Source: Bryobacterales bacterium (GTDB lineage: Bacteria; Acidobacteriota; Terriglobia; Bryobacterales; UBA6623). From it: a stretch of 35,362 nt of DNA. The notes under the pieces were generated by a model. The model was given only the letters and a program-made list of their open reading frames with translations, was not told the origin of the DNA and made no database searches. Of the stretch, positions 1 to 35,362 are shown one piece after another. Made by a program: the position numbers and the translations under genes. Positions within the stretch are counted from its first letter, which is position 1. Each line of letters begins with the position of its first letter. Location of the stretch: the NCBI GenBank assembly GCA_028819575.1, contig JAPPLB010000167.1, forward strand, positions 1 to 35,362, written 5' to 3'.

Positions 1-142
1 TGCTTGCCGTGCTCAACGTACTGTTCAAGTACGCCTGCGCGCGCCAAGCGGCTCTCGCCTTTTTCCTCCGCCCGGCTTGCGCCTAGGTCCTGACGGCCCT
101 CTCACGCACTTCGCCTCGCCACGTGGCGAGAAAGGCAGGCTA
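1..142 (+). repeat. Dispersed TIR element, copy 1 (right part, cut by window start)
   Basis: Right part of the dispersed repeat. It begins in the conserved core (TGCTTGCCGTGCTCAACG), carries the short inverted repeat CGTAC-7 nt-GTACG, and ends with the terminal repeat GAGAAAGGCAGGC followed by TA at 141-142. It holds a perfect 16-bp palindrome, CTCGCCACGTGGCGAG, at 115-130. Like the outer copy at 31131, it carries a variant segment TTTTTCCTCCGCCCGG (about 60-75) and the AAAGGCAGGC end variant. The next gene to the right ends 22 bp beyond. An in-frame TAG lies exactly at 140-142, so the present TGA at 164 is the first of two stops. Confidence 0.85.
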
Positions 143-163
143 AAGTCGTGGCGAGCAAACCGA

Positions 164-1942
164 TCAGTCGTCCGGGCAGCCTTCCAACGCGAACACAACG
201 ATAGAGTCATCTTCGAAACGTGGCTCGCCGCAAGACTGCGACAGGTCCGCTCGCATCCGTTGATATTTCTCGTCAGTGATGCCGCCCAGGCGTCTTACTC
301 GTCTCCGCTGAACCATGTCGCCGGGATCGGATGACGCCAGCATGCGCTCGCGATAACTCTGTATTCGTTTCTTGTGAATCACCACGAATGCGAAGCCGAG
401 ACTTTTGAGTCGTCCCGCATCGACCGATCGTTCCAGCCTGGGAATCCCTGTCAGATCGCTGAGCGCCGGTTCCTCTTCGATAAACGATTGCGCGCGGGGA
501 GCGATGGTTGAGACGTAACCGCCATTGATCGGACGACCGTGAACCGTCTGAGCGACAAGGTTGTGAGCCGAGCGGCTGCGTTGGTTCGACGGGATGTCAA
601 AGACAGCAGCGTCTTCCGAATTGGCCGCCAACTGATCGTAGATCGGCGACGTCTCGACCGGGCGGGTCGGCAGGGGCAACCAGGAATACTCGACCAGAAT
701 CGCCAAGGCGAGTAAACCGAACTTCCAATCCGGTTTCTTGCGAAACGCCGTCCATCCCAAGCCGGTCAAGACCGCCAGTCCCAGGCCCGTGAGGATCATG
801 AAACGGTTCGCGACCCGCAACAGGTCAAAAATGGGAAGCTGCTCAAGCAGGTAGAAGGGCAAGGTGACGGCCTCGATGACTTCATGTCCCCAATAGGGGT
901 GGCGTCCGAGCGCCAGCACGGTCGCGCCGAACGCGAACAGCGCCCAGTAAATCGCCCCCGGACGCCGTCGCAGCAAGGCCAGGAAGACAAGCAGCAACGG
1001 GACAAAGCCCAGGTAGGCGACAAAGCCAGGGGAGCGGTAGGGTTGATCGAGATACGCGCGGGACGCCATGTCACCCCACAGCGAGTGCCCATAGTGGGGG
1101 ACAAAGAGATATGCCGCTTCGATGCCTCGGTTTTGCGGCGGCTTGTGATAGTAAGCGTCTTCCACGAATGCCATTTCGACCATTAGAGGCGACAGCAACG
1201 GCATGATGAGCAGAAAAGCAAACAGGCCGGCCAGTATCCAGTTGCGAAGCAGCAGACGACGCGACCGTGACCGACGAATGAAATCAACAACAGCCATCGG
1301 AATGAGGGCCAATACCAGCTTCAAACCGGAATGCCAGCTACAAAGCGCGTTCAACGCAAAGCAAAGACCGGTTCGGACGACATTGCCCGATCCGCCCATG
1401 CGGTCAAGCCGGACGAAATAGAAAAGGGTCAGCGGGATGAACTGCAGTGAGACGAGATTCAAGTGCTCCAGAATCTGCTCCATCGTCTGCGGGAAAAACG
1501 CGAAGACCAGCCCAGCCAAAAACGCGCCTCGCGCTTCCGAGGTCAATTCACGCACGAGCAGATACATCCCGAAACCGGAAATCCAGAGCGCCAGGAGGAT
1601 GCAGAAGTTGTAGGCCGCCGCCGGGCCAAGGGTGGCCGTGATCGGAAGAGCGATCAGCATGTTGAACGGCGAATGCGTGTGGAAGATCAGTTTGCCTCCG
1701 GTCGGATGGAAGATCAGCGGACTGAAGTAGGGATGCTGCCCAAGATCCAGCAGCGCCGTCTTCCACCACCAGAAATTCCAGTAGTTCTGCCATAGATCGC
1801 CGGCGCCTCCAGGCACCGAACCGATGAAATCAGCGGTGAGTGGCCAAGTCATCAGCACGGCCAGCGCGAGATACAAGCCGGCCACGATCCGTGAGCGACC
1901 CAGCAGCCGTTCGACGCGGGTCTGCGCAGAATGGTCGGTCAT
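164..1942 (-). CDS. Polytopic membrane protein, GT-C glycosyltransferase-like
   Basis: About 592 residues with roughly ten or more hydrophobic spans alternating with short loops. The N-terminal part has a first membrane segment, then an aromatic-rich exoplasmic loop (GDLWQNYWNFWWWKTALLDLG) and HPTGGKLIFHTHSPFN before the next spans; this is the layout of GT-C-fold lipid-linked glycosyltransferases and of related unnamed membrane proteins. The last roughly 150 residues are soluble, probably periplasmic. I cannot name a donor or acceptor. No start has a clear ribosome binding site; I prefer the ATG at 1942, but one 33 bp upstream (1975) is also in frame. It is last in a minus-strand run after the gamma-glutamyltransferase gene, 133 bp away. 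The family call is weak; a membrane protein is certain. Confidence 0.7.
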   Translation of the reverse strand: MTDHSAQTRVERLLGRSRIVAGLYLALAVLMTWPLTADFIGSVPGGAGDLWQNYWNFWWWKTALLDLGQHPYFSPLIFHPTGGKLIFHTHSPFNMLIALPITATLGPAAAYNFCILLALWISGFGMYLLVRELTSEARGAFLAGLVFAFFPQTMEQILEHLNLVSLQFIPLTLFYFVRLDRMGGSGNVVRTGLCFALNALCSWHSGLKLVLALIPMAVVDFIRRSRSRRLLLRNWILAGLFAFLLIMPLLSPLMVEMAFVEDAYYHKPPQNRGIEAAYLFVPHYGHSLWGDMASRAYLDQPYRSPGFVAYLGFVPLLLVFLALLRRRPGAIYWALFAFGATVLALGRHPYWGHEVIEAVTLPFYLLEQLPIFDLLRVANRFMILTGLGLAVLTGLGWTAFRKKPDWKFGLLALAILVEYSWLPLPTRPVETSPIYDQLAANSEDAAVFDIPSNQRSRSAHNLVAQTVHGRPINGGYVSTIAPRAQSFIEEEPALSDLTGIPRLERSVDAGRLKSLGFAFVVIHKKRIQSYRERMLASSDPGDMVQRRRVRRLGGITDEKYQRMRADLSQSCGEPRFEDDSIVVFALEGCPDD

Positions 1943-2075
1943 CGAGGAACAGAAAGGAGCACCGGCGGTCGGCATCAGCGCCGGTCAGCAGGAAGGCGCG
2001 TTTGTGATCGCCCCGCGCGTCTTGAACCAACGATCATAGCAGCGGTCCCTGCGCGGAAACGCAACGGCGCGGGTG

Positions 2076-3782
2076 TCACCAGGTCAGCGCATGCCCGTCG
2101 CGCCGCGGGTCAGCCCCGCCGGCCAGCGACCCAGTAAGGGGATCGCGGTAAACGCCCTGCACTCCACCCGCATTGCCCGGCTTCACCAACCTGTGTCCAA
2201 GTCCATGCAGGTCCTCGAAGACCTGCGCTGGAAATCCCAATTCCAGATACGTTCTCGAGTCGGACGGAACCGGTGCTCGACCACCGCTACGGTTGACCAT
2301 CATGCGCGGCGACGCGATGGCATGCTGCACGTCCATGCCATAGCCAAGAACCTTCGTAATCACCTGCCCAACCGTCTGAGGGATCGTATACCCCCCTGCC
2401 GCTCCGACGGCCATCAACAGCTTGTCACCCTGCATAACGATGGCCGGCGTCATCACGCCCTTGGCGCGCTCGCCGCCCTCAAGCAGATTCACGTGGTCCT
2501 GTGGGTCGAGCACAAAACCGTAGCGATGACCATTGTTAAGGAAGATGCCCGTGTCACCCGCGATCACACCACTTCCGAATCCGCTGACCAGCGACTGCGT
2601 AAAGGCAACCGCGTTGCCCCAGCGGTCGGCGGCGGCGAGGCTGGTGGTGCCGACGGAGGGCAGCAGCGGTCCGGGAAACGCGGCCGCTTTCTTGCCGTCG
2701 ATCTTCTTCCGCTGCTCGGCGGCATAGGACTTCGAGATCAGGCGCTCTACCGGGATGTCCGCGTCTTCCTTGCCGGTGTTGTAGCGATCGTCGTCGGTCA
2801 GCGCGAGCTTTGCCGATTCGATCCAACGATGTGCGAAGTCGGTCGAGTAGAGGTCGAGATTCTCGAGATCGAAACCCTCCATGATGTTCAAGAGCTGGAA
2901 CATCGACAGCCCGCACGAACCCGGAGGCATCGCGTAAAGCCGATGCCCGAGAAAGTCAATCGAGATCGGATCGCGCCAACGCACATCGAAGTTCTCGAAA
3001 TCGCCCTTCGTGAGAATCCCGCCGTTACGCTGAAAGAACCGGACCACTTCACCACCCAAATCGCCCTTGTAGAAGTCGTCGGCGCCATTCAGGGCAATTC
3101 GGCGGAAGCTGCGGGCAAGGTCCTTTTGCTTGATCACTTCGCCCATGCGCGGCGGACGCCCGTGCGGCAGGAAGACGCGCGCCGACGTGGGAAACGCGGC
3201 CAGCTTGTCAGCCATGCCTCGCAATGACAGCTCGTCGTACTTCGAGATCACAAAGCCTCGTTCCGCCAACTCGATCGCCGGCTCGAAGACGTCACCCAGA
3301 CTCATCGTGCCGTAACGGTCGAGCGCTGCCGCCCAGCCCTTCAAAGCGCCCGGGACGATCGGCGCGAGATAACCCTGGTCGCAATCCTTCTCGGTGAACA
3401 TGTCGAGCCGCGCGGCCGACGGGCTCTTGCCCATCATGTCGAGCCCTACGACTCTGTCCTCCGCCGCAAGGTAGATCAGCATGAACCCGCCGAATCCGCC
3501 CATGCCCGACATGTAAGGCTCCGCCACGTTCAGCGCAGCGGAGGCCGCCACGATGGCATCGATGGCATTGCCGCCATTCATCAATATGCGCAGGCCTGCC
3601 AGGGAACCGTGCTGGTCGGCGGTCGCCACCGCGCCGTTTCGGCCCCAAACGACGCGATGCGCCTTACCCTCGAGCTGAGGGTGGTCAAAGCGGACCGTGT
3701 CCCCAACCTGTTGCGCATTTACGAGAGACGCGGCTCCTGCACCGAGCCCGATAGTGGATAGAAAACGGCGTCGATTCATCAT
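2076..3782 (-). CDS. Gamma-glutamyltransferase family protein, Tat-exported
   Basis: 568 residues, the usual size of an Ntn-hydrolase gamma-glutamyltransferase proenzyme. The N-terminus NRRRFLSTIGLGAGAASLVNA is a twin-arginine signal. Family landmarks are GGNAIDAIVAASAALNVAEP (about 69-88), the glycine-rich GSGVIAGDTGIFLNNG region and GAAGG near the C-terminus. The expected cleavage and nucleophile threonine is T379 in VGTTSLAAAD. In the classical motif the second Thr is followed by His (TTHxSVVD), but here it is Ser, so autoprocessing or activity may differ. Members cleave gamma-glutamyl amides such as glutathione, or acylate amines, in the periplasm. GGGAGAAGAA precedes the ATG. It lies 51 bp after the esterase/SMP-30 gene, probably in one operon. 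Substrate is not determinable. Confidence 0.9.
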   Translation of the reverse strand: MMNRRRFLSTIGLGAGAASLVNAQQVGDTVRFDHPQLEGKAHRVVWGRNGAVATADQHGSLAGLRILMNGGNAIDAIVAASAALNVAEPYMSGMGGFGGFMLIYLAAEDRVVGLDMMGKSPSAARLDMFTEKDCDQGYLAPIVPGALKGWAAALDRYGTMSLGDVFEPAIELAERGFVISKYDELSLRGMADKLAAFPTSARVFLPHGRPPRMGEVIKQKDLARSFRRIALNGADDFYKGDLGGEVVRFFQRNGGILTKGDFENFDVRWRDPISIDFLGHRLYAMPPGSCGLSMFQLLNIMEGFDLENLDLYSTDFAHRWIESAKLALTDDDRYNTGKEDADIPVERLISKSYAAEQRKKIDGKKAAAFPGPLLPSVGTTSLAAADRWGNAVAFTQSLVSGFGSGVIAGDTGIFLNNGHRYGFVLDPQDHVNLLEGGERAKGVMTPAIVMQGDKLLMAVGAAGGYTIPQTVGQVITKVLGYGMDVQHAIASPRMMVNRSGGRAPVPSDSRTYLELGFPAQVFEDLHGLGHRLVKPGNAGGVQGVYRDPLTGSLAGGADPRRDGHALTW

Positions 3783-3833
3783 TTCTTCTCCCTCGATGCC
3801 AAGTCCGTCAGGGACGAGGCAGGTACTGAACGT

Positions 3834-5576
3834 CTATAGCCGCGGTTTCGGCGGCTTCACCGGCTCCCAAGGGAGCACACCCTTCACGCGCATGCGCCGG
3901 CGGAACACCTTGTCGCCAGCCGTAACATACAGCGTTTGCAGATCGGGTCCTGCGAAGACAGCATTCGATAACGGACCCGGCTGCGGCTTGCCGATGATAC
4001 CAACCACACGCCCCGGCTGATCGCAAATCTGCAACCCGACGAGGCTAGTCACGTAGAGATGACCGTCACCTGCCATCGTCATCCCGTCCGCACCGCTGCG
4101 GCTTGACCGGTCGGGCGTTTCAAGGCGGTAGAACGGTTGTCCGTTGGCCAACGAGCCGTCTCTCTGAATCTGAAACGACCAGACCCATTTGCCCCACGAA
4201 TCCGCCACCGTCAACAACGACTGATCCGGTGACAGCATGATGCCGTTCGGCCTCTCGATGCCTTCGTGCACGACACGCTTGTTGCGGTCGCTGTCGACGA
4301 ACCAGACTTTCTTGTTGCGGGGGTCCGTGAAGTAGATCCCGCCCTTTGCGGTCACAACCAGATCGTTCGACTGCACATCGTCGACGACGGTTTCCTCGCC
4401 TCCGTCCGGGGCGTAAGCCACGATTTTCCCACGGCCGTTCGCACAGGCATAGAGCTTGCCGTCAGGGCCGAACATCAACCCGTTCGCCGCACCGGTGTTC
4501 TCCTGGAAGACTGTTACTATCCCCCGCGTGTCGACCTTGTGAATGCGGTTGTTGGGAATGTCGGTAAAGAAAACGTTGCCGCTCTTGTCGACTGCCGGAC
4601 CTTCGGTAAAGCGATGCCCCTCACTCACAAGTTCCCACTCGGAATCCGGATGGAGCATCTCGGTGATCAACTGCCGCACGCCTACTGACGTCGGCTTCCT
4701 GATCGGAACGCGATGATCGCGCCACAACCAACGCAGGGCATCGGGATAGATGGAACGGCCATGCTTGTTGTCGTGCCCTCCCTTACCGGCTACCCACTTC
4801 GTTTCGTAGCCGGCAAATTCGAGAGCCGCAGCCATGCCCTGGTTGGCGAGCCACCAACTGCCGGCATAGTGGTTGAGGTCGTTCGAGCCGTCCTGGAGGA
4901 ACACGCGCAACGGCTTCGGTTCCATCTTGCGAATGAGCGTGGGATAGACTTGCCCTCCTCGCAGGTTGGTGTAGCTCCCAATGAAGCTCAGCACACGCCG
5001 AAAGGCGGCCGGCCGATTCCAGGCGACGGTGAAGGAGCAGATCGCCCCGGAGCTGAGACCGCAGATCGCGCGGTCATTCGGGTTGTCCGAGAGGTTATAG
5101 CTCTTGCCAACCTCCGGCAGGATCTCCTCGATCAGAAACCGAGCATAGCGGTCACCCAACGCGTCGTATTCGAAGCTGCGGTTGTAGCGCGACTGCTGAT
5201 TTTCGCCAAGTGCGGGCAGAACTCCCGGGCTGATGAAGATACCGATCGTCAGCGGCATCTCCCCTTTGTGGATCAGGTTGTCGAAAACAGTCGGAGTGAA
5301 CCAACCCTTATCCCGATCGTCACTGACGTAACGGTGCCCGTCTTGAAAGACCATCACCGCGGCAGGCCTGTCGGCTGTGTACTGCGCCGGTGCATAGACC
5401 CAGTAATCGCGTACTGTGCCGGGGAAGATCCTGCTCGTCCACACATGCCTGGTGACTCTCCCTGTCGGCACTCCGGCCTGAGGCTCGAAATCGGGCCCGA
5501 GCGGGTACTCCTCGCCCGTCAACATCACCGGCAGCCAAAAGCAGAGAAACAGAATCAGTAGAGCGGCTCGGGGCAT
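3834..5576 (-). CDS. Secreted esterase fused to SMP-30/gluconolactonase propeller
   Basis: 580 residues with a signal peptide (about 1-21, LILFLCFWLPVML). Residues 35-290 match a Fes/esterase-D-type alpha/beta hydrolase: nucleophile elbow GLSSG with S175, probable acid D229 in FLQDGSND, and a His at 268 or 272 in GKGGHDNKHG. Residues 310-575 form an SMP-30/gluconolactonase/LRE-like six-bladed propeller: metal-ligand candidates E325 (EGPAVD), the Asn in GAANGLMFGPDG, the Asn in RPNGIMLSPDQS and the following Asp (VADSWG). The two activities would hydrolyse an ester and a lactone, consistent with carbohydrate catabolism in the periplasm. It is the first gene of the run 5576 to 164 and is divergent from the sulfatase at 5669. 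The two-domain call is firm; substrates are unknown. Confidence 0.88.
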   Translation of the reverse strand: MPRAALLILFLCFWLPVMLTGEEYPLGPDFEPQAGVPTGRVTRHVWTSRIFPGTVRDYWVYAPAQYTADRPAAVMVFQDGHRYVSDDRDKGWFTPTVFDNLIHKGEMPLTIGIFISPGVLPALGENQQSRYNRSFEYDALGDRYARFLIEEILPEVGKSYNLSDNPNDRAICGLSSGAICSFTVAWNRPAAFRRVLSFIGSYTNLRGGQVYPTLIRKMEPKPLRVFLQDGSNDLNHYAGSWWLANQGMAAALEFAGYETKWVAGKGGHDNKHGRSIYPDALRWLWRDHRVPIRKPTSVGVRQLITEMLHPDSEWELVSEGHRFTEGPAVDKSGNVFFTDIPNNRIHKVDTRGIVTVFQENTGAANGLMFGPDGKLYACANGRGKIVAYAPDGGEETVVDDVQSNDLVVTAKGGIYFTDPRNKKVWFVDSDRNKRVVHEGIERPNGIMLSPDQSLLTVADSWGKWVWSFQIQRDGSLANGQPFYRLETPDRSSRSGADGMTMAGDGHLYVTSLVGLQICDQPGRVVGIIGKPQPGPLSNAVFAGPDLQTLYVTAGDKVFRRRMRVKGVLPWEPVKPPKPRL

Positions 5577-5668
5577 CTTTTTCTCTCGGCGCGATTATAG
5601 CCCCACTTCGGGTACGGAAGAAAATCCAACTGCCATGCCGTGTGCGCTATGATGCTTCGCGATTATCG
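5577..5668. promoter_or_regulatory. Divergent intergenic region
   Basis: This 92-bp gap separates the minus-strand esterase/SMP-30 gene from the plus-strand sulfatase, so it must hold promoters for both. TATGAT at 5648-5653 resembles a -10 box for the sulfatase, but the -35 is poor and the leader would be very short. I see no clear operator. Confidence 0.3.
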
Positions 5669-7105
5669 ATGCAACCCCATCTCAGCCGCCGCGCCTTTGC
5701 GCACCTGGCTATCGGTGCAACAGCCGCAGCCCTGTCGTCCAGCGGCTGCAGTCTCCGCAACAAGCCCCGCCGCCTCGGGGAAGCGCCCAACATCATCCTC
5801 GCCATGAGCGACGACCAAGGCTGGGGCGACACGGGTTACAACGGCCACCCTCACCTGCGTACGCCCTATCTCGACGAGATGGCACACAAGGGTCTGCGGT
5901 TCGACCGTTTCTACTCCGCCTCCCCCGTCTGCTCACCTACACGCGGCAGTTGCCTCACTGGACGCCACCCCTATCGTTATGGCATTTTTCATGCCAATTC
6001 CGGTGATGGCGCTTCGTTCTATCCGCTCCCGTCCGAAGAGTTGACACTCGCCGAGGCTCTCAAGCCTCTGGGCTATGCCAGCGGACACTTCGGCAAATGG
6101 CACCTGGGAGACTTTCAGGGCGAGAAAAAATCGTCGCCCTCCGACAATGGTTTCGACGAATGGTTCTCAACGGTACGCAAAACTCCAACGTACGACCCGG
6201 AAGGCTATTGGTCGAACGGCGAACCCGTTACGGACGTACTCGAGGGTGATGACTCGACTCATATCGTGAGCCGCGCGCTGGACTACATCCGGCGCAAGGT
6301 CGATGAGTGCAGGCCTTTCTTCGTGACGCTTTGGTTTCACACACCCCACTTGCCCATCATTTCAAAGGGCAACCACCGCACCATCTACGGTGGCCATGCC
6401 GGCCAATCGCCGAACTACTGGGGCGCGATCAGCGCCATGGATGAACAACTCGGCCGGCTGCGGCGTGAACTGCGGCGGATGGATGTCGCAGACGACACGA
6501 TGATCTGGTTCTCGAGTGACAACGGACCGGAAGGGGCAGAACAGTCCCCTGATCAGCCCGGGGCCACGGGCGGTCTTCGAGGCCGCAAACGCAGCCTCTT
6601 CGAAGGCGGAATTCGCGTCCCAGGCCTGCTTGAATGGCCTTTGCGCATCCCGGAAGGCCGAGCCACCACCATTCCTGTGGTCAGCTCGGACATTTATCCA
6701 ACGATTCTGGATGCATTGGACCTGACTCCTGGGAATCAACCTGAACCGATTGACGGGATCAGCCTGCTGTCCCTGATCGAAGGCGACATGAGCGAACGTT
6801 CCAGCAACATCGCTTTCGAAACTGATCGTCATGGTGAGCGCATTCCTAAACTCGCGCTCATTGGCAACCGCTACAAATTGATCTCCCGATTGGATGACTC
6901 ACCGGATCTACTTTTTGATCTCGTGGACGATGTGAAGGAAGCGAATAACATCGCGGATGAGCGCCCCGGGATTGTTGCGGCAATGCGGAGGGAAATGGAG
7001 GAATGGCGCGCGTCCTGTGACGCAAGCCGCAACGGCAGCGATTACCTGGCAGCCCGTGGTAAAAGTCACGCGGGCGGCGTTACGCGCCGGGGCCCGATGA
7101 AGTAA
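5669..7105 (+). CDS. Type I sulfatase, Tat-exported
   Basis: About 478 residues from the chosen ATG; an in-frame GTG nine codons upstream (5642) is possible. The N-terminus LSRRAFAHLAIGATAAALSSSGC is a Tat signal ending at a Cys, although Ser at -3 makes the lipobox weak. The alkaline-phosphatase-superfamily sulfatase core follows: metal site NIILAMSDDQGWGD, then the formylglycine motif CSPTRGSCLTG (Cys about residue 88), so it needs a formylglycine-generating enzyme (none in this window). GKWHLGD and SSDNGPEG complete the metal and active site. It would hydrolyse sulfate esters, probably on polysaccharides or glycosides, outside the cytoplasm. It converges on a TauE/SafE exporter gene. Family is sure; the substrate is unknown. 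Confidence 0.95.
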   Translation: MQPHLSRRAFAHLAIGATAAALSSSGCSLRNKPRRLGEAPNIILAMSDDQGWGDTGYNGHPHLRTPYLDEMAHKGLRFDRFYSASPVCSPTRGSCLTGRHPYRYGIFHANSGDGASFYPLPSEELTLAEALKPLGYASGHFGKWHLGDFQGEKKSSPSDNGFDEWFSTVRKTPTYDPEGYWSNGEPVTDVLEGDDSTHIVSRALDYIRRKVDECRPFFVTLWFHTPHLPIISKGNHRTIYGGHAGQSPNYWGAISAMDEQLGRLRRELRRMDVADDTMIWFSSDNGPEGAEQSPDQPGATGGLRGRKRSLFEGGIRVPGLLEWPLRIPEGRATTIPVVSSDIYPTILDALDLTPGNQPEPIDGISLLSLIEGDMSERSSNIAFETDRHGERIPKLALIGNRYKLISRLDDSPDLLFDLVDDVKEANNIADERPGIVAAMRREMEEWRASCDASRNGSDYLAARGKSHAGGVTRRGPMK

Positions 7106-7451
7106 CGCCTGGTCGTTCCAGGAACACGGCGCTGCACCCTCTGTGCCGATGACCGGAGGCGGCGCGTAACCCTTTGGGCGACGGACATTTGCGCTCGTCG
7201 GCTTTGTCGTTCGTCGGAGGAGATCACCCGGATCGCCATCCTCCTCACTTCGCGCCGAGGATGAGCAGGAGCCCGCCGCGCCTACCACGCGACTTTTACC
7301 ACGGACTGCGAGCCCACCCCCAGGAGGACCGTGCTTCCTGAGGTGTTCAGAGGGTTCGAACCAGGCTTTGGGTTGACCGGGAGCACAATCCGAGGAGCTT
7401 GTGCAGCGCTACAGTACGGTGTTTCGAAGAAATCCTCTGACGCTGCCAGCA
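7106..7451. other. 346-bp convergent spacer without recognised gene
   Basis: Space between the sulfatase and TauE/SafE 3' ends. A small hairpin CCTGG-TCGTT-CCAGG at 7108-7122 lies directly after the sulfatase stop but lacks a T-run. A minus-strand open frame continues through 7282-7450 with a Pro/Asn/Ser-rich tail (VLPVNPKPGSNPLNTSGST), which could be a decayed secreted-protein end, but it has no start or homology that I recognise. Confidence 0.4.
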
Positions 7452-8255
7452 TCAGGAACTCCAGTTCCGGTAGAAAATGACCGCTGCGAGAACGCAGAGG
7501 ACGTACGCGAAACGGCGCTGCAGTACCCGTGGGTCGGATCGCAGCGTGATCCGTGGACCGATTTGAGCTCCCACTGCTACCAACACGGCCGGAATGAGCG
7601 TAGAGGACCAATCCAGAGACGACGCCGCAATGTGTCCGGCGAAACCGCTTGCCGCGGTCAACATCACCATGAAGGATGCACAGCCGAAGGCGATTTCGAT
7701 GGACATCCCGAACAGCAAAACCATCAACGGGATCTTCAGAAAGCCCCCAGCAGTGCCCGTAAGTCCGCTCATGACCCCGATCACGAACCACAACGGCAGA
7801 CCGGCGAGCAGATTCACGACATATCGTTGACCTCCCAACTCTCGATGCCAGCGCCAGGGAGCCGCATCACTCGCGACTTCTCTGCCGTTGCCTCCGTAGT
7901 TCTTGAACATCGATACGGCAGCCAACAGTACGACTGACCCCAGAAAGACCATCAGCAACTCGGGAGAGAACCGATATGCGTACAGCCCGCCCAAAAACCC
8001 TCCCGTACCAGCGGCCATTTCGAGCACGATCGCCATCGGCCAGTCAATCCGCCCCGCACGGCCGAAGATGATTGTCGAACTCAATGCCGTAAGCACAATA
8101 AAAAGCTGACTGCGTGCGGCCGCGAGGTGGAAATCGACGCCGAAGAACACCTGAACCGGCGTATAGAAGACGCCTCCGCCCTGGCCGTGCATCGAAAAGA
8201 CCAAGGCGCTTGCCCCGAGAATCAGGGCCATCGACAACAGCTTGAAGCTCAACAT
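7452..8255 (-). CDS. TauE/SafE (TSUP) family sulfite/organosulfonate exporter
   Basis: 267 residues, almost all hydrophobic, with about eight membrane spans in two repeats. Each repeat carries the TSUP glycine-rich signature: HGQGGGVFYTPVQVFFGVD with a following AAARSQ near residues 23-50, and SGLTGTAGGFLKIPLMVLLFG near 163-184. Family members move sulfite, sulfoacetate, thiosulfate or other small anions across the inner membrane. It is convergent with the sulfatase at 5669, so a role in sulfur-anion balance after desulfation is a reasonable inference, but TSUP proteins also occur in other contexts. No strong ribosome binding site precedes the ATG. Confidence 0.88.
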   Translation of the reverse strand: MLSFKLLSMALILGASALVFSMHGQGGGVFYTPVQVFFGVDFHLAAARSQLFIVLTALSSTIIFGRAGRIDWPMAIVLEMAAGTGGFLGGLYAYRFSPELLMVFLGSVVLLAAVSMFKNYGGNGREVASDAAPWRWHRELGGQRYVVNLLAGLPLWFVIGVMSGLTGTAGGFLKIPLMVLLFGMSIEIAFGCASFMVMLTAASGFAGHIAASSLDWSSTLIPAVLVAVGAQIGPRITLRSDPRVLQRRFAYVLCVLAAVIFYRNWSS

Positions 8256-8710
8256 CTACTAAGGAGTATCGGTAAAGCGGGGTCTCCCCTTCGTGCCCCG
8301 AGTGCGAGAGGAGAGAAACCACCATCGCAAACCAGGACGCTACCTCGCAACCTGATCGCAGCCCCCCGGACTCGTTCTCCTGAATCGCATGTCAAGAACC
8401 GTGCCGCGCACTGCCCAGCACGGCAGTGAAGGATAGCGGGCAGTCCTTTTCAAAAATCAAACTTCTCCTGGGGCCGTCTTCCGACTCGCTCTCTCCACCG
8501 TCTCGGTCATCCAGGCTTTGAGGCTTTTCCCTGGGTATCGGCGGGGGCGGCGGCCACCCGATTGGCGAACAGGCAGCGGTTTTTACGAGAAGCGAGAAAC
8601 GAGACCGGTCGTGCCGGACTCGCCTGCCGTCCGCACATCTCGAACACCTGTTGTTCTGACGCGCTGTTGTCGAAACCCGGTAGAACGCGGCAATGCAGAT
8701 CGAGCAAATT
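8256..8710. other. 455-bp spacer without recognised gene
   Basis: Separates the TauE/SafE start from the 3' end of the oxidoreductase gene. It contains only short overlapping open frames on both strands with no family features. It should hold the TauE/SafE promoter near its left end. I see no repeat copy or terminator with a T-run. Confidence 0.4.
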
Positions 8711-9835
8711 TCAAACGACCTGCTCCCAACGGCCTGAACGTGACGCCTTCTCCACGGCGTGCAGAACCTTTTGATTCTTGAGGCCGTCCTCGAAATCGGG
8801 GTGAACCTCTCCGCCCGACGCCAGGGCCGTCAGAAAGTCATTCACGCTATGCGTGAAGCTGTGCTCATATCCGAGGATGTGACCGTCCGCCCACCAATGA
8901 TCGGCATACGGGTGCTTGCCTTTCGAGCAGGCGATGATCCTGCGAAACCCCTCGACGTCGTCATTGTCGTCGGCGGACAAAAAGTCGAGATTGTTGAGGT
9001 TCTCCAAGTCGAATGACAACGACCCCTTGCTGCCGTTGATCTCGAATGCGTTGTGGTTCTTGCGTCCCAACGCGAACCGCGTCGCCTCGAGAGTACCGAG
9101 CGCGCCGTTGGCGAAGCGAACGCACATGACAACGGCATCGTCCACGGTGACCGGCTTCTTTTCCTCGGACCCTGGTACGGCGGGGCGCTCCTTGATGTAG
9201 GTAGCCATCGCGGATGAAACTTCCGTGATGTCGTCGCAGAGATAGTGGGCGAGGTCGATGATATGCGACCCCAGATCGCCGAGAGCGCCTGAGCCTGCGA
9301 GATTCTTGTCGAAGCGCCAGAGCATTTGCAGTTCCGGCGACATGGCCCAGTCCTGCAAGTAGCGCGCTCGGAAATGGAAGATCCTGCCGAGCCGACCTTC
9401 ATCGATCAGCTTCTTCGCCAGCGTCACGGCGGGAACACGCCGATAATTGTGCATCAAGAAGTGCCGGACTCCGGCTTCGGAGACTGCCGCGGCCATTCGC
9501 ATCGCTTCCTCGAGCGTGTTTCCGAGCGGCTTCTCGCAGACAATGTGTTTCTTTGCCTTGGCCGCTTCAAGCACCATAGGATCGTGCCAGTCGCCCGGCG
9601 TGCAGATATCGACCAAGTCAATGTCCTTGCGGTGCATGACGGCTCTCCAGTCCGTCGATGCCTCTTCCCAGCCATAAGCATTCGCGGCTTCCTTGGTCTG
9701 TTCCGGGTCCCGACCGACGATCACTTTCATCTCGACTCGAGGGGCTTCGGGGAAGAACATGTTCACACTGCGATAGGCTTGGCTGTGCGCCTTGCCCATG
9801 AACTTGGTTCCGAACAACGCTACTCGCACGGACAT
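8711..9835 (-). CDS. Gfo/Idh/MocA family oxidoreductase (cytoplasmic)
   Basis: 374 residues without a signal peptide. The N-terminal Rossmann fold starts VRVALFGTKFMGKAHSQAYR and contains the conserved EKP motif in IVCEKPLGN (about 98-106), with the Lys that contacts the nicotinamide. The C-terminal alpha/beta domain has GALGDLGSHIIDLAHYL, with the His typical of the active site. The family oxidises or reduces sugars and inositols with NAD(P). GGAG lies upstream of the ATG. It follows the DUF948/YtxH pair by 47 bp on the same strand but is functionally unrelated to it. In contrast to the second member at 31498 it is cytoplasmic, so the two act in different compartments. Confidence 0.93.
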   Translation of the reverse strand: MSVRVALFGTKFMGKAHSQAYRSVNMFFPEAPRVEMKVIVGRDPEQTKEAANAYGWEEASTDWRAVMHRKDIDLVDICTPGDWHDPMVLEAAKAKKHIVCEKPLGNTLEEAMRMAAAVSEAGVRHFLMHNYRRVPAVTLAKKLIDEGRLGRIFHFRARYLQDWAMSPELQMLWRFDKNLAGSGALGDLGSHIIDLAHYLCDDITEVSSAMATYIKERPAVPGSEEKKPVTVDDAVVMCVRFANGALGTLEATRFALGRKNHNAFEINGSKGSLSFDLENLNNLDFLSADDNDDVEGFRRIIACSKGKHPYADHWWADGHILGYEHSFTHSVNDFLTALASGGEVHPDFEDGLKNQKVLHAVEKASRSGRWEQVV

Positions 9836-9882
9836 GATTCGATCAACTCCATTGAATCGATTTTGCGGCGAAGGGGAGATGT

Positions 9883-10392
9883 TCAGATGAACATCTCTTC
9901 GTCCTGCGTGGCTTGGTCGACCGAGGATCGGCGCCGGCCAGCGAGGGCATCGATCATCGCCGCGATGCCGACTCCTACCGCTCGAATCTGCTTGACCGGG
10001 GTCAGCAGGGCTTGCTGCAACGAGAGACTGGTCTGTTGCACCCGCTCGAGCAGGATCTGAACGGTTTCGTCGACTTTCTGCACCTGAAGCTGCGTGGTCT
10101 TCGAGAGTGCATCGATCGTAGCGTCGACCTTGTCGACCTGCGCTTTGGCAACTACCGTCAGTTCGCGTACCTGCGTCAGAATCTCGGTTGATTCCCTACC
10201 CACATCTTCGAGAGTCTTTTGGGCTTCTTCCGCCAACGGCTCCCAGCGGTCGAGGAACGTGTTGACCCGCGTTTTCAGACGGCGGATCGACAAACAGATT
10301 CCGATCAGCGAAGCCATCTGGACGAGCAGGGCGATGGCGGCGACGCCGGTAAAGGCCGCCATAATCTGCAGCAGCACTATCTCGTTGTCCAT
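9883..10392 (-). CDS. DUF948-like membrane-anchored coiled-coil protein (YtxG-like)
   Basis: 169 residues: one N-terminal membrane segment (about 5-33, LQIMAAFTGVAAIALLVQMASL) followed by a long heptad-rich helix (about 40-145) with regular spacing of Thr, Val and Leu (TILTQVRELTVVAKAQVDKVD). This is the architecture of DUF948/YtxG proteins. It lies 48 bp behind a YtxH-domain gene on the same strand; the same pairing occurs in the Bacillus ytxGH general-stress operon, which supports the call. A short C-terminal acidic tail ends the protein. Function in the envelope is unknown; stress or envelope support is inferred from the pairing only. Confidence 0.75.
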   Translation of the reverse strand: MDNEIVLLQIMAAFTGVAAIALLVQMASLIGICLSIRRLKTRVNTFLDRWEPLAEEAQKTLEDVGRESTEILTQVRELTVVAKAQVDKVDATIDALSKTTQLQVQKVDETVQILLERVQQTSLSLQQALLTPVKQIRAVGVGIAAMIDALAGRRRSSVDQATQDEEMFI

Positions 10393-10440
10393 TCTTTGAC
10401 CTCAGGGGACCGGAGTCGGCCGCCCGGACTTTCGAAGTCT

Positions 10441-10743
10441 CTACGACGAGTCCCCCATCTCCGTCTCTTCAGAAGCCGCTTCCTGATAGGCCCGGCGGCC
10501 TGCTTCGAGAGCGGCCGCGAGCTGTTCGCGCTGAGCCGCTACGCTGCTGCGTCCCCGCTCGAGAATCTCCTCCGCCTGATGACGCAACTCACCGCTCCGA
10601 TGCCAAAGAAAGTTGCGACCCTCGCTCGCGCGATCGCGCAAGTCTCCCATCAACTCTCCACCTGGCTTGGGGGCGAACAGCAACCCGACGGCCGTCCCTA
10701 CACCCAGCCCCAAAAAGAAGCAAGACAGCTTCGAATCAGCCAT
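10441..10743 (-). CDS. YtxH domain-containing protein
   Basis: 100 residues. The N-terminal hydrophobic helix with small residues (FFLGLGVGTAVGLLFAPKPGG, residues 9-29) followed by GELMGDLRDRASEG is the YtxH (Gas vesicle GvpP-like) signature. The rest is an amphipathic helix rich in Glu, Arg and Ala. It precedes the DUF948-like gene by 48 bp and is probably cotranscribed with it. Family members are small stress-linked membrane-associated proteins without a known biochemical activity. Confidence 0.85.
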   Translation of the reverse strand: MADSKLSCFFLGLGVGTAVGLLFAPKPGGELMGDLRDRASEGRNFLWHRSGELRHQAEEILERGRSSVAAQREQLAAALEAGRRAYQEAASEETEMGDSS

Positions 10744-10839
10744 AAGCCGCTACCTTACCGTTGCGTTTGGGGCAGCGTCGCAAGGCTGATGTTAGCACAT
10801 CGTTCTGGAGACCCGGGAATCCGCATCTCAATCCGCGTG

Positions 10840-10855
10840 AAGGAGAATTCTCCTT
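10840..10855. promoter_or_regulatory. Perfect 16-bp palindrome in a 308-bp divergent spacer
   Basis: AAGGAGAATTCTCCTT is a perfect palindrome. It lies in the gene-free stretch 10744-11051, 97 bp upstream of the ytxH-like start and about 196 bp upstream of the NIPSNAP start. It could be an operator for the divergent genes. There is no loop or T-run, so a terminator is less likely. Nothing else is recognised in this stretch. Confidence 0.35.
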
Positions 10856-11051
10856 GTAGAAGGTCTGCGCCGGACGAGCCGTGACGCGCCCCCTTTGCAT
10901 TTGCCAAAGAGACGGAAATCGCTACTGACCCACCCTATACTTACGGACAGGATCTGTGCGGCCACAACCCGGTTGGCTTTCATGCGGCCGACGTTGCACA
11001 CTGGATAAACCTCGATACGGCGTCCTGATCACGCCAGAAGGGAAAAGGCAC

Positions 11052-11474
11052 ATGAATCACAGAAATCATCTTGGGCACCTGACAACGGTGCTATTGCTGC
11101 TTGCAACGATCTCCACCGGGGCAACACTTGCGGCCGCCGAGAATCGGCTGTTCGAGATCCGCACCTATACAACACACGAGGGGCGACTCGACGCCCTCCA
11201 CAAGCGGTTCCGGGAACACACGAACAGCATTTTCGTGAGGCACGGCATGTCTCTGATCGGCTACTGGACTCCGACCGAGGGTCCGGAATCGGAGAACACT
11301 CTGATCTACATCCTGGCTTATCCGAACAAAGAAGCTCGAGATACGGCTTGGAAAGCCTTTCGAGACGACCCTGAGTGGAAAAAAGCCCGAGCCGAATCGG
11401 AGAAAGACGGCAAGATTGTCAAGGAAGTGAAATCACAGTTCCTTGCAGCGGTCGACTACTCGCCAATCCAATAG
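11052..11474 (+). CDS. Secreted NIPSNAP family protein
   Basis: 140 residues. The start ATG follows GGAAAAGG by a few bases; in-frame upstream starts would add an implausible arginine-rich lead. A signal peptide (about 1-25, LTTVLLLLATISTGATLAAA) precedes the NIPSNAP ferredoxin-like domain: LFEIRTYTTHEGRLDALHKRFREHTNSIFVRHGMSLIGYW..., ending AWKAFRDDPEWKKARAESE. This motif set is typical of bacterial NIPSNAP proteins of about 110-130 residues. Its biochemical role is unknown. It converges on the MFS gene with only two bases between the stop codons. Confidence 0.9.
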   Translation: MNHRNHLGHLTTVLLLLATISTGATLAAAENRLFEIRTYTTHEGRLDALHKRFREHTNSIFVRHGMSLIGYWTPTEGPESENTLIYILAYPNKEARDTAWKAFRDDPEWKKARAESEKDGKIVKEVKSQFLAAVDYSPIQ

Positions 11475-11476
11475 CG

Positions 11477-12736
11477 TCAGGTCGTCTGCGCAGGCTTGCG
11501 GACCATCAACGCCAGCATCGCTCCGACAACGGCAAACACGGTTAGAGTCACGTAGACCTCGTTGTAACCGGCGGCCAAATCTCCGGCGGCTCGGGCCTTA
11601 TCCATAACGCCCGCGAAGTACCCGGGGACGAAGTAGCCTGACAGACCATAGGCCGTAAAGACGATTCCGTAGTTCGCGCCGACGTTCCTGGCGCCGAAAT
11701 AGTCCGCGGTAAAGGAAGGTAACAGCGCGAGGTAGCCCCCAAAGGCGAAGCCCACCATGCAGAGTCCGATCAACACCTGCCAGAAGCCGCTTGCCGATCG
11801 CAGAAGGAAAAGGCAGGCGACGAAATAAACCGCATACATCGCAACGGTAGTGGTGTTACGGCCAATCTTGTCCGAAAGACTGCCCCACGAGAGTCGGCCA
11901 ATGCCGTTGAAGAAAGACATCACACCCAGAGCCGCGCCGCCTGTCAGCAGTGCGCCTTCAGCCGCGATCTCGCGAATGATGGGGGAGGCCTGACCGATCG
12001 CGACGAATCCGATGGACGTTCCGAAGGCGTAGAGAATCCACAAAACGTAAAACTGCCAGGTTCTGAGCATCTCACCCGGAGAGAAGTCCTGTTTCACACC
12101 TGCGCCTGCCGCGGCTGCCGGAGGCTCCCAGCCTTCAGGCTTCCAGCCGGCCGGGGGAACTCGATAGATCTGCGCTGCGCCGATCACGAAAACGTAGAAC
12201 ACCACCGCCATGATCATGAAGGTTCGAGGAATCGACTCGGCGAACATCGTTGCGTCCGAACCGATGAGCGACTCCAGCAAGGGCGCGAAGATGAGCGACC
12301 CGGCGCCGAACCCCATCACCGCCAAGCCGACGATCATGCCGCGCTTGTCAGGAAACCACTTCACACAGGTGGCGATCGGGGTGACGTAAGCAAACCCGAC
12401 GCCCATTCCTCCGATGACGCCATAGGAGATGATCAGGCCGGGCGACGTGTCGCCAATCAGCGCGGCCAACAGGCATCCCGTTCCAAGCAAGAAGCCTCCC
12501 ACGCTGCCGACAAGACGCGGCCCCTTCTTGTCCTGCCAGAAGCCGGCAATGACCATCGCAATGGTGAAGAAGAGGAGCGAGAACCGGAAAGGAGCAATGC
12601 TCATTTCCTTCGACCAGTCATATAGCGTTTCCATCGGAACCCGAAAAACGCTCCAGGAGTAAAGCACGCCCAAACAAAGCTGCATCACCAGCGCCGCGCC
12701 CACAAAGCGCCAACGATTTCCGACAGGTTCCGCCAT
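11477..12736 (-). CDS. OFA-family MFS transporter (OxlT-like)
   Basis: 419 residues with 12 hydrophobic segments. The first span has LCLGVLYSWSVFRVPMET, typical of the oxalate/formate antiporter family, and the loop 2-3 motif is WQDKKGPRLVG (the MFS GxxxDRxGxR region). VGFAYVTPIATCVKWFPDKRGMIVGLAVMGFGAGSLIFAP is characteristic of OFA proteins. The second half repeats with NGIGRLSWGSLSDKIGR. Family members exchange small carboxylates such as oxalate and formate or lactate. The substrate here cannot be read from sequence. GGGGAG precedes the ATG. It is an inner-membrane protein. Confidence 0.9.
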   Translation of the reverse strand: MAEPVGNRWRFVGAALVMQLCLGVLYSWSVFRVPMETLYDWSKEMSIAPFRFSLLFFTIAMVIAGFWQDKKGPRLVGSVGGFLLGTGCLLAALIGDTSPGLIISYGVIGGMGVGFAYVTPIATCVKWFPDKRGMIVGLAVMGFGAGSLIFAPLLESLIGSDATMFAESIPRTFMIMAVVFYVFVIGAAQIYRVPPAGWKPEGWEPPAAAAGAGVKQDFSPGEMLRTWQFYVLWILYAFGTSIGFVAIGQASPIIREIAAEGALLTGGAALGVMSFFNGIGRLSWGSLSDKIGRNTTTVAMYAVYFVACLFLLRSASGFWQVLIGLCMVGFAFGGYLALLPSFTADYFGARNVGANYGIVFTAYGLSGYFVPGYFAGVMDKARAAGDLAAGYNEVYVTLTVFAVVGAMLALMVRKPAQTT

Positions 12737-13079
12737 TCTCAGGATCTCCCCTCTGTCGACTCAGCCGAGCCGACCAAAGCGTAAAGATGCTAGCACAGGG
12801 AGCGTGACGAAACTGACGGCCATCGTTTTGCCGCAATCGTTGTGCATACAGACTCCTCTTGACGGCCAGGATTCAACGAGCGGATCGAGTTCCGCCTGTC
12901 CGTCGCGACGGTCAGCCGACTGTTTCTCATCTTCCGACACCTCAGCAGCCAAGCGCCCGCTGGTTCCTCGTCAGGTTTTCGGCCTGCGAACGCCGGACGG
13001 CACCAAGTGACATGCGCAAAGGTACTTCCCGAGGCCCTTGCTATATTGGTCATTCATAGACGCTTCCCTGCCCCGTTCC
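12737..13079. other. 343-bp divergent spacer upstream of valS
   Basis: Holds the promoters of the MFS gene (minus) and of valS (plus). I find no long open frame with family features and no T-box-like leader for valS. No clear -35/-10 pair stands out. Confidence 0.4.
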
Positions 13080-15743
13080 ATGGAAATCAAAAAGGTTTAC
13101 GAACCCCGGCAGATCGAGCCGAGTTGGGCTCAGTCGTGGGTCGAAGACGAGCTTTTTGTCGCCGACAACGATGGCGATCAACCCACCTACAGTTTGGTGG
13201 CGCCCCCGCCCAACGTTACCGGCGCACTGCACATCGGCCACATGTACGAAATTGCGCTGACCGACATCACGATGCGATGGCGGCGCATGAAGGGCAACAA
13301 CGTGCTGTGGCTTCCCGGCACCGACCACGCAGGCATCGCGACCCAAATGCTGGTCGAGCGACACCTTGGCGAACAGGGCATCGACCGCCGCGAGATCGGT
13401 CGAGAGAAGTTTCTCGAGCACGTGTGGGCCTGGAAGGAGGAATACGGAGGGCGCATCATCAGGCAGTTCAAGCGCATCGGCGCAAGCTGCGATTGGACCC
13501 GCGAGCGCTTCACCATGGACCCAGGCCCGTCGCGCGCCGTACGTGAAGCCTTTGTGCGCCTCTATGAAAAAGGACTCATCTATCGCGGAGAGTATCTGAT
13601 CAACTGGGACCCGGGAACACTTACGGCACTGTCGGATCTCGAAGTCGTCTACGAAGAGCAGCAAGGCCATCTGTGGCATATCCGCTATCCCGTAACCGGC
13701 TCGGAGGAGCATGTCGTCGTCGCCACGACACGTCCCGAAACAATGTTGGGCGACACGGCAGTCGCCGTTCACCCGAATGACGAACGTTACAAGCACATGT
13801 GGGACATGACCGTCACGCTGCCGCTGATGGATCGCCAACTCCCCGTGATCCGCGATGAATTCGTTGATCCCAAGTTTGGGACCGGCATCGTCAAGGTGAC
13901 GCCTGCGCATGATCCGAACGACTTTGCTTCGGGCAAGAAACACGGTTTGCCCTTTATCACTGTCCTCGACGAAGATGCCTCTATCAACGAGAACGGCGGC
14001 GCGTATCAGGGCATGCCGCGCTATGAGGCCCGCAAGAAGATCGTGGCTGATCTGAAAGCCCTCGGCCTCGTTGAAAAGATCGAGGAGTACACCAATAATG
14101 TCGGCCTCAGCCAGCGTTCCGGGCAGATCGTCGAGCCGCGTGTATCGACGCAATGGTTCGTCAGGACGAGGCCGCTTGCCGAGCCTTCGATCGAGGCAGT
14201 TGAATCGGGGCGCATGGAGATCATCCCCGATGTGTGGCGCCGTAACTACTTCGAGTGGATGCACAACATCCGCGATTGGTGCATATCGCGACAGCTTTGG
14301 TGGGGCCACCGGATCCCCGCATGGCACTGCAAGACGTGCGGGGAGACCACTGTCGCGCGGGAGGATCCAACCGAATGCTCGAAATGCGAAAGCGATCAAA
14401 TCGAGCAGGACCCTGACGTCCTCGACACCTGGTTCAGCTCCGGTCTGTGGCCTTTTTCGACAATGGGCTGGCCGGACGAGACACAGGATCTCAGGACCTT
14501 CTACCCGACATCGTTGCTGGTTACGGGATTCGACATCCTCTTCTTTTGGGTTGCCCGCATGGTGATGCTAGGCATCGGGCTTGCCGGCGACATCCCTTTC
14601 AAGAAGGTTTTCATTCACGGGTTGGTTCGAGACGCAGACAAACAGAAGATGTCGAAGACGAAGGGCAACGTGATCGATCCGATCGAGATGACGGAGAAGT
14701 ACGGCACCGACTCGGTCCGGTTCGCCCTTGTCTCGGCCGCCGGACAGGGTTCGGACGTGGTCATGTCGGAGGAACGGATCGCCGACACACGCACCTTCGC
14801 CAACAAGATCTGGAACGCCGTGCGTTTCGTGTTTCTGAGTTTGGAAAAGTCCGGTGCGGATGTCTGGTCACCCCAAGACCCAGACAGCTACCGTCCGGAG
14901 GCTTCTTGCGGCCAAGTTCCGTTGGAAGATCGTTGGATTTTTTCACGTCTCAACACCGTCGCTGAACAATCGAACGATCACATCGAACGCTTCCGCTATC
15001 ACGAAGCAGCCAACCTGCTCTACCACTTTTTTTGGGGCGAGTTCTGCGACTGGTACATCGAGCTGAAAAAGTTGTCGTTCCAAGATGGCTCCGGTCTTAC
15101 ACCCGGCTGGAAGAACATGCTGGCCGCCACCGAGCGAGCACTGCGATTGCTGCATCCCGTGATGCCGTTCATTACCGAAGAATTGTGGCAACGTGTGACC
15201 GCGAATGCCGTCAACCGTCCCAAGTCGATCGCGCTAGCCAGGTACCCGGAGCCGAACCCCAGACTTGCCGACGAACAGGCCGAACGCCAGGTCGCCGTTC
15301 TGCGGGACGTGATCACGGCTGTACGCAACCTCCGAGCGACACTCGGCGTCGGTGCCAAGATTGAACTCGAGGGCATCGTCCATGCCCACAACGATGACGC
15401 CGCGGCGGTCATCCGTGAGCAGTGCAAAGCCGTCACCCGGCTCGCTCAAGTCTCGATGCAAGTCGAACACGGTGCGGCGCCCCATGGCAAGGCAATGCAC
15501 CACACGACGGATTTCGATCTTGTCCTGCATTTGCCGGAGGAGGGAATACAGGCCCTGCATGACCGTCTTGCGAAGCGACTCAAGCCGCTCCAGAAGGCGC
15601 GCAGCTCGGCCGAGAAGCAACTTGCCAACGAGCAGTTCGTTTCGAAGGCGCCAGCTCATGTAGTCGAGTCCATCCGAGGCAAGTTGGCGGATTACGATTC
15701 TCAAATCACCCGTATACGCGGAACGCTCGAGAGTCTGCGGTAG
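13080..15743 (+). CDS. valS: Valyl-tRNA synthetase
   Basis: 887 residues from the ATG at 13080; a start 42 bp upstream is in frame but adds a non-conserved lead. It charges tRNA-Val with valine using ATP. The class I HIGH motif is HIGH at residues 51-54 (PPPNVTGALHIGHM), and the KMSKS motif appears as KMSKT in DKQKMSKTKGNVIDP. GTDHAGIATQ and DVLDTWFSSGLWPFS are ValS landmarks. A CxxC...CxxC pair (CKTCGE and CSKCES) is present in the insertion before the DVLDTWFS stretch. The C-terminal roughly 65 residues form the ValS coiled-coil arm (LHDRLAKRLKPLQKARSSAEKQ). Length is normal for bacteria. It starts the housekeeping block; nadC follows by 118 bp. Confidence 0.98.
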   Translation: MEIKKVYEPRQIEPSWAQSWVEDELFVADNDGDQPTYSLVAPPPNVTGALHIGHMYEIALTDITMRWRRMKGNNVLWLPGTDHAGIATQMLVERHLGEQGIDRREIGREKFLEHVWAWKEEYGGRIIRQFKRIGASCDWTRERFTMDPGPSRAVREAFVRLYEKGLIYRGEYLINWDPGTLTALSDLEVVYEEQQGHLWHIRYPVTGSEEHVVVATTRPETMLGDTAVAVHPNDERYKHMWDMTVTLPLMDRQLPVIRDEFVDPKFGTGIVKVTPAHDPNDFASGKKHGLPFITVLDEDASINENGGAYQGMPRYEARKKIVADLKALGLVEKIEEYTNNVGLSQRSGQIVEPRVSTQWFVRTRPLAEPSIEAVESGRMEIIPDVWRRNYFEWMHNIRDWCISRQLWWGHRIPAWHCKTCGETTVAREDPTECSKCESDQIEQDPDVLDTWFSSGLWPFSTMGWPDETQDLRTFYPTSLLVTGFDILFFWVARMVMLGIGLAGDIPFKKVFIHGLVRDADKQKMSKTKGNVIDPIEMTEKYGTDSVRFALVSAAGQGSDVVMSEERIADTRTFANKIWNAVRFVFLSLEKSGADVWSPQDPDSYRPEASCGQVPLEDRWIFSRLNTVAEQSNDHIERFRYHEAANLLYHFFWGEFCDWYIELKKLSFQDGSGLTPGWKNMLAATERALRLLHPVMPFITEELWQRVTANAVNRPKSIALARYPEPNPRLADEQAERQVAVLRDVITAVRNLRATLGVGAKIELEGIVHAHNDDAAAVIREQCKAVTRLAQVSMQVEHGAAPHGKAMHHTTDFDLVLHLPEEGIQALHDRLAKRLKPLQKARSSAEKQLANEQFVSKAPAHVVESIRGKLADYDSQITRIRGTLESLR

Positions 15744-15861
15744 CGTTCGAGAGCAACGTCGACAAGATGCGAGTCCTCAAACCTTGCACAGCGCCCCTGA
15801 CATGAATCGGCCAAAGCCCTGGCGAAACGTCCGCCATTTCCTAAAAGCCTGACACTCATCC

Positions 15862-16695
15862 GTGCAACTGAATTGGAACCACCCGGAGATTACTGACATC
15901 ATCTCGCGGGCACTTGCGGAGGATATCGGGACGGGAGACGTCACAACAGACACTTGTGTCCCTTCGGGCTGGTGTTCCAGTGGTTTCTTCCTAGCCCGCG
16001 AGCAGCTTGTGGTCGCTGGTATCGAGCTGTTGCAACAGATTTATGCAGAAGAAAAACTTGAGATTCTTGTCGAAAGCGGTATTCCTGTTGATGCCAACGC
16101 TGTCATCGCTCGCGTATCGGGATCCACGCAACGCCTGCTTACCCTGGAGCGAACCGCGTTGAACTTCGTGCAACGCCTCAGTGGTATCGCCACGCTCGCG
16201 GCACGGTACGTCAAAGAGGTAGAGGGTACCGGTTGTCAGGTTCTCGACACCCGCAAGACGACCCCGGGGCTGCGCCGCCTTGAAAAGTTCGCGGCCCAAG
16301 CCGGCGGTATCAGGAACCACCGGATGGGGTTGTATGACGCCATTCTCATCAAGAACAACCACATCACCGCGGCAGGCGGCGTGAGGCCGGCTCTTGAACG
16401 ATTTCGAGACTGTGACTTGCCGGTCAAGATTGAAGTCCGCTCCTTTGCCGAGTTGGAAGACTGCATGACCGCCGGTGCGACGCACGTCTTGCTTGACAAC
16501 TTCACGCCGTCAGACGTCCGGGCGGCAATGACCCAGATAGCCGGCCGCGCAGAAGTCGAAGTCTCCGGCGGCATTACCCTGGCCAACGTTCGCGAGTACG
16601 CCGAAACCGGGGCTGATTACGTTTCATCCGGAGCGATCACGCACTCCGCGCGTGCTGTCGACATCAGTTTCCGCCTCGACCAGAGTCAAGGATAA
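15862..16695 (+). CDS. nadC: Nicotinate-nucleotide pyrophosphorylase (carboxylating)
   Basis: 277 residues with a GTG start. It converts quinolinate and PRPP to nicotinate mononucleotide, pyrophosphate and CO2 in de novo NAD synthesis. ALAEDIGTGDVTT at the N-terminus, LNFVQRLSGIAT, the PRPP/quinolinate-site segment LDTRKTTPGLRRLEK, GGIRNHRMGLYDAILIKNNH and the C-terminal EVSGGITLANVREYAETGAD are all classical NadC motifs. nadA and nadB are not in this window. birA follows by 30 bp and coaX after that, so the three cofactor genes are probably cotranscribed. Confidence 0.97.
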   Translation: MQLNWNHPEITDIISRALAEDIGTGDVTTDTCVPSGWCSSGFFLAREQLVVAGIELLQQIYAEEKLEILVESGIPVDANAVIARVSGSTQRLLTLERTALNFVQRLSGIATLAARYVKEVEGTGCQVLDTRKTTPGLRRLEKFAAQAGGIRNHRMGLYDAILIKNNHITAAGGVRPALERFRDCDLPVKIEVRSFAELEDCMTAGATHVLLDNFTPSDVRAAMTQIAGRAEVEVSGGITLANVREYAETGADYVSSGAITHSARAVDISFRLDQSQG

Positions 16696-16725
16696 ACTCA
16701 TCAAAAGCAACATCGGACACAACCC

Positions 16726-17487
16726 GTGATACGCTCTCGACTTCTGGGCACTCCCGTGCGCCGCTTCGCGTCGCTTGACTCGACGATGATCGAGGCGCAG
16801 CGACTTGCCGAGTCGGGCGCCGCCGAGGGCACCGTGGTCATCGCTGAAACACAGACGGCGGGCCGCGGCCGCCTGGGGCGCACCTGGGTTTCCGAGCCGG
16901 GTGTCGGTCTCTATTTCTCTCTCGTGCTGCGCCCGAATGTAACCGCTGCCCGATTACCGATCCTGACGCTGGCAGTTGGACTGGGCGTGGCGGAAGGCAT
17001 CGAACAAGCCTGTCGTGTGGAGTGTGACCTTCGATGGCCCAATGATGTCCTGCTCAACGAAAGGAAGTGTGCGGGCATTCTCGTGGAAACGTTGTCGGCA
17101 GATTGCGGGACGCTCTACGCCATCGTGGGTGTCGGCGTGAACGTGAACCAGGTCACGATGCCTGACGAGCTAGCTGATATCGCTACATCAGCACGCATTG
17201 AAACGGGCTGTGAATACGATCGAGAGGAAGTTCTGCATCAGGCCGTCCAAGGCATCGAGAGGTACTATGGGGTATTTCTGGACGAAGGCGCTGAAGCCAT
17301 CGTCCCGGCTTTTGCTCTGAAATCAAGTTACGTCCGAGATAGGCGAGTCGCTGTGCTCAACGGCTCCTCGGAGACGCTCGGCACGACCGCCGGTCTCGAT
17401 CCCCATGGAGTGTTGCTGCTGCAGACGGACGAGGGACATGTCGAGCCGATCCTCGCGGGTAGTGTTCGGCCAATCGAGGGCCGCTAA
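16726..17487 (+). CDS. birA: Biotin--[acetyl-CoA-carboxylase] ligase (monofunctional)
   Basis: 253 residues with a GTG start. It forms biotinyl-5'-AMP and transfers biotin to the carboxyl carrier protein. The ligase domain has LDSTMIEAQRL, the adenylate-binding GRGRLGR in TAGRGRLGRTWVS, GLYFSLVLRP, and LRWPNDVLLNERKCAGILVE. A C-terminal SH3-like segment closes the protein. The N-terminal winged-helix DNA-binding domain of E. coli BirA is absent, so this is the group I, non-repressor type. It is four bases from coaX and lies between nadC and coaX. Confidence 0.96.
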   Translation: MIRSRLLGTPVRRFASLDSTMIEAQRLAESGAAEGTVVIAETQTAGRGRLGRTWVSEPGVGLYFSLVLRPNVTAARLPILTLAVGLGVAEGIEQACRVECDLRWPNDVLLNERKCAGILVETLSADCGTLYAIVGVGVNVNQVTMPDELADIATSARIETGCEYDREEVLHQAVQGIERYYGVFLDEGAEAIVPAFALKSSYVRDRRVAVLNGSSETLGTTAGLDPHGVLLLQTDEGHVEPILAGSVRPIEGR

Positions 17488-17490
17488 GCC

Positions 17491-18270
17491 ATGCTGCTAG
17501 CTGTCGATGTCGGGAACACCAACCTTACGCTCGGGGTCTATCGGGGCAACGAGTGGATAGCGGACTGGCGGCTGAAGACCGATACATCACAAAGTGTTGA
17601 CGGCTGGGGCGTGCTGTTTCGAAATCTTTTTTTGCTGGCTGACCTCAATATCTCTGAGGTTAGCGGGGTCATCATCTCTTCGGTAGTACCGCGGCTTGAT
17701 TCGTCGCTCGCACAGATGTCTCGCCATTACCTCAATGCGAGACCGCTCTTTGTGACCGCCGCCATCGACACGGGGATCACCATAAGAACCGACCACCCGA
17801 CCGAGGTCGGCGCGGACCGCATCGTCAACAGCGCCGCAGCGTTCACACGTTTCGGCGGACCGTGTATTTCGGTTGATTTTGGTACGGCCATTACGTTCGA
17901 TTGCGTTTCTGCAGCGGGAGAATACCTCGGCGGCGCGATCTGTCCGGGGATCGGCATTTCCTCGGAAGCACTGTTTCGGAAGACGGCGCAACTCCCGCAA
18001 ATCGATGTTCGCGAGCCCGACAAAGTCATCGGGACGAACACGGTCGCCATGCTCCAGTCAGGTCTCTACTACGGCACGGTGGGCATGGTCGACTCCATTC
18101 TGGATCGCATACTGGCTGTTCTCGGCAAGAATACCAAGCTCGTAGCGACTGGCGGTCAGGCGGGCGCTATTTGTCCGGGGTCGCGATACATCAAAGAGAT
18201 TCAGGAAAACCTCACCCTTGAAGGCCTGCGTTTAATCTGGGAGAGGAACGCACCCGTTTCATCGGGTTGA
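17491..18270 (+). CDS. coaX: Type III pantothenate kinase
   Basis: 259 residues. It phosphorylates pantothenate, the first step of CoA synthesis; the type III enzyme is not feedback-inhibited by CoA and uses a monovalent cation. ASKHA-fold motifs are AVDVGNTNLTLGVY (catalytic Asp near residue 6), GADRIVNSAAA, SVDFGTAITFD and GGAICPGIGISSEALF, with VATGGQA in the second half. It begins three bases after the birA stop. The transcription unit is followed by a diverged repeat copy and a convergent gene. Confidence 0.97.
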   Translation: MLLAVDVGNTNLTLGVYRGNEWIADWRLKTDTSQSVDGWGVLFRNLFLLADLNISEVSGVIISSVVPRLDSSLAQMSRHYLNARPLFVTAAIDTGITIRTDHPTEVGADRIVNSAAAFTRFGGPCISVDFGTAITFDCVSAAGEYLGGAICPGIGISSEALFRKTAQLPQIDVREPDKVIGTNTVAMLQSGLYYGTVGMVDSILDRILAVLGKNTKLVATGGQAGAICPGSRYIKEIQENLTLEGLRLIWERNAPVSSG

Positions 18271-18283
18271 GCAGCTCCTCGGC

Positions 18284-18459
18284 CAATCACCGGCGGTAGC
18301 ACACGGAAACAGCAGCCACGAACTGGTTGCGCTTGTTTGCCGGACTCGCAGATCTCGACAAATTCAACCCAGGAAGAAGGCAGGGGCGCCAAGCGGACCG
18401 TGCCACGCCTTGCCGGACCTTCAGTAACTTCGTCCTGTCAAGCGGCGAAAAAACGGCTA
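18284..18459 (+). repeat. Diverged copy of the dispersed TIR element
   Basis: An older, degenerate copy between coaX and the convergent sialidase-like gene. Landmarks in the right order are GTTGCGCTTG (about 18325), GGGGCGCCAAGCGG (about 18385), CGTCCTGTCA and a right end GCGAAAAAACGGC followed by TA at 18458-18459. The left end is not recognisable. The final C plus TA read TAG on the minus strand, the stop codon of the neighbouring gene, as at the better-preserved copies. Confidence 0.5.
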
Positions 18460-19584
18460 TTTGATCCGAACCCGGGCGGATTGAATATCACCCCACTGCT
18501 CGTCATCGCCGAGCACGATGCGCGCCCAGACAATGACCATCGTTCCCTCGTGGAGTTGGGTGACCGATGGGTAGGTCACTTGACGTCCCCAGATCGCATC
18601 ACCCTGTTGCGGACGAGGAACGGCGGCCAAGGTGAACGGCTCGGACCAGCTCTCACCGTCATCTTCAGACACCCTTACGGTTAGCGGCGACCGGAATGGA
18701 GGAGGAGACTCGTCATGGGTCAGGACAAGCCTTCCATCTTCCATCCGGAAGAGGTTGTGAGATGCGGCGGCAGCGAGCATGTCCGTCTTCTCGGGCGCCG
18801 ACCAAGTCTCGCCACGGTCTTGGGAGACTGTCTGCCAGAGATGTCCGTCGTTCGTCCTGAGGAACATCAGCACGGCTCCCGACTTCAATTCAGCGATGGT
18901 CGGTTCCGCCTGCCCCGCCGGCGTTGAAACTCCGGTGTGACGGGTCCACGTCTTCCCGTTATCCCGAGACTTCAAGACACCGGAGTCCTGCCCTGCCGAC
19001 AGGTGCGTGGGCACCAATAGTTCACCGCTGGAAAGGCGGATTCCATTCGATCGGCAGTTATATCCACGCTCGATGGGAAGCGCCTGTGGAACTGACCATG
19101 TCTTGCCGGAATCGTCGGTATAGCGATGGAACATCTGGAAGGACTTGACTCCGATCCCTCCATCGCGCTCACCACGAACAAAGGGATAACGATTCCAGCG
19201 CCCACGAGAGAAAAACAGCCATGTCCGAGATCCGTTGGATACGAAGGCAGGGTCGAAGTCCGAGGTGCGAGCAAAATCCTGCAAGACTTCCGCGTCCGAC
19301 CACGTCGTTCCTCCATCGGAGGAGTACGACGCCAAGATCACCTGATCAACCGAAGCTTCAAACGGACCCGAGAACCAGGCACAAAGCAATCGGCCATCAG
19401 CAAGCGCGGTGACGCTCGGCGCGTGGTTGAACCCGAACCGGTTCGCGCGGTCATAGGGATCACTATTCGGATGTACAAACACCGTCGATCGAGATACGAC
19501 CGTGACGTTCTGTCCCCACAGGGCAGAGCCGAAAGCGACGCAAAACAGCCAGAAACAGAATCTCAGGACATGGCTAGCCTGCAT
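18457..19584 (-). CDS. Secreted sialidase-like / BNR-repeat propeller protein
   Basis: 375 residues with a signal peptide (about 1-25, HVLRFCFWLFCVAFGSALWG). Five Asp boxes (S/T-x-D-x-G-x-x-W) mark the blades of a six-bladed sialidase propeller: SSDGGTTW (88-95), TDDSGKTW (156-163), SRDNGKTW (206-213), SQDRGETW (254-261) and SEDDGESW (306-313). Such proteins are exo-sialidases or related secreted glycosidases and phosphotransferases, so sialidase activity is not proven; the catalytic Arg triad cannot be assigned by eye. GAAGGAAATGAA precedes the chosen ATG; an in-frame upstream start at 19626 is less likely. The ATG itself lies within a 14-base match to the dispersed repeat's terminus. Confidence 0.85.
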   Translation of the reverse strand: MQASHVLRFCFWLFCVAFGSALWGQNVTVVSRSTVFVHPNSDPYDRANRFGFNHAPSVTALADGRLLCAWFSGPFEASVDQVILASYSSDGGTTWSDAEVLQDFARTSDFDPAFVSNGSRTWLFFSRGRWNRYPFVRGERDGGIGVKSFQMFHRYTDDSGKTWSVPQALPIERGYNCRSNGIRLSSGELLVPTHLSAGQDSGVLKSRDNGKTWTRHTGVSTPAGQAEPTIAELKSGAVLMFLRTNDGHLWQTVSQDRGETWSAPEKTDMLAAAASHNLFRMEDGRLVLTHDESPPPFRSPLTVRVSEDDGESWSEPFTLAAVPRPQQGDAIWGRQVTYPSVTQLHEGTMVIVWARIVLGDDEQWGDIQSARVRIK

Positions 19585-19587
19585 TTC
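19574..19587. repeat. Isolated repeat-terminus fragment at a start codon
   Basis: CTAGCCTGCATTTC equals the outer left end of the dispersed element including its TA. The match stops after 14 bases; the next bases differ from the element (ATTTCC against TCACCA). Read on the minus strand, it contains the ATG of the sialidase-like gene (19582-19584). It may be a relic of an element end or chance. Confidence 0.35.
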
Positions 19588-19725
19588 ATTTCCTTCGGGA
19601 ATCTTGCAACGGGCTCGGCAACCCACTCCGGCAACAGCCGTCTCCGGTACAAGCAGTTCGCCCCCGCAAGATCCAGATTCCGGGTGTATTCATTCTACAC
19701 GGAGATTCCTCTCGTTCGCTTGCCA

Positions 19726-19903
19726 GCCTGCAATTCTCACCACCCGACGGTCGAAGCACGCCATATGACCGCCAGGACTTCGTTGCGCTTGCTTGCCGTG
19801 CTCAACGTACGGTTCAAGTACGCCTGGGGCGCCAAGCGGCTCGCGCCTCGTGCTGACGGCCCTCTCACGCACTTCTCCTCGCCACGTGGTGAGAAATGCA
19901 GGC
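19726..19903 (+). repeat. Dispersed TIR element, copy 3 (178 bp)
   Basis: Left terminus GCCTGCAATTCTCACCAC and right terminus GTGGTGAGAAATGCAGGC are inverted repeats with one mismatch. Right flank is TA (19904-19905); left flank is CA, probably a mutated TA. The core has the GCGCTTGCTTGCCGTGCTCAACG stretch and CGTAC/GTACG arms (one arm altered). The last C plus TA make the TAG stop of the neighbouring PQQ-type gene on the minus strand. It occupies over half of the gap between that gene and the sialidase-like gene. Confidence 0.9.
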
Positions 19904-21216
19904 TAGCGGGCGAGAGAGTAGCGAACGATCTCCTTGTCGTTGCGGGTGATCAGATGACGGTTCGCATAGGCGGGATGGGTCCAATTGATGGCGCCGAGTT
20001 CGCGCCGGCGGTTCACATATGACGTCGGCGTGATGATCTTCGTGCGATCAATCTCCTGGTAGCCATCCGGCGACAGCCTGGCGATGATCAGCTCTCCTCG
20101 ATCGTTCGAGATGAAATAGCGTTCGCCCTGGCGCACGATCTGTCCCGTCGACCAGCGAGCATTCTCCTTCGTCACTTCCATCGTTTCCCAGACCCGTTTA
20201 CCGGTTCGGGCATCCAAACAGCGGAACTGTCCGTAGCTACAAATACCGTAGATATAGTCCCCCTGGATGACCGGAGTGCTTACAAGAGAATGCAGTCCAT
20301 CGGTCTCGATTTCGCTCGTGGAGTTCCCCTTCCACATCAGGTCGGCGCGTGGCGCGCTCGGACTGAGCTTGAGCATCCGCGAACCTTCATAAAACGCCGT
20401 AACGAGCAACCGATTGCGGTCGAGAACCGGTGTCGCGACCGTCAGTCCATGGTGCACGTCAAAGGAGTGCTCCCAGTAGACTGCGCCGGTATCGGGATTC
20501 ATTGAAGTGATCGCGCGCGGGTGCCAGATGATGAGCTGTTTCGTGCCGCCTACCTCGATCAGAAACGGCGGATTGTAGCCCGGCTCCCAATTCGACGAAA
20601 GCGCGCGCCATATCTCTTTACCGGTCATCTTGTCAAAGGCGACGACCTTGGCGTCGGGCTCGCCGCCGACGAGGCAGATCAAGCGATTGCCGTCAACGAT
20701 CGGCGCTCCGGCAATGCCCCAAGTGGGCAAACTCGTGTTGTATTCCTCGATGAAATTCTTCTTCCAAAGCACGTCTCCGGTCTTCGCATTGAGACAATGC
20801 AGAACCCCTGTCGCGCCCACCGTATAGACGCGGTCCCCGTCAACGGTCGGCGTTGCGCGAGGACCGTTGGCATACGACATGCCGCTGTAGTCCGCCGCCC
20901 ATTCGTGTTTCCACAGCAAGTCGCCGCTATTCTCGTTGAGGCAAAGCGCCCGCTCCGTGCCGCGATTGCCCTGCTTGTTGACGATGTCAGTCACGTAGAC
21001 GCGACCGTCCGCGACGGCGGGACCGGTATAGCCGTTGCCGATTTCGCCGCGCCAACTCACCTCGAGCCCGCCCGCCGGAAACGTCTCGACAATTCCGGTT
21101 TCCATCCAGACACCCGTGCGGCCTTTGCCGCGCCATTCCGGCCAATCTTCGGCGGAAGCAAGCGGAACCAAGAGCACACTGATGACAAGCAATAGGTGGC
21201 GGGCAGCGGCAATCAT
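19903..21216 (-). CDS. Secreted PQQ-like beta-propeller protein
   Basis: 437 residues with a signal peptide (about 1-22, HLLLVISVLLVPLASA). The mature protein starts EDWPEWRGKGRTGVW, typical of the secreted PQQ-like/quinoprotein propellers found in Acidobacteria and Planctomycetes. Repeated blades carry the AxDGRVYxxD and ALNxxTGxxxWxx signatures: CLNENSGDLLWKHEW, CLNAKTGDVLWKKNF, AFDKMTGKEIWRAL, SMNPDTGAVYWEHSF and CLDARTGKRVWETM. There is no clear catalytic dehydrogenase motif, so it is more likely a scaffold or BamB-like binding protein than an enzyme. GGAG lies eight bases before the ATG. The stop codon TAG is formed by the terminus of a dispersed repeat. The upstream gap holds a cluster of palindromes. 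Confidence 0.87.
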   Translation of the reverse strand: MIAAARHLLLVISVLLVPLASAEDWPEWRGKGRTGVWMETGIVETFPAGGLEVSWRGEIGNGYTGPAVADGRVYVTDIVNKQGNRGTERALCLNENSGDLLWKHEWAADYSGMSYANGPRATPTVDGDRVYTVGATGVLHCLNAKTGDVLWKKNFIEEYNTSLPTWGIAGAPIVDGNRLICLVGGEPDAKVVAFDKMTGKEIWRALSSNWEPGYNPPFLIEVGGTKQLIIWHPRAITSMNPDTGAVYWEHSFDVHHGLTVATPVLDRNRLLVTAFYEGSRMLKLSPSAPRADLMWKGNSTSEIETDGLHSLVSTPVIQGDYIYGICSYGQFRCLDARTGKRVWETMEVTKENARWSTGQIVRQGERYFISNDRGELIIARLSPDGYQEIDRTKIITPTSYVNRRRELGAINWTHPAYANRHLITRNDKEIVRYSLAR

Positions 21217-21279
21217 GAGGAAACTCCGGGATCTGAGAAAAGAAACTCCATTGTACGAGCTTTCGGTTCTCCTTCATTA

Positions 21280-21364
21280 AGGGTGTTCGACCAAACACCC
21301 TGCTCTTATTCAATAAGATATAGAACTATTTCGCGTATACGATTGATTCAGTTACATATATGTA
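21280..21364. promoter_or_regulatory. AT-rich palindrome cluster upstream of the PQQ-type gene
   Basis: Three inverted repeats in a short AT-rich island: AGGGTGTT/AACACCCT with a 6-base loop (21280-21301), CTTATT-C-AATAAG (21305-21317) and the perfect TACATATATGTA (21353-21364). The island lies between proC, whose 3' end is at 21368, and the PQQ-type gene. The first could be a terminator for proC, but no T-run follows on the minus strand. The group may equally be operators for the PQQ-type gene. Confidence 0.4.
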
Positions 21365-21367
21365 CAT

Positions 21368-22189
21368 TTACAAGTTCTCGGACAGCTTGGCAGCGCGGCG
21401 GGATGCGGAAGCAACCGCCTCGACGAATGCTTCTCGCACCCCGGCCTCCTCCAGCACGGTCAGTCCCTCCACGGTCGTACCGCCCGGTGTCTTGACCTGC
21501 TCGATCCACTCGTTCGGCGTCAAGTCGGTTTCGATCGCGAGCCGCGCAGCCCCATGCAGCGTTTGCCGGGCCAACCGATAAGCAACAGCCTTCGGCAGTC
21601 CCGCCTTGTCACCGCCGACCGTGAGCGCGTCCAGCACATGAAAGACGAAAGCAGGGCCACTTCCCGAAAGCCCGGTAGCCGCGTCCATCGCCGATTCCTC
21701 GACCCACTCTACGCTGCCGACGGTTCGAAACATCCGCTCGACCGCGCATCTTTGCCCGCTGGTCGCCGAAGCATTCGCGCAGAGCGCCGTCGCGCTCTGG
21801 CGCACTGTCATGGCTATGTTCGGCATCGCCCGGAACACCGGTGTTCCTGCCGGAAGCAGCCCCTCGATGCGTCGGATCGGGACCGCCGCTGCAAGAGAGA
21901 TCATGATCTGCCTAGTGCTGAATACAGGCCCGACCGAGGCCAGAACCGCCGCAACTGTCCCGGGCTTGACAGCCAAAATGACAGCATCGGCTCCTTCCAC
22001 CGCCGCTCCGTTGGAACCGGCGGTGACGTGCAGGCCGTATTTCTTTTGCAGCAGTTCCGCGCGTGCGCTCGTCGCGACGGTCGCCCGGAGCCGCTCAGTC
22101 GTCACCAAGGCAGAGTCCAACAGGCCTCGTATCAGCGCTTCGCCGAGACGGCCCGCTCCCAGAATGGCAATCCTCGGGTCTTCAGGCAT
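21368..22189 (-). CDS. proC: Pyrroline-5-carboxylate reductase
   Basis: 273 residues, typical of the family. It reduces 1-pyrroline-5-carboxylate to L-proline with NAD(P)H, the last step of proline synthesis. The N-terminal Rossmann motif is IAILGAGRLGEALIRGLL, followed by DAVILAVKPGTV and FRAMPNIAMTVRQSATAL. The dimerisation domain has ATGLSGSGPAFVFHVLDAL and the signature EQVKTPGGTTVEGLTVLE. No proA or proB is nearby. It begins 53 bp after the class V aminotransferase-like gene, with a repeat fragment in the gap. Confidence 0.96.
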   Translation of the reverse strand: MPEDPRIAILGAGRLGEALIRGLLDSALVTTERLRATVATSARAELLQKKYGLHVTAGSNGAAVEGADAVILAVKPGTVAAVLASVGPVFSTRQIMISLAAAVPIRRIEGLLPAGTPVFRAMPNIAMTVRQSATALCANASATSGQRCAVERMFRTVGSVEWVEESAMDAATGLSGSGPAFVFHVLDALTVGGDKAGLPKAVAYRLARQTLHGAARLAIETDLTPNEWIEQVKTPGGTTVEGLTVLEEAGVREAFVEAVASASRRAAKLSENL

Positions 22190-22223
22190 CTCTGATTCGA
22201 TCAGTCCTTTCGAACGGAAGGCC

Positions 22224-22243
22224 GTGAGGTGAGAAAGGTAGGC
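22224..22243 (+). repeat. Right-end fragment of the dispersed TIR element
   Basis: GTGAGGTGAGAAAGGTAGGC followed by TA at 22244-22245 matches the right terminus (AAAGGCAGGC variant, one change). The rest of the element is missing; the preceding bases hold only CGGAAGGCC. The final C plus TA read TAG on the minus strand and are the stop codon of the adjoining gene. Confidence 0.65.
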
Positions 22244-23427
22244 TAAGTCAGAGCCTCTATCAGCCGGTCAACGTCCGCGAGGTTGTTGAAGACCGATGGC
22301 GAGACCCTCATTTGCCCGGGCTTGCCGTTTCTCAAAGTGACAATCACGCCCGCTTTCTTCAGCCGCTGACGTGCTTTTTCCACATCAGGAACGAGGAACG
22401 TTGCAATGGGACTCTGGTTGCCTCGCGGGGTGATCGAGGGGTATCCGATGGCCGGCATTTCCCGTTGCAGCTTTTCGATCACCGGCCGCACATGGGTCCG
22501 GATGTTCTCGACCCCCAATTCGAGTATGTAGGCCAGCGCTTCGTTCTGACACACAAAACCCACGTGATTCGGCGTGCTGACCTGGTACTGCCGCGCATCC
22601 TTCGCGCCCGACCCGCTGCCGCCGAACTGCACCGGCTGCAAAGCCCCGCCGTGCAATTCTTCCGCCACGTACAGGTACCCGAACCGGCCCCCCATCAGCC
22701 ACTTGTAAGCCGAGCAAGCCAACAGGTCGACACCCATTTTCCGGACATCGATCGGCACCGCGCCGGCGGCCTGAATCACATCGATGAAGACGTATGCTCC
22801 ATGCCTATGCGCCAGATCGCTGATCGCCTCGATGTCGTGCAAGTAGCCGTTGACATTTGAAACCAGAGCCAGCGAAACCAGCTTTGTCTTGCCATCGATC
22901 GCTTTCTCCACATCAGCGAGGTCAATGGTGTAGTCCTTGTGCTTGACAATGCGAACGTCCAAGCCCCGCGCCTTTCGCGAGCGGTAGTTGAACAAGCTGC
23001 CACCGTAGTGCAAGTCGTTCGTGACGACATTGCCTCCGGATTCATGAATGCGCAACCCGTCCACCACGAGATTCTCCGCAATCTGCGTACTGGGAACGAA
23101 CGCGATCTCCGTTGGCTTCGCGCCGATCAGCCGCGCGAACATGCCCCGGACGTTCTCCTGCAGCTCCCTGTTCTCGTATTTTGCCCGACCCTCATCCGGA
23201 CCATTGGTCAGGTATCCGATGTATTCCTGTATTGCGGCGGATGAATGTTTCTCCAGGGGGTGCTCCAACGCGCAATTCAGGTAGGTCTCCCGATCGGCCC
23301 AGGGAAAGTCCGAACGGGCCGAAGCGACGGACCTACGCCGTGGGGCGGCACTAGCGACATTCGAGGCAAGGCCGGCGGCGCCAAAAGCCATGGCCGCTCC
23401 GATGAGCCGGCGACGATCGAGTTTCAT
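22243..23427 (-). CDS. Tat-exported PLP fold-type-I protein (aminotransferase class V-like), paralogue A
   Basis: 394 residues from the ATG preceded by AGGAGG (six bases); an upstream in-frame start at 23442 is disfavoured. LDRRRLIGAAMAFGAAGLASNVASA is a Tat signal, unusual for this mostly cytoplasmic fold. The class V aminotransferase/cysteine-desulfurase-like core has TNDLHYGGSLFNY, SLALVSNVNGYLHDIEAISDLAH, the cofactor-ring Asp in FIDVIQAAGA (D216) and the Schiff-base Lys in SAYKWLMGG (K242). It resembles isopenicillin-N epimerase-type relatives. The gene just upstream encodes a close paralogue. A PLP enzyme in the periplasm must be folded with its cofactor before Tat export. The stop codon is formed by a repeat fragment. 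Reaction unknown. Confidence 0.88.
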   Translation of the reverse strand: MKLDRRRLIGAAMAFGAAGLASNVASAAPRRRSVASARSDFPWADRETYLNCALEHPLEKHSSAAIQEYIGYLTNGPDEGRAKYENRELQENVRGMFARLIGAKPTEIAFVPSTQIAENLVVDGLRIHESGGNVVTNDLHYGGSLFNYRSRKARGLDVRIVKHKDYTIDLADVEKAIDGKTKLVSLALVSNVNGYLHDIEAISDLAHRHGAYVFIDVIQAAGAVPIDVRKMGVDLLACSAYKWLMGGRFGYLYVAEELHGGALQPVQFGGSGSGAKDARQYQVSTPNHVGFVCQNEALAYILELGVENIRTHVRPVIEKLQREMPAIGYPSITPRGNQSPIATFLVPDVEKARQRLKKAGVIVTLRNGKPGQMRVSPSVFNNLADVDRLIEALT

Positions 23428-23475
23428 GGATTCCTCCTGCACTTAGTTTGTTTTCTCTCTACCTGACGGCCGAAT

Positions 23476-24699
23476 CTAAGCAAGCGCGCCCAGCAGTTTG
23501 TCGACATCCTCATGATTGCTGAAGACAGAGGGCGAAAGCCGCATCTTGTTGCCGAAACGCATGGCTACGTGAACGCCCGCAGCCTGAAGCTTTTTCACGG
23601 TCGAAGACGGATCGCTTGCTTCGAAGACGACGATGGGGCTTTCATTTCCCTTCGGCGTGATCGATGGATAGCCGAGTTTGGGCAATTCTTCCTGCAAACG
23701 ATTCGTCAAGCCGCGCACATGCTTCCGTATGTTCGGCACACCGAGCTGAAGAATGTAGTTCAGGCTCTCTTGGGCACAGATCACCCCCTCGTAGGACGGA
23801 TAACTGACTTCGTAGCAACCGGGCCCAGGCCGCGGCCGGAAGGTGATTTCGTCAAGCGCGGCATCGGGCCGGTCGACCCACGGCTCGTAGTTGAACCGCA
23901 CGCCGCCGGAATGCTGCGTCGGCTTCACGATCTTTCGCTGGAGGTCCTCACGAACGTAGAGGAAGCCAAAACCCTTTACACCCATCAGCCACTTGTACGT
24001 CGAGCAGGCGGCGAAATCGATGCCCATGGCGCGTACATCGATCGGCACCGCGCCGGCTGCCTGAATCACATCGACGTACAGGTACGCGCCTTGCGAATGA
24101 GCGAGGTCGCTGATGAGCTTGACGTCGGAAAGATAGCCGTTCACGTTCGACACCAAAGTGATGGAAACGAGCTTCGTGCCGGCATCGATCGCCTTCCGCA
24201 TGTCGTCGATGTCGATGCGCCAGTCTCGATTCTTGACAACGCGCAGATCAAGCCCTTCCTGTTGCCGCATCTTGTAGTTGTAGAGGGCGGCGGTGTAGTG
24301 CAGGTCGTTCGTGACAACGTTGCCTTGTGACAGGACGTGCGCCATCCCGTTCAACAGGTTGCTCTCCGCCTCGATCGTGCTGCGGGCAAAGGCAATCTCC
24401 GAAGGCTTCGCATTGACGAGACGGGCAAACAGATTCTTCGCTTCGCCGCGGGGCGGCGCCCACGACGGCCACCACGGCGCGCCGACCTGATGGGCCACCC
24501 AATCGACGTAACGGTGCAGCGCCGCAGTGGAATGGACACTGAGCGGATGGGATGAGGCGCAGTCGAAATACGCGGCCGTTCGCGCTCTCGGGAAGTCGGC
24601 GCGCACCGCTTCAAAGTCAACTTCTTTCGCGGCGGCAGAGGCCGCGGGCGATGCCGCGCTCAGAGCCGCGGCCGCACTCAGGAATCGGCGTCGATTCAT
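23476..24699 (-). CDS. Tat-exported PLP fold-type-I protein (aminotransferase class V-like), paralogue B
   Basis: 407 residues. The start is set by GGAGGAATGCT before ATG and by the Tat signal MNRRRFLSAAAALSAASPAA; a 141-bp upstream extension reaches into the dispersed repeat and is not real. It aligns along its length with the next gene: NVVTNDLHY, LVSNVNGYL, VDVIQAAGAVPIDVRAMG (ring Asp D210) and CSTYKWLMG (Schiff-base Lys K236). It has an extra WWPSWAPPRG segment at about 76-85. The two genes are 48 bp apart, a tandem duplication that has diverged. The gap contains CCTGACGGCCGAAT, faintly like the repeat's left interior. Reaction unknown. Confidence 0.88.
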   Translation of the reverse strand: MNRRRFLSAAAALSAASPAASAAAKEVDFEAVRADFPRARTAAYFDCASSHPLSVHSTAALHRYVDWVAHQVGAPWWPSWAPPRGEAKNLFARLVNAKPSEIAFARSTIEAESNLLNGMAHVLSQGNVVTNDLHYTAALYNYKMRQQEGLDLRVVKNRDWRIDIDDMRKAIDAGTKLVSITLVSNVNGYLSDVKLISDLAHSQGAYLYVDVIQAAGAVPIDVRAMGIDFAACSTYKWLMGVKGFGFLYVREDLQRKIVKPTQHSGGVRFNYEPWVDRPDAALDEITFRPRPGPGCYEVSYPSYEGVICAQESLNYILQLGVPNIRKHVRGLTNRLQEELPKLGYPSITPKGNESPIVVFEASDPSSTVKKLQAAGVHVAMRFGNKMRLSPSVFSNHEDVDKLLGALA

Positions 24700-24832
24700 A
24701 GCATTCCTCCAAGAGACTTCGATGTCTTTACCAGGACGCAACCTTCGCCTCGCCCGGTCTCGCGGCAAGCTTGCCGCCGGTCGATACTCTTCGTGCGCCC
24801 TTTGAGACAACCGGCGCGGCGGGCATGGGCTA

Positions 24833-25011
24833 GCCTGCATTTCTCACCACATGACGGCCGAAGCACGCAATAGTACCATCAGGACTTCGTTGCGCTTGCT
24901 TGCCGTGCTCAACGTACTGTTCAAGTACGCCTGCGCGCGCCAAGCAGCTCGCGCCTCGTCCTGACGGCCCTCTCACCCACTTCGCCTCGCCACGTGGCGA
25001 GAAATGCAGGC
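24833..25011 (+). repeat. Dispersed TIR element, copy 5 (179 bp, complete)
   Basis: Complete copy: left terminus GCCTGCATTTCTCACCAC, right terminus GTGGCGAGAAATGCAGGC, TA on both sides (24831-24832 and 25012-25013). The core has CGCTTGCTTGCCGTGCTC and CGTAC/GTACG arms, and the perfect palindrome CTCGCCACGTGGCGAG at 24986-25001. The right end makes the TAG stop of the isochorismatase-like gene. Outward from the left end, the repeat contains ATGCAGGCTAGC, which creates a false upstream start for the neighbouring gene. Confidence 0.95.
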
Positions 25012-25904
25012 TAGCCGGAAGACACCGCGTTTGGCTTGGACTGGCCGGCCTTGCGTAGCAAGTCCTCGCTCAAAACCGTCGGGCACCAGTACTGCTCGAT
25101 ATGCTCGATCACCATTTCCGTACCGCGCTCATGGGATACGTAAGGCGCATCGCGCGGATCGTACATGGCGTCGGTAAGGTCGCGAACGAGCACGACTTTG
25201 CGGCCCAGCCGCTTCATCTGACGGATGCCGAAGGGCCGGCCCAGCACGCACATGTTCGTGTGAACGCCCGTCATGACAATGTTGCGAATCCCGAGCTGTT
25301 CACAGTAGTTGTAGATTTCCTGTCCGTTGTCGCTGATCCCGTCGTAGGGGCCGATCTCGATATCGGGGTGCTGACGGCTATACATGCGTACGCGCGGCCG
25401 GAGCACTTCATCGTCGCAAGCCTCGTTCTGGTCGTCGATGGGCAACGCCGCCTCCATTTCCCGGTCGAGATAGCACCACCGAGCGATCGGCACCGGCGGC
25501 GTGACGTGAGGCGCGTCGATCATCCGTTGGCGCTGTGGCGCGTCCTTGTAGAAATCCATCGTATTGCTGGGTGAATGGATGATCGCAACGCCATTGCCGC
25601 GTGCTGCCTCGAGCACCTGGTTGAACCTCGGAATCATCACTTCCATGCGCCGCACCGCCGAAACGCAGTAGAGGTCATCCCACATATCACAGACGATCAA
25701 CGCGGTTTCTGACGCCTTCCAGTCAAGGCTCCGCTCGAAGGGTTGGACCTTCCCACCGGATGCGGGCATCTCGGCCCGGCTGCGCGCCCGCAGGGGTAGG
25801 CGACCGCTTTTCACGGGGCGGTTGGGAAGCGCGGTCAGGGGCGCGAGCGTGGCCCCGGCGAGACCGCCGGAAAACAGAGCAAGGGCGGAACGGCGAGTGA
25901 TCAT
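25011..25904 (-). CDS. Tat-exported isochorismatase-like cysteine hydrolase
   Basis: 297 residues with a twin-arginine signal MITRRSALALFSGGLAGATL and AGGAGG upstream. The isochorismatase-like fold has the catalytic Asp in LIVCDMWDDLYC (D73), a His in IHSPSNTMDFY, and the nucleophile Cys in IVMTGVHTNMCVLGRPFG (C219). The catalytic Lys usual in this family is not obvious; R178 in MYSRQHP may lie near that place. Members hydrolyse amides or vinyl ethers (nicotinamidase, N-carbamoylsarcosine amidase, isochorismatase). Export suggests an extracytoplasmic amide substrate. It lies upstream of the two PLP-like genes but is separated from them by a repeat copy. Confidence 0.87.
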   Translation of the reverse strand: MITRRSALALFSGGLAGATLAPLTALPNRPVKSGRLPLRARSRAEMPASGGKVQPFERSLDWKASETALIVCDMWDDLYCVSAVRRMEVMIPRFNQVLEAARGNGVAIIHSPSNTMDFYKDAPQRQRMIDAPHVTPPVPIARWCYLDREMEAALPIDDQNEACDDEVLRPRVRMYSRQHPDIEIGPYDGISDNGQEIYNYCEQLGIRNIVMTGVHTNMCVLGRPFGIRQMKRLGRKVVLVRDLTDAMYDPRDAPYVSHERGTEMVIEHIEQYWCPTVLSEDLLRKAGQSKPNAVSSG

Positions 25905-26510
25905 GGGGGAGCCTCCTATTCTGGCTGTATTCTATCCCCGACGACAGACCGACACAAGCCGACAACTGGGCGTGTCCACGCGATATAGAAAGTACGTTTT
26001 TTGTGCAATCGATAACGTTCTCCTTTCTCAGCATGGGTTCATGTTGCGTTCGCCGCAACGGAACGAGTCCAGAGAGCAACGGGAACAGCGACGAACGGCG
26101 CTTGTCGTGAGGGCGACCGAGAACGGCTGACGATGCGCTGACACTGGTTTATGGGCAATATTTGTATCGGGAAATGGTGGGTAGGGAAGCCGTGACTCGG
26201 CGGCGGGAGCGACATTCCGGACGGCGCTTTTTTGTGTTGCGACCCTTGCGCGCTTACCGTGAACCGAACGACCCCAAAACCGTGATTCGTGTTTCGTGAC
26301 TCGTGTCTCGTGAAAAACGTTAAAGTCCGTGTTGCTGGGATGGGCGGCTCGTGGCTCGTAGGGGTTCAGTCCCTCGATCTGAAGGGGGACGTTCTCCTTG
26401 ACTGACTGGGGAACTTCTCCCACTGCGCCGACAGCCAACAACCGTGTAATGGCAGCCGCGCACGGAACGCCGCAGGCCGGCTGCCCGGCCCGCCTTTCGA
26501 TTCCATAGCT
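25905..26510. other. 606-bp spacer with CGTG-rich repeat
   Basis: No convincing gene. At 26281-26314 a run of TCGTG units (CGTGATTCGTGTTTCGTGAC, then TCGTGTCTCGTG) is followed by AAAAAC and a GTGTTGCTGGG stretch; a related segment lies inside the repeat at 31131. Open frames on the minus strand here (to 26441) derive from that low-complexity tract. Confidence 0.45.
26475..26490 (-). terminator. GC hairpin after the small membrane-protein gene
   Basis: GGCCGG-CTGC-CCGGCC is a perfect 6-bp stem with a 4-base loop, 20 bp beyond the stop of the minus-strand gene at 26511. No T-run follows, so a rho-independent terminator is uncertain. Confidence 0.35.
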
Positions 26511-26831
26511 CTACTTCTCGAGACGCGGTGCTTCAATCACTTCCACATCCATCACGCTGTGCTCCACATCGACCACATCGCCGGGTGGCCGGCGCATCGA
26601 CTGCCGGCTCAATCTGCGCATCCGCCACCACAAGCGCACACCGAAAAAAGCCAGCAACAGTGCTCCGACAACGAGAAACACCGTGAAGAACAGAAGCAGC
26701 CCGGCAAGCGCCAACAAGCCCAGCAGAACGGCCAACACCCGTCCCGGCCCGCTTCGCAGCCACGCCGGCGAGTTCACCGACGCTGAACCCAGATGCACTT
26801 TGAAGGCCACCGTCTTTCCCCCAGGAGCCAA
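26511..26831 (-). CDS. Small membrane protein coupled to the sulfatase gene
   Basis: 106 residues. It probably starts at TTG seven bases after the sulfatase stop; a GTG seven codons in is the alternative. A long hydrophobic stretch, about residues 31-66 (VLAVLLGLLALAGLLLFFTVFLVVGALLLAFFGVRL), is enough for one or two spans, followed by a basic segment RMRRLSRQSMRR and an acidic tail. No family is recognised. The tight spacing suggests translational coupling with the sulfatase. Its codon use looks like that of its neighbours, but the small size keeps the confidence moderate. Confidence 0.55.
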   Translation of the reverse strand: MAPGGKTVAFKVHLGSASVNSPAWLRSGPGRVLAVLLGLLALAGLLLFFTVFLVVGALLLAFFGVRLWWRMRRLSRQSMRRPPGDVVDVEHSVMDVEVIEAPRLEK

Positions 26832-26838
26832 CGCCCCG

Positions 26839-28560
26839 TTATTCCACTCTCCTCAGCACGACATTACCGACAGCGCTGTTGTCCGTCACGATCTCCCGGC
26901 TGCTGCCCGGCGCCTGCGCCCATACATCCAACTCCGCGTCTCCCGAAGGCAGGTCAAAGAACGCATGATCCGAACCCGGCGCCAAATCCTTCGCTTGCAC
27001 GACACCGTTCCGACTCAAATAGATCGTCGCCGGCCCTACCCACCAAGCCTCTTCCTCTCGTTTCACACGGATTTCATAACGCCCGGCCCGCTCGATCGTC
27101 GTCTTCCATGTCGTCGGACGGCCACCGACGTACGTGGAATCCTGATACCGAGAAAGGACGGCCACGGTCTCGGTCCGAGACCCGATGTGAATGACCCCAG
27201 GCTCGAATGAGCGAGTGCTTCGCACATCCTCGAACCAGGCTTCGTAACGCTCTCGCAGATCCTCGACGACGTCCGGTCGCTCCCCGGCGATGTCCTTCTC
27301 TTCCCCCGGGTCCGCGTGCAGATCGTAGAGCACCGCCGGCGGCGCCCCGGTGTAGCTCCAGGATTCATCGGAAAAAGTCCCGGGGCCCAAAACCAGTTTG
27401 TACGCCCCTCTCCGCACCGCCGCATTCTGATACCGATTCGGCGTGAGGCCGCGATGGCACTGGAAGAAGAGGCTACGATCATCTGGCCCGGCGGGTTCTC
27501 CCCGAAGCAGCGGCAGCAGACTGAGCCCGTCCATTTCGCCGCCCGGTTCGACGCCGGCGGCTTGCATCAGAGTCGGAGCCACGTCGATGTGCGCCGCGAT
27601 GGGGTCCAGCTTCGCCGGCGCGGCCAGAACCGCAGGCCATTGCCACAAACTGATTGCCCGGATGCCGCCCTCATACGTAGACGCCTTCCTGCCCCTCAGC
27701 CCCGCGGTGTAGCGGCGCTGCTGCGGGCCGTTGTCCGTCAGGAACACCACCAGGGTGTTCTCCCGCAGCCCCAGCTCGACCAGCCTGTCCATCAAGCGAC
27801 CGAAGTTGTCATCGATGTTCTCTACCATTCCGTAGACCTTGGCGGTGTCCTCGTCGAGTCCCGCGTCGAGATAAGGCCGCGCGTACTCGTCCGGGACGAT
27901 CAGCGGCGTGTGAGGCGCGTTCGTCGGAATATAGGCGAAGAACGGCTCATTCCTGTTTTTTTCGATGAAGGCGAGAGCGGCGTCGAAGAAGACATCGGTA
28001 CAGTACCCCTTCGCTTCGAAGCGCTGCCCATTCTTCCAGAGCAGCGGATCGAAGTAGTCGTTCGGACGATCCGGCGTCTGATTGATCCCGCCCGATTTGT
28101 GAATCAGGGACTCCTCGAACCCCTGGTCCATCGGGCGCATCGGATAGTTGTCTCCGAGGTGCCATTTGCCGAAGATTCCCGTCCGATACCCCGCCGCTTG
28201 CAGTCTCTCGGCGAGGGTGACCTCATCGGCATGCATCTTCGCTCCACCCCGCGAAGTGTGGATGATGCCGGTCCGGTAGTAGTAGCGGCCCGTGAGCAGG
28301 CTCGCGCGGGTCGGCGCGCACACAGGACTCACGTAGAAGTTGGTGAACTCGACCCCTTGCACCGCAAAACGGTCCAGACGGGGAGTCCTGATGATGTCGT
28401 TGCCATGGCCCCCGAGATCTCCGTAACCCTGGTCGTCGGTCAAGACGACGATTACGTTGGGGCGTCGTTCGGTGCCGACATCCCGGCCGCAAAAAGCAAG
28501 CACAGCGGCGACTCCCACCGCCGCGCCGACGATCCGAACCTTTTTCGCTGCAACGTTCAC
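26839..28560 (-). CDS. Type I arylsulfatase-like enzyme with C-terminal extension
   Basis: 573 residues with an N-terminal hydrophobic segment (about 8-24) ending LAFCG, a weak lipobox. The sulfatase core has NVIVVLTDDQGYGDLGG (metal Asp pair near 42-43), the formylglycine motif CAPTRASLLTG (C81), GIFGKWHLGDNYP and VVFLTDNGPQQ. It needs formylglycine modification. From about 455 to the end there is an extra all-beta segment (TTWKTTIERAGRYEIRVKREEE), like the carbohydrate-binding or beta-sandwich tails found on some secreted sulfatases. It would desulfate an extracytoplasmic substrate. Sequence differs enough from the one at 5669 that they probably have different substrates. The gene ends by coupling to a small membrane protein. 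Confidence 0.95.
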   Translation of the reverse strand: MNVAAKKVRIVGAAVGVAAVLAFCGRDVGTERRPNVIVVLTDDQGYGDLGGHGNDIIRTPRLDRFAVQGVEFTNFYVSPVCAPTRASLLTGRYYYRTGIIHTSRGGAKMHADEVTLAERLQAAGYRTGIFGKWHLGDNYPMRPMDQGFEESLIHKSGGINQTPDRPNDYFDPLLWKNGQRFEAKGYCTDVFFDAALAFIEKNRNEPFFAYIPTNAPHTPLIVPDEYARPYLDAGLDEDTAKVYGMVENIDDNFGRLMDRLVELGLRENTLVVFLTDNGPQQRRYTAGLRGRKASTYEGGIRAISLWQWPAVLAAPAKLDPIAAHIDVAPTLMQAAGVEPGGEMDGLSLLPLLRGEPAGPDDRSLFFQCHRGLTPNRYQNAAVRRGAYKLVLGPGTFSDESWSYTGAPPAVLYDLHADPGEEKDIAGERPDVVEDLRERYEAWFEDVRSTRSFEPGVIHIGSRTETVAVLSRYQDSTYVGGRPTTWKTTIERAGRYEIRVKREEEAWWVGPATIYLSRNGVVQAKDLAPGSDHAFFDLPSGDAELDVWAQAPGSSREIVTDNSAVGNVVLRRVE

Positions 28561-28602
28561 CGCGGATTCACCGACCGTCGTTCGAAGGAAGAACCCATTC
28601 TA

Positions 28603-28708
28603 GTTTTTTCTCCGCCTGCGCGCGGATCATAACGGCAGTTTTTAGTGTTTCGTTTTTAGTTTTCAGTTTTTAGTTTTTTGTGTTTTTCCTCCGCTCGCGT
28701 GCGGATCA
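28603..28708. repeat. T-rich low-complexity tract flanked by a 27-bp direct repeat
   Basis: Two near-identical copies of a 27-bp unit (GTTTTTTCTCCGCCTGCGCG... at 28603-28629 and GTTTTTCCTCCGCTCGCGTG... at 28682-28708, both ending GCGGATCA) bracket a stretch rich in TTTTTAGT and TTTTCAGT units (28636-28681). It lies between the sulfatase start and the DHOD-like gene. Both flank units resemble the TTTTTCCTCCGCCCGG segment of the dispersed element variants. Confidence 0.55.
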
Positions 28709-28810
28709 CTCCACGGGCAAGGTCCGGAGCTACGTCCACGCCGCTGGAACAGGGTTTGTTTCAGGCCAAGTTAGCGGCTCGCCGCAACCCGTCCTCTACA
28801 ATGACGAGGC

Positions 28811-29878
28811 ATGGTCCAACGCACCGCCGGGACTACGACGGGGAAACGATACGACATCGCCCGGTCTTACGACTGGAACTACGAAAACGTTCCTGCGCCG
28901 CCGGAGATCGAAGTTCCCGACGTATCCGGAGAATGGGATTTCTGCGGACTGCCGGTTGCCTCACCGCTCGGCATCCCGGCCGGCCCTCTCCTCAACAGCA
29001 AGTGGATTCTCTACTACGCGCGGTTGGGCTTCGACGTTCTGACCTACAAGACGGTGCGATCGAGCTATCGCGCCTGCTACGAGCCGCCCAACCTCCTGCC
29101 TGTCACCGTGCGGAGCATGTCGGGCGACGGCTCGGAGATCCCAGCCGCTGCGGCCAACAGCCCGTATGACACCTGGGCGATCTCCTTCGGCATGCCCTCG
29201 AAAGACCCCTCCACCTGGCGGGCTGACATCGAGAAGGCCCGTGACGGGCTTGGGCCGCAGCAAGTCCTCTCGGTCTCCGTAGTCGCTTCACCGGAAGCGG
29301 GCTGGAGCCTCAGCCAACTGGCCGCCGACTTCACGCAATGCGCCAAGTGGGCCGTCGATTCCGGCGCCCATGTCGTCGAAGCGAACCTTTCGTGCCCCAA
29401 CGTCTGCACGAAGGAAGCGGACCTCTACCTCGACCCCGAAGCGGCCGCCGAGATCTCGGCCGAGGTCCGCGCGGGAATTCCGGCAACGCCCCTGGTGCTC
29501 AAGATCGGGCTCTTCCACAATCCGGAACAGGCCGAAGACGTCGTGAAAGCCGTCACTCCCCATGTCGACGCCCTCAGCACCACCAACTCCCTCACGGCTC
29601 CTGTACGCGGCCTTTCGGGTGAATCACTCTTCGGAGGCCTCCGCCGCGGGGTCGGCGGAGGCGCGATCACCGAACGCTGCAACGAAGAATTGAAGATGCT
29701 TTCGCGAATCATCGATACCACGAATTCTTCGCTTCTCCTTGTCGGAGTGGGGGGCGTGATGAACGCCAGCGACGTTCGAGACCGCCTCGCCGCCGGAGCC
29801 CACAACGTGCACCTCGCCACGGCGCCGATGCTCAACCAGTTCGCCGGCATCGACATAAGGCGGGCCCTGGCGTCATAA
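28811..29878 (+). CDS. Dihydroorotate dehydrogenase-like flavoprotein
   Basis: 355 residues, FMN-binding TIM barrel of the DHOD/PreA type. Landmarks: LGIPAGPLLNSKWILYYARLGFDVLTYKTVRS (near 53-84, flavin-site K80), VEANLSCPNV (N192, C195, N197), LVLKIG (K231), STTNS (N259), VGVGGV (311-316) and AHNVHLATA (330-337) for the FMN phosphate. DHODs oxidise dihydroorotate to orotate; PreA relatives reduce pyrimidines. About 40 residues precede the first barrel strand, and no PyrK or other pyr gene lies nearby, so it may not be the pyrimidine-synthesis enzyme. Cytoplasmic. The gene lies alone on the plus strand after a T-rich repeat. Confidence 0.85.
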   Translation: MVQRTAGTTTGKRYDIARSYDWNYENVPAPPEIEVPDVSGEWDFCGLPVASPLGIPAGPLLNSKWILYYARLGFDVLTYKTVRSSYRACYEPPNLLPVTVRSMSGDGSEIPAAAANSPYDTWAISFGMPSKDPSTWRADIEKARDGLGPQQVLSVSVVASPEAGWSLSQLAADFTQCAKWAVDSGAHVVEANLSCPNVCTKEADLYLDPEAAAEISAEVRAGIPATPLVLKIGLFHNPEQAEDVVKAVTPHVDALSTTNSLTAPVRGLSGESLFGGLRRGVGGGAITERCNEELKMLSRIIDTTNSSLLLVGVGGVMNASDVRDRLAAGAHNVHLATAPMLNQFAGIDIRRALAS

Positions 29879-30089
29879 GGCGGCCGGCGGTGTTCGTTTG
29901 CAAGCCAGCATGAACGCAAGGCCGTGTAAATTCGGGGACAGCCAGTCGACGGAAACGGTTCAATCGGCCCGGCCCCAGGCCGCAGAGAGCGCCTCCGCTT
30001 GTTGGAACACTGTCCAGAAGAAGGCTCTGATTCTGGGTCCATGCCGACTGCAACGAGAAGCCAATGGCGACGATTCCCGGAAAGCCCCA

Positions 30090-30218
30090 TCACCAGGCGC
30101 CAGCCACGCCTTCCACGGGACCGTTACCACGGTCTGTAAGAAATAGGTCGTAGGTTTGCGCGCATGCGGAAACACTCGCGGCGAGAGCGAACATAACAAA
30201 CAAACCCATCAGTCTCAC
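30090..30218 (-). CDS. Short secreted or lipoprotein-like ORF, possibly a gene remnant
   Basis: 42 residues starting at GTG: a hydrophobic signal (LMGLFVMFALAASV) with a good lipobox VSAC, then AQTYDLFLTDRGNGPVEG and a stop. AGGAAG lies six bases upstream of the start and a perfect TATAAT about 50 bp upstream. Starts such as CAQTYDL occur at the mature N-terminus of secreted enzymes, so this may be the 5' relic of a lost gene; no continuation is recognised in the other frames down to 29879, a stretch otherwise empty. A genuine small lipoprotein is the alternative. Confidence 0.4.
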   Translation of the reverse strand: MRLMGLFVMFALAASVSACAQTYDLFLTDRGNGPVEGVAGAW

Positions 30219-30268
30219 AAGTATCTTCCTTTTTTTACCTCCATATACCCTAAGACAAGACCGCCTAA

Positions 30269-30274
30269 ATTATA
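30269..30274 (-). promoter_or_regulatory. Candidate -10 box (TATAAT) for the short lipoprotein-like ORF
   Basis: The minus strand reads a perfect TATAAT in an AT-rich island (30262-30295), with a poor -35 about 17 bases upstream. On the plus strand, overlapping TATAAA could serve the DUF1080 gene at 30357. Confidence 0.4.
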
Positions 30275-30356
30275 AACACTATTTCATATGAAAACGAGTG
30301 CTACCCTGTTGTTCATTCAGCCCGCCAAGTTTGACGCAACCGTACGGAGGAAACGA

Positions 30357-31010
30357 ATGACAAGATTCGTGAAAGATTGGATCAAAACCACTTCCATTTT
30401 GATCTTGATGGGAGCATTTTTCACGCCTCTTCCCGCACAGAGCCCCCCGGGGCCTGACGGTTGGGAACCCCTCTTCAACGGCAAAGACCTGAGCGGCTGG
30501 GAAATCTGGGGTACGGAAAAATGGTCGGTGGATAACGGCACGATCCTCGGAGAGAGCGGCCCGGAAAAGGGCAACGGATTCTTGATGACCAAGAAAACCT
30601 ACAAGAACTTCCACGCCTTCCTGCGATTCAAGTGTGAGACCAACACGAACAGCGGCCTCTTCTACCACACGACCATCCCCGAGGACATCTCCAAGATCAC
30701 GTTCATCCAAGTCGAGATCGACAACCGGCCGGGCAGACATACCGCCGGTCTTCACGGCAACGGACGGAGCTGGATCGTATGGCCCGCACAGGAGAAAGAA
30801 TTTTACCTACGGCCGTTCGAGTGGAACGACTTGCTAGTCAAGGTCGAAGGGAAGCGAACCCGAACCTACTTGAACGGGATCGAGATGGTTGACTACACGT
30901 ATCCCAGGCCTCACGTCACCGACGGCGTACTGGCGCTGCAGATTCACGCCGGCGGCCACACGCGAATACGGTTCAAGGATGTCTGGGTGCGCGATCTGGG
31001 CGGCCGGTAG
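30357..31010 (+). CDS. Secreted DUF1080 (3-keto-disaccharide hydrolase-type) protein 1
   Basis: 217 residues from the ATG preceded by CGGAGG; an upstream in-frame ATG at 30288 lacks a site. Signal peptide about 1-27 (TTSILILMGAFFTPLPAQ). The DUF1080 concanavalin-like sandwich begins WEPLFNGKDLSGWEIWG and continues with WSVDNGTILGE, FHAFLRFKCETNTNSGLFYHT, VEIDNRPGRHTAGLHG, WNDLLVKVEGKRTRTYLNG and ends LQIHAGGHTRIRFKDVWVRDL. DUF1080 enzymes act on 3-keto-glycosides, cleaving the glycosidic bond. Here it would act in the periplasm or outside. It is followed by the nested repeats and by a Tat-exported Gfo/Idh/MocA gene, a likely partner for making the 3-keto substrate. Confidence 0.93.
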   Translation: MTRFVKDWIKTTSILILMGAFFTPLPAQSPPGPDGWEPLFNGKDLSGWEIWGTEKWSVDNGTILGESGPEKGNGFLMTKKTYKNFHAFLRFKCETNTNSGLFYHTTIPEDISKITFIQVEIDNRPGRHTAGLHGNGRSWIVWPAQEKEFYLRPFEWNDLLVKVEGKRTRTYLNGIEMVDYTYPRPHVTDGVLALQIHAGGHTRIRFKDVWVRDLGGR

Positions 31011-31130
31011 GCCACTTGTTCATCAGATGGGAGCGATGCAGACAACCCGCTGTTTCCTTACGGTTGCCGTGGAGAGGAGCGCCGTTGCCCAGCCGGCAGT
31101 GTCTGAAAGCAATTGTTGGGAGAACCAGTA

Positions 31131-31498
31131 GCCTGCCTTTCTGACCACCCGACGGCCGAAGAACACGAAAAAAGGCCGTGATTCGTGTCTCGTGCCTCGT
31201 GATTTGTGAAAAACCTTTCCAGGCCATGTTGCGGGTCTTTTTCCTCCGCCCGGCCCGCGCCTCGTACTGACGGCCCTCTCACGCACTTCACCTCGCCACG
31301 TGGCTAGCCTGCATTTCTCACCACCCGACGGCCGAAGCACGCGATACGACCGCCAGGACTTCGTTGCGCTTGCTTGCCGTGCTCAACGTACTGTTCAAGT
31401 ACGCCTGCGCGCGCCAAGCGGCTCGCGCCTCGTCCTGACAGCCCTCTCACCCACTTCGCCTCGCCGCGTGGTGAGAAATGCAGGCTAGAAAGGCAGGC
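31131..31498 (+). repeat. Dispersed TIR element, outer copy, interrupted (about 187 bp without insert)
   Basis: Left terminus GCCTGCCTTTCTGACCAC with TA at 31129-31130; the element runs to 31304, is interrupted by TA plus a full inner copy, and resumes at 31488-31498 (GAAAGGCAGGC), then TA at 31499-31500. Its middle lacks the usual core and instead has a CGTG-rich tract (31176-31206) and TTTTTCCTCCGCCCGG, as in copy 1. Without the insert and one TA, the right arm CACGTGGCTAGAAAGGCAGG equals the copy 1 arm except for one base. The terminal C plus TA supply the stop of the Gfo/Idh/MocA gene. Confidence 0.85.
31307..31485 (+). repeat. Dispersed TIR element, inner copy (179 bp, complete)
   Basis: Termini GCCTGCATTTCTCACCAC and GTGGTGAGAAATGCAGGC are perfect inverted repeats. 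TA flanks both sides (31305-31306, 31486-31487). Core sequence matches copies 3 and 5. It sits inside the right arm of the outer copy, so it moved after the outer copy was in place. Confidence 0.95.
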
Positions 31499-32658
31499 TA
31501 TATGGAAACTCCGAGCTCGTCCCACGTAACCATGCGCCGCTGGTAAATCGACTCGCGGCCCATTATGCCGGTCAGAGCGGCGATGGCAGCGGTTTCGATA
31601 TCGGCGACCGGCTTGCGGCCTTGACGTATGGCCCTCAGGAAGTCGTTGTGGGCGGCCTCGGTGAGGTCGATGTCTTCGGCCGCATGTTCGACGGGCTCGG
31701 CATCCCCGTGCATGTCGTAATAGGTCCACGAACCGTAGTTCAGCTCAATCGCACCCTTCTCACCGTACACAACGAACCAAATGCCGTTCGGCAACTTCTC
31801 GAGCTTGCGAGGGTGCAAGTAGAGCTGGCTGTAGTCAAGGTGCATGTCATTCTGATAGATGTACTCGACACTGAAACCATCCATCATCACCGTGCCGGAC
31901 GGCATCGGCTCGGGCAGATATCTCTTGCCATGTCCATAAGAGCTTTCCGGGCGGCTGCCGGCAAGCCAGTTGCACACGTCGAGGTTGTGAACCGCGTTCT
32001 CGACGATGAGATCACCCGAAAGTTTGACGTCGTTGTACCACCCCGGGAAACGCCGCCGCTGTCCGCCGCCCCCTGCGCGCCGCGTACCGGGCTTCGAGGG
32101 CGTGCTGTGGCGTTGGGCCTTGATGACGAGCGGCTTGCCGATCAATCCGGCTTGATGGATCTGCGCCACGACTTCCTGCATGTGAGGCGCGTTGCGGGAT
32201 TGCTGTCCAATCTGAAACACCGCCTTCGACTTGCGCGCCGCGTCCAGCACCAGCTTGACCTGGTCCGCCGAAATGGCCAGCGGCTTCTCGCAGAACACAT
32301 GCTTGCCCGCTTCCAGAGCGGCCGCGGACATCTCCGCGTGCAGATAGCACGGAGTCGAGATCAATACCGCATCGATGCCGCTCTGACCAAGCAACTCCTT
32401 GTAGTCGCCAAAAGAGCGCGGGTTGTCAGCCCGCGCCGTGCTTTGCGCAGCGTCGCGCGCGGAGGGGTCGACATCGCAGACCGCCTTGATTGCGACATCG
32501 GAGCGCTTGACGAAGCGCCGCAGATGCGCATTGCCTCGTTTGCCCACTCCGATCATCCCGAAGCGCAAAGGTTCTTCCTGCGCAGTCGCTGATGACGCCA
32601 TGGCTGTTGTAGCTACCGTTTGCAGAAAGCTGCGCCGCAACACTTTACTTTTATTCAT
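31498..32658 (-). CDS. Tat-exported Gfo/Idh/MocA family oxidoreductase
   Basis: 386 residues; start set by TTGGAGACTGCT before ATG. The Tat signal is SKVLRRSFLQTVATTAMASSATA. The Rossmann part has LRFGMIGVGKRGNAHLRRF, ISTPCYLHAEMS and FCEKPLAISADQ (EKP motif); the catalytic domain has GDLIVENAVHNLDVCNWL. Tat export lets the protein leave the cytoplasm folded with NAD(P) bound. Glycoside-oxidising members with this layout form 3-keto sugars. Secreted DUF1080 genes lie on both sides, supporting a shared glycoside pathway. The next gene, on the other strand, starts 136 bp away. The stop codon is made by the terminus of the nested repeats. Confidence 0.92.
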   Translation of the reverse strand: MNKSKVLRRSFLQTVATTAMASSATAQEEPLRFGMIGVGKRGNAHLRRFVKRSDVAIKAVCDVDPSARDAAQSTARADNPRSFGDYKELLGQSGIDAVLISTPCYLHAEMSAAALEAGKHVFCEKPLAISADQVKLVLDAARKSKAVFQIGQQSRNAPHMQEVVAQIHQAGLIGKPLVIKAQRHSTPSKPGTRRAGGGGQRRRFPGWYNDVKLSGDLIVENAVHNLDVCNWLAGSRPESSYGHGKRYLPEPMPSGTVMMDGFSVEYIYQNDMHLDYSQLYLHPRKLEKLPNGIWFVVYGEKGAIELNYGSWTYYDMHGDAEPVEHAAEDIDLTEAAHNDFLRAIRQGRKPVADIETAAIAALTGIMGRESIYQRRMVTWDELGVSI

Positions 32659-32794
32659 AGCAGTCTCCAATAAATAAAAGTTACCACTTGCCTTTGGAAG
32701 CTGTTCATCTTACCATTATGCTGCTTCCCGGAAGTAGAGTATAGCTGGGAAAAAGCACTATGACCACTTGGCAGGTCAATCGGGAATAAATGTA

Positions 32795-33430
32795 ATGACA
32801 GCAACTCAGCTCAAACCTGCTTGTATCGTCCTGTTCTTCGTCGTCGGATTCCCTTTGCCGACCTTGGGACAGTCGGAAGGCTTTGTTTCATTGTCTCCTC
32901 AATCCCACCTCAGTGAGCATTGGACCGTGGAAGGTTCCGCACCCGATACCTGGTCCGTCAAAGACGGCGTGATCGTTTGCAGCGGTCGCCCCAACGGGTT
33001 TCTCCGCAGCAAGAAGTCCTACCGAGATTTCATCTTTCGGGCCGAATGGCGTTTCCAAAAAGAGGGTTGGACGGAGCAGCCGCCCACTTACCCGAATGCG
33101 GGTTATTTCGTTCATGCCGGAGAGGTGGAGCGCGGGTGGCCTCGGTCGCTCGAGATCCAGGGCCACTACGGCGAAGCCGGCAGCCTGTTCGGAGTGCGGG
33201 GCGGCAGGGTGAGCGGGGCTCGGCGGGGACCGATTCCGGAGAACCGCAAGCCCTTCGGCGAGTGGGAGAGTGTCGAGATCCAGTCGCTCAAAGGCATCAT
33301 CACCGTGGCCCTGAACGGCGGGAAGATGAACGAAGGCCAGGACATCTACCCAACCGAGGGAAACATCTGTCTGCAGGCAGAGGGTTGGCCGGTCTTCTAC
33401 CGCAACTTGAAAATCAAGGAACTCGACTGA
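32795..33430 (+). CDS. Secreted DUF1080-type protein 2
   Basis: 211 residues from the chosen ATG; an in-frame TTG nine codons upstream exists. Signal peptide about 1-26 (KPACIVLFFVVGFPLPTLGQ). The domain shares the DUF1080 plan: WTVEGSAPDTWSVKDGVIVCSGRPNGFLRSKKSYRDFIFRAEWRF, NAGYFVHAGEVERGWPRSLEIQ, WESVEIQSLKGIITVALNG and LQAEGWPVFYRNLKIKEL. It differs strongly from the first DUF1080 protein, as expected for different substrates. It is divergent from the Tat-exported oxidoreductase and probably shares its regulatory region (32659-32794). Confidence 0.9.
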   Translation: MTATQLKPACIVLFFVVGFPLPTLGQSEGFVSLSPQSHLSEHWTVEGSAPDTWSVKDGVIVCSGRPNGFLRSKKSYRDFIFRAEWRFQKEGWTEQPPTYPNAGYFVHAGEVERGWPRSLEIQGHYGEAGSLFGVRGGRVSGARRGPIPENRKPFGEWESVEIQSLKGIITVALNGGKMNEGQDIYPTEGNICLQAEGWPVFYRNLKIKELD

Positions 33431-33477
33431 CCGGCTCACTTGCGGACCCATATCTGCTTTTTCACAAGATATAGAGC

Positions 33478-33777
33478 ATGAAACGCCGTTCCGCCGTTCT
33501 CGTTTTTTTCTTCGCTGCCATGGTTCACATTCGGGTCAAGTTGACGCGGGGATCAGCTGTCCTGCTTGTCGGTCTGAGGACTTCCTCGCTAGTACTCCTT
33601 GCGGTCACACCCGTCTTCAGCCGTGCTTCCGCCCAACTCGAGCTGGATATCCTCTCGGTCTTGAAGGAGTTCCACGACCTTCGCCAGATGCTGCCGAGGC
33701 ATCTCAAGGCCCGCGCCAACAAAATACTGTACGAATGCCGCGAGAAAGTGTCGAGCTGGAGCGGTGCGGATGAATGA
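33478..33777 (+). CDS. Hypothetical small protein with hydrophobic N-terminus
   Basis: 99 residues with two hydrophobic patches (SAVLVFFFAAMV and SSLVLLAVTPVF) and an Arg/Lys/Glu-rich helix at the end (HDLRQMLPRHLKARANKILYE). No family is recognised and the ribosome binding site is poor. It follows the DUF1080 gene by 47 bp on the same strand. An open frame covers the same bases on the minus strand, so coding status is uncertain. Confidence 0.35.
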   Translation: MKRRSAVLVFFFAAMVHIRVKLTRGSAVLLVGLRTSSLVLLAVTPVFSRASAQLELDILSVLKEFHDLRQMLPRHLKARANKILYECREKVSSWSGADE

Positions 33778-33867
33778 GGTTCACTGGTCTTTTGTGTCTC
33801 CCGCACTCGGTGGCAAGATCGTCGGTATTGCCTTTTTGCGATACCAGTGACGGATTCGTGACGCCCC

Positions 33868-34287
33868 TCATGTCATCTTCCAGGGGTTGACAACTGCGAC
33901 ATCCAAGCCGGCGAAATCCGCTGTGTTCCGTGTCGCAAGGGAGATGACATGGGCTTTAGCCGTGCCGGCGATAAGCGCATCACCCAAGTCCAGGACGCGG
34001 CCGGAGCGGCGCGCTTGCGCCCGGAAACGAGCCGCCCACTCCGCCGCGGTTCTGTCCAACGGCAGGATACGGTCTTCATACTCCGAGACAATGCCGGAGT
34101 ACATCGCACGCAGACGATCGCTGCGGCGCCCCGGAGGGAGTAAACGCAAACCGTATGCAAGCTCATGGATGACCATCGTGGAGAGCCAAACGTCGTTCTG
34201 GCCGGTCAGAAAGGCAATGACCTGCGGATGGGGAGCATCCCGAGTCAACTCCGAGATCACATTCGTGTCGAGCAGGTAGGCCGTCAT
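33868..34287 (-). CDS. VapC-type PIN-domain toxin
   Basis: 139 residues, a normal PIN-domain RNase toxin. The four acidic residues expected of the Mg-binding site are seen: D7 in YLLDTNVISEL, E42 in VIHELAYG, D103 in LDLGDALIAGTA and D124 in TRNTADFAG. FitB/VapC proteins cleave RNA, often tRNA. Its ATG overlaps the antitoxin stop (ATGA), so the two are translationally coupled, as is typical. It is not linked to any mobile gene here. Confidence 0.93.
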   Translation of the reverse strand: MTAYLLDTNVISELTRDAPHPQVIAFLTGQNDVWLSTMVIHELAYGLRLLPPGRRSDRLRAMYSGIVSEYEDRILPLDRTAAEWAARFRAQARRSGRVLDLGDALIAGTAKAHVISLATRNTADFAGLDVAVVNPWKMT

Positions 34288-34562
34288 CTTTCCTGGCTGT
34301 CAACGAACGGGATCGGCCGCCGGGATTCTCGATCCCTGGGGATCTCGAGGTTGACGCCGCGCGGCGTATTCTCGATCAGCCACTGACCCAATGGCTTGCG
34401 CGGCGGCTGCTTCGAGTACCACGCGTCGGCGGGCACGACAACGAAGGACTTGCGCGTCCCGATATGCTGCGGTCCCTCCGCTTCGGCAAGCCGCAGAATT
34501 TCCGACAACCGCGCCTTGGCCTCGGCCACGGTCCAAGTCCGATGGGGTTGAGATTGGCCCAC
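34284..34562 (-). CDS. Phd/YefM-type antitoxin
   Basis: 92 residues from a GTG preceded by GGAGGAG at six bases. The N-terminal RTWTVAEAKARLSEILRLAEAEGPQHI is the Phd/YefM DNA-binding and dimerisation fold, followed by KSFVVVPADAWYS, the usual second strand and helix. The C-terminal tail (LIENTPRGVNLEIPRDRES) should wrap the PIN toxin. Overlaps the toxin start by four bases. A palindrome overlapping the -10 region suggests autoregulation. Confidence 0.9.
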   Translation of the reverse strand: MGQSQPHRTWTVAEAKARLSEILRLAEAEGPQHIGTRKSFVVVPADAWYSKQPPRKPLGQWLIENTPRGVNLEIPRDRESRRPIPFVDSQER

Positions 34563-34594
34563 GCCACACTCCTCCAGTCAATCTGTAGTAGTCC

Positions 34595-34610
34595 ATTATA
34601 GACCAGGTCT
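34595..34610 (-). promoter_or_regulatory. Toxin-antitoxin promoter with overlapping operator-like palindrome
   Basis: The minus strand reads TATAAT (34595-34600), about 33 bp before the antitoxin GTG. The palindrome AGACC-A-GGTCT (34600-34610) abuts it, in the place expected for the antitoxin-binding operator. The -35 is weak. Confidence 0.5.
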
Positions 34611-34723
34611 CTAGCCTGCACCAGACGCATCCGCCCCGATTCCCTTCCCGCAGGAATCAGCAAGGAATCGGCGGGCGGTCGAGCGAGAACTCGGCTCTCA
34701 CTTCCGTCCGACTGCGGATCGCC

Positions 34724-35128
34724 TCACGACCGGACCAAAACTACGCCAATCACGCCGCCGGTGAGACCCATGCGGACCGCGTTGATCAACGTGTCGACCG
34801 GGATTGTCGCCGGTCCGGACAAGTTCATCGTTCCGTACAATTCGAGGTTCAAGCCCAAACCAAGCAGCAGGCCGAGCAGTGCACCGGCCTTGGCCCCGGC
34901 GCCAAAACTCTCAATCCCGGACCAGCGACTCAGGATCAGGGTGAGAAACGCGGCCAGGACAAGCTCCCCGAGAATCAGAGGAACCATGTCCGGCATCTCC
35001 TTGATCACGCCCGGCGCCGCGTTGGCCTCCATGAACTCGCTCAACAGCACTCCGTAAAGCACAAACCCGAGGAGAAACAACGTGACTCCCCCGGCTACCG
35101 AGGCCATCGCAAACTTCTTCGTATCCAT
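34724..35128 (-). CDS. Small four-span membrane protein, DUF1761-like
   Basis: 134 residues from the ATG following GGAG; the open frame continues upstream into the dispersed repeat and that part is not real. Four hydrophobic segments: about 8-28 (SVAGGVTLFLLGFVLYGVLL), 49-66, 78-97 and 115-133. The length, spacing and a central short Ser/Gly loop are like DUF1761 proteins, but the match is tentative. No function is known. Confidence 0.6.
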   Translation of the reverse strand: MDTKKFAMASVAGGVTLFLLGFVLYGVLLSEFMEANAAPGVIKEMPDMVPLILGELVLAAFLTLILSRWSGIESFGAGAKAGALLGLLLGLGLNLELYGTMNLSGPATIPVDTLINAVRMGLTGGVIGVVLVRS

Positions 35129-35292
35129 TCTTTGCAACTCCTTCCGCGCCCGTAAAACCCTGCTCGAGCGCCCCCCAGAGTGTAGGCCTATCACAGACCG
35201 CATCGCAATGTGAGCTCTTCGGAAGCCTTGGGGCGGAGCGGTCCGCCGGCAGGGTCCACCGAGATCGGACCTTCGACCCCTGGGCGCCACTA

Positions 35293-35362
35293 GTCTGCAT
35301 TTCTCACCACCCGACGGTCGAAACACACGATACGACCGCCAGGACTTCGTTGCGCTTGCTTG
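35293..35362 (+). repeat. Dispersed TIR element, copy 7 (left part, cut by window end)
   Basis: Left terminus GTCTGCATTTCTCACCAC (one change from GCCTGC) with TA at 35291-35292, followed by the left arm and the start of the core. It ends at GCGCTTGCTTG, while the window begins TGCTTGCCGTG, so the ends join or overlap within the same repeat region. Confidence 0.9.

Follow-up and report, generated by a model that had tools for sequence, protein, structure and literature searches.

Tandem class V PLP-fold paralogues with Tat-type signals in a Bryobacterales genome: family, neighbourhoods and a tentative function

The window analysed here, a stretch of 35,362 nucleotides from a Bryobacterales bacterium, carries two adjacent genes on the same strand, A and B, whose products are class V PLP-fold enzymes with Tat-type signals (Table 1). 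The order on the minus strand is c15, A, B and then proC, with 311 nt between c15 and A and 48 nt between A and B, and a twin-arginine leader is common to c15, A and B. The initial annotation placed the tandem pair at 22243-24699, coordinates that match twin-arginine starts backed by Shine-Dalgarno sequences: the ATGs at 24699 (A) and 23427 (B) are preceded by GGAGG and AGGAGG, respectively, 5-6 nt upstream. The listing of open reading frames gives longer upstream starts, at 24840 for A and 23442 for B.

Table 1. Features of the window, and RidA-family genes at loci of relatives (coordinates of the named locus)
Feature	Position	Strand	Comment
A	23476-24699	-	407 aa; class V PLP-fold enzyme with Tat-type signal; fold like that of SufS, desulfurase Cys loop missing
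B	22243-23427	-	394 aa; Tat-type class V PLP-fold enzyme, 49% identical to A over the alignment
c15	25011-25904	-	isochorismatase-fold cysteine hydrolase; twin-arginine start MITRRSALALF; upstream of A
proC	21368-22189	-	gene after B
A twin-arginine signal MNRRRFLSAAAALSAASPAASAAA	24628-24699	-	end estimated by eye
A Shine-Dalgarno GGAGG	24706-24710	-	
B twin-arginine signal MKLDRRRLIGAAMAFGAAGLASNVASAA	23341-23427	-	end estimated by eye
B Shine-Dalgarno AGGAGG	23433-23438	-	
A ring Asp D210 codon	24070-24072	-	invariant, 58/58 alignment rows
A Schiff-base Lys K236 codon (STYKWL)	23992-23994	-	invariant, 58/58 alignment rows
B ring Asp codon	22780-22782	-	
B Schiff-base Lys codon (SAYKWL)	22702-22704	-	
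Window gene passing the loose twin-arginine test, as do the three cassette genes c15, A and B	2076-3782		twin-arginine gamma-glutamyltranspeptidase
Window gene passing the same test	5642-7105		
Window gene passing the same test	31498-32670		
RidA-family (PF01042), L157	7160-7576		Sec or lipoprotein-type leader
RidA-family (PF01042), L158	7125-7604		Sec or lipoprotein-type leader
RidA-family (PF01042), L160	5116-5568		Sec or lipoprotein-type leader
RidA-family (PF01042), L058	4161-4592		Sec or lipoprotein-type leader

Family, active site and conservation of the cassette

Both proteins pass the Pfam gathering score of PF00266 (A 143.9 bits, B 137.9 bits; cut-off 21.5), which together with their mutual identity bears out the view that they are paralogues with the PLP fold. 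They were aligned with their relatives in alignment A1, which has 58 family members, 45 of them from Acidobacteriota. Duplicate contig copies (L071, L072, L079, L080, L094) and a fragment (L097) were dropped from 28 loci before counts were made, as were two ORF fragments shorter than 300 aa (upstream pieces in L075 and L085), while L066, a distant member with no signal, was retained among the 58. Asp210, Gln213, Lys236 and Arg387 (A numbering) are invariant in 58/58 rows, B included, so that the Schiff-base Lys and ring Asp initially read in both genes are kept throughout the family. B does not have the FNYxPW segment present in A after the Lys, which points to A and B probably taking different substrates.

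The predicted structure of A has a pLDDT of 91.6 and a pTM of 0.89, and residues 1-23 are the sole segment of the model with pLDDT below 50. By Foldseek, the structures that match it best are those of cysteine desulfurases (E 1e-30); the comparison with 5b7u gives a VIA Z of 45.0 and an rmsd of 2.4 over 365 aligned residues with 25% identity. The column aligned with SufS His123 is aromatic (Y in 41/58, F in 17/58), A Arg387 falls in the column of SufS Arg379 in the profile alignment, and A Arg381, which is not conserved throughout the family, falls in that of SufS Arg359. The catalytic-Cys loop (GHHCxxPxM) is missing, as a 12-column deletion in the family profile relative to three solved chains, and on this ground a cysteine desulfurase identity was rejected for A and B. 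The same genome also has a SufS and an IscS-type protein, both of which retain their Cys. Every NCBIfam cut-off among the matches listed was missed by a wide margin by both proteins: TIGR01979 (sufS; A 118.3, B 113.8 bits, cut-off 475.1), NF051467 (PvdN; A 47.6, B 44.5, cut-off 650), TIGR01814 (kynureninase; A 53.5, B 45.6, cut-off 246.4) and TIGR04343 (EgtE; A 44.6, B 44.2, cut-off 400).

One could suppose that A and B act in the periplasm as lyases of cysteine or its conjugates, or as desulfurases, and draw sulfur from imported thiols, given that cysteine desulfurases are the closest solved folds among the matches listed and that twin-arginine gamma-glutamyltranspeptidases are encoded in the window and beside a second array of family members in the same genome (see below). 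The loss of the catalytic-Cys loop, the aromatic His123 column and the low sufS score all speak against this, and we consider it unlikely. A Cys-independent lyase is possible, and it overlaps with the explanation that we prefer.

The gene upstream of A had been described as a Tat-exported amidohydrolase-like gene. Its twin-arginine start stands, but c15 passes PF00857 (47.7 bits, cut-off 27) and thus belongs to the isochorismatase fold, which excludes the amidohydrolase superfamily; the nearest solved folds, a weak match, are amide hydrolases. Isochorismatase-fold cysteine hydrolases use an Asp-Lys-Cys triad; c15 has candidates for two of the three residues, Cys219 (HTNMCVLG) and D73, both invariant in 11/11 homologues aligned. 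The mean pLDDT of the c15 model is 72.9. Homologues of c15 occur in 26/61 genomes searched, three in the genus and 23 outside it.

The order c15-A-B is the same in 3/3 genomes of the genus, with c15 adjoining A in each, so that a conserved neighbourhood, for which the initial annotation had proposed a search, does exist at this level. Because B is not followed by proC in one of these genomes (G001, locus L047), the conserved unit is c15 + A + B. A and B are under purifying selection, with dN/dS of 0.07-0.15 in six pairwise comparisons among the three congeneric genomes (0.07-0.16 across c15, A and B), and the cassette order has been kept over dS of about 1.6-2.7 (comparisons with G001). The tree separates A and B into two starred clades, B with one other-family gene (L052) and A with many, which rules out a recent tandem duplication; by their placement the two are old paralogues. 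The family is real and conserved, and its members are probably active enzymes.

Twin-arginine leaders and leaderless relatives

A and B have the features of Tat substrates, namely an RR motif and a hydrophobic stretch, and TatC is present in the genome. A loose twin-arginine pattern is also passed by 8.6% of shuffled N-termini of A and 9.2% of those of B (20,000 shuffles each); the pattern alone is weak evidence, and the real test is conservation of the leader among relatives. The RR leader is found in 44/58 family members and in 18/19 more distant phylum loci (L126 has none), and the Tat-type signals first noticed in both genes are upheld by this conservation. That the N-termini of A and B fail to function as Tat signals, and that the two are ordinary cytoplasmic class V enzymes, seems to us very improbable: although shuffled sequences pass the loose pattern at this rate and an 11-member clade without the leader exists, the motif and hydrophobic stretch are kept in so many relatives, many neighbouring genes are of exported or outer-membrane types, and the leader is dispensable for the fold, as the leaderless members show.

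The loose test is passed by 6/24 predicted genes of the window, and the genome looks rich in Tat substrates on the strength of such N-termini. It has 12 class V genes at E < 1e-10, of which 6/12 have twin-arginine starts (A, B, three on contig C23 and one on contig C97); none was seen in the other six. The initial remark that PLP enzymes are rarely exported therefore needs qualifying, also because PvdN and PtaA are Tat-exported (PMC6206403). The gene on C97 (L011, 3560-5014) is of a distant class V type, 26% identical to B, with SSHKW around the Lys. The three genes on C23 (L009) form a second array of further tandem members, adjoining a CehA-type gene and a twin-arginine gamma-glutamyltranspeptidase (6373-8067), and a sister genome (G002) has four members in tandem (L044). 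In several members of these two arrays the hydrophobic stretch is followed by a Cys (MFFGC, SQLGC, HTAC); these are possibly Tat lipoproteins. Hits at E < 1e-50 were obtained with B in 12/61 genomes and with A in 18/347 phylum genomes, the genome itself included in both counts, and relatives were found in Acidobacteriota and Pseudomonadota.

The 14/58 members without an RR leader are the distant L066, two from Bacteroidota with weak RR-like starts only (L092, L093), and 11 from Gemmatimonadota and Latescibacterota. The last 11 share about 65% identity with A and group in a single starred clade (100/99), which is nested among leader-bearing rows beside the group of A. Absence of Tat as the cause is ruled out, as TatC is present in 7/7 leaderless-locus genomes tested. 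When the tree is rooted on cytoplasmic class V rows (root support 78, long outgroup branches; L064 and L066 left out), two changes suffice to explain where the leader occurs, in agreement with a single gain followed by a single loss, as far as a quick tree with a weak root can indicate. A separate leader-state tree, in which L092 and L093 were treated as unsure, needs 3 changes with all states counted and 1 without L092, L093 and L066. His134 is replaced by N, A, S or T in the 11 leaderless rows and is present in 46/58, that is, in every row outside these 11 except L066; Phe precedes the Schiff-base Lys in the same 11 rows and also in a few leader-bearing ones. Since this is one evolutionary event, the joint change of leader and active site is suggestive only. 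The leaderless orthologue at L085, L086, L087, L088, L095, L096 and L098 belongs to a gene block conserved in Latescibacterota, whose other genes are of the MR/MLE enolase, GNAT, PhyH and transporter types, and a CocE/NonD hydrolase adjoins two leaderless Gemmatimonadota members.

Neighbourhoods of relatives and a proposed function

The count of neighbours covered genes up to 700 bp away from each of the 58 members. A CehA/McbA hydrolase lies beside 15/45 Acidobacteriota members, 12 of the 15 downstream and on the same strand, and these rows account for all such neighbours among the 58 members surveyed. An Oar-type OMP occurs 10 times and c15 3 times, and the order Oar-type OMP, PLP gene, CehA was seen in 7 loci. 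With 0-5 CehA-type genes per genome (E 1e-60), less than 1% of genes would have one so near by chance, by our own arithmetic. No partner is common to all of the more distant acidobacterial loci, whose neighbours differ, and CehA was not found in the 19 more distant phylum stretches. There is likewise no CehA beside A or B in their own genome. CehA is also present in 12 genomes from the same family (G006-G017) in which every class V hit falls short of 1e-40, an observation that counts against specificity of the CehA link.

RidA is usually thought of as cytoplasmic. In 3/6 plasmid records examined (H1, H2, H3, H4, H6 and H9, out of 12), from Sphingobium, Variovorax boronicumulans and V. paradoxus, a RidA gene follows the PLP gene with a spacing of 25 nt, 5 nt and a 4-nt overlap, respectively. 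The PLP proteins are 35-37% identical to A and have RR leaders, and the adjacent RidA proteins have Sec or lipoprotein-like leaders (Table 1). No RidA was seen in the first 700 bases downstream in H4, a record that carries no annotation, or among the PLP-gene neighbours in H6 and H9. Two acidobacterial genomes (G371, G284) have a RidA with no visible leader directly upstream of the PLP gene, and genome G024 (L058) has a leader-bearing one about 3.5 kb away on the opposite strand. The window, the C23 array and the positions directly adjoining the 58 members yielded no RidA. At another locus (L140, 7181-7975), the gene immediately upstream of a class V gene with a twin-arginine leader has a Pfam Uricase match.

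From the observed family, residues, signals, purifying selection, neighbourhoods and loss of the Cys loop, we infer export, PLP occupancy, reaction class and substrate, and tentatively favour, with a confidence that falls somewhat short of even, the following reading: A and B may be Tat-exported, PLP-loaded class V enzymes acting on the alpha-amino-acid parts freed by hydrolases, with imine- or enamine-releasing chemistry. Both belong to fold type I and to a family that has no name; folding and PLP binding would take place in the cytoplasm, and the folded enzymes would then pass through the membrane and act in the periplasm. Neighbouring exported C-N hydrolases, of the CehA/McbA type in many relatives and the isochorismatase-fold c15 in this genus, would release amino-acid moieties from small molecules (peptides, amides, conjugates), and A and B would act on the released alpha-amino-acid part as periplasmic PLP lyases or deaminases. 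The chemistry would be release of an enamine or imine, by beta-elimination or oxidative deamination, in place of sulfur transfer; this appears most likely given the loss of the desulfurase Cys loop and the presence of RidA beside the PLP gene in several relatives. Against the explanation, RidA accompanies relatives 35-37% identical to A and was not found near A and B, 2/5 adjacent RidA proteins have no visible leader, CehA does not adjoin A or B, and c15 is present in 23 genomes outside the genus. The periplasmic amine or amino-acid pathway initially suggested is plausible from the gene neighbourhood.

A bolder form of this reading, which we regard as doubtful, is that the genes belong to an undescribed periplasmic catabolic module. 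A Tat-exported PLP eliminase or deaminase would make reactive imines outside the cytoplasm, together with exported amide hydrolases and, in some bacteria, a dedicated exported RidA to remove them. The leader would later have been lost in one lineage, bringing the enzyme back into the cytoplasm, with changes in the active site.

Comparison with known systems

The nearest solved folds to c15 are the amide hydrolases BiuH, TrtA and RutB, all with the isochorismatase fold, and the match is weak (TM-scores normalised to c15 of 0.41-0.48, 14-18% identity); c15 differs from them in its twin-arginine leader. The neighbour c1 resembles CehA/McbA metallohydrolases in passing NF038032 (164 bits, cut-off 80), but has an extra N-terminal PD40 (TolB-like) propeller. 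With the SufS/CsdA group II desulfurases (5b7s, 1jf9, 9d2d), A and B share the fold, ring Asp, Gln, Schiff-base Lys and carboxylate Arg, whereas they differ in the missing catalytic-Cys loop, the aromatic His123 column, the twin-arginine leader and the sufS cut-off. In a limited set of open-access papers, nothing was found on the export of class V enzymes in Acidobacteria or in connection with isopenicillin N epimerase, or on this family, its arrays, its partners or its leaderless branch.

The closest parallel for export is offered by two PLP enzymes that tailor pyoverdine in the periplasm of Pseudomonas, PvdN and PtaA. They are Tat-exported and carried across together with their cofactor (PMC6206403), so that exported PLP enzymes are not new; an active-site Lys mutant of PvdN stays in the membrane (PMC6206403). 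PMC7497351 presents PvdN as a decarboxylating enzyme that uses O2. A and B have Tat-type signals like these enzymes and could, in the same manner, have a tailoring or transaminating role in the periplasmic completion of a secreted natural product. The shared superfamily, Tat export, the PLP precedent and the match of all 58 members to the NCBIfam PvdN model (best E 1e-20) agree with such a role. That model is not the best match, however, and A falls far below its cut-off; no pyoverdine context was seen around A and B, and no NRPS or siderophore domain was found in the 8 window proteins scanned. We therefore hold a PvdN- or PtaA-like role to be improbable. PvdN is not among the best 50-60 matches listed in sequence or fold searches. 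We return to the favoured reading of periplasmic enzymes acting on freed amino-acid parts, which would also bear on how soil bacteria handle amino-acid conjugates before import. Few enzymes are known to carry out PLP chemistry after export, PvdN and PtaA among them (PMC6206403). By comparison, the family of A and B is export-tagged through much of its range, forms tandem arrays of up to four genes and includes natural leaderless orthologues, which makes it testable how PLP enzymes work and stay loaded outside the cytoplasm.

Follow-up and report, generated by a model that had tools for sequence, protein, structure and literature searches.

A recently mobile, IS1380-linked family of MITEs in the order Bryobacterales

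Correia elements, ERIC, Chunjie and QMITE2 are short, non-coding repeats with inverted termini, a duplicated target, a hairpin transcript and a high copy number, ERIC reaching up to 711 copies in Photorhabdus luminescens (PMC10969869). The review of prokaryotic MITEs from which this is taken makes no mention of IS1380 (PMC10969869). A further comparison is offered by the Tn3-derived TIMEs, non-autonomous miniatures named for the family whose ends they share, which have Tn3-type ends, a target duplication of 5–6 bp and usually a single copy (PMC4133298). The IS1380 family itself (NF033539; ISEcp1, ISPme1, IS1247) has termini starting with CC and a short target duplication, which has been reported as 5 bp for IS1247 (PMC3281130). 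Its transposases can move DNA beyond the intact IS, as in the TMos of ISPme1 and ISEcp1 (PMC9330008). An IS1380-linked MITE was not found in the open literature searched.

The repeat family described here was identified in a window of 35,362 bp (the whole stretch of DNA analysed), which is the entire contig C72 of a 5.37-Mb Bryobacterales draft genome of 200 contigs. In its general features it resembles Correia, ERIC, Chunjie and QMITE2, but it differs from them in having IS1380-type termini and a CTAG target, and in having an interior which does not come from the presumed partner and whose hairpin is conserved between genera. It is named, as TIMEs are, for the family with which it shares its ends, although those ends are not of Tn3 type. 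The duplication is of 4 bp and not of 5 bp as in IS1247, and what has been multiplied here is a very small independent element, whereas TMos consist of a full IS copy with adjacent genes. We regard it as a MITE family that is new, linked to IS1380 and recently mobile. Recognition of its ends in trans by a resident IS1380 transposase, with insertion at CTAG/YTAR, is given a probability of about 0.88.

Among the copies within the window, the one at 24834–25010 (177 bp) is flanked by CTAG on both the left (24830–24833) and the right (25011–25014), the right duplication holding the TAG stop codon of a gene on the minus strand (25011–25904). Another full-length copy, of 176 bp (19727–19902), lies between CCAG (19723–19726) and CTAG (19903–19906), and the latter contains the stop codon of the minus-strand gene 19903–21216. 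A young copy of 177 bp (31308–31484), which folds as one hairpin and has CTAG at 31304–31307 and 31485–31488, is nested in an older, diverged copy. The left part of this older copy (31132–31303) continues past the insertion to its right end at 31489–31497, with GTAG (31128–31131) and CTAT (31498–31501) as flanks. Two copies are cut by the contig, one by its start (1–139, with CTAA at 140–143) and one by its end (35294–35362, with CTAG at 35290–35293), and a solitary, diverged right terminus was located at 22226–22242, where CTAA (22243–22246) overlaps the stop codon of an ORF on the minus strand (22243–23442). A 42-bp direct repeat of the CGTGATTCGTGTTTCGTG type was also observed at 26280–26321 and 31176–31217, one of its copies lying within the old element.

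The three full-length copies at 19727–19902, 24834–25010 and 31308–31484 were named in the original prediction, and their CGTAC..GTACG centre and near-perfect inverted termini were seen as described; their supposedly equal length was not, the copies being of 176, 177 and 177 bp. Nor could the predicted 178–179 bp with TA flanks be upheld, as the element begins with CC, ends with GG and is flanked by a 4-bp duplication, CTAG. Where eight copies or fragments had been claimed, seven were counted in the window. The very high density is nonetheless real. The 19-bp terminus, with up to 3 mismatches allowed, has 10 matches in the window against a chance expectation of 0.03.

Across the whole genome, a 20-bp terminus pattern gave 758 matches, and the reversed control pattern gave 0. 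In ~1.2 Mb of this genome's sequence 91 paired elements were counted (~75 paired copies per Mb), which extrapolates to ~400 copies making up ~1.3% of the genome. The closely compared genomes are all drafts, with contigs broken at the repeat. Most elements measure 176–177 bp from CC to GG, with some variants of ~200 bp, and no transposase gene lies inside them. Being shorter than ~300 bp, multicopy and without coding capacity, with a duplicated target and IS-like ends, the family is non-autonomous and MITE-like, as had been proposed. The window starts and ends inside element copies (positions 1 and 35362), as do other contigs of the genome, which indicates that the repeat limits assembly. The only named genomes in which the core sequence turned up belong to Bryobacterales (Acidobacteriota), namely APA_bin_29, Bryobacteraceae MAG23 and Ca. 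Solibacter RYN_21. Elements of the last two do not differ from those of two genomes in the window's order, G042 and G246, which makes Bryobacterales the probable order of the window. Seven more genera of the order also have elements of 175–177 bp containing that core sequence, the identity being 57–74% in the comparisons made.

The target duplication was found to comprise CTAG, CTAA, TTAG, TTAA or TTAT, loosely YTAR. Identical 4-mers to the left of CC and to the right of GG were present in 30 of 108 distinct copies, compared with a mean of 15.7 and a maximum of 26 in 3000 shuffles. Covariation is seen in both outer columns of the duplication (76 vs. 58.5; 73 vs. 53.7; none of 3000 shuffles reached these values), the inner pair is almost invariant TA and gives no signal, and the columns outside these 4 bp do not match; the duplication is therefore 4 bp long. 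Since CTAG is palindromic and resembles TA accompanied by a fixed G and C, the first reading of the flanks as TA is explained.

Recent mobility is suggested by comparison with a related species of the same genus (G002), which is ~93% identical in this region. Copies 19727–19902 and 24834–25010 are absent from G002, which has a single intact CTAG at each place, and only an internally deleted remnant is found there at the place of the older copy 31132–31303. G002 in turn carries one copy near 21275 that is absent from the window; as the window's four bases at this point differ from CTAG, an empty site is supported and the exact target is not. Copy positions thus differ between related genomes, in agreement with the original view of the repeat as mobile, and both target site duplication and insertion polymorphism, as looked for in a MITE, were found. 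A second MITE-like family of ~185–190 bp, with ends ACAGCCCGTGTCAAAAGGC...GCTTTCAACACGGGCTGT, was seen in G002 (L221 and L222) at sites homologous to 23471–23476 and 32805–32813 of the window, which has no copy at either place.

The mobilising enzyme had been expected to lie outside the window, and IS1380 elements with matching ends were indeed found elsewhere in the genome. Two intact IS1380-family copies of 1724 and 1723 bp, ~97–97.5% alike, have 492-aa open frames whose products match NF033539 at 385 bits (cut-off 180). One terminus reads CCTGCATTTCTCACCAG or CCCGCATTTCTCACCAG and the opposite one CCCGGATATCTCACCAG; the exact 4-bp duplications are CTAG/CTAG and CTAA/CTAA. The element ends, CCTGCATTTCTCACCA(C), match one of these copies in 16 of 16 terminal bases; the 17th is C in the element and G in the IS. 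Element and IS1380 have in common these terminal bases, the size of the duplication and the target preference, and differ in that the element lacks a transposase gene and its 177-bp interior is unrelated to the IS. One of the genome's IS1380 copies is itself inserted within an element copy. Derivation of the element from IS1380 by internal deletion was considered and rejected, there being zero similarity beyond the 16 terminal bases.

When the terminus pattern was run over 257 genomes of the order, 64 matched (control 0). Facing termini 1.64–1.76 kb apart enclose one gene of ~455 codons, an IS1380 transposase, and IS1380 elements of 1.64–1.75 kb with termini of this kind are present in six genomes of the order besides the window's own. 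IS1380 elements with similar ends thus occur in other genera, their transposases matching NF033539 at ~390 bits (cut-off 180) and PF13701, with duplications of CTAG, CTAG and TTAG, and the elements of other genera have termini similar to the variant listed for the respective genome. Among the non-element ends of the window's own genome, termini identical to those of the element enclosed no transposase gene, and a search of four genomes for such termini around a non-element interior returned only one solitary end, in that same genome. This perfect terminus (L067:967; G000 C76:968) is followed by an unrelated interior and lacks a partner end in its vicinity. From the shared ends and target we infer that an IS1380 transposase moves the element. 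Most likely, the transposase of the 1724-bp IS recognises the element ends in trans, and the element would insert at CTAG/YTAR with duplication of those 4 bp. In another genome (G206; L243, L244 and L245) a different hairpin of ~175–205 bp was observed with nearly the same termini (CCTGCATTTCTCACA), which indicates that ends of one kind are combined with unrelated interiors.

Many copies are situated at gene ends. Using gene calls from a simple codon-usage script, which makes such counts approximate, a stop codon was placed inside the duplication for 31 of 91 copies, and 40 of the 91 are at no gene end. Among ORFs of at least 150 codons which stop in the duplication or in the element, the stop lies precisely in the duplication for 41 of 64, where frame alone would predict one third (p ~5e-7). 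Of the CTAG sites outside coding sequence, 23% are at stop codons, and the excess over this background, once corrected for truncated genes, is borderline (p 0.05), so that most of it may be due to the availability of targets and to survival; strong targeting of stop codons beyond target availability was not retained for this reason. In G002, the genes at both window sites end at the same CTAG without an element. The C-terminus of the PQQ-repeat protein (19903–21216) is the same in G002 and the window, and the isochorismatase-domain protein (25011–25904) differs by one extra codon in this comparison. At both sites the stop codon was thus already there when the element inserted, and was regenerated by the insertion. 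An insertion at a stop codon would thereby restore the stop and spare the gene, the target itself containing TAG or TAA, and this would account for the many copies at gene ends.

Other mobilisers were weighed against IS1380. It is very improbable that the family is an IS630/Tc1-mariner MITE duplicating only 2 bp, TA, even though TA stands on both sides of most copies, IS630-type genes and fragments are present in the genome and TA duplications are common among described bacterial MITEs. The two flanks covary at the bases beyond TA, which rules out a duplication of TA only, and the termini, which start with CC, agree with those of IS1380 elements. The IS630-type partner originally suggested for this repeat was not found, since the PF13358 loci of six genomes, when scanned for the element termini, gave no enclosing pair, and those with findable ends have other termini; the presumed partner is instead of the IS1380 family. 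Virtually no weight can be given to a repeat that resembles REP/REPIN sequences and is mobilised by a Y1 transposase (RAYT). Such a repeat would agree with the high copy number, the palindromic shape and the extragenic placement, but Y1 enzymes are not known to leave a target duplication, whereas a clear one of 4 bp is present here, together with long terminal inverted repeats shared with a DDE-type insertion sequence.

The explanation of the interior is a separate question from that of IS1380 mobilisation. The whole element forms a single hairpin when folded (z −7.5), and in an alignment of nine sequences 92% of cells pair, with double changes at 24 of 54 pairs (shuffled mean 13.6), counts which are inflated by relatedness and refer to a structure derived from the same nine sequences; a shifted register abolishes the signal. 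It is possible, if somewhat doubtful, that the hairpin is kept perfect without selection through quasi-palindrome self-correction by template switching, as long near-palindromes are known to self-correct and the same double changes would result. This process does not predict the constant length of 175–177 bp, nor the conservation of the centre and the GAGCGCAACGAAGT block across genera at 57–74% overall identity, and bulges and internal loops are preserved as well. A structured gene-end element, serving as a terminator, a protector of mRNA 3' ends or a small RNA, which is retained for host benefit and spreads by transposition, is improbable. The compensatory changes, the centre conserved across genera and the above counts of stop codons in the duplication would all suit such a role; the share of non-coding CTAG sites already at stops, the marginal corrected excess, the copies at no gene end and the turnover of positions between close species argue against it, and a search of the window against Rfam matched no family. 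In the mechanism built around IS1380, the interior is a separate hairpin of fixed length, found order-wide and not derived from the IS, with its pairing maintained through compensatory changes. Only tentatively, and as a rather unlikely account when taken as a whole, can it be proposed that the interior is a selected nucleic-acid structure with its own long lineage, which has persisted in the genera of Bryobacterales with its termini tracking the resident IS1380 variant and which settles on stop codons as a ready-made structured 3' end of the gene.

The IS1380 family includes ISEcp1, a mobiliser of resistance genes, and the significance of the present elements lies in tying a MITE to this family. 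A target containing TAG or TAA would provide a simple route to tolerating hundreds of insertions, and the family partly explains the fragmented assemblies of these genomes, whose contigs end within the repeat. As an intact candidate transposase is present in one genome together with hundreds of substrates, many of them recent, the sequence rules of trans-mobilisation should be directly readable and testable in this organism.
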